From contig NZ_CP147917.1 of the NCBI RefSeq assembly GCF_039645965.1, forward strand, positions 1,240,001-1,304,000: a stretch of 64,000 nucleotides of DNA. Direction: 5' to 3'. The notes beneath the pieces were generated by a model. It was given only the letters and a program-made list of their open reading frames with translations. It did no database searches and had not been told where the DNA came from. Shown in pieces: positions 1 to 64,000 of the stretch. The position numbers were made by a program, and so were the translations under genes. Positions within the stretch are counted from its first letter, which is position 1; every line of letters begins with the position of its first letter. This DNA is from Sulfurimonas sp. HSL3-2. GTDB lineage: Bacteria; Campylobacterota; Campylobacteria; Campylobacterales; Sulfurimonadaceae.

Positions 1-482
1 TTCACGACGCCTGTAGCAACGATCATATAGTCATATCCGACCGTCTGACCACAGCGTGTGACCACGACATTGTTATCAGGGTCAAAGCTCTTGACCTCAT
101 CTTTGATCCAGTTAACATTTTTAGCGATAAAGTCGCTGTTTGGTTTTTGAAGGTCCTCTTGTTTCATCAGTCCCGCAGCGACAAATACCTGTCCCGGCTG
201 GTAAAGATGCGTCTCATTTGGAGCAATAACCGTGATATCGGGATTTGATATCTTTCTGTTAAGTCTGGCCAGGGTCATGATAGCACCGCTGCCCCCTCCG
301 ACTATAAGGATCTTGCCTTTGACATCGATAGCTTCTGCCTCTGTGTAGCTTCCACTTCCCGCCGAAGCGATCACGGATGCAGCGATGGGAGAGATACCCA
401 GCAGCCTGATGGCTTCACGTCTTGAAATCGGCCCTTTATCGGCACTCGCTTTAAACAACTCCAGCAGCTTCTCAGTCTTCAT
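1..482 (-). CDS. Tat-exported FAD/NAD-binding oxidoreductase, sulfide:quinone reductase-like (3' end outside window)
   Basis: About 160 N-terminal residues are visible; the gene runs off the left edge. A twin-arginine motif (SRREAIRLLG, Arg21-Arg22) and a hydrophobic stretch to about residue 41 indicate Tat export. A Rossmann dinucleotide-binding motif (KILIVGGGSGA, residues 57-67) and the later YDYMIVATG motif are typical of the pyridine nucleotide-disulfide oxidoreductase fold. Family knowledge: Tat-type flavoproteins of this sort in sulfur oxidisers are sulfide:quinone reductases or flavocytochrome c sulfide dehydrogenases that act on sulfide in the periplasm. The catalytic cysteines lie outside the window, so the substrate cannot be confirmed. 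The ATG at 482 follows an AAGGA ribosome site. Confidence 0.7.
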   Translation of the reverse strand, partial: MKTEKLLELFKASADKGPISRREAIRLLGISPIAASVIASAGSGSYTEAEAIDVKGKILIVGGGSGAIMTLARLNRKISNPDITVIAPNETHLYQPGQVFVAAGLMKQEDLQKPNSDFIAKNVNWIKDEVKSFDPDNNVVVTRCGQTVGYDYMIVATGVV

Positions 483-511
483 CGGCTTATCCTTTTTTTT
501 GACTTGAAAAT

Positions 512-517
512 ATTATA
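512..517 (-). promoter_or_regulatory. Candidate sigma70 -10 box upstream of the flavoprotein gene
   Basis: Read on the minus strand this is TATAAT, 29 bases before the ATG at 482, in the AT-rich gap after the DUF695 gene. No convincing -35 is visible, which is common for Campylobacterota promoters. It would let the flavoprotein be transcribed apart from the hyp operon upstream. Confidence 0.4.
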
Positions 518-546
518 ACGAAATATGATAACAAAGAAAATAGTAA

Positions 547-1296
547 TTATGCTTTAACTACACTCGTCTCCCATCCGTCATACTCACCGCCGTAGCTCTT
601 GGCATTGTCTATCAGGTTCATCGTAAGCTCGTCTATCTCGTAGTAGTACGGTACGTCGATGCGGTAAAACTGAAGTCCGTACATAGAGACCTCATCACTG
701 GGTTCCATCTCTTTTTGGATCGTAAAACCGTCACTTTTTATAAACTCTTTGTATATCTCTCTGTCTTGCGGAGTGTTAAAGTAGATCTTATGTTCTATGG
801 CACGTCCCAGTCTCAGGTTATCGCCCGCTTCTTGAAGCATGTTACATGTACGGTGGTTTTGAATGATCTGCCACTGTTTTGCCGTAGGAAGAAGGAGTTT
901 GTTATACACCTCCCACTCCATGTCTGTACGCGCACCGAACTCGTACCTGTAATCCTCGAACTTTCTCATAGCATCGTTTACGGCACTGTCCCATTCAAAA
1001 TCATACTTGAGGTAGTAGATGAAGTTCACACTCCCCTGTGTGATGATGCGTCCGACATACTTTCCTATACGGTAGCGCAAAGACTCCATCTCGATGGAAT
1101 CCTCTATGAAGGAGATATCTTCCTGCTCCTCTTCGCCTAAGAGACCGTCATCTTTTGGAGCATGCAAAAACACCTTCACAAAACCGACATAACCGTACTC
1201 ATCATTCAAGCTGCCGTCTGACACATCGACATTGAACATGACAGCCGAGGGATGTCCCTCCATCGGCTTCATATATGCTTCCCAGTACTCCTGCAT
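547..1296 (-). CDS. DUF695 and RraB-like domain protein
   Basis: This 249-residue soluble acidic protein has an N-terminal half (WEAYMKPMEGHPSAVMFNVD onward) that resembles DUF695. Its C-terminal half from about residue 150 (MLQEAGDNLRLGRAIEHKI) resembles RraB, the protein inhibitor of RNase E regulation. It is the last gene of the minus-strand hyp operon, 12 bp after hypA. Campylobacterota generally lack RNase E, so a direct RraB role is doubtful; the RraB-like fold may act on another partner. No enzymatic motif is visible. The domain assignment is from pattern recognition, not a database search, and no link to hydrogenase maturation is known to me. Confidence 0.6.
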   Translation of the reverse strand: MQEYWEAYMKPMEGHPSAVMFNVDVSDGSLNDEYGYVGFVKVFLHAPKDDGLLGEEEQEDISFIEDSIEMESLRYRIGKYVGRIITQGSVNFIYYLKYDFEWDSAVNDAMRKFEDYRYEFGARTDMEWEVYNKLLLPTAKQWQIIQNHRTCNMLQEAGDNLRLGRAIEHKIYFNTPQDREIYKEFIKSDGFTIQKEMEPSDEVSMYGLQFYRIDVPYYYEIDELTMNLIDNAKSYGGEYDGWETSVVKA

Positions 1297-1308
1297 CCTC
1301 TTCTCCTT

Positions 1309-1650
1309 TTACTTCATCTCTAGGCTCATAAGGAACATGTCTTCCCCGTCCACCACACTTACATCTACACTCTCACATTTTGGACAGCAGTAGTGTCTTG
1401 ACTCCAGCTCGCTTGTAGTACCGCACTCCCTGCAACTTATGGTCAGAGGCTGTATATGCATCACAAACTCTGCGCCGTCACAGACACTGGCTTCTTTAAA
1501 TGTGTTGAACGCCGTCTCTAAAAGATAAGGTTCGACACCACTCATCACCCCTATCTTGACCACAAGCTTTGTCACCTGCGTCGCATCGTTTGCCTTGGTG
1601 TACTCTTCACATTGATCGAGCAGAGCTTGGACTACGCTGTATTCATGCAT
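1309..1650 (-). CDS. hypA: Hydrogenase nickel incorporation protein HypA
   Basis: This 113-residue protein matches the HypA family in length and begins MHEYSVVQALL, whose His2 belongs to the nickel-binding N-terminus of the family. The zinc site is visible as CRECG and CCPKCES (two CxxC pairs, about residues 73-93). With HypB it delivers nickel to the large-subunit precursor of NiFe hydrogenases; in some Campylobacterota HypA also serves urease, but no urease genes are in this window. It lies 10 bp downstream of hypE and just upstream of the DUF695/RraB-like gene, clearly part of the same minus-strand operon. Confidence 0.95.
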   Translation of the reverse strand: MHEYSVVQALLDQCEEYTKANDATQVTKLVVKIGVMSGVEPYLLETAFNTFKEASVCDGAEFVMHIQPLTISCRECGTTSELESRHYCCPKCESVDVSVVDGEDMFLMSLEMK

Positions 1651-1660
1651 CTTTTACCCT

Positions 1661-2659
1661 TTAACAGATTCTCGGCAGCAGTTCGCCGCTTGGAGTCTCC
1701 AAAAACCTTGAAGTCCCCCATCCGCTTTTTAGTATCACTTTCTTTTTATGTTTCTCTGTCACACTTCCTATAAGCGCAGCTTTTGAACAAACATCAAAAC
1801 CTTTGAGTATCTCTACGGCTCTTTTCGCATCCTCTTTTTTAACGGCAAGCACAAACGTCCCCTCGTTTGCCAAAGAGGTCGCTTCAAACCCGAGCATCTC
1901 GCATATCCCTTTTACTTCATCGCTTACGGGGATACTATCCTCTTCTACTTCTATGCAGATATCCGACTGTTTTGCCCACTCGTTCAGTACTGCACCCACA
2001 CCGCCGCGGGTCGCATCTCTCATAGCCGTTATCTTCACATCAGCATCGAGCAGTGCCTTGACCTGAGGATAAAGCGAGTTGCAGTCGCTTTTTAATGCAC
2101 TGCTGAGTTCTATCCCCTCACGCGCTGCAAAGATGGTAGCCCCGTGACAACCGATGTCGCGGTTTACAAGTATGACGTCATCAGTCGTAATGCTGTTTGA
2201 ACTGATGCCCTGCTTTGTGATCTCGCCTATACCCGTAGTGTTGATAAATATCTTATCCACACTTCCGCGCGGCACCACTTTGGTATCTCCGCTCACCACC
2301 ATGGCACTGTTTATTTCAAGCTCACGCTTCATACTCTCAACGATGCGCTCTAAACTCTCTACCTCAAACCCCTCTTCGATGATAACGCTGCATGTAAGAT
2401 ACTTCGGCTTCGCACCCATCATGGCAAGGTCGTTACATGTACCGCACACTGCAAGCTTGCCTATGTCCGCTCCCGCAAAGAACAGAGGTGAAACTGTAAA
2501 GCTGTCGGTGGAAAAAGCGAGTTTTCCGCCATGGATCACAGCCGCGTCTTCGCTGCGCTCTAATATCTCGTTTTTAAATGCTTTGTAAAATATCTTCGAG
2601 ATAAGCTCGTTGTTCTCTTCTCCGCCGTTACCCTGTGCCAGTGTTATCGTCTTCGTCAT
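1661..2659 (-). CDS. hypE: Hydrogenase expression/formation protein HypE
   Basis: This 332-residue PurM/AIR-synthase-family ATPase dehydrates the thiocarboxamide on its own C-terminal cysteine to thiocyanate, the source of the cyanide ligands of the NiFe site. The N-terminus (LAQGNGGEENNELI) and the ATP-binding motifs (FSTDSFTV, GDTKVVPRG, DATRGGVGAVLNEWA) are present. The protein ends LLPRIC, giving the required C-terminal cysteine. It works with HypF, which is encoded about 24 kb away beside hydABC, and with HypC-HypD. It is separated from hypD by three genes unrelated to maturation, an unusual break in the hyp operon. Confidence 0.96.
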   Translation of the reverse strand: MTKTITLAQGNGGEENNELISKIFYKAFKNEILERSEDAAVIHGGKLAFSTDSFTVSPLFFAGADIGKLAVCGTCNDLAMMGAKPKYLTCSVIIEEGFEVESLERIVESMKRELEINSAMVVSGDTKVVPRGSVDKIFINTTGIGEITKQGISSNSITTDDVILVNRDIGCHGATIFAAREGIELSSALKSDCNSLYPQVKALLDADVKITAMRDATRGGVGAVLNEWAKQSDICIEVEEDSIPVSDEVKGICEMLGFEATSLANEGTFVLAVKKEDAKRAVEILKGFDVCSKAALIGSVTEKHKKKVILKSGWGTSRFLETPSGELLPRIC

Positions 2660-2668
2660 CTATCCCGC

Positions 2669-2908
2669 CTACTTTTTCTTTTCCATAGTCTTTATATACA
2701 ACTCTTCCACCTTCGTTCTAGCCCAAGGCGTCTTTCTAAGAAACTTCAGACATGAGTTTATACTGGGCTCATTAAAAAAACAGCGTATCTCGATCAGTTT
2801 GCTTAACTGTTTATATCCATACTCTTTTACAAGACTCTCCAGTATCTCCTGCAGTTTTATCCCATGCAGCGGATTGTTCTTGTTCTTCTCTTTTTCTTCT
2901 TCACCCAT
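2669..2908 (-). CDS. VF530 family small DNA-binding protein
   Basis: This 79-residue basic protein contains the characteristic VF530 (DUF2132) pattern NPLHGIKLQEILESLV, then IRCFFNEPS and LKFLRKTPWAR. The family is named after a Vibrio fischeri protein of known structure with a double helix-turn-helix-like fold and is presumed to bind DNA; its target is unknown. The start overlaps the end of the patatin gene by 8 bp and the stop is 9 bp before hypE, so it is expressed within the hyp operon. The last residues are lysine-rich (KTMEKKK). No link to hydrogenases is known to me. Confidence 0.85.
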   Translation of the reverse strand: MGEEEKEKNKNNPLHGIKLQEILESLVKEYGYKQLSKLIEIRCFFNEPSINSCLKFLRKTPWARTKVEELYIKTMEKKK

Positions 2909-3761
2909 TTTTTTCCTTTAAAGTTTTCTCACAGAGATGGTATCCGTATTCTATAATAGCTTTTGATTTATTAAACTCAAAAGTACCGCATAAGTTTCTT
3001 GGGACTCCTATCTCTATATCCGGCGGATATGCCGCTAGTTTCATTCGAGCGATTGTACCCTGCATTGTCTCAAATGATCTGTTTGCTATTGAATACATAC
3101 TGTTTTTTGAAACGACTGATGTCGGAATAGACACGCTACTGATATACTCTTTTATCTGCGCACCCAAAGACTGCTCTTTTTCTATCTCTTCTTCTAAAAG
3201 AACTTCGGAACTGGATTCTGCCCCTAGATTCACGGCAATAGTCAGATCTGTAGCGTCATCAAAAGTCGGAGCTATCGGAACCGGATTTAACACGCCTCCA
3301 TCTACTAGCGCTCTTCCCTTGTACATGTAAGGAGTAAAAAAGAGCGGTAAAGATATGGAAGCGCGGATGGCATTTAAGAGCGGACCTTCATTTATCCATA
3401 TCTCTTTTTCAGTGTCTATATCAGAAGCGACAGCCGTAAACTTGATAGGCAGATCTTCGATCATATGCTCACCTAGCAACTCTTTCATCTTAGACATAAG
3501 AGTATCACCCGACACAAGTCCGCCTGTACCCTTAAAATCTAAAAGCTTCAACAGGTCTATCCCATCTGCTTCAGCAAGCCAATCGACATACGCATCAAGT
3601 TTTCCCGCTGCATAAAAACCGCCTATGAGTGCTCCTATAGAACACCCTGAAATCGATATTATCTTATACCCATTGTCTTCAAGCCATTTTATGATGCCAA
3701 TATGAGCCAACCCTCTAGCCCCGCCACTTCCCAAAACAAGAGATACCGTCTTTTTCTTCAT
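2901..3761 (-). CDS. Patatin-like phospholipase, RssA family
   Basis: This 286-residue protein has all hallmarks of the bacterial patatin/RssA family: an oxyanion-hole motif near the N-terminus (LGSGGARGLAHIG), the nucleophile elbow GCSIG (GxSxG, about residues 39-43) and the catalytic aspartate in VDGGVLNPVP. It should be a serine lipid acyl hydrolase with a Ser-Asp dyad. There is no signal peptide, so it is probably cytoplasmic or membrane-associated. It overlaps VF530 by 8 bp and follows the HEPN-like gene by 2 bp, placing it inside the hyp operon. Bacterial patatins act in lipid turnover and some act as defence effectors; the role here is not known. Confidence 0.9.
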   Translation of the reverse strand: MKKKTVSLVLGSGGARGLAHIGIIKWLEDNGYKIISISGCSIGALIGGFYAAGKLDAYVDWLAEADGIDLLKLLDFKGTGGLVSGDTLMSKMKELLGEHMIEDLPIKFTAVASDIDTEKEIWINEGPLLNAIRASISLPLFFTPYMYKGRALVDGGVLNPVPIAPTFDDATDLTIAVNLGAESSSEVLLEEEIEKEQSLGAQIKEYISSVSIPTSVVSKNSMYSIANRSFETMQGTIARMKLAAYPPDIEIGVPRNLCGTFEFNKSKAIIEYGYHLCEKTLKEKNG

Positions 3762-3763
3762 AA

Positions 3764-4492
3764 CTATATCAAATCCCCATATTTATTATTTTTTATTTCA
3801 TCGTTACTTAGTATATCATCTAAATATTTTAGATTGAAAGCTAATGTTGCCAATAAGGATAATGCCTTTAAACTATTTATTTCCGTATTAAAATTTGTAG
3901 TTTCGCCATGTAGCATCTGATGTCTATTCATATGCTCAAACTCTAACGTTCTTTTTTTTGGACCTATTCTTATTGGTAATTCGTTATTGAAAAGCTGTTT
4001 TAAAAAATATAATCCAGCTGATTCTATATCTAGACTATTTAATCGTGCTCTCGTTTCCTCAAAAAAGTTACTTTCACGAGTGCCATGAAAGTAGTTTTTG
4101 CCATCAGAAAAATCATAAACTACACCATCAACTTGTGTCATAAAAGCTATACAAGACAAATAATAAAATCCATTATTATGTGCAAAGAAAATTTCCTCAA
4201 GAATATTACTTCTATGTGGAAATTTTTCTTTTAAATCATCAAGAATTCTAGTTGTATTTTCTTTATAATGTTTTATCAGTATTTCATTCACTCTAGTTTC
4301 ATCATTATAAGATTTAAAAAGTTCTTTCAATGCAGTTAGCTCTATTGATGGCTCAACATACCAATTAAAGTTTTCTGCTATGGAAGGAATAAATTCAAAT
4401 TTTTTATTTACTTTTTCAATTATTCTTTGAACAAATTGTAAACTATTTGGTGTTTTAGGTACAGTAGGTACAGCATGATTTAATGCTTTCAT
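3764..4492 (-). CDS. HEPN-like hypothetical protein inserted between hypD and the patatin gene
   Basis: I do not recognise an exact family. The C-terminal part contains MNRHQMLHG followed by a helical NSLKALSLLATLAFNL segment. The arginine and histidine spaced as R-x4-H match the HEPN ribonuclease motif (Rx4-6H), and NRHxxLHG patterns occur in abortive-infection HEPN proteins. The gene is much AT-richer than its neighbours: three 60-base lines hand-counted at 10, 21 and 12 G+C against 33 in a line of hypD, suggesting transfer. The ATG at 4492 has a GGTG site upstream. A TTG at 4522 overlapping the hypD stop codon is an alternative start and would add 10 residues. Function is inferred, not shown. 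Confidence 0.6.
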   Translation of the reverse strand: MKALNHAVPTVPKTPNSLQFVQRIIEKVNKKFEFIPSIAENFNWYVEPSIELTALKELFKSYNDETRVNEILIKHYKENTTRILDDLKEKFPHRSNILEEIFFAHNNGFYYLSCIAFMTQVDGVVYDFSDGKNYFHGTRESNFFEETRARLNSLDIESAGLYFLKQLFNNELPIRIGPKKRTLEFEHMNRHQMLHGETTNFNTEINSLKALSLLATLAFNLKYLDDILSNDEIKNNKYGDLI

Positions 4493-4518
4493 TATATCAC
4501 CAACTTTGAACCTACTAC

Positions 4519-5640
4519 TCAAATCAAATTCCCATACTTATAATAAGCCGCGCAAGCGCCTTCGCTGCTTACCATACAGCTTCCTATCGGGGTTATCGGT
4601 TTACATGCCGTACCGAAGATGGAGCACTCAGGCGGTGTGGCTTTGCCTTTTAGGATGTCTCCGCAGATGCAGAGCTTGTGGTCGTTTATCTCTTCTGTGG
4701 GGAGCACGTTTTTGTAGATGTTTTCTACGTTGTAGCTGTCGTACTCGTCTCTTAGTCTGAGTCCGCTTTTTGGTATGTTGCCTAGTCCGCGCCATTTAAA
4801 GAGGTCTGCTTTTTGGAAGTACTTCTCTATCAGCTCTTGGGCTTTTAGATTTCCCTCACGGTTTACCGCACGTTTGTACTCCACTTCAAGTTCGCATCTC
4901 CCCTCTATGAATTGCTTTACTATCATGCTGATGGACTGCATCACGTCTACGGGTTCAAAACCGCTTACGACAACTGGTTTACCCCAGTCGCGAGGAAACT
5001 CTTCATATATCTTGCTTCCGCTTATGACACTTACATGTGAGGGTCCTAAAAACGCGTCTATCTTACACTCGTCGTCTGCAAGCAGTGCGCTCATGGCCTC
5101 GGGAACGGTCACGTGGTTTATGTGAAAGTAGATGTTCTTGATGCCGCGTTTTATCACCGTGTCAAGCAGTGCAGCGGTCATGGGTGTAGTGGTCTCAAAA
5201 CCTATGGCAAAGAAGATGATCTTTTTTGTAGCGTTTTCGTCTGCTATCTTCAAACAGTCAAGCGGAGAATAGACAAAGCGCACGTCCGCACCCTTGCTTC
5301 TCGCATCTTGAAGACTTCCGTTGCTTCCTGGTACTTTTATCATATCGCCCAGTGTGACTAAGATGACATCTTTTTGCATGCTTAACACATACGCATGGTC
5401 AATGCGCTCTTTTGGCATGATGCACACGGGACATCCAGGTCCGTGGATGAACTTGATGTTTTGCGGCAAAAGCTGCAGAATTCCATACTTCATAATGGTA
5501 TGCGTATGACCACCGCACACCTCCATGATGTTTATGGAAGAGGTGAGTTTTTTTGCGTCTTCTTGGATGATCTTCGCATACGCTTTTATGGTCTCAGCGT
5601 CACGAAAATCGTCGTAGAGGTTTTTGAGTTCCAAACTCAT
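4519..5640 (-). CDS. hypD: Hydrogenase formation protein HypD
   Basis: This 373-residue iron-sulfur protein is the scaffold on which the Fe(CN)2CO group is assembled together with HypC. Conserved family motifs are visible: MEVCGGHTHTI (about residues 40-50), GPGCPVCIMP, FAIGFETTTP, and a C-terminal cysteine cluster (LCICGDIL, PPECSIFGTACKPITPIGSCMVSSEG in segments) that binds the [4Fe-4S] cluster. The start is 3 bp after the hypC stop and the ATG at 5640 is the only good in-frame start. It is the last maturation gene before three foreign-looking genes interrupt the operon. Confidence 0.96.
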   Translation of the reverse strand: MSLELKNLYDDFRDAETIKAYAKIIQEDAKKLTSSINIMEVCGGHTHTIMKYGILQLLPQNIKFIHGPGCPVCIMPKERIDHAYVLSMQKDVILVTLGDMIKVPGSNGSLQDARSKGADVRFVYSPLDCLKIADENATKKIIFFAIGFETTTPMTAALLDTVIKRGIKNIYFHINHVTVPEAMSALLADDECKIDAFLGPSHVSVISGSKIYEEFPRDWGKPVVVSGFEPVDVMQSISMIVKQFIEGRCELEVEYKRAVNREGNLKAQELIEKYFQKADLFKWRGLGNIPKSGLRLRDEYDSYNVENIYKNVLPTEEINDHKLCICGDILKGKATPPECSIFGTACKPITPIGSCMVSSEGACAAYYKYGNLI

Positions 5641-5643
5641 CTC

Positions 5644-5934
5644 TTACGCTCCGCCGCTTGGGCACTCGTCACTTTCTTGTATGGCGGCTAGCCGATCTTC
5701 CTCGTCCATTTTGCTTAGTATCTCTTGGTATACTTTTATGGATTCTAGGGCATCTTCCTCATCTATCTTGTTCATGACGAAGCCTATATGGATAAGAACG
5801 TAATCGCCGATCTTTACGCTTCCCTCTTCCATCAGATCCAGTCCGACCTCACGCATAACACCCATTGTATCTACCTGAGCGGTGTTCTTTTCCGGGTCAA
5901 TTTTCACTACTTTACTCGGTATCGACAGACACAT
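5644..5934 (-). CDS. hypC: Hydrogenase assembly chaperone HypC
   Basis: This 96-residue protein starts MCLSIPSKVV, the family signature in which Cys2 carries the iron-carbonyl-cyanide precursor and contacts the large-subunit apoprotein. The middle part (GDYVLIHIGFVMNKIDEEDA) is also typical. Only one HypC is encoded in this window although three NiFe large subunits are present, so it probably serves all of them unless a paralog exists elsewhere. It sits 1 bp downstream of hypB and 3 bp upstream of hypD in the minus-strand operon. Confidence 0.95.
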   Translation of the reverse strand: MCLSIPSKVVKIDPEKNTAQVDTMGVMREVGLDLMEEGSVKIGDYVLIHIGFVMNKIDEEDALESIKVYQEILSKMDEEDRLAAIQESDECPSGGA

Positions 5935-5935
5935 A

Positions 5936-6754
5936 CTAAACCCTCATCTTTCTTTTAAATTCTATCCACTCTATGACACGTTTTATGCTTGCTTCGTCTT
6001 TGATGTTCACCTCTAAGATATCCACATTTGGTTTGAGTTTTCTCGCTTCCGCTTTTTCATGTTCGATGTCGTAGTCAAAGTGAGGCAGAAGGTCTGTCTT
6101 TGTTATGAGCACCAAGTCGGCCTGACGGAACATCACGGGATACTTTTCTATCTTGTCGTTGCCCTCGGGAACCGAGACAAGTACGATGTTGAGATGGCTT
6201 CCCACGTCATAGCTTGCAGGACACACAAGGTTTCCGACATTTTCCACAAAACATACGTCCATCTCATCTAAGTCCATATGATGCAGTGCTTTGTGCACCA
6301 TGAACGCATCCAAGTGACACGCCGAACCCGTTTGTATCTGGTGGGCCTGTATCCCTTTTGCTTTGAGTCTGTCCGCATCACGGCTGGTCTCCAAGTCTCC
6401 CTCGACTACGCCGAATTTAAAAGGAGAGAGAGCTGCCATGTTTTCTAAGAGCGTGGTTTTTCCGCTGCCGGGACTGCTCATCAGATTGATGCACAGTACG
6501 TTATGCTCGTCAAAATGCGCTCTGTTATGCGCTGCTTCATGATCGTTCTTATCGAGTATCTTTGTGATGACCGAGATGGTCTTTGGATCGTTTAACTGAG
6601 GATTGTCGTGCAGATGCTGGTGTGCCTCTTGATGTTTGTGAGAATCATCATCATGGTGATGGTGTCCATGGTCGTGATGGTGGTCATGATGATGTCCATG
6701 TTCATCGTGAGAGTGACTATGTTCCGTTATACTGCAACCGCAATCTTTACACAT
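5936..6754 (-). CDS. hypB: Hydrogenase nickel incorporation GTPase HypB
   Basis: This 272-residue SIMIBI-class GTPase inserts nickel together with HypA. The N-terminus has MCKDCGCS, matching the high-affinity nickel CxxCGC site, followed by a long histidine-rich stretch (about residues 13-47) that can store nickel. The P-loop (SPGSGKTTLLE), VVEGDLETSRDA, and the G-domain metal and guanine motifs (FVENVGNLVCPA, ITKTDLLP) are intact. It is the first gene of the hyp operon; the 209-bp AT-rich gap upstream is shared with the divergent pyk gene and should hold both promoters. The histidine-rich N-terminus and the nickel permease at 23337-23975 point to an active nickel economy. Confidence 0.97.
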   Translation of the reverse strand: MCKDCGCSITEHSHSHDEHGHHHDHHHDHGHHHHDDDSHKHQEAHQHLHDNPQLNDPKTISVITKILDKNDHEAAHNRAHFDEHNVLCINLMSSPGSGKTTLLENMAALSPFKFGVVEGDLETSRDADRLKAKGIQAHQIQTGSACHLDAFMVHKALHHMDLDEMDVCFVENVGNLVCPASYDVGSHLNIVLVSVPEGNDKIEKYPVMFRQADLVLITKTDLLPHFDYDIEHEKAEARKLKPNVDILEVNIKDEASIKRVIEWIEFKRKMRV

Positions 6755-6963
6755 ACATTTTCCTTACGTTCTATAAATATTTTTTTCTTAATATACAATA
6801 TTCATACTTTATATTTATATTTTAAAAATAAGATTAATTTTTTTTCTTCTTATATGTTTTTAGGACTCAATAGAATGAAAATATCAAAAGAGATTTTTAT
6901 TGTCATCATCTTGTTATCAAAATGTTGTTAGACTAGTGCTAAATAATTGGATAGAATAGACTC

Positions 6964-8415
6964 ATGAAAAAAAGAACAAAGATCTTAGCGACGATCGGTC
7001 CCGCATCAGATAAGTTAGAGAAAATAATCGAGCTGATGCGTGCAGGAGTAAATGTCTTTAGGCTTAACTTTAGTCACGGTACCTATGAATACCATGAAAA
7101 AGTCTTGTCAAATATAAGAGAAGCCTCAAAGCGTACCGGTCTTGTCGTCGGTGTGCTACAAGACATCAGCGGTCCTAAAATCCGTATCGGCGAGCTTGAA
7201 GAGAGTTTTGATCTTAAAAAAGACGACATCATCAACTTTCATAAACAAGATATCATCGGTACAAAAGTGGATGAAAACAGGTATGAGGTAAGCATCAACT
7301 ACCCGAAGATCCTTTCTCAGTTAAATATCGGCGACTATATCTACCTCTATGACGGCATTATCCGCACAAAAGTCCTATCTTGCAGCGAAGATGTAGTACA
7401 GGTCCTTGTCGAAAACGAGGGAGTATTGTCATCAAAAAAAGGGATAAACTTTCCAAACAGCCGACTTAATGTAGATATACTAACCCAAAAAGATATCAAT
7501 GATATCCAGTGGGGTGTCGACAACGGTGTGGACTATATGGCCATCTCTTTTGTCCAAAACGCGAAGGATATGATGAAAGCCAGAGAAGTCTTAGACGGTT
7601 TTGGCGGAAAACAGATGCTCATCGCCAAGATAGAGAAGTTTGATGCGGTAGAAAACATCGATGCGATACTCGAGGTCTCAGACGGCATCATGGTGGCTCG
7701 CGGTGACCTTGGCATAGAGGTTCCGTACTATGAGGTTCCAAACATCCAAAAGATGCTGATACAAAAAGCAAACGCAGCTTCAAAACCCGTCATCACAGCT
7801 ACGCAGATGCTTCTTTCTATGACACACTCACAACGTGCAACACGCGCCGAGATCAGCGATATAGCCAATGCCGTGCTTGACGGTACGGATGCAGTCATGC
7901 TCTCTGAAGAGAGTGCCATAGGCGAGTACCCTGTTCTTGCAGTGAAAACGATGTTCGATACCATCGTTGAGACAGAAAAAGCCTACCCCTACTACAAGTT
8001 TGACCTTAACTACAGTCACGATGACGATATCACGAATGCCATAGACGAATCAGCCGTCAGACTCTGCAGAGATATTAAAGTATCCGGCATACTCTCTTTG
8101 ACAAACTCCGGAAGTTCGGCTAAAAAGTTGGCAAAGTATCGTCCGGACAGACCCATCTATGCCATAACTCATGATGACGCTGTGAGACAACAGCTTACAC
8201 TTTCATGGGGTGTTATCCCCGTTTTTTCGGTTAAAAAAGACTCACTTGAACATACACTAAGAGACACGATAAAAAGAGGTCTGGAAGATGGTGTTCTTGA
8301 TCTTAAAAAAAGCTATATTTTAACCGCAGGCGATCCCACAGGTGTAAGCGGGTCGATAAACTTGATAAGAGTGCTGAGAGAACAGGAGATGAGCTTTTTT
8401 CAAAACATAGAGTAA
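6964..8415 (+). CDS. pyk: Pyruvate kinase
   Basis: This 483-residue enzyme converts phosphoenolpyruvate and ADP to pyruvate and ATP. Visible motifs include TKILATIGPAS at the N-terminus, RLNFSHG, the active-site segment IAKIEKFDAVENID (catalytic Lys in the family signature), GIMVARGDLGIEVP and MLSEESAIGEYP. The C-terminal regulatory domain is present. It is divergent from hypB. A TAGAAT box lies at 6952-6957, only 6 bp before the ATG, and no clear ribosome site is visible, so either the true promoter is farther up or the message has a very short leader. It is 76 bp upstream of the TPR/FecR/cyclase operon. Confidence 0.96.
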   Translation: MKKRTKILATIGPASDKLEKIIELMRAGVNVFRLNFSHGTYEYHEKVLSNIREASKRTGLVVGVLQDISGPKIRIGELEESFDLKKDDIINFHKQDIIGTKVDENRYEVSINYPKILSQLNIGDYIYLYDGIIRTKVLSCSEDVVQVLVENEGVLSSKKGINFPNSRLNVDILTQKDINDIQWGVDNGVDYMAISFVQNAKDMMKAREVLDGFGGKQMLIAKIEKFDAVENIDAILEVSDGIMVARGDLGIEVPYYEVPNIQKMLIQKANAASKPVITATQMLLSMTHSQRATRAEISDIANAVLDGTDAVMLSEESAIGEYPVLAVKTMFDTIVETEKAYPYYKFDLNYSHDDDITNAIDESAVRLCRDIKVSGILSLTNSGSSAKKLAKYRPDRPIYAITHDDAVRQQLTLSWGVIPVFSVKKDSLEHTLRDTIKRGLEDGVLDLKKSYILTAGDPTGVSGSINLIRVLREQEMSFFQNIE

Positions 8416-8449
8416 AGCATTTTTAAGTACTTTCTTATTTGTAAGGTTC

Positions 8450-8455
8450 TATAAT
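8450..8455 (+). promoter_or_regulatory. Candidate -10 box for the TPR-FecR-cyclase operon
   Basis: A perfect TATAAT lies 36 bp before the ATG at 8492, in the 76-bp gap after pyk. No strong -35 is visible; the region upstream is T-rich, as in many Campylobacterota promoters. It would let the three-gene operon be expressed independently of pyk. Confidence 0.5.
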
Positions 8456-8491
8456 CAAGGAAGTATGATGGTTTAACCTAAAGGAAACGGC

Positions 8492-9727
8492 ATGAAAATC
8501 TTTGTGTTTTTACTCTCTATAAATGTTTTATTACTTGCAAGTTATGAGAAAGCAGATCAGTTTTATAAGGCTAAAGAGTATGAAAAAGCGGTAGCGGAGG
8601 CTAAAGCCTCTACTGATGAGTATCAGACTCCAAGACTTCATCTGCTTTGGGCAAAATCTGCCGAGGCACTAGGCAGTTTGAATGAAGCGATGAGCGCTTA
8701 TGAAAGAGTTCTAATCTTAGATGAGAACAACAGTGAAGCAAAAACTGCTCTTATAAGACTTTATAAACAGAGCGGCAAAGATGAGCTGGCTTATGAGATG
8801 AGCGACTCTTTAAAACCTGCCGGACAAAGATCTTCACCCGATCCCCTGAAAGCAAAAGCATCGGCTGCAATAGGATACGACTCAAATATCAATGTCACTC
8901 CGGGAAGCGGTGTGTTGGATAACTATTACGGCACCACGAACAATGAAGGTGTACTCTCTACAATGTTTTCCAGATTTACCGGAGACGTCAGCTACAGGGA
9001 TAACTTTCAAGAGAATAACGGAGCGTATTACAAAGGGGCTGCGAGAGTTTACTATCAAAACAATTTTAAAGAGAGTCGTTACAATCTTTTTTCCGGTTCG
9101 CTTGAAGTCGGCGGAGGATATAAAGAAGACGGATATGATCTTTATATTCCCCTTGTCTATGATGACGTCTACTACTTGGACAAAAAACTTTTTCATCAGT
9201 ATGCGCTGAGTCCAAGACTTACGATGTTCTTGACAGACGAGTTGATCTGTAATCTCAATGCAAGTTACACTAAACGCTACTACTCCGGTTCCTCAAATCA
9301 AAAAATAGATATAGATATTTTGGGTTCCGCTGTTGATCTTTACTATATATTTGATAAGAACTATCTCTTTTTGAAAACAGCCTATGAGACTTTTCATACA
9401 GGCGATACAGGTGGGACACTTTTTATAAATAAACGTATATTTACAGCCTCATTAGGTGTAAACTACAAAGTAGTGCCATGGCTTATCGCCAGAATCGATT
9501 ATAAATTCATATATGCCTCTTTTGATGACGACGTAGCTACGATATACACTACTGACAACACCAGGAGATTAGACAACCTCCATCAGGTAGAGCTCAAACT
9601 CTCCCACAACCTAAAAGACAATCTGGAGTTGTATCTGTCGGACAGATATGCTAAAAACACCTCAAACTATGTACCTGCGGAGTATAGTAAAAATATTATT
9701 ATGCTCGGCATCGGTCTAAACTATTAG
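8492..9727 (+). CDS. TPR and outer-membrane beta-barrel-like exported protein
   Basis: This 411-residue protein has a short signal peptide (FVFLLSINVLLLAS, about residues 4-17). Residues about 18-110 are alpha-helical with TPR-like repeats (YEKADQFYKAKEYEKAVAEA, then LGSLNEAMSAYERVLILDEN). The rest is rich in alternating aromatic and polar residues and ends IIMLGIGLNY with a terminal aromatic residue, as in outer-membrane barrels. The architecture recalls DUF560/surface-assembly-type proteins, but I cannot assign a family. It is followed by a FecR protein (12 bp) and a CHASE2 cyclase with no gap, so it is probably the outer-membrane part of a sensing or export system. Confidence 0.6.
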   Translation: MKIFVFLLSINVLLLASYEKADQFYKAKEYEKAVAEAKASTDEYQTPRLHLLWAKSAEALGSLNEAMSAYERVLILDENNSEAKTALIRLYKQSGKDELAYEMSDSLKPAGQRSSPDPLKAKASAAIGYDSNINVTPGSGVLDNYYGTTNNEGVLSTMFSRFTGDVSYRDNFQENNGAYYKGAARVYYQNNFKESRYNLFSGSLEVGGGYKEDGYDLYIPLVYDDVYYLDKKLFHQYALSPRLTMFLTDELICNLNASYTKRYYSGSSNQKIDIDILGSAVDLYYIFDKNYLFLKTAYETFHTGDTGGTLFINKRIFTASLGVNYKVVPWLIARIDYKFIYASFDDDVATIYTTDNTRRLDNLHQVELKLSHNLKDNLELYLSDRYAKNTSNYVPAEYSKNIIMLGIGLNY

Positions 9728-9739
9728 GAGTATAGAGTC

Positions 9740-10450
9740 ATGAAACTACTTATATTATTATTTTTAGCCTTATCTGCCTGGGCGGATATAGGGACTGTTA
9801 TGGTCGTAAAAGGTCAGGCTCAACTAAATCGTTCCGATCAGATGCTAGATATCAAAAGCGGTATGAAACTTCTAACAGCTGATGAGATACTCACAAAAGC
9901 AAAAAGCAGAGTACAGGTGATGCTCGTGGACAATACCGTTATAACCATCGGTGCAAACACATCTTTTAAATTCAATGATATTAAGTTTGACGGTTCACCG
10001 GACTCTAAAGCGGATATGAAAGCAAGCAGAGGTTTTTTTCGCTGTGTGACCGGGGAGATAGGCAAGATCGCTCCTGAAAGGTTTAAAGTAAAAACTGCTT
10101 CGGCGACCATCGGTATTAGAGGAACAGATTTCTCTGCCGATATAATGCCAAAAAGAGAGCTGATCCGATGTTACAGCGGGATCATAAGCGTTCAATATGC
10201 TTCCTATCTCAAAGAGATAAAAGCCGGCAAGATGATAGAACTTCGTGAAAATCAGATCGAGATCAGAGATATGAAAGCCCAAAGAGAAAAGAACAGAGAT
10301 CAAGAGGTATACCAAGTAGTAGAAAAAGAACTGGATGCGCCTGATATGCCGGCTAAAGACCTTTCAGATATGACCACACAACAAGAACAATCAAAACCAA
10401 GTGGAGGGAATCCTGCTGTAGGGGGACCTTTTGCTGCTCCAATAAACTAA
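9740..10450 (+). CDS. FecR domain exported protein
   Basis: This 236-residue protein has a signal peptide (LLILLFLALSAWA, about residues 3-15). A FecR domain follows: IGTVMVVKGQAQLNR, VMLVDNTVITIGANTSF and the typical VKTASATIGIRGTDFSA. FecR domains are periplasmic beta-rich sensor or scaffold domains, here without the anti-sigma N-terminal part. The C-terminus (residues about 175-236) is charged, then Gly/Pro-rich. Its stop codon abuts the start of the CHASE2 cyclase directly, indicating translational coupling. FecR plus CHASE2-cyclase pairs are known in other proteobacteria; the signal they sense is not established. Confidence 0.8.
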   Translation: MKLLILLFLALSAWADIGTVMVVKGQAQLNRSDQMLDIKSGMKLLTADEILTKAKSRVQVMLVDNTVITIGANTSFKFNDIKFDGSPDSKADMKASRGFFRCVTGEIGKIAPERFKVKTASATIGIRGTDFSADIMPKRELIRCYSGIISVQYASYLKEIKAGKMIELRENQIEIRDMKAQREKNRDQEVYQVVEKELDAPDMPAKDLSDMTTQQEQSKPSGGNPAVGGPFAAPIN

Positions 10451-12577
10451 ATGAAAAACTTTATATTTAAAGTTTTTGCAGCTTTTTTGTTGGCATCATC
10501 GCTCTCTTGGACATATCTTTTTATGCCGGAGGCTTTTTTCTCTCTTAACAGCAGGTTTATGGATTTTCTATTCATAATCCGCGGTGAACTGCCTAAGAGC
10601 GATAAAGTAGTCATCGTAGATATAGATGAAAAATCTCTAAAACAGTATGGTCAGTGGCCGTGGTCGAGAGACCTTGTCTCAAAACTGATCTACAAGATCA
10701 GTGATGCAGATGCCGGGATCATAGGCTTGGATATCGTCTTTGCAGAGGATGACAGGACATCTCCGCACAGACTTATCTCCAAGTTTGCCGGAGTATCCAA
10801 GAACCTGCCAAACTATGATGAGATACTTGCCGAGTGCTTCACTAAAACACCGGTGATCGGCGGCTACATGTTCACATTTGAAAAAACAGATGAGCAAGAC
10901 ACACCTATGGTACCGGCAGTCTTTATCGAACACGGTATTAATGACAGTAGCCTGTTACAACCCAGCGGAGTCGTTTTAAATACACCTGTTCTTCAAAACT
11001 CACTCTATTCAAGCGGTTTTTTCAACAATACTCCCGATGAGGGTGGAATGATCAGACATATTCCGCTTATCATGAAGTATGACGGCGTCATATATCCATC
11101 ATTGGCCTTAGAGATGGTAAGAGTCTACAGCCAAAGCAAGAAAGTGGATGTCATCGGTGATGAATCAGGAGTAAAACGCATAACGTTTGGAGAGTTCAAT
11201 ATCCCGACCGATCATTCAGGCAGACTTGTCGTCAATTTCAGAGGTGCTAAAAAATACTTCAAGTATATCAGCGCAGCAGACATCTTAAACAATCAGTTTG
11301 ATCCAAAAGAGCTGCAAAACAAGTTTGTACTTGTCGGAACATCTGCCGTGGGTCTGTTTGACCTGAGATCGATCCCTTTTGACAATGCCATAGCCGGAGT
11401 AGAAGTTCATGCAAACGCCATCGATAATATCTTACAGCAGGATTTTTTATATAGACCCTCTGTCGCAGTCGTTTATGATCTGATAATAATCTGGGCTATC
11501 GTATTTGGACTGATGCTGCTTTTTTCATATATCAAATCATGGATCATTATTCCTGTAGCTACCCTTGTTTTATATGGCTTGTTCAAAATATTTTTTATAT
11601 CGATCTTTCAGTACGGTCTTGTCTTAAACCTGCTCTTTCCGATCATGGCTTTCTCTTTGACCTTGATACTGTCCGTCGCCATCGATTATATTATGGCTTC
11701 AAGACAAAAAGAGGAGGTCAAAAGGCTGCTTGGCAAAAAAGTATCGCCTGCGATCATGGACTATCTTATCGCTCACTCAAGAGAAGACCTTGTTGCATCA
11801 AGAGAGCTTGAAGCAACGATATTTTTCAGCGATATACGCTCTTTTACGACCATCTCAGAGAAGATAGGTTCTCCGGACAAAGTGATCCATATGCTAAATG
11901 CATATATGACACCGATGGTGGAAAACATCGTATCTCATAAAGGTACGGTCGATAAGTTCATCGGTGATGCGATCATGGCGTATTGGAATGCCCCTGTCGT
12001 CATTGAAGATCATGCAGACAAAGCGGTCACAAGTGCGATAGAGCAGATAGAGATGCTTCCTAAAGTAAATGAGATGATAAAACCGCTGTATGATGTAGAG
12101 ATCGCTATTGGTATCGGTATCCATACAGGAGTGGTGACGGCAGGAGATATGGGTTCCTACGGTAGAAGCGATTACACCATCATAGGTGACAATGTAAACC
12201 TGGCTTCAAGACTGGAAGGACTTACAAAACAATACGCGGCACAGATACTTATCACTCATGCTACTTACTCACGCCTAAAAGGAGATTATAGGATAAGACC
12301 TATTGATCTCGTCGAGGTAAAGGGAAAACATGAAGCTGTCGAGATATATGAAGTAATCTGCAGCAATAAAAACATATCCGACGATGAGATGCAGCTTTAC
12401 AGTGAGGCTGTAAAATATTTTAGAGATTCAAATGTCGGTTTGGCATATGAAAACTTTAAAAAACTGCAAGAGCAAAACCCATGCAGACTCTATGAGTTTT
12501 ATATAGAAAGATGCGAATATTTTATACAAAATCCGGATATCGAGTTTACACCTATCTTAAAAATGAGTACAAAATAG
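10451..12577 (+). CDS. CHASE2-domain class III adenylate cyclase
   Basis: This 708-residue membrane protein has an N-terminal transmembrane helix, a periplasmic CHASE2 sensor (about residues 30-320, including DIDEKSLKQYGQWPW), three membrane helices (about 335-420) and a cytoplasmic class III cyclase domain (about 450-640). All catalytic elements are visible: metal-binding Asp in FFSDIRSFT and KFIGDAIMAYW, the purine-selecting Lys in TVDKFIGD, and the Asp and Thr in SDYTIIGDNVNLASRLEG with the transition-state Asn and Arg. This pattern fits adenylate rather than guanylate cyclase. A C-terminal extension of about 60 residues is TPR-like. cAMP signalling is uncommon in Campylobacterota, so the target is open. 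Confidence 0.88.
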   Translation: MKNFIFKVFAAFLLASSLSWTYLFMPEAFFSLNSRFMDFLFIIRGELPKSDKVVIVDIDEKSLKQYGQWPWSRDLVSKLIYKISDADAGIIGLDIVFAEDDRTSPHRLISKFAGVSKNLPNYDEILAECFTKTPVIGGYMFTFEKTDEQDTPMVPAVFIEHGINDSSLLQPSGVVLNTPVLQNSLYSSGFFNNTPDEGGMIRHIPLIMKYDGVIYPSLALEMVRVYSQSKKVDVIGDESGVKRITFGEFNIPTDHSGRLVVNFRGAKKYFKYISAADILNNQFDPKELQNKFVLVGTSAVGLFDLRSIPFDNAIAGVEVHANAIDNILQQDFLYRPSVAVVYDLIIIWAIVFGLMLLFSYIKSWIIIPVATLVLYGLFKIFFISIFQYGLVLNLLFPIMAFSLTLILSVAIDYIMASRQKEEVKRLLGKKVSPAIMDYLIAHSREDLVASRELEATIFFSDIRSFTTISEKIGSPDKVIHMLNAYMTPMVENIVSHKGTVDKFIGDAIMAYWNAPVVIEDHADKAVTSAIEQIEMLPKVNEMIKPLYDVEIAIGIGIHTGVVTAGDMGSYGRSDYTIIGDNVNLASRLEGLTKQYAAQILITHATYSRLKGDYRIRPIDLVEVKGKHEAVEIYEVICSNKNISDDEMQLYSEAVKYFRDSNVGLAYENFKKLQEQNPCRLYEFYIERCEYFIQNPDIEFTPILKMSTK

Positions 12578-12586
12578 TCTCTTGAC

Positions 12587-12985
12587 TCACTGCTCTTTAT
12601 GGCGTTTTTCCAGCTCGAACCATTTTGTGTTCACGTCATCACTTTTTACTGCGATGTCGGGCTTTTTATTGCTCTGCCAAAGAGCCTCTTGGGGCTTTGG
12701 ACATGCCCGCACACACTCACCGCAGTAGATGCAAAGGTATGGATTATAGTTGTATTCCTGCCCTTTTTTGTTCTTCTCGTTTTGAGAGGGGTTGTCGGTC
12801 TTTACGAACAGGATAGCTCCGGGAGGACATGCCTTTTCACACTTCAGACAGTAGATGCAAGACTCTTCGCCGTACTCTATGAGCCCTCTGTACTCTTTGT
12901 CCTTTGGTATAGGAGTCACGGGATAATCAAGAGTCTGCGGCTTTTTAAAAAGATTTGTAAATGCTTTAAAGAGTGAGGTGAACAT
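12587..12985 (-). CDS. echF: Ech-type hydrogenase ferredoxin subunit EchF
   Basis: This 132-residue polyferredoxin has two classical [4Fe-4S] motifs, CIYCLKCEKACPPG and CIYCGECVRACPKP. It is homologous to NuoI/HycF and passes electrons between the EchC small subunit and soluble ferredoxin. It is the last gene of the operon, converging on the cyclase gene with only 9 bp between the stops and no visible terminator. Length and place in the echABCDEF order match the family. The C-terminal 30 residues are charged. Confidence 0.9.
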   Translation of the reverse strand: MFTSLFKAFTNLFKKPQTLDYPVTPIPKDKEYRGLIEYGEESCIYCLKCEKACPPGAILFVKTDNPSQNEKNKKGQEYNYNPYLCIYCGECVRACPKPQEALWQSNKKPDIAVKSDDVNTKWFELEKRHKEQ

Positions 12986-12994
12986 CGCTTTACC

Positions 12995-14080
12995 CTACTT
13001 CGCCGTACACGACATACACGGGTCAAAAGATGCCAGTACTGCCGGAGCATCCGCATACTCTTCACCCAAAAATATATGTGAAAACGCAGGGATGCATGAG
13101 AACGTCGGTGTCTTTATGCGTACGCGTTCAAGCATCGCCGTGCCGTTTGCTTTGACATAGTACATCAGCTCACCTCTTGGAGCTTCAAAGCGCACTACAG
13201 TCTCGCCCTCAGGCTTACCCTTGACCTTTGTGACTATTTCGCCTTCGGGAACTCCGTTTAAGATGTTCTCGCACATCTCTATGGAGTTTACTATCTCGTT
13301 GAGCCTTACGATGTTCCTTGCATTAATATCACCGTCCGTGTGCGTCTGCATCTTATAGCCGACCTCGTTGTAGGGAAGGTAGTCTATCTCGTTACGCACA
13401 TCGATGCGCAGTCCCGAAGCGCGGGCAAGAGGCCCTATGGCGTTGTACATGTAAGCCTCGTCAAGACTTAGAGCACCGATGCCTTTGAACTTCAAAGAGA
13501 GACTCCAGTTGTTGGTGAACTCATCCATATAGCCCTGCACTTTTTGCTTGACCTCGTAAAGGTTCTCTTTTACCTTTTGGACACTGTTTACATCCAAGTC
13601 TCTGTTGACCCCGCCGATGTTTATATAGTCAAACTGTATCCTGTTGCCCGTAATGAGTTCCTGTATCTCCATGATGAGTTCTCTGTCACCCATGATCCGC
13701 ATAAACATAGCTTCAAAACCCGCATTTTCACAGGTATGCGCCAGACAGAGCATGTGTGAATGGATACGGTCGAGTTCCAAAAGCAGGATCCTCAGGTATT
13801 TTGCCTTAGATGTTATCTCTGCACCTAAAAGCTTCTCTATGGCAGCCGTATAGGTAAGAGAATGTGTGATGGCACAAAGCCCGCAGACTCTGGCGACCAC
13901 ATACCCGATGGAGTCGAATTTAAAACTCGTGGTACACGCTTTTTCCACTCCTCTGTGGACAAACCCCACATCTGAATCAACACCGATTATCTTCTCGTTC
14001 TCGCACTCGAACTTAAACCTCACAGGTTCTAAAAGCGAGATATGCTGTGAGCCCAGAGGGATGTTTATCGTCTTTTTCAT
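12995..14080 (-). CDS. echE: Ech-type [NiFe] hydrogenase large subunit EchE
   Basis: This 361-residue large subunit of a group 4 hydrogenase has both nickel-binding cysteine pairs: RVCGLCAITH near the N-terminus and DPCMSC at the C-terminus. Only three residues (Thr-Ala-Lys) follow the last cysteine, so there is no C-terminal tail to remove and no maturation protease should be needed; CooH-type enzymes behave this way. I chose ATG 14080 because AAGGA lies 8 bases upstream and the ATGA overlaps the echD stop. ATG 14089 is possible but its AAAAGG is too close. It forms the catalytic core with EchC and EchD. Confidence 0.92.
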   Translation of the reverse strand: MKKTINIPLGSQHISLLEPVRFKFECENEKIIGVDSDVGFVHRGVEKACTTSFKFDSIGYVVARVCGLCAITHSLTYTAAIEKLLGAEITSKAKYLRILLLELDRIHSHMLCLAHTCENAGFEAMFMRIMGDRELIMEIQELITGNRIQFDYINIGGVNRDLDVNSVQKVKENLYEVKQKVQGYMDEFTNNWSLSLKFKGIGALSLDEAYMYNAIGPLARASGLRIDVRNEIDYLPYNEVGYKMQTHTDGDINARNIVRLNEIVNSIEMCENILNGVPEGEIVTKVKGKPEGETVVRFEAPRGELMYYVKANGTAMLERVRIKTPTFSCIPAFSHIFLGEEYADAPAVLASFDPCMSCTAK

Positions 14081-14424
14081 ACCGAGCATCCTTTTAACGG
14101 AGAGATCTCTGAGTCCTCGTCAAGATAGAGCCCTTTAGAACTGCCCTCGACAGTCACTCCGAACATATCTACAAGCTCACGCTGAGAGATGATGGCTGAG
14201 GGGATCATATCGACGACTGAGGGGATGGTGTCGGTGTAGTCTATAACTACGTAATAGATAACGATCTCATCCATCGCCTCATACTTTGAAAATATCCACT
14301 GTACCTCTAGTCTCTCATCTGCAAGCGCCACTCCGTTTAAAGTCAAAAAATGCCACTTTTTATAGTCATAGAACTCTTTTATCTCATCTCGTATCTTTTC
14401 TAAAGAGACCTCAATCTTTTGCAT
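14077..14424 (-). CDS. echD: Ech-type hydrogenase subunit EchD (NuoC-like)
   Basis: This 115-residue protein corresponds to the 30-kDa NuoC-like subunit. The pattern SQRELVDMFGVTVEG near residues 80-95 is the family signature (E-RE-xDMFG). It is a structural subunit of the soluble arm between EchC and EchE. It overlaps echC by 14 bp and echE by 4 bp. The length matches EchD of known Ech enzymes, which is much shorter than NuoC of complex I. Confidence 0.87.
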   Translation of the reverse strand: MQKIEVSLEKIRDEIKEFYDYKKWHFLTLNGVALADERLEVQWIFSKYEAMDEIVIYYVVIDYTDTIPSVVDMIPSAIISQRELVDMFGVTVEGSSKGLYLDEDSEISPLKGCSV

Positions 14425-14944
14425 CGTCTTCCCCTACTTTTAGTGCGCTGTGGCGTCTATTTACTATGCCGTCATCTATTGTCGCAGCTTTAAACAGTTT
14501 GAACGGTTTTTCCATCTCTTTGCTCTTATGTTCGAGTATCTCCAACCCTTTGACGACTCCGTCGATGATAAGCTCAGGAGAGGATGCGCATCCCGGTACA
14601 TAGACATCCACCGGGATATACCTGTCTATGCCTACCTCTACGTTGTACATATCTCTAAACACACACCCCGTACACGCACAGCTTCCAACTGCGATGACCA
14701 CTTTTGGTTCAGGCATCTGAGTGTAGAGTTCCACCAGTCTCTCTCTTGTCCTGTACGTAACGGGACCCGTCACCAAAAAGATGTCCGACTGCTTTGGATT
14801 TCCCGTGTTTATGACACCGAATCTCTCAAGGTCATACTTCGGCGAGAGCGCGGCAAGTATCTCGATGTCGCATCCGTTGCAGCTTCCTGCGTTATAGTGG
14901 AGTATCCAAGGGGATTTTTTCCTGTATTTTTTAAGATCAAACAT
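14411..14944 (-). CDS. echC: Ech-type hydrogenase small subunit EchC (NuoB-like)
   Basis: This 177-residue NuoB-like subunit carries the proximal [4Fe-4S] cluster next to the NiFe site. Four ligand cysteines are visible in AGSCNGCDIE, GSCACTGCVF and VPGCASSPEL. Unlike the two group 1-type small subunits of this window, the CxxC of the proximal site is intact. A C-terminal extension of about 30 residues follows the conserved core. It overlaps echB by 8 bp and echD by 14 bp. Confidence 0.92.
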   Translation of the reverse strand: MFDLKKYRKKSPWILHYNAGSCNGCDIEILAALSPKYDLERFGVINTGNPKQSDIFLVTGPVTYRTRERLVELYTQMPEPKVVIAVGSCACTGCVFRDMYNVEVGIDRYIPVDVYVPGCASSPELIIDGVVKGLEILEHKSKEMEKPFKLFKAATIDDGIVNRRHSALKVGEDDAKD

Positions 14945-15761
14945 AAGAGAGTCCTATAAGATTGACAGTTCCAAGAACGATGCCAAGAGTCAAGACTATC
15001 TTTATCAGGTCTCTCATCTTTACCCTCGCCGTTGCATTGTCTACCAGATTCACCAGCAGAAACGTACCGATAAACAGGGCAGTACCTAAAGCGATATTGT
15101 CCCCGGCAAACAGCATAAGTAGAAGGTAGATAAAGACATACTCCAGCCATTTTGCCATATACATAAACTCAAAGAACACTCCGCTGTACTCCACCTCGAC
15201 ACCGCCGATGATCTCCTGATGCGCTTCCGTCGCGTTAAATGGAGACTTCTTCAGCTTTACAGGGATGATCATTAAAAAGGTCAAAAAGAGCAAGAACAGA
15301 GGTATGATGGATGAGGCGTTTGCTCTTATCGCAGATATCTCAAAACTGCCGTTTATCATAAAAAAACCGACTGCCATCATAACCAAGACAGGCTCATATG
15401 CCAATGTGGCAAGAAGTTCTCTGTTGGCACCTATATGTGAATATACCGATCTCACGCTAAAGCCTGCAAGGATAAGAAAGACGACTGAGAGAAGATGCAA
15501 GAAAATAATATATAGCAGGTTTTCTCCCAAAATTATAAACGCTACGACTATCCAAAGCGTAATGAAATAGACGATGCCAAGTATCGAGTGATAAGGGTTT
15601 ACGATAAAAGCCTGCTTGCCTATGAGTTTATACATATCATAAAAAGGCTGCAGAAGAGGAGGACCTTTTCTGTTTTGCATCCTTGCTCTGAGCACTCTTT
15701 CAAACCCGTACAACAGACCGCCTAAAAGCGGTGCTACTGCTATGAAAAAAGCCTCCATCAT
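14937..15761 (-). CDS. echB: Ech-type hydrogenase membrane subunit EchB (NuoH-like)
   Basis: This 274-residue integral membrane protein has about eight predicted helices. NuoH-like signatures are visible: ERVLRARMQNRKGPP on the cytoplasmic side near residue 25 and KSPFNATEAHQEIIGG around residue 170. It anchors the hydrogenase arm and forms the link to the ion-translocating subunit. Two adjacent ATGs (15761 and 15758) fit; both overlap the echA stop codon region, showing translational coupling. Confidence 0.9.
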   Translation of the reverse strand: MMEAFFIAVAPLLGGLLYGFERVLRARMQNRKGPPLLQPFYDMYKLIGKQAFIVNPYHSILGIVYFITLWIVVAFIILGENLLYIIFLHLLSVVFLILAGFSVRSVYSHIGANRELLATLAYEPVLVMMAVGFFMINGSFEISAIRANASSIIPLFLLFLTFLMIIPVKLKKSPFNATEAHQEIIGGVEVEYSGVFFEFMYMAKWLEYVFIYLLLMLFAGDNIALGTALFIGTFLLVNLVDNATARVKMRDLIKIVLTLGIVLGTVNLIGLSYV

Positions 15762-17515
15762 AACAATACTCCTGCGATAAGTACCAACAAAGAGAGTGCT
15801 GCTGCGGTGTTGATACCTTTTTTAAGAGCATCCGAGAGATAAAAGTAGTACATCCCCAGCTTACTCTCATCCTTTTCACCGCAGTTGTACTCTTTGACCC
15901 TGTGGGCATTTTTAAACAGCAGAGTCGCGAATAAAATAGGTACGAACACGATCAATACCAGCGGAACGACGAATTCCAACGAGCTTAAAAAATGACTTAG
16001 AAAGATCATATATATCCCGACAAAGAGCAAAGCTAAAAGTAAAAACGAGGGTACGGTATAGAACTTAGATATCTTTACATGTAAGGGTTTTACATCCACG
16101 TCTTTTGCAAAAAGTTTTGCTACGACTTTAAAATACAGAAGCGTTAAAAGCGTGCTTCCAAGAGCCAAAAATATCAAAGCAAAGGTATAAAAAGGATTGT
16201 TAATGATCTCTTTTGAGATCGACTCTATCGCCATGAACTTCCCTATAAACACACCAAAAGGAGGAAGTGTCAGCGACGCAAAACCTACGATGATAAACAG
16301 CACCGTAAGCGGCGACCGCTCCACAAGGCCGTCGATGTCATCCACATATTTCAGACCAAAACTCTTCTCCAATACTCCCGCCTGTAAGAACAGCAGCGCT
16401 TTTGAGACGGCATGAAACATGATAAGGATCAAACAGGCAGTTACGGCTTCAGGCGTTCCTATGGCTGCCAGACTCATCATAAGTCCAAGCAGTGCGATAG
16501 TCGAATACCCAAGGATCTCTTTGAAGTAATCTTTGCCGAGAGCCAAAAGCGTAGCCGTAAAAAATACGAATGTACCAAACAGTGTCACGCCGAGAGAAAG
16601 AAACCCGCTCATCGCAGGAAATATCTTCAGCATCAGGTATGGTGCGATTTTTACCATCGTCGCACTGTGCAAAATAGCGCTCACGGGTGTCGGTGCGACC
16701 ATAGCACCGATAAGCCATTTGTCAAATGGGATGCTCGCTCCTTTTACAAACGCTGCAATTGCCAGGAAGACGACGGGAAGCAGGTATATCTCGTCTATGT
16801 TGGCCAAGAGTACGTCAAAATAAAGAGTGTTGTACTCTAAAATAGAAAATACCAAAGCCAAAAGAATAGCCACTCCGCCTATCTGGTTCATCCATAAAGC
16901 CTGAAGCGCATTTTTTACAGAGAGTTCGTCGCCTCGGTAGCCTATGAGCAGATAGGAACAAAGCGTGGTGAGTTCAAAAAGCAAAAAGAAGATCTCAATG
17001 TTGTTTGTCGAGACTATAAAGTTCATAACGGACAAAAAGAAAAAGAGTATTGCAATAAACCCGTTTTTCTTGAATCTTGAAAGCTCTTCACTCTCTATGT
17101 ATTTAAGCGCATAGACGATGATCATCCCGCCGACGATGTTGATGACAAGATACATCACCGAAGAGATATGATCGGCAAAGATATCGCTAGAGACGACTGC
17201 AGGAGAGAGATACACGACTACGGCATATAAAACAATCTGCACAAGGGCAAACAGCATCACAAGAGCATTTTTAGCTACTATACCGCGCCAAAGGAAATAG
17301 AGAAGCAGCAGAGTGTCAAGCAGTATAAAAAGCTCATGAAAGCTGTTCGGCAGAGGAAACGCAAAAGAAGTATTGAAAGAAAAAACATTACCAAGGCTCA
17401 AAGCACTGAGAGCTATGACAAACAGGATCGTAAGTATATTTCTGATCATCACGGGAGCGATTAGTGCAGCCAAAGCAAATAGCAAAGGGGCGATGATCAG
17501 GATTGCTGTCGTCAT
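15758..17515 (-). CDS. echA: Ech-type hydrogenase ion-translocating subunit EchA (NuoL-like)
   Basis: This 585-residue polytopic protein belongs to the Mrp-antiporter/NuoL family. Family segments are present: FELTTLCSYLLIGY, then KGASIPFDKWLIGAM and APTPVSAILHSATMVKI, containing the conserved lysine and histidine positions of the ion channel. It should couple H2-ferredoxin electron transfer to H+ or Na+ movement. The ATG at 17515 forms an ATGA overlap with the stop of the cytoplasmic hydrogenase large subunit, so the Ech genes are physically and translationally joined to a second hydrogenase. Confidence 0.9.
   Translation of the reverse strand: MTTAILIIAPLLFALAALIAPVMIRNILTILFVIALSALSLGNVFSFNTSFAFPLPNSFHELFILLDTLLLLYFLWRGIVAKNALVMLFALVQIVLYAVVVYLSPAVVSSDIFADHISSVMYLVINIVGGMIIVYALKYIESEELSRFKKNGFIAILFFFLSVMNFIVSTNNIEIFFLLFELTTLCSYLLIGYRGDELSVKNALQALWMNQIGGVAILLALVFSILEYNTLYFDVLLANIDEIYLLPVVFLAIAAFVKGASIPFDKWLIGAMVAPTPVSAILHSATMVKIAPYLMLKIFPAMSGFLSLGVTLFGTFVFFTATLLALGKDYFKEILGYSTIALLGLMMSLAAIGTPEAVTACLILIMFHAVSKALLFLQAGVLEKSFGLKYVDDIDGLVERSPLTVLFIIVGFASLTLPPFGVFIGKFMAIESISKEIINNPFYTFALIFLALGSTLLTLLYFKVVAKLFAKDVDVKPLHVKISKFYTVPSFLLLALLFVGIYMIFLSHFLSSLEFVVPLVLIVFVPILFATLLFKNAHRVKEYNCGEKDESKLGMYYFYLSDALKKGINTAAALSLLVLIAGVLL
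16075..16084. repeat. TTACATGTAA palindrome copy 1
   Basis: Inside echA, in the 12-base context TTTACATGTAAG on the plus strand. Confidence 0.85.
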
Positions 17516-19188
17516 AACGTATTTATCTTATACCTGCTGAGTTCTTTGCCCTGTGAATCTATCACATGCACCGCACATGCCAGACAAGGGTCAAACGAGT
17601 GTAGCACTCTTAATACCTCGAGAGGTTTTGAGGTGTCTTCTATCTTTATCCCTACAAGCGCCTCTTCGTAAGCTCCTCTAAGACCATCATAGTTCTTTGG
17701 AGTAGCGTTCCAGGTCGTAGGAGCGATGACCGAGTAGTTCTCTATCTTCTCGCCTTTGATGTTTACAAAGTGCGACAACACACCGCGGGGTACTTCAAAG
17801 AAGGCCCTTCCCTTTGCGTCTTTTTCTAAGGCATTAAAATCATACTTTGTCCAGGTATCGGTGTCGTAATACTTGATGTTTTGAATCAGACGCGAGACAA
17901 GTTTAAAGATATACTCGCAGATGTAGTTTGTCTCGATGGCTCTCGCACAGTTTCTGCCCACCGTACTCGAGAGGTCAATGAGTTCCAGATCCGTATCTTT
18001 TAAAAACTCGTCTACAAAAGACCTTATCAGTTTATTGCCTTTTGAGTAACTCACCATGAGCCGAGCAAGAGGTCCTGTTTCCATCGTCTTTTTGTCATAT
18101 CTCGGTGCTTTTATCCAAGAGTATTTGTCATCATTTTTCGCGGTCTTGAGTGTTCCGTCTTCATTGAGGTCTGTGTAACACACCTCGTTGTCTTTGGCAT
18201 CTCCGCTGTACCATGCACGGTCGACCTCTTCGCTTATCTTGCTCTCATCGAACTCCTCTATCTTTGTAAAGTCGTGCCCGTAGATGATACCGCTGCTAAA
18301 GAGATTTTGTTCCCCTTCGAATTCATATCCGCCCACGCATAAAAAGTTCCCGTTTGCACGTCCCAGCCCTGCTTTGATCTCATCGCGGTAGGCCATGGCG
18401 ATAAGCTTCATATCAGGCAGATAAGCACGGGTGATAAACTCTTTTGCATCTTTTATGACAAACAGATAGTCGTTGAGTCTTTGAGGATTGAGCATATCTG
18501 CGACACTCGTAACTCCTCCTACGACTAAAGTCTGCGGATGCGGTGTCTTTGCACCGAATATCGCCACTGCTTTACTGATGCTTGCCTGAAATTCCAGTGC
18601 TTCAAGGTAATGAGAGATGAGGATCAGGTTTTGTTCAGGAGTAAGTCTATAATCCTTATGTCCCCAATACCCGTTTTTAAAAGGACCGAGTTTGCCTGCA
18701 TTTACAAAGTTCTGCAGTTTTACGAGGACCGCTTCATAGTGAGAATGGGAATTTCTAAAAGGATGGTCTGTATATTTATGCGCCTCTTTGGAGGTAAGTT
18801 TCGGGTCTGCATTTAAAGCACTTGTCACATCCACGAAATCCAGAGAGTGAAGATGGTAAAAATGCACTACATGATCCTGAATAAAAAGCGCCATTGACAT
18901 CAGGTCTCTTATGATCTGGGCATTTTTGGGAGGCTCTATCATGTAAGCATCTTCTACTGAAGTGATCGCCGCACGGAAATGTACATTTGTACATACACCG
19001 CAGATCCTGCCTGCCATAAGTCCCGCATCACGAGGGTCTCTGCCTTTTAAGATGATCTCTATGCCGCGAAAAAGCTGTCCGCTTACATAGGCTTCCTGCA
19101 CGATCCCGTTATCATCGACTTCGACTTCGGCTCTTAGGTGTCCTTCTATCCTTGTTATCGGGTCTATAACGATCTTTTTAGTGCTCAT
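17512..19188 (-). CDS. Cytoplasmic [NiFe] hydrogenase large subunit (HydB-like)
   Basis: This 558-residue large subunit begins STKKIVIDPITRIEGHLRAE and contains RICGVCTNVH and DPCLACAVHVID, the two nickel-binding cysteine pairs. After the final His a C-terminal tail (VIDSQ...INTL) remains, so processing by an endopeptidase is required. It is close to HydB at 31425-33203 in the same window. ATG 19188 is chosen over the GTG at 19191 because it overlaps the upstream stop as TGATG. Its small subunit is fused to a flavoprotein and has no functional export signal, so the enzyme should be cytoplasmic. Electron acceptor NAD(P) is inferred. Confidence 0.93.
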   Translation of the reverse strand: MSTKKIVIDPITRIEGHLRAEVEVDDNGIVQEAYVSGQLFRGIEIILKGRDPRDAGLMAGRICGVCTNVHFRAAITSVEDAYMIEPPKNAQIIRDLMSMALFIQDHVVHFYHLHSLDFVDVTSALNADPKLTSKEAHKYTDHPFRNSHSHYEAVLVKLQNFVNAGKLGPFKNGYWGHKDYRLTPEQNLILISHYLEALEFQASISKAVAIFGAKTPHPQTLVVGGVTSVADMLNPQRLNDYLFVIKDAKEFITRAYLPDMKLIAMAYRDEIKAGLGRANGNFLCVGGYEFEGEQNLFSSGIIYGHDFTKIEEFDESKISEEVDRAWYSGDAKDNEVCYTDLNEDGTLKTAKNDDKYSWIKAPRYDKKTMETGPLARLMVSYSKGNKLIRSFVDEFLKDTDLELIDLSSTVGRNCARAIETNYICEYIFKLVSRLIQNIKYYDTDTWTKYDFNALEKDAKGRAFFEVPRGVLSHFVNIKGEKIENYSVIAPTTWNATPKNYDGLRGAYEEALVGIKIEDTSKPLEVLRVLHSFDPCLACAVHVIDSQGKELSRYKINTL

Positions 19189-21605
19189 CACTTCTCTTCC
19201 TCAACATATTTTCTCTCATTTGCGAACTTATCAAAAAAGCCCTTCTCCGTACATCCCATACAACCGTGTCCCGCTTGAACAGGCCAGCTTGTCCCGCCGT
19301 TGAACTTCATCGTCGGACAGTTGACGTTTGCATAAGGCCCTTTACATCCCATCTCAAAAAGACACCATCCTTTTTTCGCACCCACGTCGCCCCACTCTTT
19401 GACAAACTCGCCGAGCTCATAGTGTCCGCGTCTTTCACAGTTGTCATGTACACGCCCCTCATATGCCCACAGAGGTCGGTTAAACTGATCAAGTGCCGGC
19501 AGTTCTTCAAACATGATGTATGAAAGCAGTGTCCCCACTATATTTATAGGGTTTGTCGGACATCCCGATATATTAATGACATCGTCACGTCCGAGAGCAT
19601 CCGCTACTCCCACAGCTCCCGTCGGATTTGGAGCGGCTGCGACAACTCCGCCGTCAAATGCACAGCTTCCCACCGCCATCACAAGTGCCGCGTCTTTTGC
19701 ACACTTTTTCAAAAGCTCAAGCCCAGTCTCGCCTTTTGGCCCGATGCGAAGAAATTTGCCGTCCATCGCCAAAGGAACTGCGCCCTCGACGATAAGGACA
19801 TATTCTCCCTTCTGATTTTTGATAATATCTTCCAGTACCGTCTCGCTCTGGTCACCGCTGGCACTCATAAGCAGTTCATGATAATCAAGTGAAATATAAT
19901 CAAAGATAAGGTCTTCAATAGCAGGGTTTGTAGATTTTATAAACGCTTCGGAGTTCCCGCTGCAGTCTGCAAGTTCCAGCCAGATTATAGGCACTTTATT
20001 CAGTGTTTTTACACCCTCTTCTACGACCTCTTCAAAGCTTGGATGCAGCTGCATATCTGCCGTTACCATAGATACCCAGCTGTTTACCTCATGTTTTCCT
20101 ATATCTAAAGATGCCATAGCAGCTTCAAGGTTATCGGTTGTCAGATTGTTTCTCGGATGAAGAGTGTTAAACTTCTCGATACGCTTACGAGCCTCAGCAA
20201 CCTCTTTCTCTCTTTGTATATCTTCCGGGGTCTTTCTCGGCATATTCGGGTCAATGAGATGCTGAGATTCTTTAATGATATTTGAGACCATCATCTTACA
20301 TCTGCCGCAGACTCTTCCCGCTTGCGAAAACGGTGCCAGCTCTGAAAAAGATCCGATGCCGCTGCTCGTCACTATATCCACCAGGTCTTGATGATAGATA
20401 TGCTCACAGCTACAGATGAGTCTTCCTCTCTCGCCGATCAGTCTGTTTTGATAAAGATAGTTTATATCTACCTCATCGCCGTTATTTATAAGTTCCTCTA
20501 TGTATCCGACATCGACATTGGAGTTGATCCCTATAAACCTTGTCAGCTTGTCATCGTTTAAAAAGTACTCATCTATCCTATTGTCCTCTTTTGAGGCGAT
20601 CTGTACCTTTTCATAGCCGCAGCTGAACTTTGGCGAGTTGACATCTATAAGATCAAACTCACCCACCTTTAGCATATCTGTTGTAGCTTCGAGTTTAAAC
20701 TCTTTTGGTTCTTTGCCTAGAAGATGAGAGATAGCACAATCGGCTTGCAGGGTGCACTCTTTGACATGACCCGCGATAAAATGGATATCTTTTACCTCGG
20801 CACACTCTCCAACGGCATAGATATCTTCATCCATAGTCTGCATATAAAGGTTGGTCAGTATCCCTTTATTACACTCAAGGCTCTCTTTGAAGTTTGCGAT
20901 GTTGGGTCTTATACCGATACCAAAGACGAGAAACGGGTCTTTTATCTCAAATTTTTTAGTCTTGATAACTGTTATCTCGTTCTCTTCTATAGTCTTGTCA
21001 ACTATCTCGTCTTCGTAAGATATCCTTATCTTGCCGTCTCTTGTATAGCACTCTTCTATGATCTTAATTGAATCGCTCGAGAGTTCTTTGTTATAAAGAT
21101 GATTACCGCGGGAAAGAAGCGTTATACGATCTACACTCGGCATTTCGTTAAGCGTCTCTAAAAGTTCAAGTCCTATGGGACCGCTTCCGACCATCACGAC
21201 TTCACGGCCTGATACGCCTGCTTTGATGATCTCGCAATCTTTCGCACTTCTAAATACGGCTGCATTTTTTATGTTGTCTATATTAAAGAGTGTAACAGGA
21301 ATAGAACCTGTAGCGATTATCAGCTTGTCGTAACTAAACATAGAGTCGTCAGAGAACACTCTTTTAGCATCGGGGTCTATCTTGTTTATTCTTTGATTTA
21401 GTTCAAGTTTAACTGTAGGGTCAAGAGGAAGAGAGATCCCTCCGATATCTTCACTCTCATCGACAAGACGGCAGAGGTGTATTCTGTCGTAGGGAGGGTT
21501 TTTCTCATCACTTATGATCGAGACATCTAGGGATGAGTCTTGCTTTTTAAGATTGTTTGCCAAATATACCGCGGCTATACCGCCGCCGACGATTACCACT
21601 CTCAT
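19188..21605 (-). CDS. Fusion of NirB-like FAD/[2Fe-2S] oxidoreductase with [NiFe] hydrogenase small subunit
   Basis: This 805-residue protein has three parts. Residues 1 to about 390 are a pyridine nucleotide-disulfide oxidoreductase (MRVVIVGGGIAAVYLANNL; second dinucleotide site VVMVGSGPIGLELL) resembling the NirB N-terminus. Residues about 395-440 are a BFD-like [2Fe-2S] domain (CSC and CGRC). Residues about 540-805 are a hydrogenase small subunit (LADCSGNSEA, VGSCAF, SGCPTNPINI, HDNCERR, CKGPYANVNC, HGCMGC). The linker aligns with the Tat signal region of HydA but has Lys-His instead of Arg-Arg. ATG 21605 has AAAGG six bases upstream; TTG 21611 is rejected. It likely links H2 to NAD(P)H or ferredoxin in the cytoplasm (inference). 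Confidence 0.9.
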   Translation of the reverse strand: MRVVIVGGGIAAVYLANNLKKQDSSLDVSIISDEKNPPYDRIHLCRLVDESEDIGGISLPLDPTVKLELNQRINKIDPDAKRVFSDDSMFSYDKLIIATGSIPVTLFNIDNIKNAAVFRSAKDCEIIKAGVSGREVVMVGSGPIGLELLETLNEMPSVDRITLLSRGNHLYNKELSSDSIKIIEECYTRDGKIRISYEDEIVDKTIEENEITVIKTKKFEIKDPFLVFGIGIRPNIANFKESLECNKGILTNLYMQTMDEDIYAVGECAEVKDIHFIAGHVKECTLQADCAISHLLGKEPKEFKLEATTDMLKVGEFDLIDVNSPKFSCGYEKVQIASKEDNRIDEYFLNDDKLTRFIGINSNVDVGYIEELINNGDEVDINYLYQNRLIGERGRLICSCEHIYHQDLVDIVTSSGIGSFSELAPFSQAGRVCGRCKMMVSNIIKESQHLIDPNMPRKTPEDIQREKEVAEARKRIEKFNTLHPRNNLTTDNLEAAMASLDIGKHEVNSWVSMVTADMQLHPSFEEVVEEGVKTLNKVPIIWLELADCSGNSEAFIKSTNPAIEDLIFDYISLDYHELLMSASGDQSETVLEDIIKNQKGEYVLIVEGAVPLAMDGKFLRIGPKGETGLELLKKCAKDAALVMAVGSCAFDGGVVAAAPNPTGAVGVADALGRDDVINISGCPTNPINIVGTLLSYIMFEELPALDQFNRPLWAYEGRVHDNCERRGHYELGEFVKEWGDVGAKKGWCLFEMGCKGPYANVNCPTMKFNGGTSWPVQAGHGCMGCTEKGFFDKFANERKYVEEEK

Positions 21606-21645
21606 ACGCAACCTTTTATATAATAGACTTTCCTATAATCCGTCC

Positions 21646-21651
21646 ATTATA
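21646..21651 (-). promoter_or_regulatory. Candidate -10 box of the cytoplasmic hydrogenase-ech operon
   Basis: TATAAT on the minus strand, about 41 bases before the ATG at 21605, within a 124-bp AT-rich gap. A second, weaker AT-rich box lies closer to the gene (around 21617-21624). No clear -35 or operator could be identified. It is the only obvious promoter for the eight-gene operon. Confidence 0.45.
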
Positions 21652-21729
21652 TAACTATTTCTTTTCATTTAAGTTAAAAATTTATCATGAAAAGCAGATT
21701 AAATTTAATTTTCTCTTTTTCCGGCAGCT

Positions 21730-23241
21730 TTAAGGTACTAACACTTTTTTAGATACAAGTGCTTTGGACAAAGCATCTTTGATAGACACGTAAGCTGCTT
21801 TGTTCTGTTCACGGATCTTTTCTTCCCTGTGCAGCTGTCTTGTTATATTATCCAAGTCTTTTCTTAGGTTATTATATTCTGAGATCATGGTTTTTCCGAC
21901 TGCTGTCGCTGTTACCCTTTTTTTCTCTTCTCTATATTTTTTTATTTCATCTTTTATATTGTAAATCTCGACTTGCAGTCTGGTTTTTTTAGTGGTGTCT
22001 TTTATCATATCCAGAGAATCTAAATATCTTTCCAGCTTTTTCCCGTGTTCATTGATCTTTTGTGTGAGGCGTTCTTTTTCTGCATTGACTACATTTTGAT
22101 ATTCTAATGGTGATTTATCACCGATATACAGAGATCGTATCTTTTTATTGATATCTTCTTTCTCTTTTTTCAAGGCTTCGACGGATGTCTTGATCTTAAT
22201 ATATATCTTTACAATGGAAAGCATAGATATGACGTTCCATTTAAGTCCATCCTCTGTTTCCAGTTCCGGGACTTTATACTTTCTTCCATCGATTACAATA
22301 ATGTTTAAAGAGTAATATTTTAAGAACTCCATCATATACTGATTTGATATAGCTATCTCTTCCAGGATAAGATTTGCAATGTGCCCAAATACTTCTTCAA
22401 AATGCTTTCTAAATACATAACCCGAAAAACCAAGAAAAAAGTCTTCGTCTTCATCTTCAAATGCTTCTTTTAGCTGTTCTAAGATAATGGACTGTATTAA
22501 TGCAAATACTTTTTTTTCATAAGTCTGATTATCGATCTTTTTCTCTATCAGGTATGTTTGAACAAACATTTTTGCAGAATAATAAAAGAAATTTTTGCTT
22601 TCCTCTTCTAAAAAGTAATCGTCATAAAGAACTTTAAAATCTTCCTCTTTGATACCGTTATATCTGTTGGCAATAGTCTCTTTCTCATTTTCGGCGACTT
22701 TGCGCTTATACTTGTCGTCAAGTTTCTTTACAAAGATATGCTCGTCTCTGATAATGACGATATCATGATCTTTTAGTTGCAAAAACTCGTTGACTGCAAA
22801 TCTTGCCAGCTCTTTTTTATTGATCTCTTCATTATTTATCTTGTTTATAAAGTTATATATTTTATCTTTTAATTTTTTTGGCAATGAGATCTGGTTTTTA
22901 TTGCCTTTATAATCATATTCTATGAGGTCTTGATTGTTTTTCAGTATTTCAAGGAGAGAAGGAAGGTTGACACTGTCTTTTGGCTCGATCTTGTAGGGAA
23001 AGACTTTAAGACGGATCTTATTATTGATGATTTTAAAAAGTATATATCCTACCGGTTCTAGATACTCTTTAAACGCTTGCTTTATAATCAGCTGGCTTTG
23101 AGGATCGTCCAGATCTACTGTTTCACAATTTTCATTTAAATACGCAAATAGTTTATCATTCTCCTCATCACTGAGTCTGAAGTCGATACTCGGTTTACCG
23201 ACGTGTGCTTTTAAATAAAATTTTATTTCCTGATCTAACAT
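21730..23241 (-). CDS. Unknown 503-residue protein with C-terminal coiled coil
   Basis: I do not recognise this protein. It is soluble, highly charged and lysine/glutamate-rich, with no signal peptide or membrane helix. Residues about 360-490 are predicted coiled coil (long runs of E, K, R with heptad-like hydrophobics, such as NNLRKDLDNITRQLHREEK). A conspicuous acidic patch (EDEDEDFF) lies near residue 268. The gene is flanked by the cytoplasmic hydrogenase operon downstream (its own promoter at 21646) and the nickel permease gene upstream. The TTG at 23244 is followed at once by ATG 23241, chosen because AGGG lies six bases upstream. No function should be assumed. Confidence 0.8.
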   Translation of the reverse strand: MLDQEIKFYLKAHVGKPSIDFRLSDEENDKLFAYLNENCETVDLDDPQSQLIIKQAFKEYLEPVGYILFKIINNKIRLKVFPYKIEPKDSVNLPSLLEILKNNQDLIEYDYKGNKNQISLPKKLKDKIYNFINKINNEEINKKELARFAVNEFLQLKDHDIVIIRDEHIFVKKLDDKYKRKVAENEKETIANRYNGIKEEDFKVLYDDYFLEEESKNFFYYSAKMFVQTYLIEKKIDNQTYEKKVFALIQSIILEQLKEAFEDEDEDFFLGFSGYVFRKHFEEVFGHIANLILEEIAISNQYMMEFLKYYSLNIIVIDGRKYKVPELETEDGLKWNVISMLSIVKIYIKIKTSVEALKKEKEDINKKIRSLYIGDKSPLEYQNVVNAEKERLTQKINEHGKKLERYLDSLDMIKDTTKKTRLQVEIYNIKDEIKKYREEKKRVTATAVGKTMISEYNNLRKDLDNITRQLHREEKIREQNKAAYVSIKDALSKALVSKKVLVP

Positions 23242-23336
23242 CAATACCCTAGAGAAAATTTTTATATTGTAGTCCCTAATTGTACAGGTATAACGATAAG
23301 AACTATATTAACCTGACAAGAATACAGGAGATGGAT

Positions 23337-23975
23337 TCAGGCAAGAAGCATCTGCGTACCGACAGCGATAGATATGACTCCTGCAAGACCAAAAGCCCTT
23401 CTTATATTTGTTATATTAGTAAGAAGATTGCGATTGAGATAAAGTATCACTGCACCAAAGCTCACAAATACGACGGAAACACCGGCAACAAAAGCCAGCA
23501 CCATCGTCGGTTCTATATTTTCACCGTGAAGCATACCAAGGGTCACGAGCATCCCTCTCACTCCGCCTATACCCATAAGTGCACCCATACCCAGTGCCGA
23601 TGTCGAAATAACATTACCATGAGCGTGGCTTTTACCAAAATAGATATGAATATGTTCTTTATTACTGTGAACGTGTTTGTTCAGATGTATGCGGTTAGAA
23701 AAGACCATAAAAAGCAGATACAATCCCATAGCGATGATCACGGACGAAGAGATAGTATCTCCATACTCCGTTATATACTCAGGCAGCGAATAGACCTGCA
23801 GAAGTTTTGCAAAAATAAAAAGCATCAAACCGTGTCCAAAAGCAAACATCAAAGTTATTAGCGCCGTCTTTCTTTTCGACTTCCCTATAGAAAAGTCTGC
23901 GATGGCAGTCAAGTGATCGGGTCCGAATGCATGAAGGATACCATACCAAAAAATTATCATATAACCGATCATCAT
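23337..23975 (-). CDS. NicO/HupE-like nickel transport membrane protein
   Basis: This 212-residue protein has about six membrane helices. HAFGPDHLTAI near residue 15 matches the HX4DH motif of nickel/cobalt permeases, and FAFGHGLM forms the second conserved His helix. A cytoplasmic or periplasmic loop is His-rich (HLNKHVHSNKEHIHI and KSHAHG), as in metal-trafficking loops. It probably takes up nickel for the three hydrogenases; RcnA-like efflux cannot be excluded. The ATG at 23975 has AAGGAG six bases upstream. It is divergent from the zinc-ribbon/protease pair, and the 122-bp gap between them should hold nickel- or hydrogen-responsive control. Confidence 0.78.
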   Translation of the reverse strand: MMIGYMIIFWYGILHAFGPDHLTAIADFSIGKSKRKTALITLMFAFGHGLMLFIFAKLLQVYSLPEYITEYGDTISSSVIIAMGLYLLFMVFSNRIHLNKHVHSNKEHIHIYFGKSHAHGNVISTSALGMGALMGIGGVRGMLVTLGMLHGENIEPTMVLAFVAGVSVVFVSFGAVILYLNRNLLTNITNIRRAFGLAGVISIAVGTQMLLA

Positions 23976-24097
23976 AGACTACTCCTTAAGTAAGAGGTTT
24001 AAAAAATTTTACTCTTTTTTTGTAAGAAAAAACTAAATTTTTACAAAACTTATACAGTTTTAGGACTAAAATCAATAATAAAAGGGTAAAATTTAGC

Positions 24098-24784
24098 ATG
24101 CAATGGTTAATCGAATGTATTTACTGCGATCATAAACTGTATCGACTAGGTGACGGCATGTTAAAATGCTCGGCATGTAAAAGAAAGTACAGTCCAAAAC
24201 GTATAAACAAGATCATGATGCTTATAGACTATTTTTGTGAAGACAAAAATGCACTTCAAACTTCAAAACAACTCCGACTTTCCTATGTATCAATCCATAA
24301 ATATTACGATATCTTCAGACTGCTTTGTGCAAATATCTGTGAGATCGAATATGAACTCTCAAGAGGAAGATCTTGTGAGTATGAAGAGTATTTCTACCTT
24401 GAACAGAGTAAAAGGAACGATAGACTAGCGGTCTTTGATGCGCATAACTTCCTTACATTCGATTATGAAAACCATATCTATACATTGGTAATGCCGACAC
24501 TTCAAAGATACAAGCAGCAGTTTATTGACGACAATCTTGAAAACGTATATAACAGCGAATTCAATAAGTTCAAACGCAAAAGCAGGATCATAAAAGTCTC
24601 TAAACATCTCAATAAAATCGTGAACTTTTGGGAGTATTTTGAGAAGTTTATACTAAACTACAAAGGGATATCGACCGAGAATTTTCCGCTTTATCTAAAA
24701 GAGGCGGAGTTTAAATTTAACCATACGCTTGAAGCACAAAAAATGCTTCTGCAAAAACACTATTTCGAGAGTCAATATGAATGA
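24098..24784 (+). CDS. Zinc-ribbon HTH protein resembling the N-terminus of IS1595-type transposases
   Basis: This 228-residue protein begins with a zinc ribbon (CIYCDHKL, then CSACKRKY; C-x2-C-x15-C-x2-C), followed by a helix-turn-helix-like segment (about residues 47-80, LRLSYVSIHKYYDIFR). This pattern is found at the N-terminus of ISXO2/IS1595-like transposases, but no DDE catalytic core, terminal inverted repeats or target duplications are seen. It overlaps the hydrogenase maturation protease by 8 bp, so it is maintained as part of a hydrogenase operon. A domesticated DNA-binding regulator is a reasonable guess; no experimental analogue is known to me. Confidence 0.65.
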   Translation: MQWLIECIYCDHKLYRLGDGMLKCSACKRKYSPKRINKIMMLIDYFCEDKNALQTSKQLRLSYVSIHKYYDIFRLLCANICEIEYELSRGRSCEYEEYFYLEQSKRNDRLAVFDAHNFLTFDYENHIYTLVMPTLQRYKQQFIDDNLENVYNSEFNKFKRKSRIIKVSKHLNKIVNFWEYFEKFILNYKGISTENFPLYLKEAEFKFNHTLEAQKMLLQKHYFESQYE

Positions 24785-25304
24785 AAACAGTTTTGCTATT
24801 TTAGGTGTCGGAAATATCTTGGAGATGGATGACGGAGTAGCCGTCTATGCGACAAGATATTTGCAAAGCAACTATACCTTCACTCCCTCAATAGAGATCA
24901 TTAACGGCGGAGTCGAAGGGATAAATCTGCTAAACATATTTATGCAGTACAAACATATACTGATACTTGATACCATAGATATAGAGGACTCTCCGGGGTC
25001 TATCTACCATATTCCCTCAGAGGAGCTTACCGGATACGGTCTCAACAGCGGCGGAGCTCATGAGATAGGTGTCATTCAGTGTCTCGATATGCTCGAACTC
25101 ATGGGTAGAGAACTGCCGAAATCCTCCATTTTAGGGATCATTCCAGAAGAGATAGATATCTGCATAGGGCTGAGTTCTGTTCTGCATGAAAGATTTGACG
25201 ATTACATCAAAAGTGTGCTCGGCATCTTAGAAAAAAACGGGATAAGTGTCACACAAAAAGAAGCGATCACACCTCTTAGATCTATCATAGAAAACTTCTC
25301 TTAA
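24777..25304 (+). CDS. Hydrogenase maturation endopeptidase (HybD/HupD family), canonical copy
   Basis: This 175-residue protease trims the C-terminus of NiFe large subunits after nickel insertion. The N-terminus FAILGVGNILEMDDGVAVYA aligns with HybD; the nickel-sensing Glu of HybD is Asp here, a conservative change. The second ligand Asp (ILILDTID) and the third ligand His (GGAHEIG) are present. The ATG at 24777 is chosen because it fits the family start; the longer reading from 24729 adds residues unlike the family and overlaps the upstream gene further. Its closeness to the cytoplasmic hydrogenase genes suggests it processes that large subunit (inference). Confidence 0.9.
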   Translation: MNENSFAILGVGNILEMDDGVAVYATRYLQSNYTFTPSIEIINGGVEGINLLNIFMQYKHILILDTIDIEDSPGSIYHIPSEELTGYGLNSGGAHEIGVIQCLDMLELMGRELPKSSILGIIPEEIDICIGLSSVLHERFDDYIKSVLGILEKNGISVTQKEAITPLRSIIENFS

Positions 25305-25326
25305 TCTTTGCGTGTACTTTCAATGC

Positions 25327-25332
25327 TATAAT
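25327..25332 (+). promoter_or_regulatory. Extended -10 promoter for the HdeD-like gene
   Basis: TATAAT preceded by TGC (extended -10), 39 bp upstream of the ATG at 25371 and inside the 66-bp gap after the protease gene. It would allow hdeD to be transcribed separately from the hydrogenase genes. Confidence 0.5.
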
Positions 25333-25369
25333 GATGATATAAAGTCCTTATAGAAAGGGAGAGAAAGAG

Positions 25370-25915
25370 ATGTGGAAGCAGCCGTTTGATGAGGATCTCT
25401 TTGAGAAGTTCGACAAATACAGAAAAATCGCCGGAGTGATCTTTATACTGCTTGGAACAGTCGGTATCGTTTATCCTGTTTTTATGACATTGGCGACTGT
25501 TACTTTTATATCATGGCTTATGCTGTTTGGCGGTTTTACTGCAGGCTATTTTACTTGGATCAGCAATAAAACGGACAGTATCGGCTGGCTGAAAAGCGTG
25601 ATCCTCATAGGGGCAGCTATCTTTATGCTGCTTTACCCTAAAGAAAGTGCCAGTGCCGTCGGTCTGCTCTTAGCGGTCTACTTTTTTCTTGACGGGTTTG
25701 CAAGCTTCAGCATCGCTTTTTCAATGAAGCAGAGTTCAGGATCGATCCTTTGGTTTTTAAACGCTATCTTCTCAGTCTTGATCGCTTTGCTGCTTTTTGT
25801 CAACTGGCCGGTGGGTTCTATGTATCTTGTAGGACTTTTAGTCGGCTTTAGTCTCTTTTTTGACGGTGTCGCTCTTTTGGTAGGCGGTTCTATCTTTAAA
25901 GATATGCTGAAATAG
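25370..25915 (+). CDS. HdeD family (DUF308) membrane protein
   Basis: This 181-residue protein has six predicted membrane helices in three repeated pairs typical of DUF308, with short loops (for example GAAIFMLLYPKESASAVGLL and VLIALLLFVNWPVG). HdeD in E. coli protects against acid at high cell density; the mechanism is unclear. A GGGAGAGAAAGAG ribosome site precedes the start. It converges on the HydD-like protease with a 1-bp gap, and no terminator is visible between them. Its link to the hydrogenase island may be positional only. Confidence 0.82.
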   Translation: MWKQPFDEDLFEKFDKYRKIAGVIFILLGTVGIVYPVFMTLATVTFISWLMLFGGFTAGYFTWISNKTDSIGWLKSVILIGAAIFMLLYPKESASAVGLLLAVYFFLDGFASFSIAFSMKQSSGSILWFLNAIFSVLIALLLFVNWPVGSMYLVGLLVGFSLFFDGVALLVGGSIFKDMLK

Positions 25916-25916
25916 T

Positions 25917-26474
25917 CTAAAAACCGCGGCCGTGTTCAATACTCGGATTTGCAAAAGTATAAAGTATCTCTTCTATAGAGCAATATCTCTCTCTTTTTTC
26001 AGCACTGATACCCTTCTTTTTTAAGAGTTGAAAGATATTGTCCAAGAACTGTGGTAAAGCCTCTTTTACCGAGTTGCTAAGCCCTACTTCAACAGAGATG
26101 ATATCTTCGGGAGTGATACTGATTATTGTCGTCTCTGCCATATTTTCACTAAGAGAACATATCTGCAGCATCTCCGCTATCTCGACCTCGTTTGCCGTCT
26201 TTTTTATCAGAGAACCCTCAATAAACTCCTCACTCTTTTTAATAGTGATAGAACCGGCTTTCGTGCTGTCATCAGAAGATGTATTGACTATGATGACATG
26301 TTCAAACTCCTGAAGCAGAGGCATCAATTTGAACCCTAAGGTCCCGCCGTCCAGTATTGTGATATTTGGCATAAGATCATAGTTCTCTTTTATGTACTTT
26401 ACAGCGTATAGCCCTATACCCTCATCTTTAAAAAACGTGTTTCCGGAACCTATCAATGCTATTTTATCTTCCAT
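25917..26474 (-). CDS. hydD: Hydrogenase maturation protease-like protein with altered metal ligands (HydD position)
   Basis: This 185-residue protein aligns over its whole length with the protease at 24777-25304: IALIGSGNTFFKDEGIGLYA at the N-terminus and ITPEDIISVEVGLS later. The first ligand (Glu of KDEG) is kept, but the Asp position reads VIIVNTSS (Asn) and the His position reads KTANEVE (Asn). It sits downstream of hypF in the hydABC operon, where Wolinella and Helicobacter have hydD. ATG 26474 overlaps the hypF stop by 11 bp and has GGGTG upstream; the upstream ATG and start at 26534 are rejected. It may process HydB by a modified mechanism, or have lost nickel sensing. Confidence 0.78.
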   Translation of the reverse strand: MEDKIALIGSGNTFFKDEGIGLYAVKYIKENYDLMPNITILDGGTLGFKLMPLLQEFEHVIIVNTSSDDSTKAGSITIKKSEEFIEGSLIKKTANEVEIAEMLQICSLSENMAETTIISITPEDIISVEVGLSNSVKEALPQFLDNIFQLLKKKGISAEKRERYCSIEEILYTFANPSIEHGRGF

Positions 26475-28755
26475 TTTCACCCCATTGTCTATTGACTGCA
26501 TAATATGCCTGACCAAGCGCGATCGAACCGTCATTTACAGGCGTATCTTTTTGTATATAGTACCTGATTTTTCTTTTTTTGAACTCTTTGGCAAGCTTAT
26601 CGACAAGTACACGGTTTTGAAACACTCCTCCGCTAAGCACTACAGGGAGTAACGGATATCTGCCCGCTATATCTAAGATAATATCTACCACCGTTGAGAT
26701 GAACATTGATGAGATCGTCGCCGGATCTTTTACATGTAATATCTCTTTTACCATAGCACTTATATCTATACTGTCATCTACTATAGTGTAACTAAACTTT
26801 CTATTCAGATCTATTTCTTCCTCTACTATGCTCTCTAACAGTAGGCCGCTCTCACCTTCATATCCGAGTATTTGAGCTACTCCTGCAAGCGAAGCCACCG
26901 CGTCAAAAACTCTTCCCATAGAGGTCGTATAAGGGGAGTTAAGTCCCTTTTGCCACATCGTATGGAGCGATTTTATCTCATCGCTAGTAAAACTCTTTGT
27001 CGTCTCACTCTCTAATGAGAGTATCTCCTCGAGTGTAAAGCATTCAAACAGAAGTGACAGAGCAACACGTCTTGGTTCTTTGACCGCTTTTGCTCCGCCT
27101 AAAAGACGAAACGGTTTGAGATGATGCACTCTCTCATAATCATCTACGTCGGACAACAGCACTTCTCCACCCCAAAGAGCACCCCCTTCACCGTACCCTG
27201 TCCCGTCAAAACAAAAAGAGAGTACCTTCTCATCTAAATTATATTCTGCCATACAAGCCAGTGCATGTGCGTAATGATGCTGAACCTCTAAGAGTTCTAT
27301 ATTGTCACTCTCTTTTGTAAACTGTCTTGCCCATTTTGTCGTCTCATATTCGGGATGTCTGTCGCATACGATGATATCTGGTTCAAAGTCGTAAAATCTT
27401 TTAAACGTCTCAAGCGTCCTTGTAAAATACTCAAACGCTTCCAGAGAGTTCAGGTCTCCTATATGAGGTGAAAGTACTATATGTCCGTCAAACGCCAGTG
27501 CAATGGTGTTTTTCTGGTTTGCACCTACTGCCAATATCTTTTTACTGCTCTTTTTAGGAAGTACAATACTTTTTGGCGCATATCCGCGGGAAACTCTTAT
27601 AGACACTTTCTCATCCCCGTTTTGCATGATGACACTGTCATCGCATCCATTAACTATCTCTCTGTCATAGGTCAGTACCGCGTCGACCACATCGCCAAGT
27701 TTTGTGAATATATCCTTCTCATCGATGATAATAGGCTCATCACTTAAGTTTGCACTTGTGGCGACTATCGGTCTGTCTAACTCCTTTAACAAAAGAGTAT
27801 GAAGCGGAGTATACGGCAAGAACACTCCGACTCTTTGTATATTCGGAGCGACATAAACAGAGAGAGTAGAGTTTTTGTTTTTATCCACTACTACGATAGG
27901 ATGCTCTTTTGAGAGGATAAGTCCCTCCTCTTTACTGCCGATAAATGCCTCTTTTTTCAGTGCCTCAATATCTTTAAACATCACGGCTAACGGCTTACTC
28001 GGACGTTTTTTTCTCTCCCGCAGCGTCGATACCGCTTCATCACTTAAAGCGTCACATACCAGATGAAAGCCGCCAAGCCCTTTTATAGCCACTATCTTTT
28101 TCTCTTCTATCAGTTTACATGTAAGCCCAATGGCATCATTGTTTTTTACTATCTCTTTGCCGTTACGGTCAAGCAGATACAGAGTCGGCCCGCACTCCGG
28201 ACAGCTGATAGGCTGGGCATGATAGCGTCTGTCGTTTGGATCGTTATATTCTTTGGCACATGTTTTACACATTGTAAAGACGTTCATAGAGGTGTTCGGT
28301 CTGTCATAAGGGAGTGTCTTGATAATGGAGTATCTCGGTCCGCAGTCCGTACAGTTTATAAAAGGGTATGCATATCTGCGATCTGTCTTGTCATTCATCT
28401 GTGCTTTACATCTCGCACACAGCGCGACATCCGGTGAGACCATTGTAGTCGTGACTACACTTGCTTCTGAATGGTGTATCTGAAAACTTTTTTCACCTGT
28501 AGCGATGATATTATGACTCTCGAGGGTATCTATTCTTGCAAGCGGCGGCGGACTTTCTTGGAGTGTGTTTAAAAATAAAGTGAGGTTTTGTTCATCACCT
28601 TCTACTTCTATTACCACTCCCTCGGAGTTGTTTAGTACGTATCCGCCTAGGGCATGCTTGAGGGCTGACTGATAGACAAAAGGCCTGAAACCGACCCCTT
28701 GTACGATCCCCTTTACATTGACTCTTAATCGTTTAGAGGTAAACTCCACCGACAA
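26464..28755 (-). CDS. hypF: Carbamoyltransferase HypF
   Basis: This 763-residue protein makes the thiocarboxamide on HypE from carbamoyl phosphate. Domains in order: acylphosphatase (GIVQGVGFRPFVYQ, residues about 17-30), two zinc fingers (CARC/CTDCG and CKTC/CPECG, about 115-195), YrdC-like domain, and Kae1-like domain with the VQHHYAHA metal motif and a C-terminal VVLSGGVFQN. The start is TTG at 28755: AAGGAG lies seven bases upstream and no ATG is available. It overlaps the HypF-like gene by 23 bp. It must serve all three hydrogenases because hypABCDE at 1309-6754 has no hypF. Confidence 0.95.
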   Translation of the reverse strand: MSVEFTSKRLRVNVKGIVQGVGFRPFVYQSALKHALGGYVLNNSEGVVIEVEGDEQNLTLFLNTLQESPPPLARIDTLESHNIIATGEKSFQIHHSEASVVTTTMVSPDVALCARCKAQMNDKTDRRYAYPFINCTDCGPRYSIIKTLPYDRPNTSMNVFTMCKTCAKEYNDPNDRRYHAQPISCPECGPTLYLLDRNGKEIVKNNDAIGLTCKLIEEKKIVAIKGLGGFHLVCDALSDEAVSTLRERKKRPSKPLAVMFKDIEALKKEAFIGSKEEGLILSKEHPIVVVDKNKNSTLSVYVAPNIQRVGVFLPYTPLHTLLLKELDRPIVATSANLSDEPIIIDEKDIFTKLGDVVDAVLTYDREIVNGCDDSVIMQNGDEKVSIRVSRGYAPKSIVLPKKSSKKILAVGANQKNTIALAFDGHIVLSPHIGDLNSLEAFEYFTRTLETFKRFYDFEPDIIVCDRHPEYETTKWARQFTKESDNIELLEVQHHYAHALACMAEYNLDEKVLSFCFDGTGYGEGGALWGGEVLLSDVDDYERVHHLKPFRLLGGAKAVKEPRRVALSLLFECFTLEEILSLESETTKSFTSDEIKSLHTMWQKGLNSPYTTSMGRVFDAVASLAGVAQILGYEGESGLLLESIVEEEIDLNRKFSYTIVDDSIDISAMVKEILHVKDPATISSMFISTVVDIILDIAGRYPLLPVVLSGGVFQNRVLVDKLAKEFKKRKIRYYIQKDTPVNDGSIALGQAYYAVNRQWGENGR
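26730..26739. repeat. TTACATGTAA palindrome copy 2
   Basis: Inside hypF, near its C-terminal end, in the context TTTACATGTAAT. Confidence 0.85.
28115..28124. repeat. TTACATGTAA palindrome copy 3
   Basis: A second copy inside hypF, as TTTACATGTAAG on the plus strand. Confidence 0.85.
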
Positions 28756-30658
28756 CGGCGTTCTCCTTCCCTATCGGATAGTTGATATTCATAAAAGGCG
28801 GTGTGAGCTTCAAATTTCTCTGCATACGGCTAAATAGGGACTGATTTGCAAAATGACTGCCGCAAAGAACAATATTCTTTGCTTTGGTCTTTGTCTGTAT
28901 CTCTTTTATAAGCTCACTAAAATAATCTCCAAGAGATTCAAAGATAGAGTAGCTCAGCATTACGCTTCCAACACCGCCGAGCTGATAACTGACGATACTG
29001 GATAAAAATGCGGTATGGTCAAAACGGTTGTCTTTGACATGGGTATCTATCTGGATACCGCCTTTGCCTATAAATTTCAGCGCCTCTTTTGTAACGCCCC
29101 GCATACTTTCATCTTCAAGCCCGAGAATGATAGCAGTAGCTTCAAACAAGTCGACCTCACCTCGTTCTTGAAGCCCTTCGAGCTTTTTATAGAGATCCGG
29201 CATCTTCTCTTTTAAATTTTTTACCAGCCTGTCCGATCCTTCCCTAAGGGTCGTCATTCTCTCTAACAAGTCCATTGCATTAAAATCACGTGAGGGGACG
29301 ACTCTGATCACTTTTTTGCCGTCATAGTATAAAAATGAAGCTTCCTCATCAAAATATGTTCCCACACAGCTGCTGCCAAAAAGCTGATGTTCTGCGATAA
29401 CCGACATAAACGACGCTTCATCCTGATGCATCAGAGTCTGGTTTGAGTGCCAGTTCTCTTCATCATGACCTTCAAGAACCATTACCTTTGCGACTTTTGT
29501 CGATTCAAAATGCTCCATCTTGTCAAAAAGCATCATCTCATCGCTTCGAACACCGATAAGATGATGAGCGATACTCAACGTATCCGTGGCAGGAGCCAGC
29601 TTTGATGGAAAACTCACTCTCTCACCTGAAGCTATAAACTGGATATCTTTGTTAATAAACAGCCTCATATCCTCTTGGTGCGTCACTTCCAGATCATAAT
29701 CCATCAAGATATCTGCCTGCGTGTCTTTGTCGGCATCTTCATAGGATATATAATCCTGATTTAAAGTCTGCAGCTCTTTTGCAAGCAGGATACTAAATCC
29801 GTCATCGGGATATTTTACATCGACTGTATCACCGATCTCTTTTTTTAAGGTCTCCTCTTTTACGGCTACATGTAAGATAGGACGCTCGATGCTTAGAAGT
29901 GCATTGAACTCCTGTTCTATCAAAGAGAGATAATCCGTGATCTTTTTGGCATTGATCATCATCAGTATAGAGCCGCTGTTTACATGTTCCGGCTTATAAA
30001 AAAGTCTGTAACCCATTGTCGTCTTTACCAAAACTCGCTTATTGTCCATCAGGGCTTTTGCGGCGACTTCGAACATAGTCCTGAAACTTCCTGCATCGTT
30101 TGCATAGCGTTCATTGTTTTTGTTCATGAGACGAACAGCTACACCGCATTTATGACAGCTGTTTATATGATGGTTCTCTCTTATTCCGACGCTGTTTATT
30201 TCAGACTCGCAATCCTCACAAGGCTTGAAAAATCGAAATGACGTATTTTTGCGTTCATAAGGAAAATTGGTAAAAAAACCATACTGTCCGCCGCAATGGC
30301 TGCATGAGGTAAAAGGGTAGTAATATCTTCGCGAAGATGGATCAAAAAGCTCTTTTTGGCAAGAGGGACAAAGCCCGAGTCCAAGAGGATATTCTACGCT
30401 GTAAGAGGGCAGAGAATCTGGAATATCATCCGTATTATAATGATCACTGCCTGTTAAAAAACATGAGGCGGGAAGTCTTTTGGAGATAGACTCTATACAC
30501 TCTTGAAGATTTTTGTTTTGTGAGTCAAAAGCAAAAAGAAGTTTTCCTTTTTTGTTTGCGGCAATAGCATTGATCCCGAACTCTCTGATAATACTGATAA
30601 TATAATTTTTTATATAGGATTGAGAGGAGTTTGTTTGAAGTTCCAGCACGAATGCCAT
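28733..30658 (-). CDS. Degenerate HypF paralog in the hyd operon (possible HydE counterpart)
   Basis: This 641-residue protein aligns with HypF but lacks catalytic parts. Both zinc fingers are intact (CPSC/CSHCG and CEDC/CHKCG), and the C-terminus (IVLCGSHFANQSLFSRM) matches the Kae1-like domain. The N-terminus has no acylphosphatase GVGFRP motif, the YrdC substrate motifs are not visible, and the Kae1 HHYAH metal motif is absent. In Wolinella and Helicobacter a gene called hydE of unclear role lies at a similar operon position; whether this is its counterpart needs comparison. ATG 30658 has AAAAGG upstream; ATG 30673 lies inside the hairpin region and lacks a ribosome site. Confidence 0.75.
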   Translation of the reverse strand: MAFVLELQTNSSQSYIKNYIISIIREFGINAIAANKKGKLLFAFDSQNKNLQECIESISKRLPASCFLTGSDHYNTDDIPDSLPSYSVEYPLGLGLCPSCQKELFDPSSRRYYYPFTSCSHCGGQYGFFTNFPYERKNTSFRFFKPCEDCESEINSVGIRENHHINSCHKCGVAVRLMNKNNERYANDAGSFRTMFEVAAKALMDNKRVLVKTTMGYRLFYKPEHVNSGSILMMINAKKITDYLSLIEQEFNALLSIERPILHVAVKEETLKKEIGDTVDVKYPDDGFSILLAKELQTLNQDYISYEDADKDTQADILMDYDLEVTHQEDMRLFINKDIQFIASGERVSFPSKLAPATDTLSIAHHLIGVRSDEMMLFDKMEHFESTKVAKVMVLEGHDEENWHSNQTLMHQDEASFMSVIAEHQLFGSSCVGTYFDEEASFLYYDGKKVIRVVPSRDFNAMDLLERMTTLREGSDRLVKNLKEKMPDLYKKLEGLQERGEVDLFEATAIILGLEDESMRGVTKEALKFIGKGGIQIDTHVKDNRFDHTAFLSSIVSYQLGGVGSVMLSYSIFESLGDYFSELIKEIQTKTKAKNIVLCGSHFANQSLFSRMQRNLKLTPPFMNINYPIGKENAVVGGVYL

Positions 30659-30673
30659 TGATATCCTTTTCAT

Positions 30674-30697
30674 AATCAGACAGTTAACTGCCTGATT
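30674..30697 (-). promoter_or_regulatory. Perfect hairpin between hydC and the HypF-like gene
   Basis: On the minus strand two 10-base arms (AATCAGGCAG and CTGTCTGATT) pair fully, with one G-U pair, around a UUAA loop. No U-run follows, so it is not a classical terminator. Lying just after hydC and ending next to the maturation genes, it could be an RNA processing or stability element that keeps hydABC message more abundant than the maturation part. Confidence 0.6.
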
Positions 30698-30712
30698 ATA
30701 ACTTTAAAACCA

Positions 30713-31414
30713 TTAATTTTCTTTAACGAACTTGCTTCCGCCAAAGACGATTGCGATATCACCCTCTTTCCAAAAGATCGTTCTCCATATCTGATAATAA
30801 ATATGGAATACGACCCAAGCGACAAGGATCCACATTGTATAATGATGAGATATTCTAACATCCATGATAGTACCGCCCGTTACAGGGATGGTCCAGTCCG
30901 TTGCCAGATGAAGAAGCCAAGGCCACCAGCCTCCGATAGAACTGATTCCAGATTCAAGTCCTGAGACATAAAGTTGAAGTCCCGTAAACAGCATCCAAAA
31001 CAGAAGCAGATGGAAAATAAGAAAATAAACTGCGTTAAAGCTGTCTGCATGAGCAGAATTGAACTTTTTACGTCTATTTAGAGTCACAAGATTAAGAACA
31101 ACCTCGATAAACTCTATAATATTCTTAAAGGACGGCAGAACCTTCTTGTACGCTTTTTCAAAACGGCTGCAAAAATAAAGATACGCGATCACTACCGATG
31201 TAACATCAAAGATGATCGCGACTATGAAGTGCCCCCATCTATTCCAAGCCATGACATACTTGTCAACGGCACCGTCTGCCATCAACGTCTGATAGTACGG
31301 ATGACCTATATATAATCCGGTAATAATCGCTACTAACATAGAGATCGCATTTGCCCAGTGGATAATGCGACCTGCGGTAGTCATACGTTTTACCTGTTTA
31401 TATTCAGAGCTCAT
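30713..31414 (-). CDS. hydC: NiFe hydrogenase cytochrome b subunit HydC
   Basis: This 233-residue protein has four to five membrane helices with candidate haem-b histidines in GRIIHWANAIS, LLHLATDW and RISHHYTMW. HydC anchors HydAB in the membrane and passes electrons to menaquinone. ATG 31414 has AAGGAG six bases upstream; a TTG at 31432 is rejected. It is 11 bp after the hydB stop and is followed by the hairpin at 30674-30697 before the HypF-like gene. Confidence 0.93.
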   Translation of the reverse strand: MSSEYKQVKRMTTAGRIIHWANAISMLVAIITGLYIGHPYYQTLMADGAVDKYVMAWNRWGHFIVAIIFDVTSVVIAYLYFCSRFEKAYKKVLPSFKNIIEFIEVVLNLVTLNRRKKFNSAHADSFNAVYFLIFHLLLFWMLFTGLQLYVSGLESGISSIGGWWPWLLHLATDWTIPVTGGTIMDVRISHHYTMWILVAWVVFHIYYQIWRTIFWKEGDIAIVFGGSKFVKEN

Positions 31415-31424
31415 AATAATCTCC

Positions 31425-33203
31425 TTAGACACTACATTGCGTATCTATTTTATAGACACCTAACTCTTTTCCTTTTGTATCGACTACGTGCACGGCACAT
31501 GCGATACAAGGATCAAAACTATGGATCGTGCGTATGATCTCAAGCGGCTGCTCAGGATCTGCGACTTTGATACCGATCAGACTCGCTTCATATGCACCGA
31601 GTCTTCCTTTATAATCACGCGGTGCCCCGTTCCATGTAGATGGGACTACGGCTTGATAGTTTGAGACTTTACCTTCATCGATACGTACCCAGTGTCCAAG
31701 TGAACCACGAGGTGCTTCTGCAAGCCCCATCCCTTTTGTCTTGACACTTACTTTGTTAAAGTCAAAATCAGTCCAAGTACTTAAGTCACCTGCGGCTACG
31801 TTTGCTGCCAGTTCATCAGCCCATTCAACAAGAGCATCAGCCATAATAGTCGTCTCTATCGCACGAGCTGCAGTTCTTCCGATCGTACTAAAGAGTACTG
31901 CAACAGGAAGATTTCCACGTTTTAAGAAATCCATCACATACTTCGTAATACGTTCATCTTTACGTGCTACACCCACAACCATACGAGCCAAAGGTCCGAC
32001 CTCTACACGTGTATCATTGTAGATAGGAGATTTTATCCAGCTGTATTTCTCATTAGTCTTAAGATATGCCACACCGTCTGAGCGTTTGTCAAGACCGGTA
32101 TAGTTCGGTATAGTCTGTCCGTCATACGGATGAAGCGGTTTCGCTCCCTCATACCAAGAGTGAGTGACATCTTCCGCGATCTTTGTCGGATCTACATCTT
32201 CGACTTTAGAGATATCCCCGCCGTAAACTATTCCGCTTGGAAACAGCAGAGCCGAGTTATAAAAACCTGTATCGTCCAGACGGAAGTCTCCGTAACTCAT
32301 ATAGTTAAGAAGTCCCCCTCCTGTTCCGCCTACGCCTTTACCTTCCATAAGTTCAGTAAACGTCGCTTTAGAGTCTGTAGCTTCATCCGCATACATAGTC
32401 CCTGCCATATAAACATCTGGAAGATAAGCTTGTTTTACAAACTTCGTACCGTCTGCTAAAAGCTGTTTAAACAGAGCTATACGTGCTGGATTTTCAATAT
32501 CCTGAACACAAGTGACACCGCCCACGACAATCGACTGTGGATGCGGGTTTTTACCGCCGAAGATCGCCTGCATCTTCGCTAGATCACGTTGAATATCGAG
32601 TGCTTTTAAATAGTGTGCGACACCTATGAGGTTTTGTTCAGGAGTAAGTTTATAGTGCTTATTACCCCAGTATCCGTTACCGAATATTCCAAGACGTCCC
32701 TGCTTTACAAACTTCGCTACACGCTCTTGGACCTCTTTAAACTCGCCTTCGCCGTCAGTGTAAGGAGCAACGCCTGCTACTGTAGCCCATTTTCTTGCTT
32801 CAGCAGCGGTTTTTGCAGGATCAGCTGAAAGAGCTGAAACGACATCGACAAAATCAAGTGCATGCAGATGATAAAAATGTACCAAATGGTCATGGACATA
32901 GAGTGAACCTTGGATCAGGTTACGGACAATACGTGCATTTTTAGGTATAGTGATGTCAAATGCATCCTCTACAGCTTCTATAGATCTTTGATAATGTGTT
33001 CCCGTACAGACACCACAGATACGCATAGCAAGTAAACCGCAATCACGAGGATCTCTGCCTTGTAAGATTGTTTCAATCCCGCGGAACATCGTTGAAGCAC
33101 TATACGCATCCACTATCGTATTGTTCTCATCTATAACAGCTTCTATTCTTAAATGACCCTCTATACGTGTAATCGGATCGACTACAATATGACGCTTACT
33201 CAT
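31425..33203 (-). CDS. hydB: Quinone-reactive [NiFe] hydrogenase large subunit HydB
   Basis: This 592-residue group 1-type large subunit has RICGVCTGTH (L1) and DPCIACAVHVVD (L2), the nickel ligands. The tail after the final His (VVDTKGKELGVYKIDTQCSV) should be removed by a protease, most likely the HydD-like protein of this operon. It closely resembles the cytoplasmic large subunit at 17512-19188, the clearest paralog pair in the window. It overlaps hydA by 1 bp and is exported with HydA through the Tat signal of HydA. Confidence 0.96.
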   Translation of the reverse strand: MSKRHIVVDPITRIEGHLRIEAVIDENNTIVDAYSASTMFRGIETILQGRDPRDCGLLAMRICGVCTGTHYQRSIEAVEDAFDITIPKNARIVRNLIQGSLYVHDHLVHFYHLHALDFVDVVSALSADPAKTAAEARKWATVAGVAPYTDGEGEFKEVQERVAKFVKQGRLGIFGNGYWGNKHYKLTPEQNLIGVAHYLKALDIQRDLAKMQAIFGGKNPHPQSIVVGGVTCVQDIENPARIALFKQLLADGTKFVKQAYLPDVYMAGTMYADEATDSKATFTELMEGKGVGGTGGGLLNYMSYGDFRLDDTGFYNSALLFPSGIVYGGDISKVEDVDPTKIAEDVTHSWYEGAKPLHPYDGQTIPNYTGLDKRSDGVAYLKTNEKYSWIKSPIYNDTRVEVGPLARMVVGVARKDERITKYVMDFLKRGNLPVAVLFSTIGRTAARAIETTIMADALVEWADELAANVAAGDLSTWTDFDFNKVSVKTKGMGLAEAPRGSLGHWVRIDEGKVSNYQAVVPSTWNGAPRDYKGRLGAYEASLIGIKVADPEQPLEIIRTIHSFDPCIACAVHVVDTKGKELGVYKIDTQCSV

Positions 33204-34435
33204 TATGCTTCTCCTCCATCATCTTTTTTTCCTGCAAGTGCACTGGCAACAGCATGAATACCTATACCGATACCGGCTGCTGTAAGTAGTCCAAGACCAA
33301 ATTCATCTACAGACTTTTCAACTCCGCCTGCCGGTGCTTTTATCTTCGCATCTGCCATAGGACGCTCATATGCGTATTTATCCCAGAAATCAGGTTCAGA
33401 ACAGCCTATACATCCGCGTCCGACACCGATCGGCCAGTTCACAGCCTCGTTATAACGCACGATTGAACAGTTATTGAACGTCATTGGGCCTTTACATCCC
33501 ATTTTATAAAGACAGAAGTTGTTTTGAGCACCTTTATCGCCCCACTCTTCGACATATTCACCGGCATCAAAGTGTGCACGGCGTTCACAGTTGTCATGGA
33601 TACGGTAACCAAATGCGAATTTTGGACGAAGAAGAGAATCTAATTCAGGTACCTGTCCTGTCAAAATATAGTGGATGATCACACCCACCATGTTTGCAGG
33701 ATTCGCCGGACATGCCGGGATATTGATGATCGGTTTGCCTTTTACGACATCCATAACACCAACAGCACCCGTTGGGTTTGGAGCTGCAGCAGGGATACCG
33801 CCGTATGTAGCACAAGAACCTACAGCTATGACTGCTGCAGCATCTCTGGAAAGACGCATCAAGTGATCATAAAATGTCTCGGCACCCGCACCGATAGTTC
33901 CATATTGACCGTTCATGCCCATCGGGACAGATCCCTCGACAAAAAGAAGGTATTTTCCTCTAAAGGTTTTAATAGCGTCTTCCAGCTGTTTTTCTGCCTG
34001 AAAGCCCGCCGCAGCTTGAAGTGTCTCATGAAACTCTAATGATATGATATCAAGGACGATCTCATCTATCTTTGGTCCGTCTGAACGTAAAAGTGCTTCA
34101 GAATTCCCTGCACAGTCTTGCAGTTCTATCCAGATAACGGGAGCACGGTTCATTAGTTCAGCCGCCTGAGCGACAAGAGGAGAAAACATTGGAGGAAGCA
34201 TCAGCATCGCTGTAGTAGCACTGACCCATTTCATAAAGTCACGTCTATCGACACCGTTTTCACTTAATAATTCACTGAAGTCCAACCTATTGGCCGGCTG
34301 TGTGGAACGCAGATCATTTAATCTTGCTTGACATCTCTCGAAGAGATCGTTGTAATAAGACTCACCTTTGTTTGTCTCGACTCGAGCGCTTTTTGAGGTA
34401 AATAACTTCTTCACCCCTTCGATTCTATCTGGCAT
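33203..34435 (-). CDS. hydA: Quinone-reactive [NiFe] hydrogenase small subunit HydA, Tat-exported
   Basis: This 410-residue small subunit has a long N-terminal region with a Tat motif (DRRDFMKWVS, about residues 61-70) and a hydrophobic core ending near AQAAE. Cluster ligands are visible: LQDCAGNSEA, VGSCATYGG, PACPANPANM, HDNCERR, CKGPMTFNNC and GRGCIGC. The first motif has CxGN in place of the usual CxGC, so one proximal ligand is not cysteine; I recall the same in Helicobacter HydA. A C-terminal hydrophobic helix (FGLGLLTAAGIGIGIHAVAS) anchors the protein. It is the first gene of the hydABC-hypF-hydD operon. Confidence 0.96.
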   Translation of the reverse strand: MPDRIEGVKKLFTSKSARVETNKGESYYNDLFERCQARLNDLRSTQPANRLDFSELLSENGVDRRDFMKWVSATTAMLMLPPMFSPLVAQAAELMNRAPVIWIELQDCAGNSEALLRSDGPKIDEIVLDIISLEFHETLQAAAGFQAEKQLEDAIKTFRGKYLLFVEGSVPMGMNGQYGTIGAGAETFYDHLMRLSRDAAAVIAVGSCATYGGIPAAAPNPTGAVGVMDVVKGKPIINIPACPANPANMVGVIIHYILTGQVPELDSLLRPKFAFGYRIHDNCERRAHFDAGEYVEEWGDKGAQNNFCLYKMGCKGPMTFNNCSIVRYNEAVNWPIGVGRGCIGCSEPDFWDKYAYERPMADAKIKAPAGGVEKSVDEFGLGLLTAAGIGIGIHAVASALAGKKDDGGEA

Positions 34436-34464
34436 CCCAAACTCCTTACAAGTGAATGTTTGTA

Positions 34465-34474
34465 TACCATGGTA
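34465..34474. promoter_or_regulatory. 10-bp palindrome in the hydA leader
   Basis: TACCATGGTA is a perfect inverted repeat between the candidate -10 box and the hydA start codon, about 30 bp upstream of the ATG at 34435. It could be an operator for hydrogen or nickel control, or coincidental; no other copy was noticed near hydrogenase genes. Confidence 0.25.
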
Positions 34475-34493
34475 ACTCAGCGAAACTTAAACA

Positions 34494-34499
34494 AGTATA
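34494..34499 (-). promoter_or_regulatory. Candidate -10 box of the hydABC operon
   Basis: TATACT on the minus strand, about 59 bases before the hydA ATG, with a weak TTTAAG element near the expected -35 position (34517-34522). The leader between it and hydA holds the palindrome at 34465-34474. Confidence 0.4.
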
Positions 34500-34556
34500 A
34501 GAATCTTTTATTTTTACTTAAAAAGAAAATTTGTTATTTAATTTAAGGACTAAGAG

Positions 34557-35165
34557 TCAATGTTTCTTTGTTGCTGATTCTTTTACCCAAAACTCTTTGT
34601 CTTTAGCAGAGACCCATACTTTGTTTATAAAGTAACCTGTTATTTTTATCCAGTTCCCTTTTTTTATGTATGAAGTAAAACTTGTATCTTTTTCCCATAT
34701 CTCCGTTTTCTTTCCATTTGGGCCGTCATATATGTAAGTATTGTCTTTGAGTCTATATGTCGTGGCTTTAAAATATGTTAGATTGTTTTCCTCTTTTTTA
34801 TATTCTTCTTTCATGATCAACTTCGGAAACTCATTGTCCGGAGTCTCGATATTGGTAATCTTGGAGTTTAAATTTTGTATCTCTTTCTCTTTTCGTTCTA
34901 AAAGTGCTTTACTGTTTGCCACTTCTTTTTTTAATGCTTCTATCTCTTTTTGATACGGCTCTTTATTTCTGGAGTTTAACTCCTCCATCGAATCTATCTC
35001 TGTCTTGAGGACTTGGTTTTTCTCTTTTACCTCAGAAAGTTCTTTTTGACAGCTTTCATAACTGCTTCTTAATTTTGAGATATCACTGACCATATCGTCT
35101 ATTCTATCTATCTCATCGGCATTGAGTGACAGTATGACTAAAAATATAACTGCTAGTTTTTTCAT
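34557..35165 (-). CDS. Exported coiled-coil protein with C-terminal SH3-like domain
   Basis: This 202-residue protein has a signal peptide (LAVIFLVILSLNA, residues 4-16), a coiled-coil region about residues 20-110 (KELSEVKEKNQVLKTEIDSM) and a C-terminal region about 125-195 with SH3-like beta strands (YIYDGPNGKK, WIKITGYFINKVWV). Bacterial SH3 domains bind cell wall or periplasmic partners. It is 121 bp downstream of the hydA promoter region on the same strand as trmA (2-bp gap to trmA). I cannot name a family; a periplasmic structural or peptidoglycan-associated role is a guess. Confidence 0.7.
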   Translation of the reverse strand: MKKLAVIFLVILSLNADEIDRIDDMVSDISKLRSSYESCQKELSEVKEKNQVLKTEIDSMEELNSRNKEPYQKEIEALKKEVANSKALLERKEKEIQNLNSKITNIETPDNEFPKLIMKEEYKKEENNLTYFKATTYRLKDNTYIYDGPNGKKTEIWEKDTSFTSYIKKGNWIKITGYFINKVWVSAKDKEFWVKESATKKH

Positions 35166-35167
35166 TT

Positions 35168-36277
35168 TTAAGCCTTTTTTGTAAGTTTTACACCCATCTC
35201 GACATGATCTGTATACGGGAACTGATCAAACATAGCCATTCTTTGTATATCATGTGTTTTTGTTAAATAGATCAGATCTCTATGCAATGTTTCCGGATTA
35301 CATGAGATATACAGTATATTATCATGTCTTGCTGCAAAGGCGCAAGATTCTTCATCCATACCTGCACGAGGGGGATCTACAAAGATGCTCTTTAACTCAT
35401 ACGAATTTATGTCTATCTCTGCCATACGGCGGAACTCTCTTACTCCGTCAAGTGCCTGTACAAACTCTTCGGCACTCATCCTGACAAATTCTATATTCGT
35501 CACATCGTTTAAAAGCATGTTGTTTTTTGCTGCTGCTATGGATGATTTTGATATCTCCGTTGCCAAGACTTTGTCAAACTTTGAAGCAAACGGAATGGTA
35601 AAGTTCCCGGCACCGCAATAAAGTTCCAAGAGGTCACCGTTTATCCCGTCAAACTGATGCATCGCCCAAGCGATCATCTGCTCGTTCACTCTTGGATTTG
35701 GCTGCGTAAAGCTGTTTTCTATCTGCATGAACTTATAGTCTGAACCGTTTACATGTAAGGTCTCCGTCACATAGTCCTGACCTACAACGACTTTTTGTTT
35801 TCGGCTTCTTCCTATGATGTAGACACCAAGCTTTTGTGAGATCTCTTTTGCTTGCAGCTCCCACTCGGTATCTAGCTTTTTATGATACAAAAGCGATACT
35901 ACGATCTCTCCGCTTGATGATGATAAAAAATCGGCACCGAAAAGCTTTTTATCTATCTGCTTATCTTTGATCTCCTTCAGTAGAGAAGGCATAAGTTTTA
36001 AGATATGTTCGTTTACCTGCGGACACTCGTCTATGATGACTACACCCTTATGTTCAAGTGCATTCATTGCATATTGTATATCATCGCCGATATGCCATAT
36101 TTTAAATTCGGCTCTTGCCCTGTAGCCGCTATCAGGCGATTTGCAGATATCTATCTCAGAACTGTACATATCTTTAAAACGCTCTTTATTTAACTCGATC
36201 TTTTTTAGAAGCTGCCCCTCGTACCCATCCTTATAGTTACGACAACTTCCACATTCACCAAAATATTTACAATTCAA
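35168..36277 (-). CDS. trmA: tRNA (uracil-5-)-methyltransferase TrmA
   Basis: This 369-residue enzyme makes 5-methyluridine at position 54 of tRNAs. The family start (NCKYFGECGSCRNY, cysteines of the N-terminal region), the SAM-binding segment LLELYCGAGNFTIPFA, the catalytic FVDPPRAGMDEESC region and YISCNPETLHRDL with the nucleophilic Cys are all visible. The start is TTG at 36277 with AAGGGA upstream; no ATG start exists before the first Cys motif. The order trmA then SH3-like protein may be conserved in the genus. Confidence 0.93.
   Translation of the reverse strand: MNCKYFGECGSCRNYKDGYEGQLLKKIELNKERFKDMYSSEIDICKSPDSGYRARAEFKIWHIGDDIQYAMNALEHKGVVIIDECPQVNEHILKLMPSLLKEIKDKQIDKKLFGADFLSSSSGEIVVSLLYHKKLDTEWELQAKEISQKLGVYIIGRSRKQKVVVGQDYVTETLHVNGSDYKFMQIENSFTQPNPRVNEQMIAWAMHQFDGINGDLLELYCGAGNFTIPFASKFDKVLATEISKSSIAAAKNNMLLNDVTNIEFVRMSAEEFVQALDGVREFRRMAEIDINSYELKSIFVDPPRAGMDEESCAFAARHDNILYISCNPETLHRDLIYLTKTHDIQRMAMFDQFPYTDHVEMGVKLTKKA
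35749..35758. repeat. TTACATGTAA palindrome copy 4
   Basis: Inside trmA, as TTTACATGTAAG on the plus strand. Confidence 0.85.
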
Positions 36278-36286
36278 AAAAATCCC

Positions 36287-38284
36287 TTAATTATTTACTT
36301 TTAAAACCAGTTCTTCAAACTCTTGTATCGGCAGCGGCTTTGAACATAGATAGCCTTGAAAAGCGTTACACTCGACCTCTTTTAAAAATGCCAGCTGCTC
36401 TTTTGTCTCAACACCCTCTGCTATAAGTTTCATTCCTAAAGAGTGTCCCATCTTGATTATCGTATCGATATAGACCTTTCCTGACTTGGAATTATAATCA
36501 TCTATAAAAGTCTTGTCTATTTTTATTACGTCAAAAGGAAACTTTTTAAGATATGACAAAGATGAATAACCAGTACCAAAATCATCTAATGATATCGTAA
36601 ACCCTAGAGAATGAAACAGATTTACTATCTCAAACGCATCGTCAGCGCTGTTTATAAATACAGATTCCGTAAGTTCTATCTCTAAGTTATGAGACTCTGC
36701 TCCGCTGTTTTTAAAGATGGTCTTAAACCTGTCTATGAACTTTTCATGTGCGATCTGTTTTGCTGAAAGATTGACAGACAGGAGCATATCTTTAAATGCA
36801 CTGTTTTTTGACCATTGCTCCTGCTGCGCAAATGCCGTATAAAATATCCATTCTCCGAGTTCAACGATAAACCCGCTGTTTTCTGCGATCGGTATAAACT
36901 CATTTGGAGGGATCAGACCGTTTTTCGGCGAATTCCATCTGATAAGTGCTTCAGCTCCGATGATCTTTGAAGTTTCAATATCGACTTTAGGCTGATAATA
37001 AAGTTCAAACTCTCCGTTTTTCAAAGCATCACGCATCTTATTGTTCGTCTCTATCTCATTAATGATCTTTTTATTTAGCTCTTGCGTGAAGAAGTGATAT
37101 CTCGCTCTTCCTTTATTTTTTGCTTCGTAAAGTGCTATATCCGAGTTTTTAAGGAGGCTTTCTATATTTTCACCGTCTCTCGGGTAAAAAGCCACACCCA
37201 TACTTGCAGATATATTTACTTTATTGTCATTTACAGTCCACTCTGAACTTACCATATCGAGTATTCTCTGCAAGATCGTCGTCAGCTGAAAATGTGAACC
37301 GTAGTCGCTGATGACTAGAACAAACTCATCACCGCCTATTCTGGCTACGATGTCGTTTGGCCTTACTGCATCCGGAAGTTTTTTTGCGACATCGACAAGA
37401 AGATTATCGCCGACCGAGTGTCCTAAAAGATCGTTGACATCTTTAAAACGGTCAAGATCCAAGAATACAAATGCAAACTCTTTATTGTCTCTTTTTGATT
37501 TTGCGATAAGTCTGGTCAATCTCTCATCAAGATGGTTTCTATTTGAGAGCCCGCTTAATTCATCGGTTATCGAGGATCTGTAAAGCTTCTCTTTTTCGAT
37601 CTCCAAACGCGTAAATGTCTGTAACATCGATGCACGTATATACTCCATCTCTTTTATCATAAGAGCAGACGGTACAACCGAATTATAGTAAGCATATTGA
37701 CGAAGTTTTTCAAGTGGATATATTATATATTTATCGATGACTTTCCAGAGAATAAAATAGACTAATAGAAAAATAATCATATAGATTATTAAAAAATTTA
37801 TTTTCAGGTCTGAAAAGTTTTGTTGTATCAGTTTATGGTTTAAAACTAAAACAAGTGTCAACGGGACAAGCTTATCCTGCTCATAGATATTTATCTCTGT
37901 CTTAAAGCCCTCGTTATTTAGAAGATCATAAAAAGAGATATTTTTTAGCTTATCTGAAAACTGAGATCCTTTTATGTTGACAGGTTCTTCTATACTGCTG
38001 TCAAAGATGAGTTTGTCTTCATTAAAGACCAAAAACTTATCCACGATCTCATTCGATGCTATTCTACGGTCTATCATCGGTTCTATGACAGATATATTGT
38101 TTACGTTGTCTATGACTTTCGAAGCGTAATAACTGACTTCCAAAAGATTTTTTTGTATGTCACTGGCGATAAGATCGACCATTTTATCTCTTTGCGAGAT
38201 ATACATATAGATAGATATAGAGGTAAAAAGTATCACTATAGCCGAATAGAGGATTAAACTAAACTCTTTTATCGATAGTTTCAT
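36287..38284 (-). CDS. Membrane GGDEF-EAL protein (diguanylate cyclase/phosphodiesterase)
   Basis: This 665-residue protein has a transmembrane helix (about residues 10-28), a periplasmic sensor (about 30-165), a second helix (about 165-185), a GGDEF domain (about 240-400) and an EAL domain (about 415-660). GGDEF is intact (RIGGDEFVLV) with an RxxD inhibitory site (RPND) five residues upstream. The EAL domain has EALIRW, ELTESVF, DDFGTGYSS and AEGVET, all needed for hydrolysis. It overlaps the substrate-binding lipoprotein gene by 4 bp, so the lipoprotein may act as its ligand sensor. It controls c-di-GMP, perhaps motility, given fliP and motAB downstream. Confidence 0.92.
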   Translation of the reverse strand: MKLSIKEFSLILYSAIVILFTSISIYMYISQRDKMVDLIASDIQKNLLEVSYYASKVIDNVNNISVIEPMIDRRIASNEIVDKFLVFNEDKLIFDSSIEEPVNIKGSQFSDKLKNISFYDLLNNEGFKTEINIYEQDKLVPLTLVLVLNHKLIQQNFSDLKINFLIIYMIIFLLVYFILWKVIDKYIIYPLEKLRQYAYYNSVVPSALMIKEMEYIRASMLQTFTRLEIEKEKLYRSSITDELSGLSNRNHLDERLTRLIAKSKRDNKEFAFVFLDLDRFKDVNDLLGHSVGDNLLVDVAKKLPDAVRPNDIVARIGGDEFVLVISDYGSHFQLTTILQRILDMVSSEWTVNDNKVNISASMGVAFYPRDGENIESLLKNSDIALYEAKNKGRARYHFFTQELNKKIINEIETNNKMRDALKNGEFELYYQPKVDIETSKIIGAEALIRWNSPKNGLIPPNEFIPIAENSGFIVELGEWIFYTAFAQQEQWSKNSAFKDMLLSVNLSAKQIAHEKFIDRFKTIFKNSGAESHNLEIELTESVFINSADDAFEIVNLFHSLGFTISLDDFGTGYSSLSYLKKFPFDVIKIDKTFIDDYNSKSGKVYIDTIIKMGHSLGMKLIAEGVETKEQLAFLKEVECNAFQGYLCSKPLPIQEFEELVLKVNN

Positions 38285-39162
38285 TTAACGATAGCCTCGG
38301 TAGGAAACTCTATAGAGTCGAGTTTTTGTTTTAACTCTTTTGAGAGATCTTTATTTATCCATTTCACCTCGTTTAATGATAAAAGAAAATCATCATATGT
38401 ATAACCTTTTAAGTAAGGCTTTACCGTTTCATAATATTTTTTAGGATCTTTATGCATGACCTCAATTGCATTATCTATCGCTTTTTTAAGCTCTATAAAC
38501 TTGTCTTTATGTGTCTCATACATATTTTTACTTGTGTACAGTGCATCGACGACGACTAATGTAAGTCCATTTTTTGTACAAGCGATCTCATGAAAACCGT
38601 TACGTTTTAGTCTAATGTCGTATGGACTATATGTCACTATAAGTACAGTCTTTGACTTAAACTTGGCACTTTTAAGATTCTCTATGATCGCCTGATCTTT
38701 ATTTATATAGTTTATTCTGCTTTTGTCTACATGATACTCTTCTAAAAAATACTTTAATAAAAGACTGTTTACAGAGCCCATTTCCAGATAAGCGTCGATC
38801 TTTGAGTCTGAGTTTTGTATCTCTTCTATGCTTTTATTGCTAAATATCATATCACCGCCGTATGATCTGTCTAAAAGCATAACTGGTTCAAGGTTTTTAT
38901 CTTTTCTTTTCATCACCGAGTATTCATACTGAGTTCCGGTAAAGGCATCTGATTTTCCGACATCATAAAGGCTCATACTCTCGCCCAGAGAAACTACGTT
39001 AATAAGCTTAATATTTAGCCTATCGAGCCATCCCTGCTCTTTTGCATAATAAAAAGGTGAGTAGCCTATCCAAGAGTTGCATGAGATCACCAATCTATCA
39101 TCTTTCTTTGAGTCACAACCGACGAAGAAAACAGTTATCAAAACAATAAAAAGCAATCTCAT
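38281..39162 (-). CDS. Periplasmic substrate-binding-like lipoprotein coupled to a GGDEF-EAL protein
   Basis: This 293-residue protein has a lipoprotein signal peptide ending FFVGC (Cys16). The mature part starts DDRLVISCNSWIGYSPFYYAKEQGW, a pattern (NxWIGYxPFxxA) of the NMT1/ThiY/nitrate-sulfonate-taurine-type binding proteins. No ABC permease or ATPase lies nearby; it overlaps the GGDEF-EAL gene by ATGA. In such pairs the binding protein probably passes a ligand signal to the periplasmic sensor of the c-di-GMP enzyme. The ligand cannot be deduced from sequence. Confidence 0.8.
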   Translation of the reverse strand: MRLLFIVLITVFFVGCDSKKDDRLVISCNSWIGYSPFYYAKEQGWLDRLNIKLINVVSLGESMSLYDVGKSDAFTGTQYEYSVMKRKDKNLEPVMLLDRSYGGDMIFSNKSIEEIQNSDSKIDAYLEMGSVNSLLLKYFLEEYHVDKSRINYINKDQAIIENLKSAKFKSKTVLIVTYSPYDIRLKRNGFHEIACTKNGLTLVVVDALYTSKNMYETHKDKFIELKKAIDNAIEVMHKDPKKYYETVKPYLKGYTYDDFLLSLNEVKWINKDLSKELKQKLDSIEFPTEAIVK

Positions 39163-39172
39163 AAAACGTCCT

Positions 39173-39907
39173 CTATTTTATACTGGCTATCAGATTTCCG
39201 ATAAGAAGATTCCAACCGTCGATAAGGACAAAGACCAGTATCTTAAACGGCAATGATATCATTACCGGCGGAAGCATCATCATACCCATCGACATAAGGA
39301 TGGAAGCAACTACCATATCGATGATCAAAAACGGCAGAAATATCAAAAAGCCGATCTCAAACGCTGTTTTTAACTCGCTTATGACAAATGCCGGGATAAC
39401 GACAGAAAGAGGTACTTCTTCAATACTTTTAGGATTTTGCAGATGACGTATACGGACAAAAAGCGCCAAATCCTTCTCTCTTGTATTTCTGATCATAAAG
39501 TTTTTAAAAGGCTGAGCCGTTTTAGTAAAAGCTTCCTCATACCCTATCTTCTTTTCGAGATATGGTTTTATACCGTTATCATAAGCTTTTTGACCCACAG
39601 GCTCCATTACAAATATTGTAAGGATAAGTGCCAGCATGACCATCAGCTGAGTCGGAGGAACCTGCTGTGTTCCAAGTGCCTGGCGTAAAAATCCAAAGAC
39701 TATGACAAACCTTGTAAATGTCGTCATGACCAAAACGATACTCGGAGCTAAGAAAAGCAGCGTCAATGCTACTAAAACATTTAATGAGCTGACAAGCTGC
39801 TGCGGAGTATCCGGAGCGGATAATGAAAGATTTACCGTCGGTATGGTCACGCTTTCAGCATATATTGAAGATGCGAAAAAAAATAGTATCAGTAGGGCTC
39901 TTATCAT
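39173..39907 (-). CDS. fliP: Flagellar export gate protein FliP
   Basis: This 244-residue membrane protein of the flagellar type III export gate has an N-terminal signal peptide (LILFFFASSIYA) and the family segments VALTLLFLAPSIVLVMTTF, RFVIVFGFLRQALGTQQVPP and MMMLPPVMISLPFKILVFV. It follows motB by a 4-bp overlap, forming motA-motB-fliP, and precedes the binding lipoprotein by 10 bp. Flagellar motility of the organism is therefore likely. Confidence 0.95.
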   Translation of the reverse strand: MIRALLILFFFASSIYAESVTIPTVNLSLSAPDTPQQLVSSLNVLVALTLLFLAPSIVLVMTTFTRFVIVFGFLRQALGTQQVPPTQLMVMLALILTIFVMEPVGQKAYDNGIKPYLEKKIGYEEAFTKTAQPFKNFMIRNTREKDLALFVRIRHLQNPKSIEEVPLSVVIPAFVISELKTAFEIGFLIFLPFLIIDMVVASILMSMGMMMLPPVMISLPFKILVFVLIDGWNLLIGNLIASIK

Positions 39908-40683
39908 TTAGACGCAGCTGCCTTATCCAATATATTTTTCTTCATACCGCTCTCTTTTGATGATTTTTTTCCGTAAAAACTTATCTCGACGCGTCTGTTT
40001 TTTTCACGTCCTTCTGCGGTTGCATTTGTCGCTACAGGACTAAACTCCGCATAACCGGCAGCACTGATACGGTTTGGTTTGACACCGTCATCTACCAGTT
40101 CTTTAAGTACAGAGATTGCACGAGCTGATGAGAGTTCCCAGTTATCTTTATAGGGTGAATTTTTCCCAGGCGCTGTATTATCGGTATGCCCTTTTACCAT
40201 GATATCCATCTCATTTGGAAGCTCTTCGATGATCAATGCGATACGTTTCAAGAAAAGCAGAGCATCTTCATTATCTATTTTGGCACTGCCCTCTTTAAAT
40301 AGAAGTGCAGACGGAAGGTTGATAACAAAGCCCTCTTCCGCTTCTTCGACTGAGATAGTAGGACCGTGACCCTTTTCCATCATCTCATTTGCATCTATGA
40401 CAGCTTGATTTATTCTATTTACTCTTTGACTCGATTCATTTTGGGCTTCGATCGGAGTCGATTCCTGGATACGCAGCTTCGAGATCTCGGTCTTTGTACC
40501 TCCTTCAAGAACACTCATCGCACCCGAAAGTGAACCGATAGCTTCAGAAACCTTTTTTGCATCCATACTGGACATAGAAAGCAAAAGGACGAAGAAACAC
40601 AGAAGAAGACTCATAAGATCCCCGAATGCTGCAAGCCAGGCAGGCATACATTCAGGACAGTCAGGACACTTTTTTTTAGCCAT
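39904..40683 (-). CDS. motB: Flagellar motor stator protein MotB (PomB-like)
   Basis: This 259-residue protein has a short cytoplasmic N-terminus, one transmembrane helix (WLAAFGDLMSLLLCFFVLLL) with the ion-binding Asp (FGD), and an OmpA-like peptidoglycan-binding C-terminus (IMVKGHTDNT, NWELSSARAISVL, RRVEIS). The helix segment DLMSLLxCFFVLLLS and the CPxCPE N-terminus resemble the sodium-type PomB more than MotB of E. coli; that is family knowledge, so Na+ coupling is inference. It abuts motA and overlaps fliP. Confidence 0.93.
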   Translation of the reverse strand: MAKKKCPDCPECMPAWLAAFGDLMSLLLCFFVLLLSMSSMDAKKVSEAIGSLSGAMSVLEGGTKTEISKLRIQESTPIEAQNESSQRVNRINQAVIDANEMMEKGHGPTISVEEAEEGFVINLPSALLFKEGSAKIDNEDALLFLKRIALIIEELPNEMDIMVKGHTDNTAPGKNSPYKDNWELSSARAISVLKELVDDGVKPNRISAAGYAEFSPVATNATAEGREKNRRVEISFYGKKSSKESGMKKNILDKAAASK

Positions 40684-41447
40684 TAGTCAAACTGGCTTTC
40701 ACGATGTGATGGAGGCAGATAACTAAGAAGTTTCCCCTCTAATGTTCTAGGGTTGTCACCCGCTTGGATCGACATAATACCCTCTACGATGATCTGCATT
40801 ACCAGCATCTCATCGTCATTACGGATATTTAAGATATTGGATATAGGGCCTCCGAAGATATTTCCTATCATCGCACCGTACATCGTTGTCAGTAAGGCTA
40901 CGGCCATAGACGGTCCGATCGCTGATGGATCAGCCATATTTAAAAGCATCGCAACAAGTCCGATAAGCGTACCGATCATCCCCATCGCACCTGCCAGACC
41001 AGACCAGTTACTAAAGATTGACGAGTTACTTTTATGACGTGTATTTGTCTGATCCATCTCTATCTCTAAGAGGTCGCGTATAGTGTCAGGTTCATTCCCG
41101 TCGACTGCCATAGAAAGTCCCTTTTTTAAGAACTCGTTCTCTTCATTATTTGCAGCTGTTTCAAGTGCAAGTATACCGTCTCTACGGGCTTGAGTAGCAT
41201 ATTCAACAAGTTTTTTTATAAGCCCTGGGACGTCTTGCTGCGGAGGTTTCACAGCGATCATAAAGATCTTGACGAAGTTTTTCATCTGTTCCATTTTAAA
41301 TGAAATCAAAAGGGAAGCTATCGAACCACCTATAACGATTAAGACAGATGGAATATCGATATAAGCACCTATACCGACACCCATGGCCATAGCGCCAAAA
41401 AGAAGCGCCAAGACTAAGACTAAACCTATGACCGTACCTAAATCCAT
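40683..41447 (-). CDS. motA: Flagellar motor stator protein MotA (PomA-like)
   Basis: This 254-residue four-helix membrane protein starts MDLGTVIGLVL and continues with IDIPSVLIVIGGSIASLL, AMGMIGTLIGLVAMLLNM and PSMAVALLTTMYGAMIGN, the pattern of PomA. Conserved charged residues in the cytoplasmic loop contact FliG. It is the first gene of the motAB-fliP minus-strand set; its promoter must lie in the 190-bp AT-rich gap shared with the divergent glycosyltransferase operon, where no strong box was identified for this strand. Confidence 0.93.
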   Translation of the reverse strand: MDLGTVIGLVLVLALLFGAMAMGVGIGAYIDIPSVLIVIGGSIASLLISFKMEQMKNFVKIFMIAVKPPQQDVPGLIKKLVEYATQARRDGILALETAANNEENEFLKKGLSMAVDGNEPDTIRDLLEIEMDQTNTRHKSNSSIFSNWSGLAGAMGMIGTLIGLVAMLLNMADPSAIGPSMAVALLTTMYGAMIGNIFGGPISNILNIRNDDEMLVMQIIVEGIMSIQAGDNPRTLEGKLLSYLPPSHRESQFD

Positions 41448-41584
41448 CCACTCACCTTAATAAGTATGAAAACAACTATAAATCTTAAAACAAGTTTATT
41501 ATGTCCGACTACTTAATATATATATTTTTGGCTTATGATACCACAACTTTTATTAGCGGATACATTAATCAACCATTTTTTAAG

Positions 41585-41590
41585 TATAAT
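41585..41590 (+). promoter_or_regulatory. Candidate -10 box of the envelope glycosyltransferase operon
   Basis: TATAAT, 48 bp before the ATG at 41638, in the AT-rich gap divergent from motA. No clear -35 is visible. It is the only strong -10 match upstream of the six-gene envelope operon. Confidence 0.5.
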
Positions 41591-41637
41591 TTTGAAAATT
41601 TATAAATAAAACACGACCTAAACGGATATAAAAAGCC

Positions 41638-43032
41638 ATGAATGCAACTATATACAAAAATCCGACGAAAACTGCTTATATACTGATCATATTTTTAGCA
41701 CTCTTTAGTACGATCTACAATGGTTTTTTACCTCTGCACGGTGATGAAGCATATTACTGGGTCTGGAGTAAACATCTTCAAGCAGGATACTACGATCATC
41801 CGCCAATGATAGCTTTTTTGATCTATCTGACGAACTTCATCTCACAGAGTGAATGGGGAGTTAGGCTTGTCAACGTACTCAGCATGAGTGTCGCAGCTAT
41901 CTATATCTTTAAACTGACAAAAGTTATATCCGATGAAAAAACTGCATTAAACGCCGTTATCATCTTCTCTTCGGTCATATTGACACATGCCGGCTATATC
42001 ATTACCACTCCGGATTCTCCTCTGATCCTTTTTTGGAGTATCTCTTTATACTATACCTATCGTGCTCTGTTTATCGGAGAGAAAAAAGATTTTATCTTAA
42101 CAGGTCTGTTTTTAGGGCTTTTAATGCTCAGCAAATATACTGCGATCCTTTATATCTCAGGTGTTGTAATATTTATGCTTTTAAAAAGACGTGATCTGTT
42201 TTTAAACCCCTATATGTACCTTGCCGTGATCATTGCTTCAGTAGTCGTCTCACCTATGCTTATATGGAACTACCAGCATGACTGGATCAGCTTCACATTT
42301 CAGCTGCATCACGGATCTACCTCTTCATACGAGATATATCCTCATCTCTTTTTCGATTTTTTCGGCGGGCAGTTCGGTATATTTTCCCCTGTTTTTGCAG
42401 CTATCCTGTTTTTCTTTTTAATAAAAGACAAATTGTATTTTAAAGATGACAAACTATTTTTTATTTCTCTTAGCATTGTCGTGACACTGCTCTTTTTTAT
42501 GTACAAAAGTCTATACACAAGAATGGCACTGAACTACTCTGCTCCTGCTTACATTGGAGCCGCTGTACTTTTAGCCGTCATAGTCTCAAAATATGAACTG
42601 AAAAAGACATTTAAAGCAGGACTTATCGTAGCTTTGATCTTTACCATTTTGGGCAGGATCGCATTTCTATTTTTTCTTCCTTATGTCCAAGAAAGGATGT
42701 ACGGAAACAAAGAAGCCGTACAGCTCTTGGCAACGCATGCTAAAGAGGGTGACAGCTTTTACGGAGACCATCTGACGATGGCTGCATATTTGACATACTA
42801 TCTGCCAAATCATCCCGATGCCGACTTGGCACTTCCGTCACGATACAGTCAATATGATATGTGGAGAAAGAAAGATTATCTAAAAGATGGACTTGTCTTA
42901 ACAAGAGAGTCTGAAGATGTAAGGCTAAAACAGGTATATAAAGATGTCAAAGAGGTAGATACTCTTACCGTGAAAAGTGGTGTAAACTCTACAAAAACAT
43001 TTCATATCTACCGTGTTAAAGAGCATTATTAA
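41638..43032 (+). CDS. Glycosyltransferase family 39-like (ArnT/PMT-type) membrane protein, first copy
   Basis: This 464-residue protein has about eleven membrane helices and a C-terminal soluble tail. The catalytic loop has the acidic pair DEAYYWVWS and the following GYYDHPPMIAF, typical of ArnT-like lipid-linked sugar transferases of family 39. Such enzymes move a sugar from undecaprenyl phosphate to lipid A or protein on the periplasmic side. It is 41 bp upstream of the flippase-like gene. The sugar and acceptor are unknown. A paralog lies at 45208-46647. Confidence 0.87.
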   Translation: MNATIYKNPTKTAYILIIFLALFSTIYNGFLPLHGDEAYYWVWSKHLQAGYYDHPPMIAFLIYLTNFISQSEWGVRLVNVLSMSVAAIYIFKLTKVISDEKTALNAVIIFSSVILTHAGYIITTPDSPLILFWSISLYYTYRALFIGEKKDFILTGLFLGLLMLSKYTAILYISGVVIFMLLKRRDLFLNPYMYLAVIIASVVVSPMLIWNYQHDWISFTFQLHHGSTSSYEIYPHLFFDFFGGQFGIFSPVFAAILFFFLIKDKLYFKDDKLFFISLSIVVTLLFFMYKSLYTRMALNYSAPAYIGAAVLLAVIVSKYELKKTFKAGLIVALIFTILGRIAFLFFLPYVQERMYGNKEAVQLLATHAKEGDSFYGDHLTMAAYLTYYLPNHPDADLALPSRYSQYDMWRKKDYLKDGLVLTRESEDVRLKQVYKDVKEVDTLTVKSGVNSTKTFHIYRVKEHY

Positions 43033-43073
43033 TATTATTTCGATAAAATATCGCCTATTTTAAATTTTGGTTA

Positions 43074-43997
43074 TTGATGAAAAATGTTTTAAAGCTACTT
43101 ATTACTATCGCTATTTTCTACTATCTATTTCAATATATAGATTTCTATGCCCTTATAGCAGTCCTTGCAAAGAGCCATGGCGGCGACATTCTTATAGCTC
43201 TTATCTTCCAGCTTGGAAGCACATATCTTGCTGCTTACAGATGGAGAGCTATCAGTAAACTGCTTGTATTTAACGAACCTCTATCATTTTATGTCAACAG
43301 TTATTTTAAAGGCAGTTTTTTCAACCAGGTCCTGCCTAGCAGTATAGGCGGCGATGCAGTCCGTGTTTTAGACCTTACATCTCACGGGTATGATAAAAAA
43401 GAAGCATTTTACGGAGTCTTTGTAGACAGAGTCGTCGGTCTTGTCGGGCTTTTGGTGCTCAACCTGTTTTCGACGATCATTTTTTTCGGAACATTTGAAG
43501 ACAGTTTCTCATACCTTATCATCTTTATCTCATTATCGGGAATACTAGGTTTTGCACTGCTGTTTTTTCTTAACAAGATACATTTTTTACAAAACTATAC
43601 ATTTTTAAACCTCTTTTACAGACTTGCAAACAGACTAAACTCTTTATACAAAGACAAGATCATCTTGTTAAAACATATCGGCATCTCTGTAGCCGTGCAT
43701 CTTCTTACTGTTATGGCAATATTTGCCATAGCTTTAAGCATAGATGTCAAGCTTGATTTTCAGATCTTTCTTATTGCCATTCCTCCAGTGTTTCTACTTA
43801 TGATAGTCCCGCTGTCACTTGCAGGATGGGGTATACGCGAGGGTGCCATGGTCGGGATACTCATGCTTGTGTATGAGGATAAGACAAAGATACTCGCGAT
43901 ATCGATCCTTTACGGATTGCTGCTGATCATCAGCGCGCTGCCGGGTTCATACTTTTGGATCAAAGGTATCTCTAAAAAAAACAAACAAATAGGATAG
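43074..43997 (+). CDS. UPF0104/AglD-like membrane protein (lysylphosphatidylglycerol synthase TM-type)
   Basis: This 307-residue protein has about seven membrane helices. Family motifs are visible: KGSFFNQVLPSSIGGDAVRV and VPLSLAGWGIREGAMVGIL, characteristic of the transmembrane domain found in LPG synthases and in the archaeal glycosylation protein AglD. Without a soluble aminoacyltransferase domain the protein probably supports lipid or glycolipid translocation. A CGATA-AAA-TATCG hairpin-like segment with a GATAAAAT box lies just upstream. Its place between glycosyltransferases fits a role in surface glycolipid synthesis. Confidence 0.85.
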   Translation: MMKNVLKLLITIAIFYYLFQYIDFYALIAVLAKSHGGDILIALIFQLGSTYLAAYRWRAISKLLVFNEPLSFYVNSYFKGSFFNQVLPSSIGGDAVRVLDLTSHGYDKKEAFYGVFVDRVVGLVGLLVLNLFSTIIFFGTFEDSFSYLIIFISLSGILGFALLFFLNKIHFLQNYTFLNLFYRLANRLNSLYKDKIILLKHIGISVAVHLLTVMAIFAIALSIDVKLDFQIFLIAIPPVFLLMIVPLSLAGWGIREGAMVGILMLVYEDKTKILAISILYGLLLIISALPGSYFWIKGISKKNKQIG

Positions 43998-44000
43998 ACA

Positions 44001-45224
44001 ATGAATGTTGATATGATGAGAAAAATAGATTATTACGTCGGTGTTCCACTGACGTTTATCGGAACGATCATAGATAAGACGATGAAACTTTTCAGCTCAA
44101 ACAAAAGAGTAAAACCTACAAACGTACTGCTCATCGAGCTTTCTGAGATGGGAAGTGCTATCATCGTCGATCCTGCTATGAGAAAGCTCAAAGCGAATAT
44201 CGACGGTGAACTTTACTTTGTTATCTTCAGTAAAAACAAAGTAAGTCTCGATCTTTTAGGCACTGTTAAAAGTGAGAATGTCTACACTCTTGATGAGAGC
44301 AATATGGTCTCACTCATCGTCAGTGCATTTAAATTCATATTCTGGTGTAGAGAAAAGAAGATCGATTCGACTATAGACCTTGAACTTTTCTCAAGAGTCA
44401 CTGCACTTTTATCATTTGTAAGCGGTGCTAAAAATCGTGTCGGATTTCACAGTTTTCACAACGAAGGGCTTTACCGCGGTGACTTTTTAAACAAAAAAGT
44501 AGCATATAACCCGCATCAGCACATAGCAAAAAGCTTTGTCGCACTGGTAGACGCTCTTTTAAGCGAAAAAGATGAGATCCCTTTTACAAAGCGCATCATC
44601 CCTGATGAAGAGATTCAAATAGCAAAAGCCGTGATCGATGAGACTGACCAAAGAGAAGTTTTAGAGACGATCTCTGAGAGATACGAAGGGTTTGATAAAG
44701 ATGTAAACCCTGTCATCCTTGTCAACTCAAATGCTTCAGACCTGCTTCCTCAGCGTAGATGGGACAGAGCAAACTACTGTGAAGTGATCAAAAAGATCCT
44801 TGCATATAATGACAAAGCGATCATTCTTCTTACAGGAGCTCCGGCAGAATCTGAAGGCGCACAGCTTCTGGCTGACTGTGTGGATGACAAAAGATGTATC
44901 AACTTTGCCGGCGGAGTGAAGTTTTTACAGCTCCCTACTCTGTACTCAGTAAGTGCATTTATGCTGACAAACGACTCGGGACCGGCTCACTTTGCGTCGA
45001 TAACAGATATGCATACGTTTGTCATCTTCGGACCTGAGACTCCTGCACTTTACGGCTCACTCGGACCGACGACGCCGATCTTTGCAGGTATGGCATGTAG
45101 TCCTTGTGTAAGTGCGGCAAATCATAGAAAAACGCCTTGTACGGACAACCAATGTATCCAAGTCATCACACCGGACTGGGTATTTAACACTCTCAAATTC
45201 AAACTTGATGAACTTACTAAGTAA
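44001..45224 (+). CDS. Glycosyltransferase family 9 (heptosyltransferase-like)
   Basis: This 407-residue soluble or membrane-associated enzyme belongs to the GT-B family 9. Visible motifs: ILVNSNASDLLPQRRW at the nucleotide-sugar domain, LLTGAPAESE, and TNDSGPAHFAS with FGPETPALYG near the C-terminus. A cysteine-rich stretch (ACSPCVSAANHRKTPCTDNQC in pieces) near the end is typical of LPS heptosyltransferase-like proteins. It overlaps the next gene by 17 bp. It may add a core sugar of the lipopolysaccharide. Confidence 0.87.
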   Translation: MNVDMMRKIDYYVGVPLTFIGTIIDKTMKLFSSNKRVKPTNVLLIELSEMGSAIIVDPAMRKLKANIDGELYFVIFSKNKVSLDLLGTVKSENVYTLDESNMVSLIVSAFKFIFWCREKKIDSTIDLELFSRVTALLSFVSGAKNRVGFHSFHNEGLYRGDFLNKKVAYNPHQHIAKSFVALVDALLSEKDEIPFTKRIIPDEEIQIAKAVIDETDQREVLETISERYEGFDKDVNPVILVNSNASDLLPQRRWDRANYCEVIKKILAYNDKAIILLTGAPAESEGAQLLADCVDDKRCINFAGGVKFLQLPTLYSVSAFMLTNDSGPAHFASITDMHTFVIFGPETPALYGSLGPTTPIFAGMACSPCVSAANHRKTPCTDNQCIQVITPDWVFNTLKFKLDELTK

Positions 45225-46647
45225 AGAGCATTATCCGCTTTTAATCTTCATCACCTCAGTAGCCTTTATCAGGCTGCTTTTATCCGTTCATGTCGGACTT
45301 GGCGTCGATGAAGCCCATTATGTGCTTTACGGACTAAATCTCGATCTCAGCTACTTTGACCATCCGCCTCTTGTTGGCTGGACAGAAGCATTTTTTACAT
45401 CACTGTTCGGTGTAAACGAGTTTGCCGCAAGGATCGGTGCTGTCCTTATCGGCTTTTTTACATCTTTATTTGTATATAGACTTATTTACGAAATAAGCAA
45501 AGATACAAAGACCGCTTTTTTTGCCGTTTTGGCACTGCATGCATCGTTTTTGTTTAACGCTTTGTTTATCATGCTTCTGCCCGATACGTTTTTATTTCTG
45601 TTTATCATTCCTATCATATTTACCGTTATAAAGATCGAAAAGACGAATGCTCTTTCAGCTTGGGTACTGCTGGGTGTATTGCTCGGTCTTAGCGGACTGG
45701 CAAAATATACCGCTGTTTTGTTTATCGTTCCTATAGTCATGTATGTCCTCTTTAAAAAACGCTGGGATATGGTCTTCAATCTAAAGATGCTCCCCGCCGT
45801 CATTATCGCACTTCTTTTAATATCTCCCGTGATCTACTGGAATATCCAACATGACTGGATAAGTTTTACCTACCAAAGCGAGCATGTCGTCGGTGCAAGT
45901 CACATCAACTGGAACGGTTTTTTAAGCTCAATGGGTGCACAGTTCGGTGCATACAATCCGTTTCTTTTCCCCGTAGCCTTTTACGGTCTTTACAAAGCTT
46001 TAAGGGCTAAAGATGACACGATCTTCCTCTCGGGACTGTTTGGTATCGTACTTATCTCTTTTTTCACTTATGCATCGCTGTACAAACCTGCCCTGCCTCA
46101 CTGGAGTGCACTTTTTTATCTGCTTTTTATCCCTATAGGAAGCTACTACCTGCTTGAGATGGCAAAAGGATATAAAAAGTACATTCAAGCAGCAGTATGG
46201 TTTGGACTTATCGTATCTGCCTTAGCCTATATAGAACTTGGATTTAAGATCATTCCACTGCCGGATTATCAATCGCTTCACCGCGATATTTACGGCTGGG
46301 ACAAGATCCTAAAAGAGGCGAACAGCTTTGTAAAAGACGAGGAGAAAGATGCCATTGCCGTGACAAACTGGACACTGGCATCTCGTGCCATCTTTTACAA
46401 CAGCGCTTATAAGAGTAAAGTCTATCTAATTGACGACAGATATGATCAGTTCGATATCTGGCAAAAAGGCTCGCCTATCGGAAAAGACCTGATAGTGATC
46501 GATACCCATTTTTTCCATAAAGATATTGAAAAATATATGAAGTGTGACAGCATACTAGAGGACAAAAGTTTTGATATCATGCTTAATAACCATAAAGTAA
46601 ACACTATAAATCTGTTTACATGTAAGAACTACCAAGGACTCAAATGA
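45208..46647 (+). CDS. Glycosyltransferase family 39-like (ArnT/PMT-type) membrane protein, second copy
   Basis: This 479-residue protein is a paralog of 41638-43032: LGVDEAHYVLYGLN and YFDHPPLVGWTEAFF match its catalytic loop, and the C-terminus has the same RYDQFDIW pattern. It has about eleven helices. ATG 45208 is chosen because the membrane helix starts directly after it; the longer reading from 45112 adds about 32 residues unlike the family. It overlaps the GT9 stop. Two ArnT-like enzymes with a PAP2 phosphatase suggest two lipid-linked sugar transfers in the envelope. Confidence 0.86.
   Translation: MNLLSKEHYPLLIFITSVAFIRLLLSVHVGLGVDEAHYVLYGLNLDLSYFDHPPLVGWTEAFFTSLFGVNEFAARIGAVLIGFFTSLFVYRLIYEISKDTKTAFFAVLALHASFLFNALFIMLLPDTFLFLFIIPIIFTVIKIEKTNALSAWVLLGVLLGLSGLAKYTAVLFIVPIVMYVLFKKRWDMVFNLKMLPAVIIALLLISPVIYWNIQHDWISFTYQSEHVVGASHINWNGFLSSMGAQFGAYNPFLFPVAFYGLYKALRAKDDTIFLSGLFGIVLISFFTYASLYKPALPHWSALFYLLFIPIGSYYLLEMAKGYKKYIQAAVWFGLIVSALAYIELGFKIIPLPDYQSLHRDIYGWDKILKEANSFVKDEEKDAIAVTNWTLASRAIFYNSAYKSKVYLIDDRYDQFDIWQKGSPIGKDLIVIDTHFFHKDIEKYMKCDSILEDKSFDIMLNNHKVNTINLFTCKNYQGLK
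46616..46625. repeat. TTACATGTAA palindrome copy 5
   Basis: Inside the second GT39 gene close to its end, as TTTACATGTAAG on the plus strand. Confidence 0.85.
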
Positions 46648-47309
46648 TATTTTCTAAAAAACAGTACTTTTTAGCGATCTCACTTACCGTTTTATTTATT
46701 ATTTTCTCTTACCTTTACCTCGATAAAAATGTAGCCAGATACTTCTTGGCACATGCATCTACCTACGACTCCCTAGGAGATTTTATCAGTACATTCGGTG
46801 AATCAAACTGGTATATCGGCAGTGCGGTCTTAGGATTTCTTTTTTTCAAATTTGTTAAAAAGCATGAACTGTTTAAACAGAGATTTCTCTTTTTACTCTA
46901 TATAAACCTCTTCTCAGGTCTGCTGAGCATCATCCTAAAAAACATCTTCGGAAGAATACGTCCATGGGGGCTTAGAAACGGCGGTGACGAGTATGGCTTT
47001 TTACTGTTTCAGAACTTTGATATGGGATTTATCGAAAAGATGAAATACCACTTTACGACGCTTGTCGATGCACCGACGACATATACCTCTTTTCCATCTG
47101 GTCATACGACTACCATATTTGCCGTATTTACCTATCTTTGTATATTATTCCCTAAATACATCTATTTGTGGCTAAGCGTAGCTGTAGTCTTTGCTAGCGG
47201 AAGACTGATGGACAGTGACCACTTTTTAAGTGATATCACTGCCGGAGCGATGCTTGGTACTCTTTCTACACTCTTTTTGTATTCCAAACTAAAGGAAAAG
47301 ATCAAATGA
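46644..47309 (+). CDS. PAP2-family membrane phosphatase
   Basis: This 221-residue membrane protein has the three phosphatase motifs: KNIFGRIRPW (KX6RP), SFPSGHTT (PSGH) and GRLMDSDHFLSD (RX5HX3D). It should remove a phosphate from a lipid such as undecaprenyl diphosphate or lipid A. It overlaps the preceding GT39 gene by ATGA and the metallophosphatase by 4 bp. The operon suggests recycling of the lipid carrier used by the neighbouring glycosyltransferases, or lipid A dephosphorylation like LpxE/LpxF. Confidence 0.9.
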   Translation: MIFSKKQYFLAISLTVLFIIFSYLYLDKNVARYFLAHASTYDSLGDFISTFGESNWYIGSAVLGFLFFKFVKKHELFKQRFLFLLYINLFSGLLSIILKNIFGRIRPWGLRNGGDEYGFLLFQNFDMGFIEKMKYHFTTLVDAPTTYTSFPSGHTTTIFAVFTYLCILFPKYIYLWLSVAVVFASGRLMDSDHFLSDITAGAMLGTLSTLFLYSKLKEKIK

Positions 47310-48574
47310 AATTTTTAAAAAGAACCGGGATTTTTTTATTTGTCGTAGCACTGCTGTACGGCATCGGCAGACTCGTCGTCGTCACTTATGACAGTTACAT
47401 GTTTGTAGATAGACAGCCTTACCTTCAGATGCAGACACAAAACTCCATCACCGTGAAATGGCAGACACCTGAGTATGAGATAGGAAGTGTGGATTACGCG
47501 AACGGCTTACATGTAAGCGAAAAAGAGGCTCAAAAATACCACGAAGTGACTCTTACCGGACTAAAACCTGACAGCTGTTATGACTATAAGGTCAATTCTA
47601 CATCGTTAAAGATAGACAATACGAACAGAAGGTTTTGTACTTTAAACACGAAAAAAGATCTTGAAAGGGTATGGGTAGTCGGAGATACAGGCGAAAACTC
47701 TACTAATCAGAAAAATGTCTACAACTCTATGCTCTCTTATGTAGACAACAACCTCTCTAAAATAGACCTATGGGTACTTTTAGGCGATAATGCTTACAAA
47801 AGCGGTACTCAAAAACAGTACAACAAACAGCTTTTTAACTCCTACAAGGAACTTGTGAAACAAAAAGATGTATGGGCGGTCATTGGAAATCACGATGCAA
47901 GACGCTGGGCTTTTTATCATATATTTGATTTTCCTACAAAAGGCGAGTCCGGCGGAATACCTAGCGGAAGTGAAAAATACTACTCCGTCGATGAAGCGAA
48001 CTTTCACCTTGTGATGCTTGACAGCGAAACAGAAGACAGAAGTGCTAACGGAGATATGGCAAATTGGCTTAAAAAAGATCTGGCGAAAAACACGAAACCT
48101 TGGACGATCGTAGTCTTTCACCATCCTCCATACTCTGACGGTTCGCATCACTCTGACAACCCTCATGACAGCGGCGGGCGTATGAAAGAGATGAGAGAGA
48201 ACTTTATACCTATATTTGACAAGTACGATGTCGATCTTGTTATGAGCGGGCACTCTCATGTTTATGAAAGAAGCCGTCTTTTAGTAAACCATACAGGTGA
48301 CAGCAAGACATTTGATCCTGCCCTGCATGTAAAAGAGGACAGCCTTACGACCTACACCAAACCTTTAGCTAAAACACCCAACAGCGGAACGGTATATATC
48401 GTCGACGGTTCAGGTTCAAAAGCGGATAGCGGAGATTTTAAACTTCCTGAATTGCCGTTAGGATACTCGATATCGGGTTCAGTCATCTTAGAGATCACAC
48501 CGACGACACTTTCTGAGAAGTTTTTAACCGATGAGGGCAAGATACAAGACAGTTTTACAATAACAAAAAAATAG
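47306..48574 (+). CDS. Membrane-anchored metallophosphatase with fibronectin-like N-terminal domain
   Basis: This 422-residue protein has an N-terminal membrane anchor (residues about 6-28), a purple-acid-phosphatase-type N-terminal beta domain (about 35-115; DRQPYLQMQTQNSITVKWQT) and a calcineurin-like phosphatase domain with VVGDTGENS, LLGDNAYKSG, IGNHDARRW, VFHHPPYSD and MSGHSHVYERS, the full set of metal ligands. The active site should face the periplasm. Together with the PAP2 enzyme it could hydrolyse phosphate esters of surface lipids or scavenge phosphate. It converges on the Xer gene with only 2 bp between stops and no terminator is visible. Confidence 0.9.
   Translation: MKFLKRTGIFLFVVALLYGIGRLVVVTYDSYMFVDRQPYLQMQTQNSITVKWQTPEYEIGSVDYANGLHVSEKEAQKYHEVTLTGLKPDSCYDYKVNSTSLKIDNTNRRFCTLNTKKDLERVWVVGDTGENSTNQKNVYNSMLSYVDNNLSKIDLWVLLGDNAYKSGTQKQYNKQLFNSYKELVKQKDVWAVIGNHDARRWAFYHIFDFPTKGESGGIPSGSEKYYSVDEANFHLVMLDSETEDRSANGDMANWLKKDLAKNTKPWTIVVFHHPPYSDGSHHSDNPHDSGGRMKEMRENFIPIFDKYDVDLVMSGHSHVYERSRLLVNHTGDSKTFDPALHVKEDSLTTYTKPLAKTPNSGTVYIVDGSGSKADSGDFKLPELPLGYSISGSVILEITPTTLSEKFLTDEGKIQDSFTITKK
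47507..47516. repeat. TTACATGTAA palindrome copy 6
   Basis: Inside the metallophosphatase gene; here the palindrome extends to 14 bp (GCTTACATGTAAGC). Confidence 0.85.
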
Positions 48575-48576
48575 AG

Positions 48577-49392
48577 TTATGCGAGCGGGTGATACTGCCT
48601 GACGGTATCTTGAAGATTTTGTTTTTGGACGTGCGTATAGATCTGAGTCGTCAGCAAAGAAGCATGTCCGAGCAGCTCTTGAACGACTCTTAGATCCGCT
48701 CCGCCGATAATGAGCGAAGTCGCATAAGAGTGTCTTAAAACATGCGGAGAGACACCGAGATACTTCTGTGTTATCTTATATGCAGATATTCGGCTAAGGG
48801 GTTTACCCTGATAGTTTAACCAGATATCATCTTTTTCAAAAGGGCTCTCGTAAACATACTCGTTCATCGCTTTTAAAGCGATATCGGCAATGGGGATTAT
48901 CCGCTCTTTATCTCCCTTCCCGTGCCTTACATGTAACCATTCACCTTCGATATCTTCACGTCTGAGAGCCAACGCTTCACTTATCCTCGTACCGCTTGCA
49001 TATAAAAAAAGTATAAGTGCATAGTCACGCATCCCTATCCATGACGATCTGTCGATAAGAGAGAGAGCATTTTTGACATCATTAAAAGATAGAAATTTTG
49101 GAAGTGTCTTGGGTATCTTAGAGAGTTTAAAGTGGTTTTTCTCATCTGCAAACTGACTCTTGTAGCAAAAGTCGAAAAAAGCGTTTACAGAGGAGAGTTT
49201 GCGGTTTAACGTACGCTTGTTTGAATACTCTGTTAAGAGATTTAAAACTTCGTTCGAATCAAGCTTTATAAGAGGTTTTTTTAAAGCATCCTCAATATGC
49301 AACAGATCGTTTTTATAAGCTTCTATGCTTCTTTTACTTAATGCTTTTGTAACAGTGATGTACTCTATAAAAGCTTCTAGTTCATTTGACAT
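48577..49392 (-). CDS. Tyrosine recombinase XerC/D family
   Basis: This 271-residue recombinase has an N-terminal core-binding domain and a catalytic domain with all active-site residues: Arg in GTRISEAL, Lys in HGKGDKER, HVLRH, LGHASLLTTQIYTHV with the nucleophilic Tyr. The most likely role is resolution of chromosome dimers, because no phage genes or attachment repeats flank it. In many Campylobacterota the dimer resolvase is XerH, a longer single recombinase; this one is closer to XerC/D length. It abuts the BamB-like gene by 1 bp. A dif site was not identified with certainty; a 12-bp inverted repeat at 59967-59997 is discussed separately. Confidence 0.9.
   Translation of the reverse strand: MSNELEAFIEYITVTKALSKRSIEAYKNDLLHIEDALKKPLIKLDSNEVLNLLTEYSNKRTLNRKLSSVNAFFDFCYKSQFADEKNHFKLSKIPKTLPKFLSFNDVKNALSLIDRSSWIGMRDYALILFLYASGTRISEALALRREDIEGEWLHVRHGKGDKERIIPIADIALKAMNEYVYESPFEKDDIWLNYQGKPLSRISAYKITQKYLGVSPHVLRHSYATSLIIGGADLRVVQELLGHASLLTTQIYTHVQKQNLQDTVRQYHPLA
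48927..48936. repeat. TTACATGTAA palindrome copy 7
   Basis: Inside the Xer recombinase gene, in the context CTTACATGTAAC. Confidence 0.85.
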
Positions 49393-50396
49393 TATTTTAT
49401 ATAGAAAAACTCATCATCCACGTAAAATGCTTTATCTCCGACATAGATATAGCTGTCTTTGCTGATACTCACGTCATACAGATCATAAGATGCCAGATCT
49501 TTACTCAAAGAGATGATATAGCCTTCTTTCTCTAAAAGATAGACTCTTTCATCTGTCACTATCATCCCCAAAAAGTGTGCAAAAGGAAACTTTATCTTCG
49601 ACTTCACTTGAAGGGAAGGCGTCAGATTGACCACTTCACCCTGCTTTGTAGCGATATATATACCGTCTTTGTCATACTTCATATTACGTATCTCGTACGG
49701 CTCGCGTATCTCTTTGTTTGCAAGAGACAGAAGTTTATAACCCGTTGCCGCTACAAGGTTGTCGTCGACAACACTAAAAGAGGTTATGTTGTTAAAGTTC
49801 TCGGCACTGCTTACGATGATCGACCTAAGGACTTTTTTCTCTTTAGAATTGACGATCACGATCTTTCCGTCAAGTGTCAAAAAGAGGACAAGGTCATCTA
49901 GAAAGTATGGGTTTACTATCTTCGCGTTAACCGCTAAAGGGGCATTTCCCTGAGAATGAAATATGATCTTTTTACTCTCGATAGAGTAGATCGCAAGCTC
50001 ATTACTTGCGAAGACTACAGCCAAGAGATCGTCTTTTACACTAGCAGCAGCTACTGTTTTTTTAAGCTCGAAAAGATCTCTTACCGAGTTATCGTCTCTT
50101 GATATAAGCGTCAGGTTACCGTCTATCTCCGAAGTGATTATCCATTTATCGCTTATCCCTATCAATCTCTCATTCTCGACTGAGATATGCGGATTGATAA
50201 CGCTGTCTTTTACAAGAACGCTTCCGTCTTCTAAAAGCGCACCGTTTGATGTGACATCTATGATCGACTCGTTCAAGTCATCTTCATTTTCCCATGAACC
50301 GATAGTGTCTTTTGTAGGTTTAAAAACTTGTTTTGTACTACACCCGCTAAAGACCAGTAATGCGGCTATAGTTATAAGATAAAAAAATGCTTTCAC
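49392..50396 (-). CDS. bamB: BamB-like PQQ-repeat lipoprotein
   Basis: This 334-residue protein has a lipoprotein signal ending LLVFSGC (Cys19). The rest is beta-rich with repeated blades such as KIIFHSQGNAPLAV and LVLFLTLDGKIVIVNSKEK, a beta-propeller-like pattern of BamB/PQQ repeats. BamB assists outer-membrane protein assembly. It follows the YfgM-like gene by 3 bp, the same order as yfgM-bamB in E. coli, which supports the assignment. The start is GTG at 50396. The blade repeats are divergent, so the identification is tentative. Confidence 0.65.
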   Translation of the reverse strand: MKAFFYLITIAALLVFSGCSTKQVFKPTKDTIGSWENEDDLNESIIDVTSNGALLEDGSVLVKDSVINPHISVENERLIGISDKWIITSEIDGNLTLISRDDNSVRDLFELKKTVAAASVKDDLLAVVFASNELAIYSIESKKIIFHSQGNAPLAVNAKIVNPYFLDDLVLFLTLDGKIVIVNSKEKKVLRSIIVSSAENFNNITSFSVVDDNLVAATGYKLLSLANKEIREPYEIRNMKYDKDGIYIATKQGEVVNLTPSLQVKSKIKFPFAHFLGMIVTDERVYLLEKEGYIISLSKDLASYDLYDVSISKDSYIYVGDKAFYVDDEFFYIK

Positions 50397-50399
50397 GTC

Positions 50400-50996
50400 T
50401 TACTTTACACCATAATGCATCAACGACTTTGCAACTGCGTATACAGGCGATTGTGACGAAACTAAAGCAAGCTTTCTATGTGCTTGATCGATCTTGTTTT
50501 CCTGCATAAGCAACACAGCACTTTCAATCGCTGCAAGATCTCTGTATATAGCATCTTCATTGTTTGTATAACTGTTAAGATCATTTAGTTTTTTCTCTGA
50601 TGATGCGACCTGATACGATGCAAGATCAGATACTGCCAAAGCTTTTGAAGATTTCAGCTCTTTTAGTTTATTGATATCACCCTTTTCGATCGCAACCGAA
50701 AGCATATAAAGGTCATAAAGTTTAGGATTTTTATCTTTTAAGACAGCTAAAGCTTCCTGATTATCGGCATTTTTCTGCAGACTCATAAGTGCAGAGTTTG
50801 AAGCCTCTGCTTCACTGTTTTTCGTATATTCATAAATAGCGTTAGCACCGACTACGACCACTGCTATTACGACCAGACCTATCAGTTTTGTTTTATATTT
50901 TTTTACAAAACGTTCAGTTTTTACAGCATTTTCAAAAAATTTTTCTTCAGCGTTCAGTTCATCTTTTACCATAGATATATTATCTTTTAAACTCAA
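50400..50996 (-). CDS. YfgM-like membrane-anchored TPR protein
   Basis: This 198-residue protein has a cytoplasmic N-terminus, one transmembrane helix (about residues 35-55; LIGLVVIAVVVVGANAIYEY) and a helical periplasmic domain with TPR-like spacing. E. coli YfgM is an ancillary SecYEG-associated chaperone encoded directly upstream of bamB. The TTG at 50996 has GGAG upstream; ATG 50972 is an alternative start. It precedes the BamB-like gene by 3 bp and is divergent from gatC. Identification rests on topology and neighbourhood, not motif. Confidence 0.65.
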   Translation of the reverse strand: MSLKDNISMVKDELNAEEKFFENAVKTERFVKKYKTKLIGLVVIAVVVVGANAIYEYTKNSEAEASNSALMSLQKNADNQEALAVLKDKNPKLYDLYMLSVAIEKGDINKLKELKSSKALAVSDLASYQVASSEKKLNDLNSYTNNEDAIYRDLAAIESAVLLMQENKIDQAHRKLALVSSQSPVYAVAKSLMHYGVK

Positions 50997-51075
50997 AAAC
51001 TATCTCCGTATATTTAAATTGTCAACAATGATAGCAAATAGATTGTTAAAGTTTTGTGAAATAGATTTTTTTTGT

Positions 51076-51081
51076 TACAAT
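51076..51081 (+). promoter_or_regulatory. Candidate -10 box of the gatC-arsC-pilT operon
   Basis: TACAAT, 40 bp before the ATG at 51121, in the gap divergent from the YfgM-like gene. A strong AGGGGA ribosome site precedes gatC. No clear -35 is visible. Confidence 0.4.
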
Positions 51082-51120
51082 CTACTATAAAAATATAAAA
51101 CTATAAACTAGGGGAATTTA

Positions 51121-51411
51121 ATGCAAGTCGATAATGCACTTTTAACACGCTTGGAGAAGCTGTCATATCTAAAAGTATCTGATGATAAGAGAGAGGAGAT
51201 CATATCTCAACTTTCAGAAATAGTATCGTTTGTCGACAACTTAAACGAGCTAAATACAGATAATGTCGACGACAAGTTTTCTATGACGGATCAAGCAACA
51301 TTTACGCGTGAAGATGTAGAAAATTGTGATCGCAGTATAAATGACGACATACTAAAACATGCACCGGACTCTCAAGATCATTTCTTCATAGTTCCAAAGA
51401 TCATAGAGTAA
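51121..51411 (+). CDS. gatC: Asp-tRNA(Asn)/Glu-tRNA(Gln) amidotransferase subunit C
   Basis: This 96-residue protein begins MQVDNALLTRLEKLSYLKVS and contains LSEIVSFVDNLNELNTDNVDD, the family pattern of GatC. It stabilises the GatAB amidotransferase that makes Gln-tRNA and Asn-tRNA in bacteria lacking one of the synthetases; gatA and gatB are not in this window, as is common in Campylobacterota. It is 5 bp upstream of the ArsC-like gene. Confidence 0.93.
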   Translation: MQVDNALLTRLEKLSYLKVSDDKREEIISQLSEIVSFVDNLNELNTDNVDDKFSMTDQATFTREDVENCDRSINDDILKHAPDSQDHFFIVPKIIE

Positions 51412-51416
51412 AAAAT

Positions 51417-51758
51417 ATGATTATTGTAAACGGTATTAAAAATTGCGATAGCGTTAAAAAAGCGCTCAAATTTCTAAAAGAGAACAATATAGAGCACTCT
51501 TTTAGAGATTTTAAGGCTGACCCGGCAAACTGCGACGAGATCAAGAAGTGGCTAAAAGGTTCAGATATCGGCAAACTTTTCAATACCAGAGGTACAACAT
51601 ATAGAAAATTAAACTTAAAAGAGCTAAACTTAGATGAGAATGGTAAAGTTGACTGGCTTTGTAAGGAAAATCTTCTTATTAAAAGGCCTGTGATACAATA
51701 TCCAAACGGTATAATAGTCGGATACGATAAAGAGATTTATGAAATGGAGTTTCTATGA
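51417..51758 (+). CDS. ArsC/Spx/YffB-family thioredoxin-fold protein
   Basis: This 113-residue protein has the YffB-like N-terminus NGIKNCDSVKKALKFL with a single redox Cys, and GTTYRKLNLKEL plus a C-terminal RPVIQYPNGIIVGYDK in which the Arg-Pro pair matches the family. YffB-like proteins resemble arsenate reductases but probably act as glutathione- or thiol-dependent reductases; arsenate resistance is not implied here, as no ars operon is near. It overlaps pilT by ATGA. Confidence 0.85.
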   Translation: MIIVNGIKNCDSVKKALKFLKENNIEHSFRDFKADPANCDEIKKWLKGSDIGKLFNTRGTTYRKLNLKELNLDENGKVDWLCKENLLIKRPVIQYPNGIIVGYDKEIYEMEFL

Positions 51759-52834
51759 GTCAAGAAGTTCAAAAACTAGACATAAAAAAACTTTTAAAAA
51801 GTGTTGTTGCCTATAAGGCTTCCGATCTACACCTTGTTGCGAATTCTGAGCCTCAAATACGTAGGGATGGAAGGCTTGTAGCTCTTAACCTGCCTGTTTT
51901 AGACGGAGATATGATCACGGAGATGGCATATGCCCTGCTCTCTGAAAAGCAAAAGAAAGACTTTGAAGAGTTTAATGAGCTTGACTTTGCGATCATGATT
52001 CCGGATGTCGGACGTTTTCGTTCCAACTACTATAGAACGATGGGTGACATCGCTTGTGCCTTTCGTATAATCCCGACGGATATCCCTTCACTTGACGACT
52101 TGAATGCTAAAAAGATCTTTAAAGAACTGGTAAAACGCGAAAAAGGTCTTATCTTAGTAACAGGTCCTACTGGTAGCGGTAAATCGACTACTCTTGCAGC
52201 GATGCTCAATGAGATCAACGAAACTGAGAAAAAACACGTTATCACTGTCGAAGATCCGGTCGAGTTCGTCCATAAGAACAAAAAATGTCTCTTCTCACAA
52301 AGAAATGTCGGAACCGATACAAACGGTTTCCATACGGCGCTCAAATACGCACTTCGTCAAGATCCTGACGTTATTCTGATCGGGGAGATGCGTGATAAAG
52401 AGACTATCGGTGCTGCGCTAACTGCGGCAGAAACAGGTCACTTGGTCTTTGGAACACTGCACACCAACTCTGCTCCACAGACTATCAACCGTATTATCGA
52501 CGTTTTCGGTGGAGATGAACAGCCGCAGATCCGTGCACAGCTCTCGACTTCACTGATCGCCGTCATATCCCAAGCGCTTATTCCTCGTATCGGTGGCGGC
52601 CGTATTGCAGCGCAAGAGCTTCTAGTCGTTAATCCTGCAATCGCGAACCTTATCCGTGAAGATAAAGTTCACCAGCTTTACTCTCAAATGCAGCTAAACC
52701 AACAGGGAACGAATATGACTACGCAGACTCAGGAGATCATAGATTTCCTAAGAAAGAAAATCATCTCCAAAGAGAATGCTATCGGATTCTCAAATCGTCC
52801 TGAAGAGCTCATAAAAATGATAGACGGACTGTAA
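51755..52834 (+). CDS. pilT: Type IV pilus retraction ATPase PilT
   Basis: This 359-residue hexameric ATPase has the Walker A motif GPTGSGKSTTLAAML, ITVEDPVEFVHKNK, an Asp box (ALRQDPDVILIGEMRD), Walker B-like segment and the His box TGHLVFGTLHTNSA. The C-terminal AIRNLIRE-type element appears as NPAIANLIREDK. PilT retracts type IV pili for twitching or DNA uptake. No other pilus genes are in this window. It overlaps the ArsC-like gene by 4 bp and is followed by the structured gap at 52843-52905. Confidence 0.94.
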   Translation: MSQEVQKLDIKKLLKSVVAYKASDLHLVANSEPQIRRDGRLVALNLPVLDGDMITEMAYALLSEKQKKDFEEFNELDFAIMIPDVGRFRSNYYRTMGDIACAFRIIPTDIPSLDDLNAKKIFKELVKREKGLILVTGPTGSGKSTTLAAMLNEINETEKKHVITVEDPVEFVHKNKKCLFSQRNVGTDTNGFHTALKYALRQDPDVILIGEMRDKETIGAALTAAETGHLVFGTLHTNSAPQTINRIIDVFGGDEQPQIRAQLSTSLIAVISQALIPRIGGGRIAAQELLVVNPAIANLIREDKVHQLYSQMQLNQQGTNMTTQTQEIIDFLRKKIISKENAIGFSNRPEELIKMIDGL

Positions 52835-52852
52835 TAAAAAAAGTCTTACACG

Positions 52853-52887
52853 AAGTACCGGGCTGCTGGAAGTAGCTTAGGGTACTT
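52853..52887 (+). other. Candidate structured RNA or hairpin after pilT
   Basis: A nested hairpin is readable on the plus strand: arms AAGTACC and GGTACTT (7-bp perfect) enclose an inner stem GCTGC/GTAGC with one G-U pair and a TGGAA loop. The region between runs of A (52836-52842 and 52903-52909) is about 60 bases. No known RNA family could be assigned; it might only be part of a terminator system between convergent genes. Confidence 0.35.
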
Positions 52888-52914
52888 ATTCCCCCAAGCA
52901 AAAAAATTATGAAG

Positions 52915-52940
52915 AAGAAGCTCTTACTTTTGAGCTTCTT
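52915..52940. terminator. Bidirectional Rho-independent terminator between pilT and DAHP synthase
   Basis: AAGAAGCTC pairs with GAGCTTCTT (9 bp) around an 8-base loop that contains the DAHP synthase stop codon. On the minus strand a U-run follows after CTTCATAA; on the plus strand the tail is only TTTA. It therefore mainly ends the DAHP synthase message. Confidence 0.7.
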
Positions 52941-54273
52941 TTAGTGTGTCTGCGATTAAAAATGCAAGTTCAAGAGCTTGATCTGCATTTAAACGCGGGT
53001 CACAATGCGTATGATAACGAGAACTTAGATCCTCTTCAGTCACCACAAATGAACCGCCTATACATTCAGTTACGTTCTTTCCTGTCATCTCTAAGTGTAC
53101 ACCGCCTGCGAATGTTCCCTCAGCTTTATGTACTTGGAAGAACTGTTTCATCTCTGTCAAGATAGAATCGACAGGACGAGTTTTAAAGTTATTAGATGAT
53201 TTGATAGTGTTACCGTGCATAGGATCACAGCTCCAAACTACTTTCATACCCTCACGTTCGATTGCACGGATAAGTTTCGGCATACCCTCACCTACTTTAT
53301 CAGCACCCATTCTAACGATGATGTTTAAACGTCCTGCTTCATTTTCAGGGTTCAGTGCTTCAACAAGTCTTACAAGATCATCAGGATCCATTGACGGTCC
53401 CGCTTTAACACCGATAGGGTTTTTGATCCCCTTCATATACTCTATATGTGCACCGTCAAGCTGACGTGTTCTGTCGCCTATCCAAAGCATATGCGCAGAT
53501 GTATCGTACCAGTCACCCGTAAGAGAGTCTTGTCTTGTAAATGCTTCTTCATACGGAAGTAAAAGAGCTTCGTGAGAAGTATAGAAATCTGTCTCTCTTA
53601 AAGTTCTGTATGTACTTGATGTAATACCGCACGCTTCCATAAACTTTAATGATCTACCGATATCTTCCGCCAGCTCTTCATATTTTCTACTCATCTCACC
53701 CTGTTGAGCAAAATCCAAAGTCCATTTATGAACTTGATGAAGATCAGCCAATCCGCCTGAAGCAAATGCACGTAACAGGTTAAGTGTTGCAGCCGACTGG
53801 TTATATGCTTTGATCATTCTCTCAGGATCCGGAACACGAGCCTCTTTTGTAAAGTCGACACCGTTGATGATGTCTCCTCTATATGAGTCAAGAGTAACTC
53901 CGTCGATCGTCTCCGTGTCGCTTGAACGAGGTTTTGCAAACTGCCCGCCTAAACGTCCGACTTTAACGACCGGTAATCCGCCTGCATATGTCATAACGAC
54001 CGACATCTGAAGTATGACTTTAAAAGTATCTCTGATATTTTGTGCATGAAACTCTGAAAAACTCTCTGCACAGTCTCCGCCCTGTAGTAAAAATGCACGG
54101 CCGTTTGCGACCTCTGCCAATTGTGCTTTTAATGAACGTGCTTCGCCTGCAAAAACAAGAGGCGGATATCTTTTAAGCTCGTTTAAGACACGATTTAAAT
54201 GTTCTTGATCTGGATATGTAGGCTGTTGTAAGATCGGCTTTCCTCTCCAGCTTGATGGGCTCCAATTACTCAT
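52924..54273 (-). CDS. Class II 3-deoxy-7-phosphoheptulonate (DAHP) synthase
   Basis: This 449-residue plant-type (class II) enzyme catalyses the first step of aromatic amino acid synthesis from phosphoenolpyruvate and erythrose 4-phosphate. Visible signatures: [16 protein letters not shown] with the metal-binding Cys, [26 protein letters not shown] and [11 protein letters not shown] with [15 protein letters not shown] near the end. Class II enzymes are usual in Campylobacterota. It stands alone on the minus strand, with the terminator at 52915-52940 beginning at its stop codon. Confidence 0.95.
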
Positions 54274-54451
54274 TTTATAAACCTTATTTACAATAATTTT
54301 TTAACTAGAATAGTAACTTTATATAAATACTATTTGATTACAAATTGCGTGATTTTACTAAAAAGTTCCTAAAAGAGCTCTGATTTTAAATTTTAAGGGA
54401 TACAATTTCCAAAATCAGCCTCTTTAAAAGATATTTTTATACTTAAAAATG

Positions 54452-54457
54452 TATAAT
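54452..54457 (+). promoter_or_regulatory. Candidate -10 box of the GGDEF-cvpA-fur operon
   Basis: TATAAT, 17 bp before the ATG at 54474. If correct the leader is very short; a start at the later ATG 54489 would fit better. No clear -35 is visible in the 200-bp gap divergent from the DAHP synthase. Confidence 0.4.
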
Positions 54458-54473
54458 AACATCACTATAAAAC

Positions 54474-55415
54474 ATGAAAGTCAAAAAGATGGATAAATCT
54501 AATGCAAAAAAATTATTAGAAGAGTTATATAATGATCTCAGTTCTAAGATAGACAGCCAAGAAGGCATCATATCAAAAGATCATCTTCTTGACTTAATGA
54601 GATCGACTGTGGATGCCGTTTCAGGCTTGGATTTTGAACTTCCCGATGCTCTTGACAGTTTAAGAAGATCTCTTGATGACGGATTTAAAGATATAGCAAA
54701 AGAGAGTATCAAACAGTACGATTCTACAAATAAAAAATTTGAAGAATTAGCATTTAAACATAAGCAGACTATCAATGACTGTAAAGATCCTCTTATTAAC
54801 TTAGATGATATAACCGATAAGTTTAACGTTATTCAATCACATATGATCGATGAAGTCTTAAAAGCAAATACGCTGATATCCGACCTGACTAAAAAGGTCG
54901 AAAAACTTGAGAAGACTTCACAAATAGATCATTTAACAAAAGTTTATAATCGCAAAATGTTATCAGAGCATTTAGCAAACGTCTGTCAGCATCTTCATTT
55001 TGCACATGATATACATGTGTTTATGATCGATATTGACGACTTTAAGATCATTAATGATACTTACGGCCATGTCGTCGGAGACAAGGTCCTTATATTCTTG
55101 GCAAATATTTTAAGAAAGACACTCCGAGACGGCGATAGAATCTATAGATACGGCGGCGAAGAGTTTGTCGTTATCTTAAACAGGATCAAAAAAACTGAAT
55201 GTGCAAATGTTGCCAACAGAATCGTATCTTTGATGCAGACAAACAAGCTCATCTATAAAGAGTTAAATATCAATGTGACGGTAAGCCTGGGTGCTACGAC
55301 TTTGGTAGAGGGAGACACACCTGATTCGCTTATCGCGAGAGCGGACAAAGCACTTTACAAAGCTAAAAAATCTGGAAAAAATAGAATAGCGGTGGATGAA
55401 AAAGATGGAAATTAG
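54474..55415 (+). CDS. Soluble diguanylate cyclase (GGDEF)
   Basis: This 313-residue protein has an alpha-helical N-terminal half with no recognised sensor domain (about residues 1-150, ending in a coiled-coil NTLISDLTKKVEKLEKTS) and a C-terminal GGDEF domain. The active site reads YGGEEFVVIL and an RxxD inhibitory site (RDGD) lies five residues upstream, so the enzyme should make c-di-GMP with product inhibition. ATG 54474 or ATG 54489 could be the start. It overlaps cvpA by 20 bp. Confidence 0.9.
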   Translation: MKVKKMDKSNAKKLLEELYNDLSSKIDSQEGIISKDHLLDLMRSTVDAVSGLDFELPDALDSLRRSLDDGFKDIAKESIKQYDSTNKKFEELAFKHKQTINDCKDPLINLDDITDKFNVIQSHMIDEVLKANTLISDLTKKVEKLEKTSQIDHLTKVYNRKMLSEHLANVCQHLHFAHDIHVFMIDIDDFKIINDTYGHVVGDKVLIFLANILRKTLRDGDRIYRYGGEEFVVILNRIKKTECANVANRIVSLMQTNKLIYKELNINVTVSLGATTLVEGDTPDSLIARADKALYKAKKSGKNRIAVDEKDGN

Positions 55416-56097
55416 TTATTTTGATATTATAGTCGGTTCAATAATCTTACTGCTTGGTTTAAAAGGTATCTTAAACGGGTTTTTTAAAGAGCTTTTCGGT
55501 CTTATAGGTATTATCGGCGGTGTCTTTGTCGCTTCTCGTGCAGGCGGCAGCGTTGGACAGATGATCAGTGACTCGCTTCTACATATACAAAACCAGACTG
55601 CCATCAACTTTACTGGATTTTTGATAACGCTTGCTATCTTCTGGCTTGCGATGGTCGCAATCGGATATGCATTCAAAAAACTCAGCAAACTAAGCGGACT
55701 TGGTCCTGTTGATAAGATAATGGGATTTGTCGTAGGTGCAGGAAAATTCTTCTTGATCATCGCAGTTGTTGCTTACGCTATTTATAACATAAAAGTCATC
55801 AGAACAAATATGCAAGACACGATGAAAACGAGTATCTTATTCCCTATTTTGGTAGAGACAGGGGGCTTTATTATGAAACTTGATACTACTGAGATATCAA
55901 AAGATATAAATGCAACGGTCACGAAAAAACAGGAAGAGATGCAGGCTCAGATAGAAAAAACTATAGCTGAGAACAAGGATCAAGTTCTTCAAAATGTGAC
56001 AGAACAGATACAAAAGAACGAACAGAACATGAGTGATGAGATAAAAGAAAAGATAAAAGATTCTATGCCAGAAGATATAAAGAACAAGGTCAACTAA
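55396..56097 (+). CDS. cvpA: CvpA family membrane protein
   Basis: This 233-residue protein has four membrane helices in the CvpA pattern (YFDIIVGSIILLLGLKGILN, FFKELFGLIGIIGGVFVA) and a C-terminal charged, coiled-coil tail rich in E, K and Q. CvpA is needed for colicin V export and envelope stress tolerance in E. coli; its mechanism is unclear. ATG 55405 (MEISYFD) is a plausible later start because of the GGTGG upstream. It is 3 bp before fur. Confidence 0.85.
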   Translation: MKKMEISYFDIIVGSIILLLGLKGILNGFFKELFGLIGIIGGVFVASRAGGSVGQMISDSLLHIQNQTAINFTGFLITLAIFWLAMVAIGYAFKKLSKLSGLGPVDKIMGFVVGAGKFFLIIAVVAYAIYNIKVIRTNMQDTMKTSILFPILVETGGFIMKLDTTEISKDINATVTKKQEEMQAQIEKTIAENKDQVLQNVTEQIQKNEQNMSDEIKEKIKDSMPEDIKNKVN

Positions 56098-56100
56098 GTT

Positions 56101-56568
56101 ATGAACACGACAACAGATTTTACAGAAAGAACTGTAGAGTATGAAAAACTGCTTCACGATTTTAAAGACCTGCTCAAAAAGAACCATCTTAAGTTCACTA
56201 TTCAGCGTGAAGTCATACTAGAAACGCTTTATAACTCTGATGAGCACCTTTCACCCGAATCTCTTTACAATCTGATTCAGGAAAAGTATCCTAAGTTAAA
56301 TACGGGAATAGCTACTATCTACCGTACCCTGACACTTTTAGAAGAATCAGATATCGTCACCTCTTTATCGTTTGGTACACAAGGTAAGAAGTATGAACTT
56401 GGTGCAAAAGATCACCATGATCATATGATATGTACCGTATGTAGTCATATCACTGAGTTTGTAGATGAAGAGATAGAAAAAAGACAACAGTCCATAACAA
56501 AAGAACTTGGATTCAAGATGACAGACCATTCAATGCAGATATACGGTATCTGCAAAAACTGCCAATAA
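56101..56568 (+). CDS. fur: Ferric uptake regulator Fur
   Basis: This 155-residue regulator has the Fur winged-helix domain (KFTIQREVILETLYN, TGIATIYRTLTLLEE), the metal-binding DHHDHMICTVCSHITEF and a C-terminal CKNC that binds structural zinc. It represses iron-uptake genes with Fe2+ as corepressor. Its place between cvpA and lysS is the order I know from related Campylobacterota. Fur in this group can also act on apo-form targets. No Fur box was identified by eye. Confidence 0.94.
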   Translation: MNTTTDFTERTVEYEKLLHDFKDLLKKNHLKFTIQREVILETLYNSDEHLSPESLYNLIQEKYPKLNTGIATIYRTLTLLEESDIVTSLSFGTQGKKYELGAKDHHDHMICTVCSHITEFVDEEIEKRQQSITKELGFKMTDHSMQIYGICKNCQ

Positions 56569-56590
56569 CAACTTTATGAAGGAAAGATAA

Positions 56591-58117
56591 TTGCCATTTA
56601 GAAATAAATATATTCAACAACGTATCGAAAAAGCAAACCAGCTCAAAGAGCTTGGATACAATCCCTACTCAAACCATTCCGAGAGAAATACGACAATATC
56701 TAAGTATATGAATGTCAACTCTGATGTCGAGCATCTGGAAAATAAACGTGATGAAAACCGCAGCTATACACTCAGCGGCCGTATCAAGTTTTTCCGTATT
56801 ATGGGGAAAGCAAGCTTTCTTAAAATAGAAGATGAAAGCGGGATGCTTCAAGTGTACGTATCACGCGACAATCTTCCTGAGGGCTACTATAACGATGTGT
56901 TCAAAAAACTTGTCGAAGTCGGAGACATCATTGAAGTAACAGGCTACCCTTTTGTGACTAATCATGGAGAACTTTCTTTACATGTAAGCGATTTCAGACT
57001 GCTAACTAAAGCGATCTCTCCTCTTCCTGAGAAGTTTCACGGTGTTACGGACAAAGAGATCAGATACCGCCAGCGTTATCTTGACCTGATCATGAACAGC
57101 GAGATCAGAAAGACTTTCCAGACACGTTCAAAGATCATATCACTTACTCGCAGATTCTTCGAAGACAAAGGCTTCTTAGAGGTCGAAACTCCTATGATGC
57201 ACCCTATCGCCGGTGGAGCAAATGCAAAACCGTTCGTAACGCATCATAATGCTCTTGGAATCGACAGATATCTTCGTATCGCGCCTGAGCTTTACTTAAA
57301 AAGACTGATCGTAGGCGGATTTGAAGCTGTCTTTGAGATCAACCGTAACTTTAGAAACGAAGGGATGGATGCGACGCATAACCCTGAGTTTACTTCTATC
57401 GAGTTTTACTGGGCTTATAAGACATATAAAGATCTTATCAAGATCACAAAAGAGTATTTCGAGTATCTTTTCGATCATCTTAACCTTCCTACTATCCTAC
57501 CTTACGGAGATATCAAAGTAGATTTCGCTGACTTTAGAGAGATACCTCTTATCACGTCATTGTATGAGATCGGCGGAGTACCAAAAGAGATCGTAAACGA
57601 CAAAGAGAAAATATTAGAGTTCTTAAGAGCAAACAATCTTGAAGCAAAAGAGTCTATGAACCTAGGACAGCTTCAAGGAGAACTGTTTGACGAGTTCGTT
57701 GAAGCTAAACTGATCAATCCGACATTTATCACAGAGTATCCTGTAGAGATCTCTCCTCTTGCAAGAAGAAGCGATGAGCATCCTGAGATCACTGAAAGAT
57801 TTGAGCTTTTCATCGCAGGCCGCGAGATCGCAAATGCGTTCAGCGAGTTAAACGATCCGGTCGATCAGCTTGGCCGTTTTGAAGCGCAGATGAGTGCAAA
57901 AGATGCGGGAGACGACGAAGCTCATGAGATGGATGTGGATTTTGTCAATGCACTTAGCTATGGTATGGCTCCGACTGCGGGTCAAGGGATAGGGATCGAC
58001 AGACTGGTAATGCTTCTTACTAATGAACATTCAATTAGAGATGTGCTACTATTCCCGGCAATGAAACCTATACACAACGAGTTAAAAGAGAGTGATGACT
58101 CTCAAGAAGAAGAATAA
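56591..58117 (+). CDS. lysS: Lysyl-tRNA synthetase (class II)
   Basis: This 508-residue class II enzyme has the OB-fold anticodon-binding domain (about residues 60-165) and the three class II motifs: [32 protein letters not shown] and the [18 protein letters not shown] motif 3. The start is TTG at 56591, supported by GGAAAG eight bases upstream; no ATG precedes the family start. It is 22 bp after fur and 32 bp before glyA. Confidence 0.95.
56978..56987. repeat. TTACATGTAA palindrome copy 8
   Basis: Inside lysS, as TTTACATGTAAG on the plus strand. Confidence 0.85.
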
Positions 58118-58149
58118 TTTTAATTTAAATCAAAAAAAGGACTGAAAAG

Positions 58150-59397
58150 ATGAGTTTTTTAAAAGAGTTTGATAACGATATATATGAGTTATGTGAAAAA
58201 GAGCTAGAGCGTCAGACTGACCACCTAGAGATGATTGCGAGTGAGAACTTCACTCTTCCGGCTGTAATGGAAGCTATGGGTAGTGTCTTTACTAACAAAT
58301 ATGCTGAAGGTTACCCGCAAAAACGTTACTACGGCGGATGTGAGTTTGCCGATGCTGTTGAACAACTGGCGATCGACAGAGCTTGTGAGCTTTTCGGATG
58401 TAAATTCGCAAATGTACAACCGCATGCCGGAAGCCAGGCTAACGGTGCGGTTTACGCTGCACTTTTAACTGCCGGAGATAAACTTCTTGGTATGGATCTT
58501 AGCCACGGTGGACACCTTACTCACGGTTCAAAAGTAAGTTTTTCAGGAAAGAACTACCAATCTTTTACTTACGGTGTAGAGCTTGACGGCCGTATCAACT
58601 ATGATCGCGTTATGGATATCGCGAAGATCGTTCAACCGAAGATCATCGTATGTGGTGCTTCCGCTTACGCTCGTGAGATCGACTTCAAAAAATTCCGTGA
58701 GATCGCTGATGCTGTAGGAGCGATCCTTTTTGCTGACATCGCACACATCGCAGGTCTTGTCGCAGCGGGTGAACATCCGAGTCCATTCCCTTATGCAGAT
58801 GTCGTTACAACTACGACACACAAGACTCTTGCAGGTCCAAGAGGCGGTATGATCTTGACAAACGATGAAGAGATAGCTAAAAAAGTAAACTCTGCTATCT
58901 TCCCTGCTCTTCAAGGCGGACCGCTTGTACATGTTATCGCTGCAAAAGCGGTAGGTTTCAAACACAACCTTTCACCTGCATGGAAAGAGTACGCTGTTCA
59001 AGTAAAGAAAAATGCTTCTATTCTTGCTGATGTACTGATGAAACGCGGATATGACGTAGTAAGCGGCGGAACTGATAACCACCTTGTACTTGTAAGCTTC
59101 ATAAACAAAGATTTCAGCGGAAAAGATGCTGATGCAGCTCTTGGACGTGCAGGTATCACGGTAAATAAAAACACTGTTCCCGGTGAAACAAGAAGCCCGT
59201 TTGTAACTTCAGGTATCCGTATCGGTAGCCCTGCTCTTACTTCACGTGGTATGAAAGATGCTGAGTTTGAACTGATCGCAAACCGTATCGCAGATGTACT
59301 TGATGATATCAACAACGAAACTCGTCAAGCAGAGATAAAAGAGGAACTTAAAGCGTTGGCTCAAAACTTTGTTATCTATAACCAACCGACATACTAG
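58150..59397 (+). CDS. glyA: Serine hydroxymethyltransferase
   Basis: This 415-residue pyridoxal-phosphate enzyme converts serine and tetrahydrofolate to glycine and 5,10-methylene-THF. Family motifs: [62 protein letters not shown] and the PLP-lysine region [28 protein letters not shown] region precedes the ATG. It is followed by the DUF1882 gene, the order typical for Sulfurimonas-like genomes. Confidence 0.96.
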
Positions 59398-59415
59398 ATT
59401 AAGGATCAAGAGATA

Positions 59416-59958
59416 ATGACTGCGATGGATTTAAAACTTATTAAGATGGTGACATCTCATTACTGGCAAAAAAGTGATAGAGTCGTCGACAAAATAAGTT
59501 TTAAAGGCAGGACTTTTTTCAATAAATTTGAAAGAATCGACAAGACATTGACTCAGTCTGTGATCAATCAACATCTAAAAGGTGAGATAACCGTAGCGCA
59601 TTCACTGGTAAGTGACAGAGGGATAGTCGAAAATATCGTTATCGATTATAACGGCCGCGATCCTGAGAGATTTTACCATAAAGCTCAGCTTCTGCTGCGT
59701 GAAGAGGGCTACATAAACTTTACGGCATTTAAGACAAAAAGTGAAGGACACCTGCATGTTTATATACATAAAGGTCATACAACTTTACAAGAAGCTATAC
59801 AACTTGGTAAAATGATTTCCATGAAACTGGCGGCAAAACAGCCAAAACAGTGGAAAATGTTTCCAAGTGACGATATACCGCCGGAATATAATATACTTAC
59901 GCTACCATATGACCTTTATGCCAAAGAGCGCGGAGCTTCTTGGTCAAAGCATATGTAA
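59416..59958 (+). CDS. DUF1882 protein with primase-like pattern
   Basis: This 180-residue cytoplasmic protein is a Campylobacterota-specific DUF1882 family member encoded between glyA and a SPOR-domain gene. Its order of elements resembles an archaeo-eukaryotic primase fold: VENIVIDYNGRDPERF (a hDhD-like segment with the second acidic residue replaced by Asn), KTKSEGHLHVYIHKG (s-x-H-like strand) and a later KMFPSDDIPPEYNILTLPYD. This is pattern reading only; a weak or decayed catalytic site would mean a nucleic-acid-binding rather than polymerising role. Family function is unknown. Confidence 0.75.
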   Translation: MTAMDLKLIKMVTSHYWQKSDRVVDKISFKGRTFFNKFERIDKTLTQSVINQHLKGEITVAHSLVSDRGIVENIVIDYNGRDPERFYHKAQLLLREEGYINFTAFKTKSEGHLHVYIHKGHTTLQEAIQLGKMISMKLAAKQPKQWKMFPSDDIPPEYNILTLPYDLYAKERGASWSKHM

Positions 59959-59966
59959 AGTATTTC

Positions 59967-59997
59967 TTTAGAAAACATGGAAAGTATGTTTTCTAAA
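59967..59997. repeat. Perfect 12-bp inverted repeat with 7-nt spacer
   Basis: TTTAGAAAACAT and ATGTTTTCTAAA flank GGAAAGT, directly after the DUF1882 gene. There is no U-run on the plus strand, so it is not a standard terminator. The arm-spacer-arm layout and length (31 bp) also resemble a Xer dif site. It may instead be an attenuator before the SPOR gene. Confidence 0.5.
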
Positions 59998-60023
59998 AGG
60001 AATATACAAAAAAAGGAGCTATT

Positions 60024-60719
60024 GTGGAAGAAAGAAACGAATTAAACGACATCATCCTAAACAAAGGTAATGATGCAGCAAGTTCAAGTAAGAAGGTCAT
60101 TCTTGCTGTTGCAATATTGACGATTATTCTAATAGTTGTAGTAATGATTATGAAAAACTCTGGATCTAGCGGCATAGAAAATCTTCCGCAAGCTCAAGAA
60201 ACGACAAAAACGAACCTGCCTCCTGAGCCTCCTATGCCTCAAGCTGATGAGCAATCAAATAGTTCACTCTTCGAACCGGTAGAGATCGTTAAAGAGGACA
60301 AAAAAGATGATGACCTTGATAAGATAGCTAAAAAGCTTAAAGAGGAAAGTCTTACTAAAGATTACAATGAGCCGGAAACGACAATGATGCCGGTCGAATC
60401 TAAACCAAAAGTACAAGCGCCTGTAAAAAAAGCTGCTCCTGTCGTCAAAAAAGAGAGTGTTCAAAAAACTACTCCGGTCGCAAGCGGGAAGCAGACATAT
60501 ATTCAAGTCGGTTCTTTTGCAAAATATGAGCCGGATAAAAAGTTCTTAGCATCGATCAAAAAACTTGGATATGACTATACTTATCACAAAATAAATAGAA
60601 ACGGTAAGACTATAAATAAAGTTTTAGTTGGCCCGTTTACAACTGAATCAGATGCAAGAGCCGCTTTGAAAAAAATACGTAAAAACGTAGAGCCTGGTGC
60701 TTTTGTAACAAAGAAATAG
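60024..60719 (+). CDS. SPOR-domain inner-membrane protein
   Basis: This 231-residue protein has a short cytoplasmic N-terminus, one membrane helix (about residues 23-44), a proline- and lysine-rich linker and a C-terminal SPOR domain (about 155-231; TYIQVGSFAKYEPDKKFLAS and KVLVGPFTTESDARAALK). SPOR domains bind denuded peptidoglycan at division sites, as in FtsN and DedD. The GTG start at 60024 has AAAGGAG upstream. It lies between DUF1882 and trpE on the plus strand. Confidence 0.88.
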   Translation: MEERNELNDIILNKGNDAASSSKKVILAVAILTIILIVVVMIMKNSGSSGIENLPQAQETTKTNLPPEPPMPQADEQSNSSLFEPVEIVKEDKKDDDLDKIAKKLKEESLTKDYNEPETTMMPVESKPKVQAPVKKAAPVVKKESVQKTTPVASGKQTYIQVGSFAKYEPDKKFLASIKKLGYDYTYHKINRNGKTINKVLVGPFTTESDARAALKKIRKNVEPGAFVTKK

Positions 60720-60744
60720 ATAGAAGTATATATAAGGGTTTTAC

Positions 60745-62148
60745 TTGATTCACCATACGCAATTTACACTTGATCAATTCGCACCGATCGCCGTTTATCA
60801 CAAGCTCAAAGGGATCTTCTCAGATGAGATAAGTTATCTTTTTGAGAGTGCAGGACAGAGTGAAGGAAACTACAGTTTCATCATGATTGGTGCAAGAGAA
60901 AGACTTCAATATAAAGATGATGTCACTATCTACACAAATGCTCTAGGCGAAAAAGAGATAAAAGAGGTATCGCCTTTTGATTTTCTAAAAGAGTACTATA
61001 AAAACATAGATACGGCAATATACAAGTCTACATGTAAAGAGTTAAATATAGGCTACGTCGACGGCTTTATAGGCTATATAGGTTACGATATGGTCAAAGT
61101 GTTCGAACCAAGACTCAAACGCAGTATGGATAACCTTAAAGATGAACTAAACACACCGGACCTGGATCTTATACTTCCTAAACTTGTCCTTGTATATTCG
61201 CATAAAAACAATGTCATATCTCTTGTTTCCGTACTTGATGAGATGAAAGACAGATTTTCCGAACTTGAGACAGCTTTAAAAGGTTCATATCACTACATTC
61301 CTATGGAAAACAATATAGGAGATGATCAAGGTTCATTCGCATTTTCAAAAGATGAGTTCTTCTCTATGGTCGACAGATCAAAAGAGATGATAAAAAGCGG
61401 TGATGTGTTTCAGATCCTGATGACCAACCGTTTTACGAGAAATATAAAAGTCGATCCGTTTAGCTTTTACCGTGTACTAAGAACAAAGAACCCTTCACCT
61501 TATATGTTTTTAATGGACTATGAAGATTTTAACATCGTCGGAAGCTCTCCTGAGGTCATGGTAAGACTGACCGACGGCGAGATCCTTCTTCGTCCGATAG
61601 CAGGGACAAGAAAACGCGGTGACACCAAACAAAGGGATAAAGAGCTTGAAAATGAGCTTTTAGAAGATCCTAAAGAACTTGCAGAACATCTTATGCTCAT
61701 CGACCTCGGACGTAATGACGTAGGGCGTGTTGCAAAGACGGGAAGCGTAAAAGTCGAAGATATGATGCATATTGAGCGTTTCTCTCACGTTATGCATATC
61801 GTCTCAGATGTCGTAGCAGAACTTCGCGATGATAAAGATATGTTCGATCTTTTTATGTCGACATTTACCGCAGGGACTATGACAGGTGCACCAAAGATAA
61901 GAGCTATGGAACTTATAGCCGAATTTGAAGGACTTAAACGCGGATTTTACAGCGGCAGTATAGGATACTTTGGATTTGACGGTAATATGGATAGCGCGAT
62001 AACTATCCGTACCGCTATGGTAAAACCTTCAAGCGTTATACTACAGGCAGGAGCGGGCATCGTCGCTGACTCAGTCAATGAGCTTGAGTATCTAGAGGTC
62101 ACAAATAAACTTGGTGCTCTTATGAGTTCATTAAAAGATCTCGACTAA
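60745..62148 (+). CDS. trpE: Anthranilate synthase component I
   Basis: This 467-residue chorismate-binding enzyme makes anthranilate with the glutamine amidotransferase TrpG, which is not in the window. Signatures of the chorismate-binding domain are clear: RPIAGTRKRG, HLMLIDLGRNDVGRVAKTG, FSHVMHIVSDV, TFTAGTMTGAPKIRAMELI and QAGAGIVADS. The start is TTG at 60745 with AAGGG upstream. PabB is a possible alternative but TrpE fits better. It is followed by aroE after 2 bp. Confidence 0.9.
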   Translation: MIHHTQFTLDQFAPIAVYHKLKGIFSDEISYLFESAGQSEGNYSFIMIGARERLQYKDDVTIYTNALGEKEIKEVSPFDFLKEYYKNIDTAIYKSTCKELNIGYVDGFIGYIGYDMVKVFEPRLKRSMDNLKDELNTPDLDLILPKLVLVYSHKNNVISLVSVLDEMKDRFSELETALKGSYHYIPMENNIGDDQGSFAFSKDEFFSMVDRSKEMIKSGDVFQILMTNRFTRNIKVDPFSFYRVLRTKNPSPYMFLMDYEDFNIVGSSPEVMVRLTDGEILLRPIAGTRKRGDTKQRDKELENELLEDPKELAEHLMLIDLGRNDVGRVAKTGSVKVEDMMHIERFSHVMHIVSDVVAELRDDKDMFDLFMSTFTAGTMTGAPKIRAMELIAEFEGLKRGFYSGSIGYFGFDGNMDSAITIRTAMVKPSSVILQAGAGIVADSVNELEYLEVTNKLGALMSSLKDLD

Positions 62149-62150
62149 TA

Positions 62151-62942
62151 ATGAAACTTTTTGCTATCTTTGGAGACCCCGTGTCTCATTCACGTTCCCC
62201 GCTTATGCACAATTTTCTTTTTAAGACTCTGCGTGAAGACTCTTGCTACACAAGAGTCCACCTGACAGACGGATCAAAACTAAGAGAAACATTTTTCAAT
62301 CTTGATCTTAGCGGTGCGAATATTACCGTTCCTCATAAAGAAGCGGCATATGAAGCCTGCGATGAGATAAGAGGATTTGCAAAAGCAATAGGTGTCGTAA
62401 ATACTATTATACTTGAAGACGGCAGGCTCATAGGCTACAACACGGATGCCGACGGTTTTATGGAAGCTGTCAAACCTTTTGGAAAGATACAAAAAGTCCT
62501 TATATTAGGTGCCGGTGGGACTGCAAAAGCCTTGGCAAGCAGATTTCTTCAAGATGATGTACATGTAAGTGTGTTAAACAGAAGTGAATCTAGACTCGAT
62601 TACTTTAAAGAGTTAGGTCTTACATGTAACAGTTGGGACAGTTTTATCTGTGAAGATTATGATCTTGTCGTAAACACTACAAGTGCCGGACTCAAAGATG
62701 ATGCCTACCCTGCTCCAAAAGAGATGATAGAAGATATCCTTTCTCATACATCATATGCAGCAGATGCCATCTACGGAAAAGTGACGCCGTTTTTACAACT
62801 GACGCAGGAAAAAGGTATAACTTATAAAGACGGGGCAGATATGCTTTTATATCAAGGTGTACTGGCAAACCATCTTTTTTGCAATAAAAGATATGACTTA
62901 AAAATTACTGCAGAGATCATGCAAAAGAGCTTTGCTATCTAA
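62151..62942 (+). CDS. aroE: Shikimate dehydrogenase
   Basis: This 263-residue NADP-dependent enzyme reduces 3-dehydroshikimate to shikimate. Visible motifs: FGDPVSHSRSPLMHNF, ANITVPHKEAA with the catalytic Lys, GYNTDADGF, the Rossmann motif LILGAGGTAKALASRF and a C-terminal KDGADMLLYQG. It is 2 bp downstream of trpE, so two aromatic biosynthesis genes form one unit. Confidence 0.94.
   Translation: MKLFAIFGDPVSHSRSPLMHNFLFKTLREDSCYTRVHLTDGSKLRETFFNLDLSGANITVPHKEAAYEACDEIRGFAKAIGVVNTIILEDGRLIGYNTDADGFMEAVKPFGKIQKVLILGAGGTAKALASRFLQDDVHVSVLNRSESRLDYFKELGLTCNSWDSFICEDYDLVVNTTSAGLKDDAYPAPKEMIEDILSHTSYAADAIYGKVTPFLQLTQEKGITYKDGADMLLYQGVLANHLFCNKRYDLKITAEIMQKSFAI
62620..62629. repeat. TTACATGTAA palindrome copy 9
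   Basis: Inside aroE, in the context CTTACATGTAAC; a one-mismatch copy (GTACATGTAA) lies 62 bp upstream. Confidence 0.85.
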
Positions 62943-63052
62943 CAAATCTATTAACTCTGGTTAAATAGTAAAATACAACCGATATATTAGATTAACTAAA
63001 AAAATGATATTATCAAACATCATACAAAAAAGAAGAAAAGAGCCGGAGGACC

Positions 63053-64000
63053 ATGTTTTTTAGATCTATAATAAATATATTTAAATACAATTTTAACTTG
63101 GACTACAAAGCTATTGAGCATGAACAGTTGCTGGCTGCAGGCGAAAAGTTACCGATTATTATTTTCATAAATATATTTATCGGAGCCATTACCATTATGA
63201 TGATGTGGAGTGATGTCCCGTATAGATATCTGCTTAGTTGGATCGCATTACTGATCAGCTCCCTGCTACTGAGACTGGCATTGTATTTGACATACAAAAG
63301 ATCGACTGTGGAGACGACACCGGTATGGAACAGATACTTCATTATTACATCATTCTTCTCGGGTATTGTCTGGGGAATGGTCGGACTGCTTATCGAGTTT
63401 TATGTTGCAGAAGCACATCAAGGGTTCGAAGTCTTTATTCTCGGTGCAATGGCTGTAGGTTCTATCGTCACGGCTACATATATTAGATGGAACTATCTGG
63501 CATTTATGATCCCGATGCTTCTGTTCCCAAGTATTTATTATTTTTTACAAATTGACGTTTACCACCATTTTATGGGTGTTATGATACTTTTTTTTATGGT
63601 TGTCCTCAGCATATCTTCCATAAACTTCAGAAATATCCAAGCAGAAAGAGTGATCTCATTCAAAAAGCTCAGTAACTCAGAACAGCGCTTAAAAGAGATA
63701 ACTTCAAGTATGGGTGAAGGTATTTTGGTAATAGATAAAAACGGTATCTTAGAGTTTATGAATGCAGAAGCGGAACATATACTAGGATGGAATTTTGATG
63801 AGATAAAAAACACGGACCTGCACGACCTGATCCACTTACATGCTCATGGAGCGGATAATAGTTGTATAGTAAAAAAAGCCTATCTTCACGGTGAAAAAAA
63901 CCATTCTGAAGATGATCACTTTAAACGTAAAAACGGTGAGATTTTTCCTATATCATTAACTGCAGCACCGATCAATGACGATCATAAGACATCAGGTGCC
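63053..64000 (+). CDS. Membrane-bound PAS sensor protein (3' end outside window)
   Basis: 316 residues are visible, in frame to the window end; the ATG at 63053 has GGAGGA upstream. The N-terminus has five or six membrane helices (about residues 30-195; KLPIIIFINIFIGAITIMMM and MVGLLIEFYVAEAH are two), and then a PAS domain starts near residue 222 (ITSSMGEGILVIDKNGILEF, then LGWNFDEI). The membrane unit resembles MASE-type sensors. The output domain is not visible; in this organism GGDEF, EAL or histidine kinase outputs are all plausible. Confidence 0.8.
   Translation, partial: MFFRSIINIFKYNFNLDYKAIEHEQLLAAGEKLPIIIFINIFIGAITIMMMWSDVPYRYLLSWIALLISSLLLRLALYLTYKRSTVETTPVWNRYFIITSFFSGIVWGMVGLLIEFYVAEAHQGFEVFILGAMAVGSIVTATYIRWNYLAFMIPMLLFPSIYYFLQIDVYHHFMGVMILFFMVVLSISSINFRNIQAERVISFKKLSNSEQRLKEITSSMGEGILVIDKNGILEFMNAEAEHILGWNFDEIKNTDLHDLIHLHAHGADNSCIVKKAYLHGEKNHSEDDHFKRKNGEIFPISLTAAPINDDHKTSGA

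Follow-up and report, generated by a model that had tools for sequence, protein, structure and literature searches.

The hyd locus and its hydE gene

The window analyzed here is the whole 64,000-nucleotide stretch of DNA from Sulfurimonas sp. HSL3-2. A hydrogenase locus on its minus strand has the gene order hydA-hydB-hydC-hydE-hypF, followed by a hydD-like protease gene (Table 1). The arrangement hydABCDE is found in most other genomes, and hydE lies directly 3' of hydABC or hydABCD in relatives across the order. The end coordinate 30658, given for hydE in a preliminary description of the locus, was preferred to 30673 because M6 is the conserved start among relatives. The 23-bp overlap of hydE and hypF reported there was found against the longest hypF frame, and it varies with the choice of the hypF start. 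The adjoining HypF had been taken for the true one; it scored 819.8 bits against TIGR00143 and is therefore the working enzyme. Repeats, RNA families and promoters were scanned around hydE and yielded nothing informative.

The same description suggested that the protein could be the counterpart of HydE in Helicobacter and Wolinella. This was borne out in Wolinella succinogenes DSM 1740, in which HydE (546 aa) occupies the same operon slot and belongs to the same profile family (hhalign E 1.2e-42 against the window family). The operon context and profile family are common to the window protein and the hydABCDE-encoded HydE of Wolinella and Helicobacter, whereas the window protein has about 640 aa with both zinc fingers and the Wolinella/Helicobacter type has 508-602 aa and is mostly finger-less. 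The HydE of [FeFe]-hydrogenase maturation, a radical SAM protein, is unrelated and has only the name in common, with a risk of mis-annotation. Papers of 2017 and 2020 described the function of HydE as "not fully understood" or unknown, and a 2025 review of NiFe maturation (PMC12134894) does not mention HydE. The gene name was already known; the new part, within the openly accessible literature searched, is that HydE is a pseudoenzyme derived from HypF, a description that was not found there.

Table 1. Genes of the hyd locus and domains of the HydE protein (positions in the window)
Feature	Coordinates	Strand	Remarks
hydD-like hydrogenase maturation protease (HycI family)	25917..26534	minus	
hypF	26464..28755	minus	complete carbamoyltransferase; longest ORF, TTG start
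hydE	28733..30658	minus	641 aa from conserved start M6 at 30658; longest ORF 28733..30673, 646 aa from first ATG
Kae1-like domain of HydE without HHxxH, DGTG and GGxxQN	28736..29587	minus	residues 363-646; invariant N486, D543, S562, G605
YrdC/Sua5-like domain of HydE without KxxRPxKP and TSAN	29603..30127	minus	residues 183-356 match Sua5/YrdC; invariant E263-x-P265 kept
Two HypF-type zinc fingers of HydE, four CxxC pairs	30146..30370	minus	C102/105, 124/127, 152/155, 173/176 (646-aa numbering)
N-terminal acylphosphatase-like (ferredoxin-fold) domain of HydE without GVGFRP loop	30428..30658	minus	
hydC, cytochrome b subunit	30713..31432	minus	basis includes annotation of homologue
hydB, NiFe hydrogenase large subunit	31425..33203	minus	
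hydA, small subunit with Tat motif RRDFM	33203..34435	minus	basis: sequence and relatives

HypF ancestry and loss of the catalytic sites

The HypF zinc fingers and the Kae1-like C-terminus had been recognized in the window protein at first inspection, and both were recovered by profile searches: zf-HYPF matched at 2.8e-17 (Pfam), and the weak HypF_C_2 match reached 25.3 bits, just below the protein-level cut-off of 27, and 27.8 bits for the frame in the whole-genome search. The domain order (acylphosphatase-like, zinc fingers, YrdC-like and Kae1-like) and the whole-length fold are common to the window HydE and HypF (TIGR00143; PDB 3VTI, 3VTH, 4G9I and 3TSP), whereas the window protein is about 100 residues shorter, has lost all three catalytic sites and scored 101.7 bits against the HypF equivalog TIGR00143, below the curated cut-off of 466.

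Similarity to HypF was present outside the zinc fingers and far above chance; its absence there, which the preliminary description had named as grounds for refutation, was not observed. A profile of 30 HydE sequences aligned with one of 22 HypF sequences at an hhalign E of 5.2e-27 over 574 columns. A set of 13 diverged HydE, with fingers that are partial at most, still matched HypF at 2e-22, and in HypF 3VTH the match fell into three stretches (the N-terminal domain, the fingers with the YrdC domain, and the Kae1 lobe). With a larger set, led by a Helicobacter-type sequence, the E value was 1.3e-27. The window HydE matched HypF families only, and no HydE in the gene maps matched HydB. An AlphaFold model of the window protein (pLDDT 89.5, pTM 0.89) had only HypF structures as its best matches in the PDB (Foldseek E 7e-32 to 2e-22), and comparison with a solved HypF by VIA-align (Z 29.0, 605 residues, rmsd 4.6) shows the four-domain HypF fold in the predicted model. 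In the structure comparison the predicted Kae1-like domain also resembled TsaD/Kae1. As evidence of ancestry the sequence profiles are more independent, since solved structures, probably with HypF among them, went into the training of AlphaFold. The window HydE is HypF-derived over its whole length and not in the fingers alone. In a FastTree phylogeny HydE diverged close to the base of the Campylobacterota HypF, and its branch was very long.

This ancestry becomes nearly invisible in the finger-less HydE forms of Campylobacterota (470-560 aa). The number of CxxC pairs across the family falls from four to two to none, a stepwise loss of the fingers, while identity drifts to 13-30% and whole domains shrink. 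The Wolinella HydE alone matched HypF below threshold (TIGR00143 14.6 bits; hhalign probability 25%) and had no HypF match among PDB sequences, and the finger-less Helicobacter-type HydE L183 (512 aa) had no Pfam or NCBIfam match. The predicted model of L183 nevertheless had HypF as its best match (Z 16.7 over 463 residues), with Kae1 proteins next at 13. The window HydE is among the least eroded forms, and it is the long form that exposes the origin of HydE. Long forms are recorded as "hypothetical protein" in public records, and neither Pfam nor NCBIfam holds a HydE model.

The catalytic residues of HypF were almost entirely lost. Among 134 near-invariant HypF positions, 32 were retained in at least half of the HydE sequences, mostly finger cysteines, glycines and prolines, and at nearly all positions of the active-site motifs the HypF residue was kept in 0-3 of 30 HydE. 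At the acylphosphatase site, Arg remained in 2/30 and Asn in 3/30; in the window protein the loop is replaced, with the Asn present and the Arg missing. The YrdC-site segments KxxRPxKP and TSAN were deleted or substituted in nearly all of the 30. At the Kae1 site, the histidines of HHxxH were found in 0-1/30, the GTG of DGTG in 0-3/30, and the second Gly and the Gln of GGxxQN in 0/30 and 1/30, respectively. GVGFRP and HHYAH had been reported missing from the window protein and are indeed absent, as are the YrdC motifs in addition. With HypF homology over the full length and all three catalytic sites lost, the protein is the degenerate HypF paralog that had been proposed.

The loss of every HypF active site would also suit a decaying, functionless hypF copy. 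The closest usable hydE pairs gave dN/dS values of about 0.04 (dN 0.019/dS 0.49) and about 0.10 (dN 0.100/dS 0.96), more distant pairs being saturated, and such purifying selection rules out a pseudogene. The gene is also intact in nearly all relatives, and PMC7695850 (citing Benoit 2004) describes a hydrogenase requirement for hydE in H. pylori, in which hydE loss left hydrogenase activity absent, nickel gave no rescue and urease was normal. A functionless copy has next to no credibility in our view.

The possibility that HydE is an enzyme, with a new active site on the HypF scaffold, was considered as well. Seven columns were invariant in 43 diverse HydE (L259, E263, P265, N486, D543, S562 and G605 in window numbering), of which E263, N486, D543, S562 and G605 could make up a pocket or lie along one. 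However, these columns hold no Cys or His, there is no conserved Cys/His cluster, no catalytic motif was recognizable, and the low identity and shrinking domains described above also argue against an enzyme, which we consider very improbable.

Distribution and phylogeny of HydE

Among 180 Campylobacterales genomes, HydE was present in about 147 and the HydABC large subunit in about 146. These counts were read from tables by eye, leaving aside HypF cross-hits that were weak (E above 1e-12) and large subunits of the HupSL type. The three discordant genomes were explained: HydB is cut at a contig end in G138, HydE lies on a 3.5-kb contig in G089, and the operon was lost in G115, where remnants of HydD and HydE persist. 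In a phylum sample of high-quality genomes, HydE was present in 190 of 200. Genomes with two HydABC operons usually had two HydE and one HypF (G152, G195, G184, G092, G171 and G046). A few HydAB operons had no linked HydE (G176 C79 and G046 C18), with HydE elsewhere in the genome. Among plasmids searched by tblastn, matches of HydE length were found only in Sulfurimonas and Sulfurovum; the others listed were partial and nearly all annotated as HypF.

HypF was present and HydE absent in genomes with only HupSL-type hydrogenases (G018, G035, G123 and G135) or only distant hydrogenases (G042, G044 and G047). The earlier idea of a hydrogenase-specific scaffold fits this distribution, in which HydE occurs where the Tat-exported HydABC occurs, and that of a general HypF partner is disfavored, HypF-bearing genomes that lack HydABC being without HydE. 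A decoy role, and binding of HypE or a carbamoyl intermediate, had also been put forward and are conjectural. A HypF partner would assemble with HypF or HypE into a hetero-oligomer and regulate the synthesis of cyanide ligands, as TsaB supports TsaD. TsaB is a degenerate Kae1-fold paralog required in a carbamoyl-transfer pathway; HydE differs from it in having four HypF domains and in following its client enzyme rather than the active paralog. The adjacent and overlapping hydE and hypF genes, the common fold and the resemblance of the predicted Kae1-like domain to TsaD/Kae1 are in keeping with a partner of HypF. However, HypF is kept without HydE as described, and hypF is unlinked to hydE in several genomes (e.g., G037 and G178).

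The phylogeny also weighs against a HypF partner. In 33 operons, the correlation of patristic distances was 0.73 for HydE-HydB, 0.49 for HydE-HypF and 0.17 for HypF-HydB. The Type II forms of HydE, HydB, HydC and HydD were each monophyletic, and the types were mixed in the HypF tree. The phylogeny of HydE tracks HydB more than HypF, and we consider a HypF partner quite improbable. Tree congruence can arise from operon linkage alone; because linkage contributes to it, the data support a co-inherited module and not physical contact.

Proposed role in maturation of HydABC

HydE is a HypF-derived pseudoenzyme. On balance, its most likely role, for which we infer both the partners and the step, is that of a scaffold or adaptor reserved for the maturation of HydABC, the membrane hydrogenase exported by the Tat system. 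All NiFe hydrogenases depend on HypF for the precursor from which their cyanide ligands are made. Because HypF serves all of these enzymes and HydE follows one, the likeliest step for HydE is enzyme-specific, bringing the precursor of HydB together with the Hyp machinery or with the Fe(CN)2CO that this machinery makes. An ancient duplication of HypF would have given rise to HydE, which would have retained the four-domain fold and lost the residues of the three catalytic sites. Surfaces inherited from HypF may bind the Hyp machinery (HypE alone or assembled as HypC-HypD-HypE), and a surface of later origin may bind the large subunit HydB in its precursor form. The HydABC enzyme would in this way receive its Fe(CN)2CO group before clipping by HydD. 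The remodeled Kae1 pocket, with N486, D543, S562 and G605 invariant, might itself take a ligand or Fe(CN)2CO from the Hyp machinery and hand it to one large subunit, which would make HydE a new class of NiFe maturation factor; we regard this version as possible and rather unlikely.

A role linked to export explains the distribution equally well, because cytosolic hydrogenases need Fe(CN)2CO yet are without HydE. As an assembly or export chaperone, HydE would hold HydA or HydA-HydB in the cytoplasm until the cofactor is loaded and then let it go, either to the membrane anchor or to the Tat system. HydE was found only with the Tat-bearing hydrogenase, and since HydABC is also the sole Tat-exported enzyme, the chaperone predicts the same distribution as the scaffold. 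Inspection of the HydABC operons revealed no HyaE/HybE-like chaperone gene, and a table in PMC7695850 lists HydE as localizing the hydrogenase to the membrane. However, the HypF fold gives no hint of Tat-signal binding, and some extra Tat-type HydAB pairs (L120, L126 and L131) are without linked HydC or HydE, though HydE is found elsewhere in those genomes. We consider a chaperone unlikely.

A maturation scaffold dedicated to HydABC would have a counterpart in HoxV/HupK, a homologue of the large subunit that lacks activity and has been put forward as a scaffold for Fe(CN)2CO (PMC12134894). Both are inactive paralogs dedicated to one membrane hydrogenase with a proposed part in maturation, but the likeness is one of analogy only, HoxV resembling the large subunit and HydE being derived from HypF. 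The paralogs of HypC and HypA (HybG, HoxL/HupF and HybF) confer hydrogenase specificity (PMC12134894) and retain the activity of their families, whereas HydE is a pseudoenzyme from a different Hyp protein. Together with HoxV/HupK and the HypC and HypA paralogs, it would represent a further type of paralog behind the hydrogenase-specific assembly lines of bacteria. Its identity as an inactive HypF turns an orphan requirement of the hydrogenase into a question of binding to HypE, HypCD or the precursor of HydB, and suggests that production of the Campylobacterota membrane hydrogenase in other hosts may need hydE.

hydE and hypF in G004 and G028

The genome G004 carries a second, nearly identical hyd operon in which three ORFs take the place of an unbroken hydE; its hydAB, hypF and hydD are all intact. 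It is a natural example of two operons that may share one HydE. A draft genome (G028, 99% complete; loci L050 and L206) contained hydABCDE, and HypF was not detectable in this draft, reflecting either a binning gap or a real loss.

Genes neighboring the hyd loci

Features in the window and at the hyd loci of relatives
Feature	Sequence	Position	Description
HP24k	window	24098-24784	gene kept adjacent to hyd loci
807-aa fusion	window	19188-21611	FAD/NAD oxidoreductase, BFD [2Fe-2S] domain and hydrogenase small subunit in one protein
Second hyd operon of G004	L057	6064-8016	hydE in three ORFs
TetR regulator and small hydrogenase-like pair	L177	1297-4052	upstream of hydABC

The counterpart of HP24k at the same place in Sulfurimonas paralvinellae was labelled 'transposase'; HP24k is possibly a domesticated DNA-binding regulator. 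The 807-aa fusion was kept across many relatives, adjoining a large subunit of the cytosolic type. The TetR regulator and hydrogenase-like pair were located 5' of hydA at many loci (e.g., L121 and L136), and the paired proteins are of about 296 and 430 aa and 22-32% identical to HydA/HydB; this set is perhaps an H2 sensor.

Nomenclature and plasmid-borne modules

An earlier study reported eleven genomes with HydE, but HydE, HydF and HydG jointly in only three (PMC4794192); the radical SAM HydE of [FeFe]-hydrogenase maturation was possibly mixed up with the HydE of hydABCDE in these counts.

Sulfurimonas paralvinellae and Sulfurovum mangrovi carry hydrogenase and maturation modules on plasmids (L177 and L178), and the annotation of the S. 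mangrovi plasmid splits HypF into two genes, acylphosphatase and HypF.
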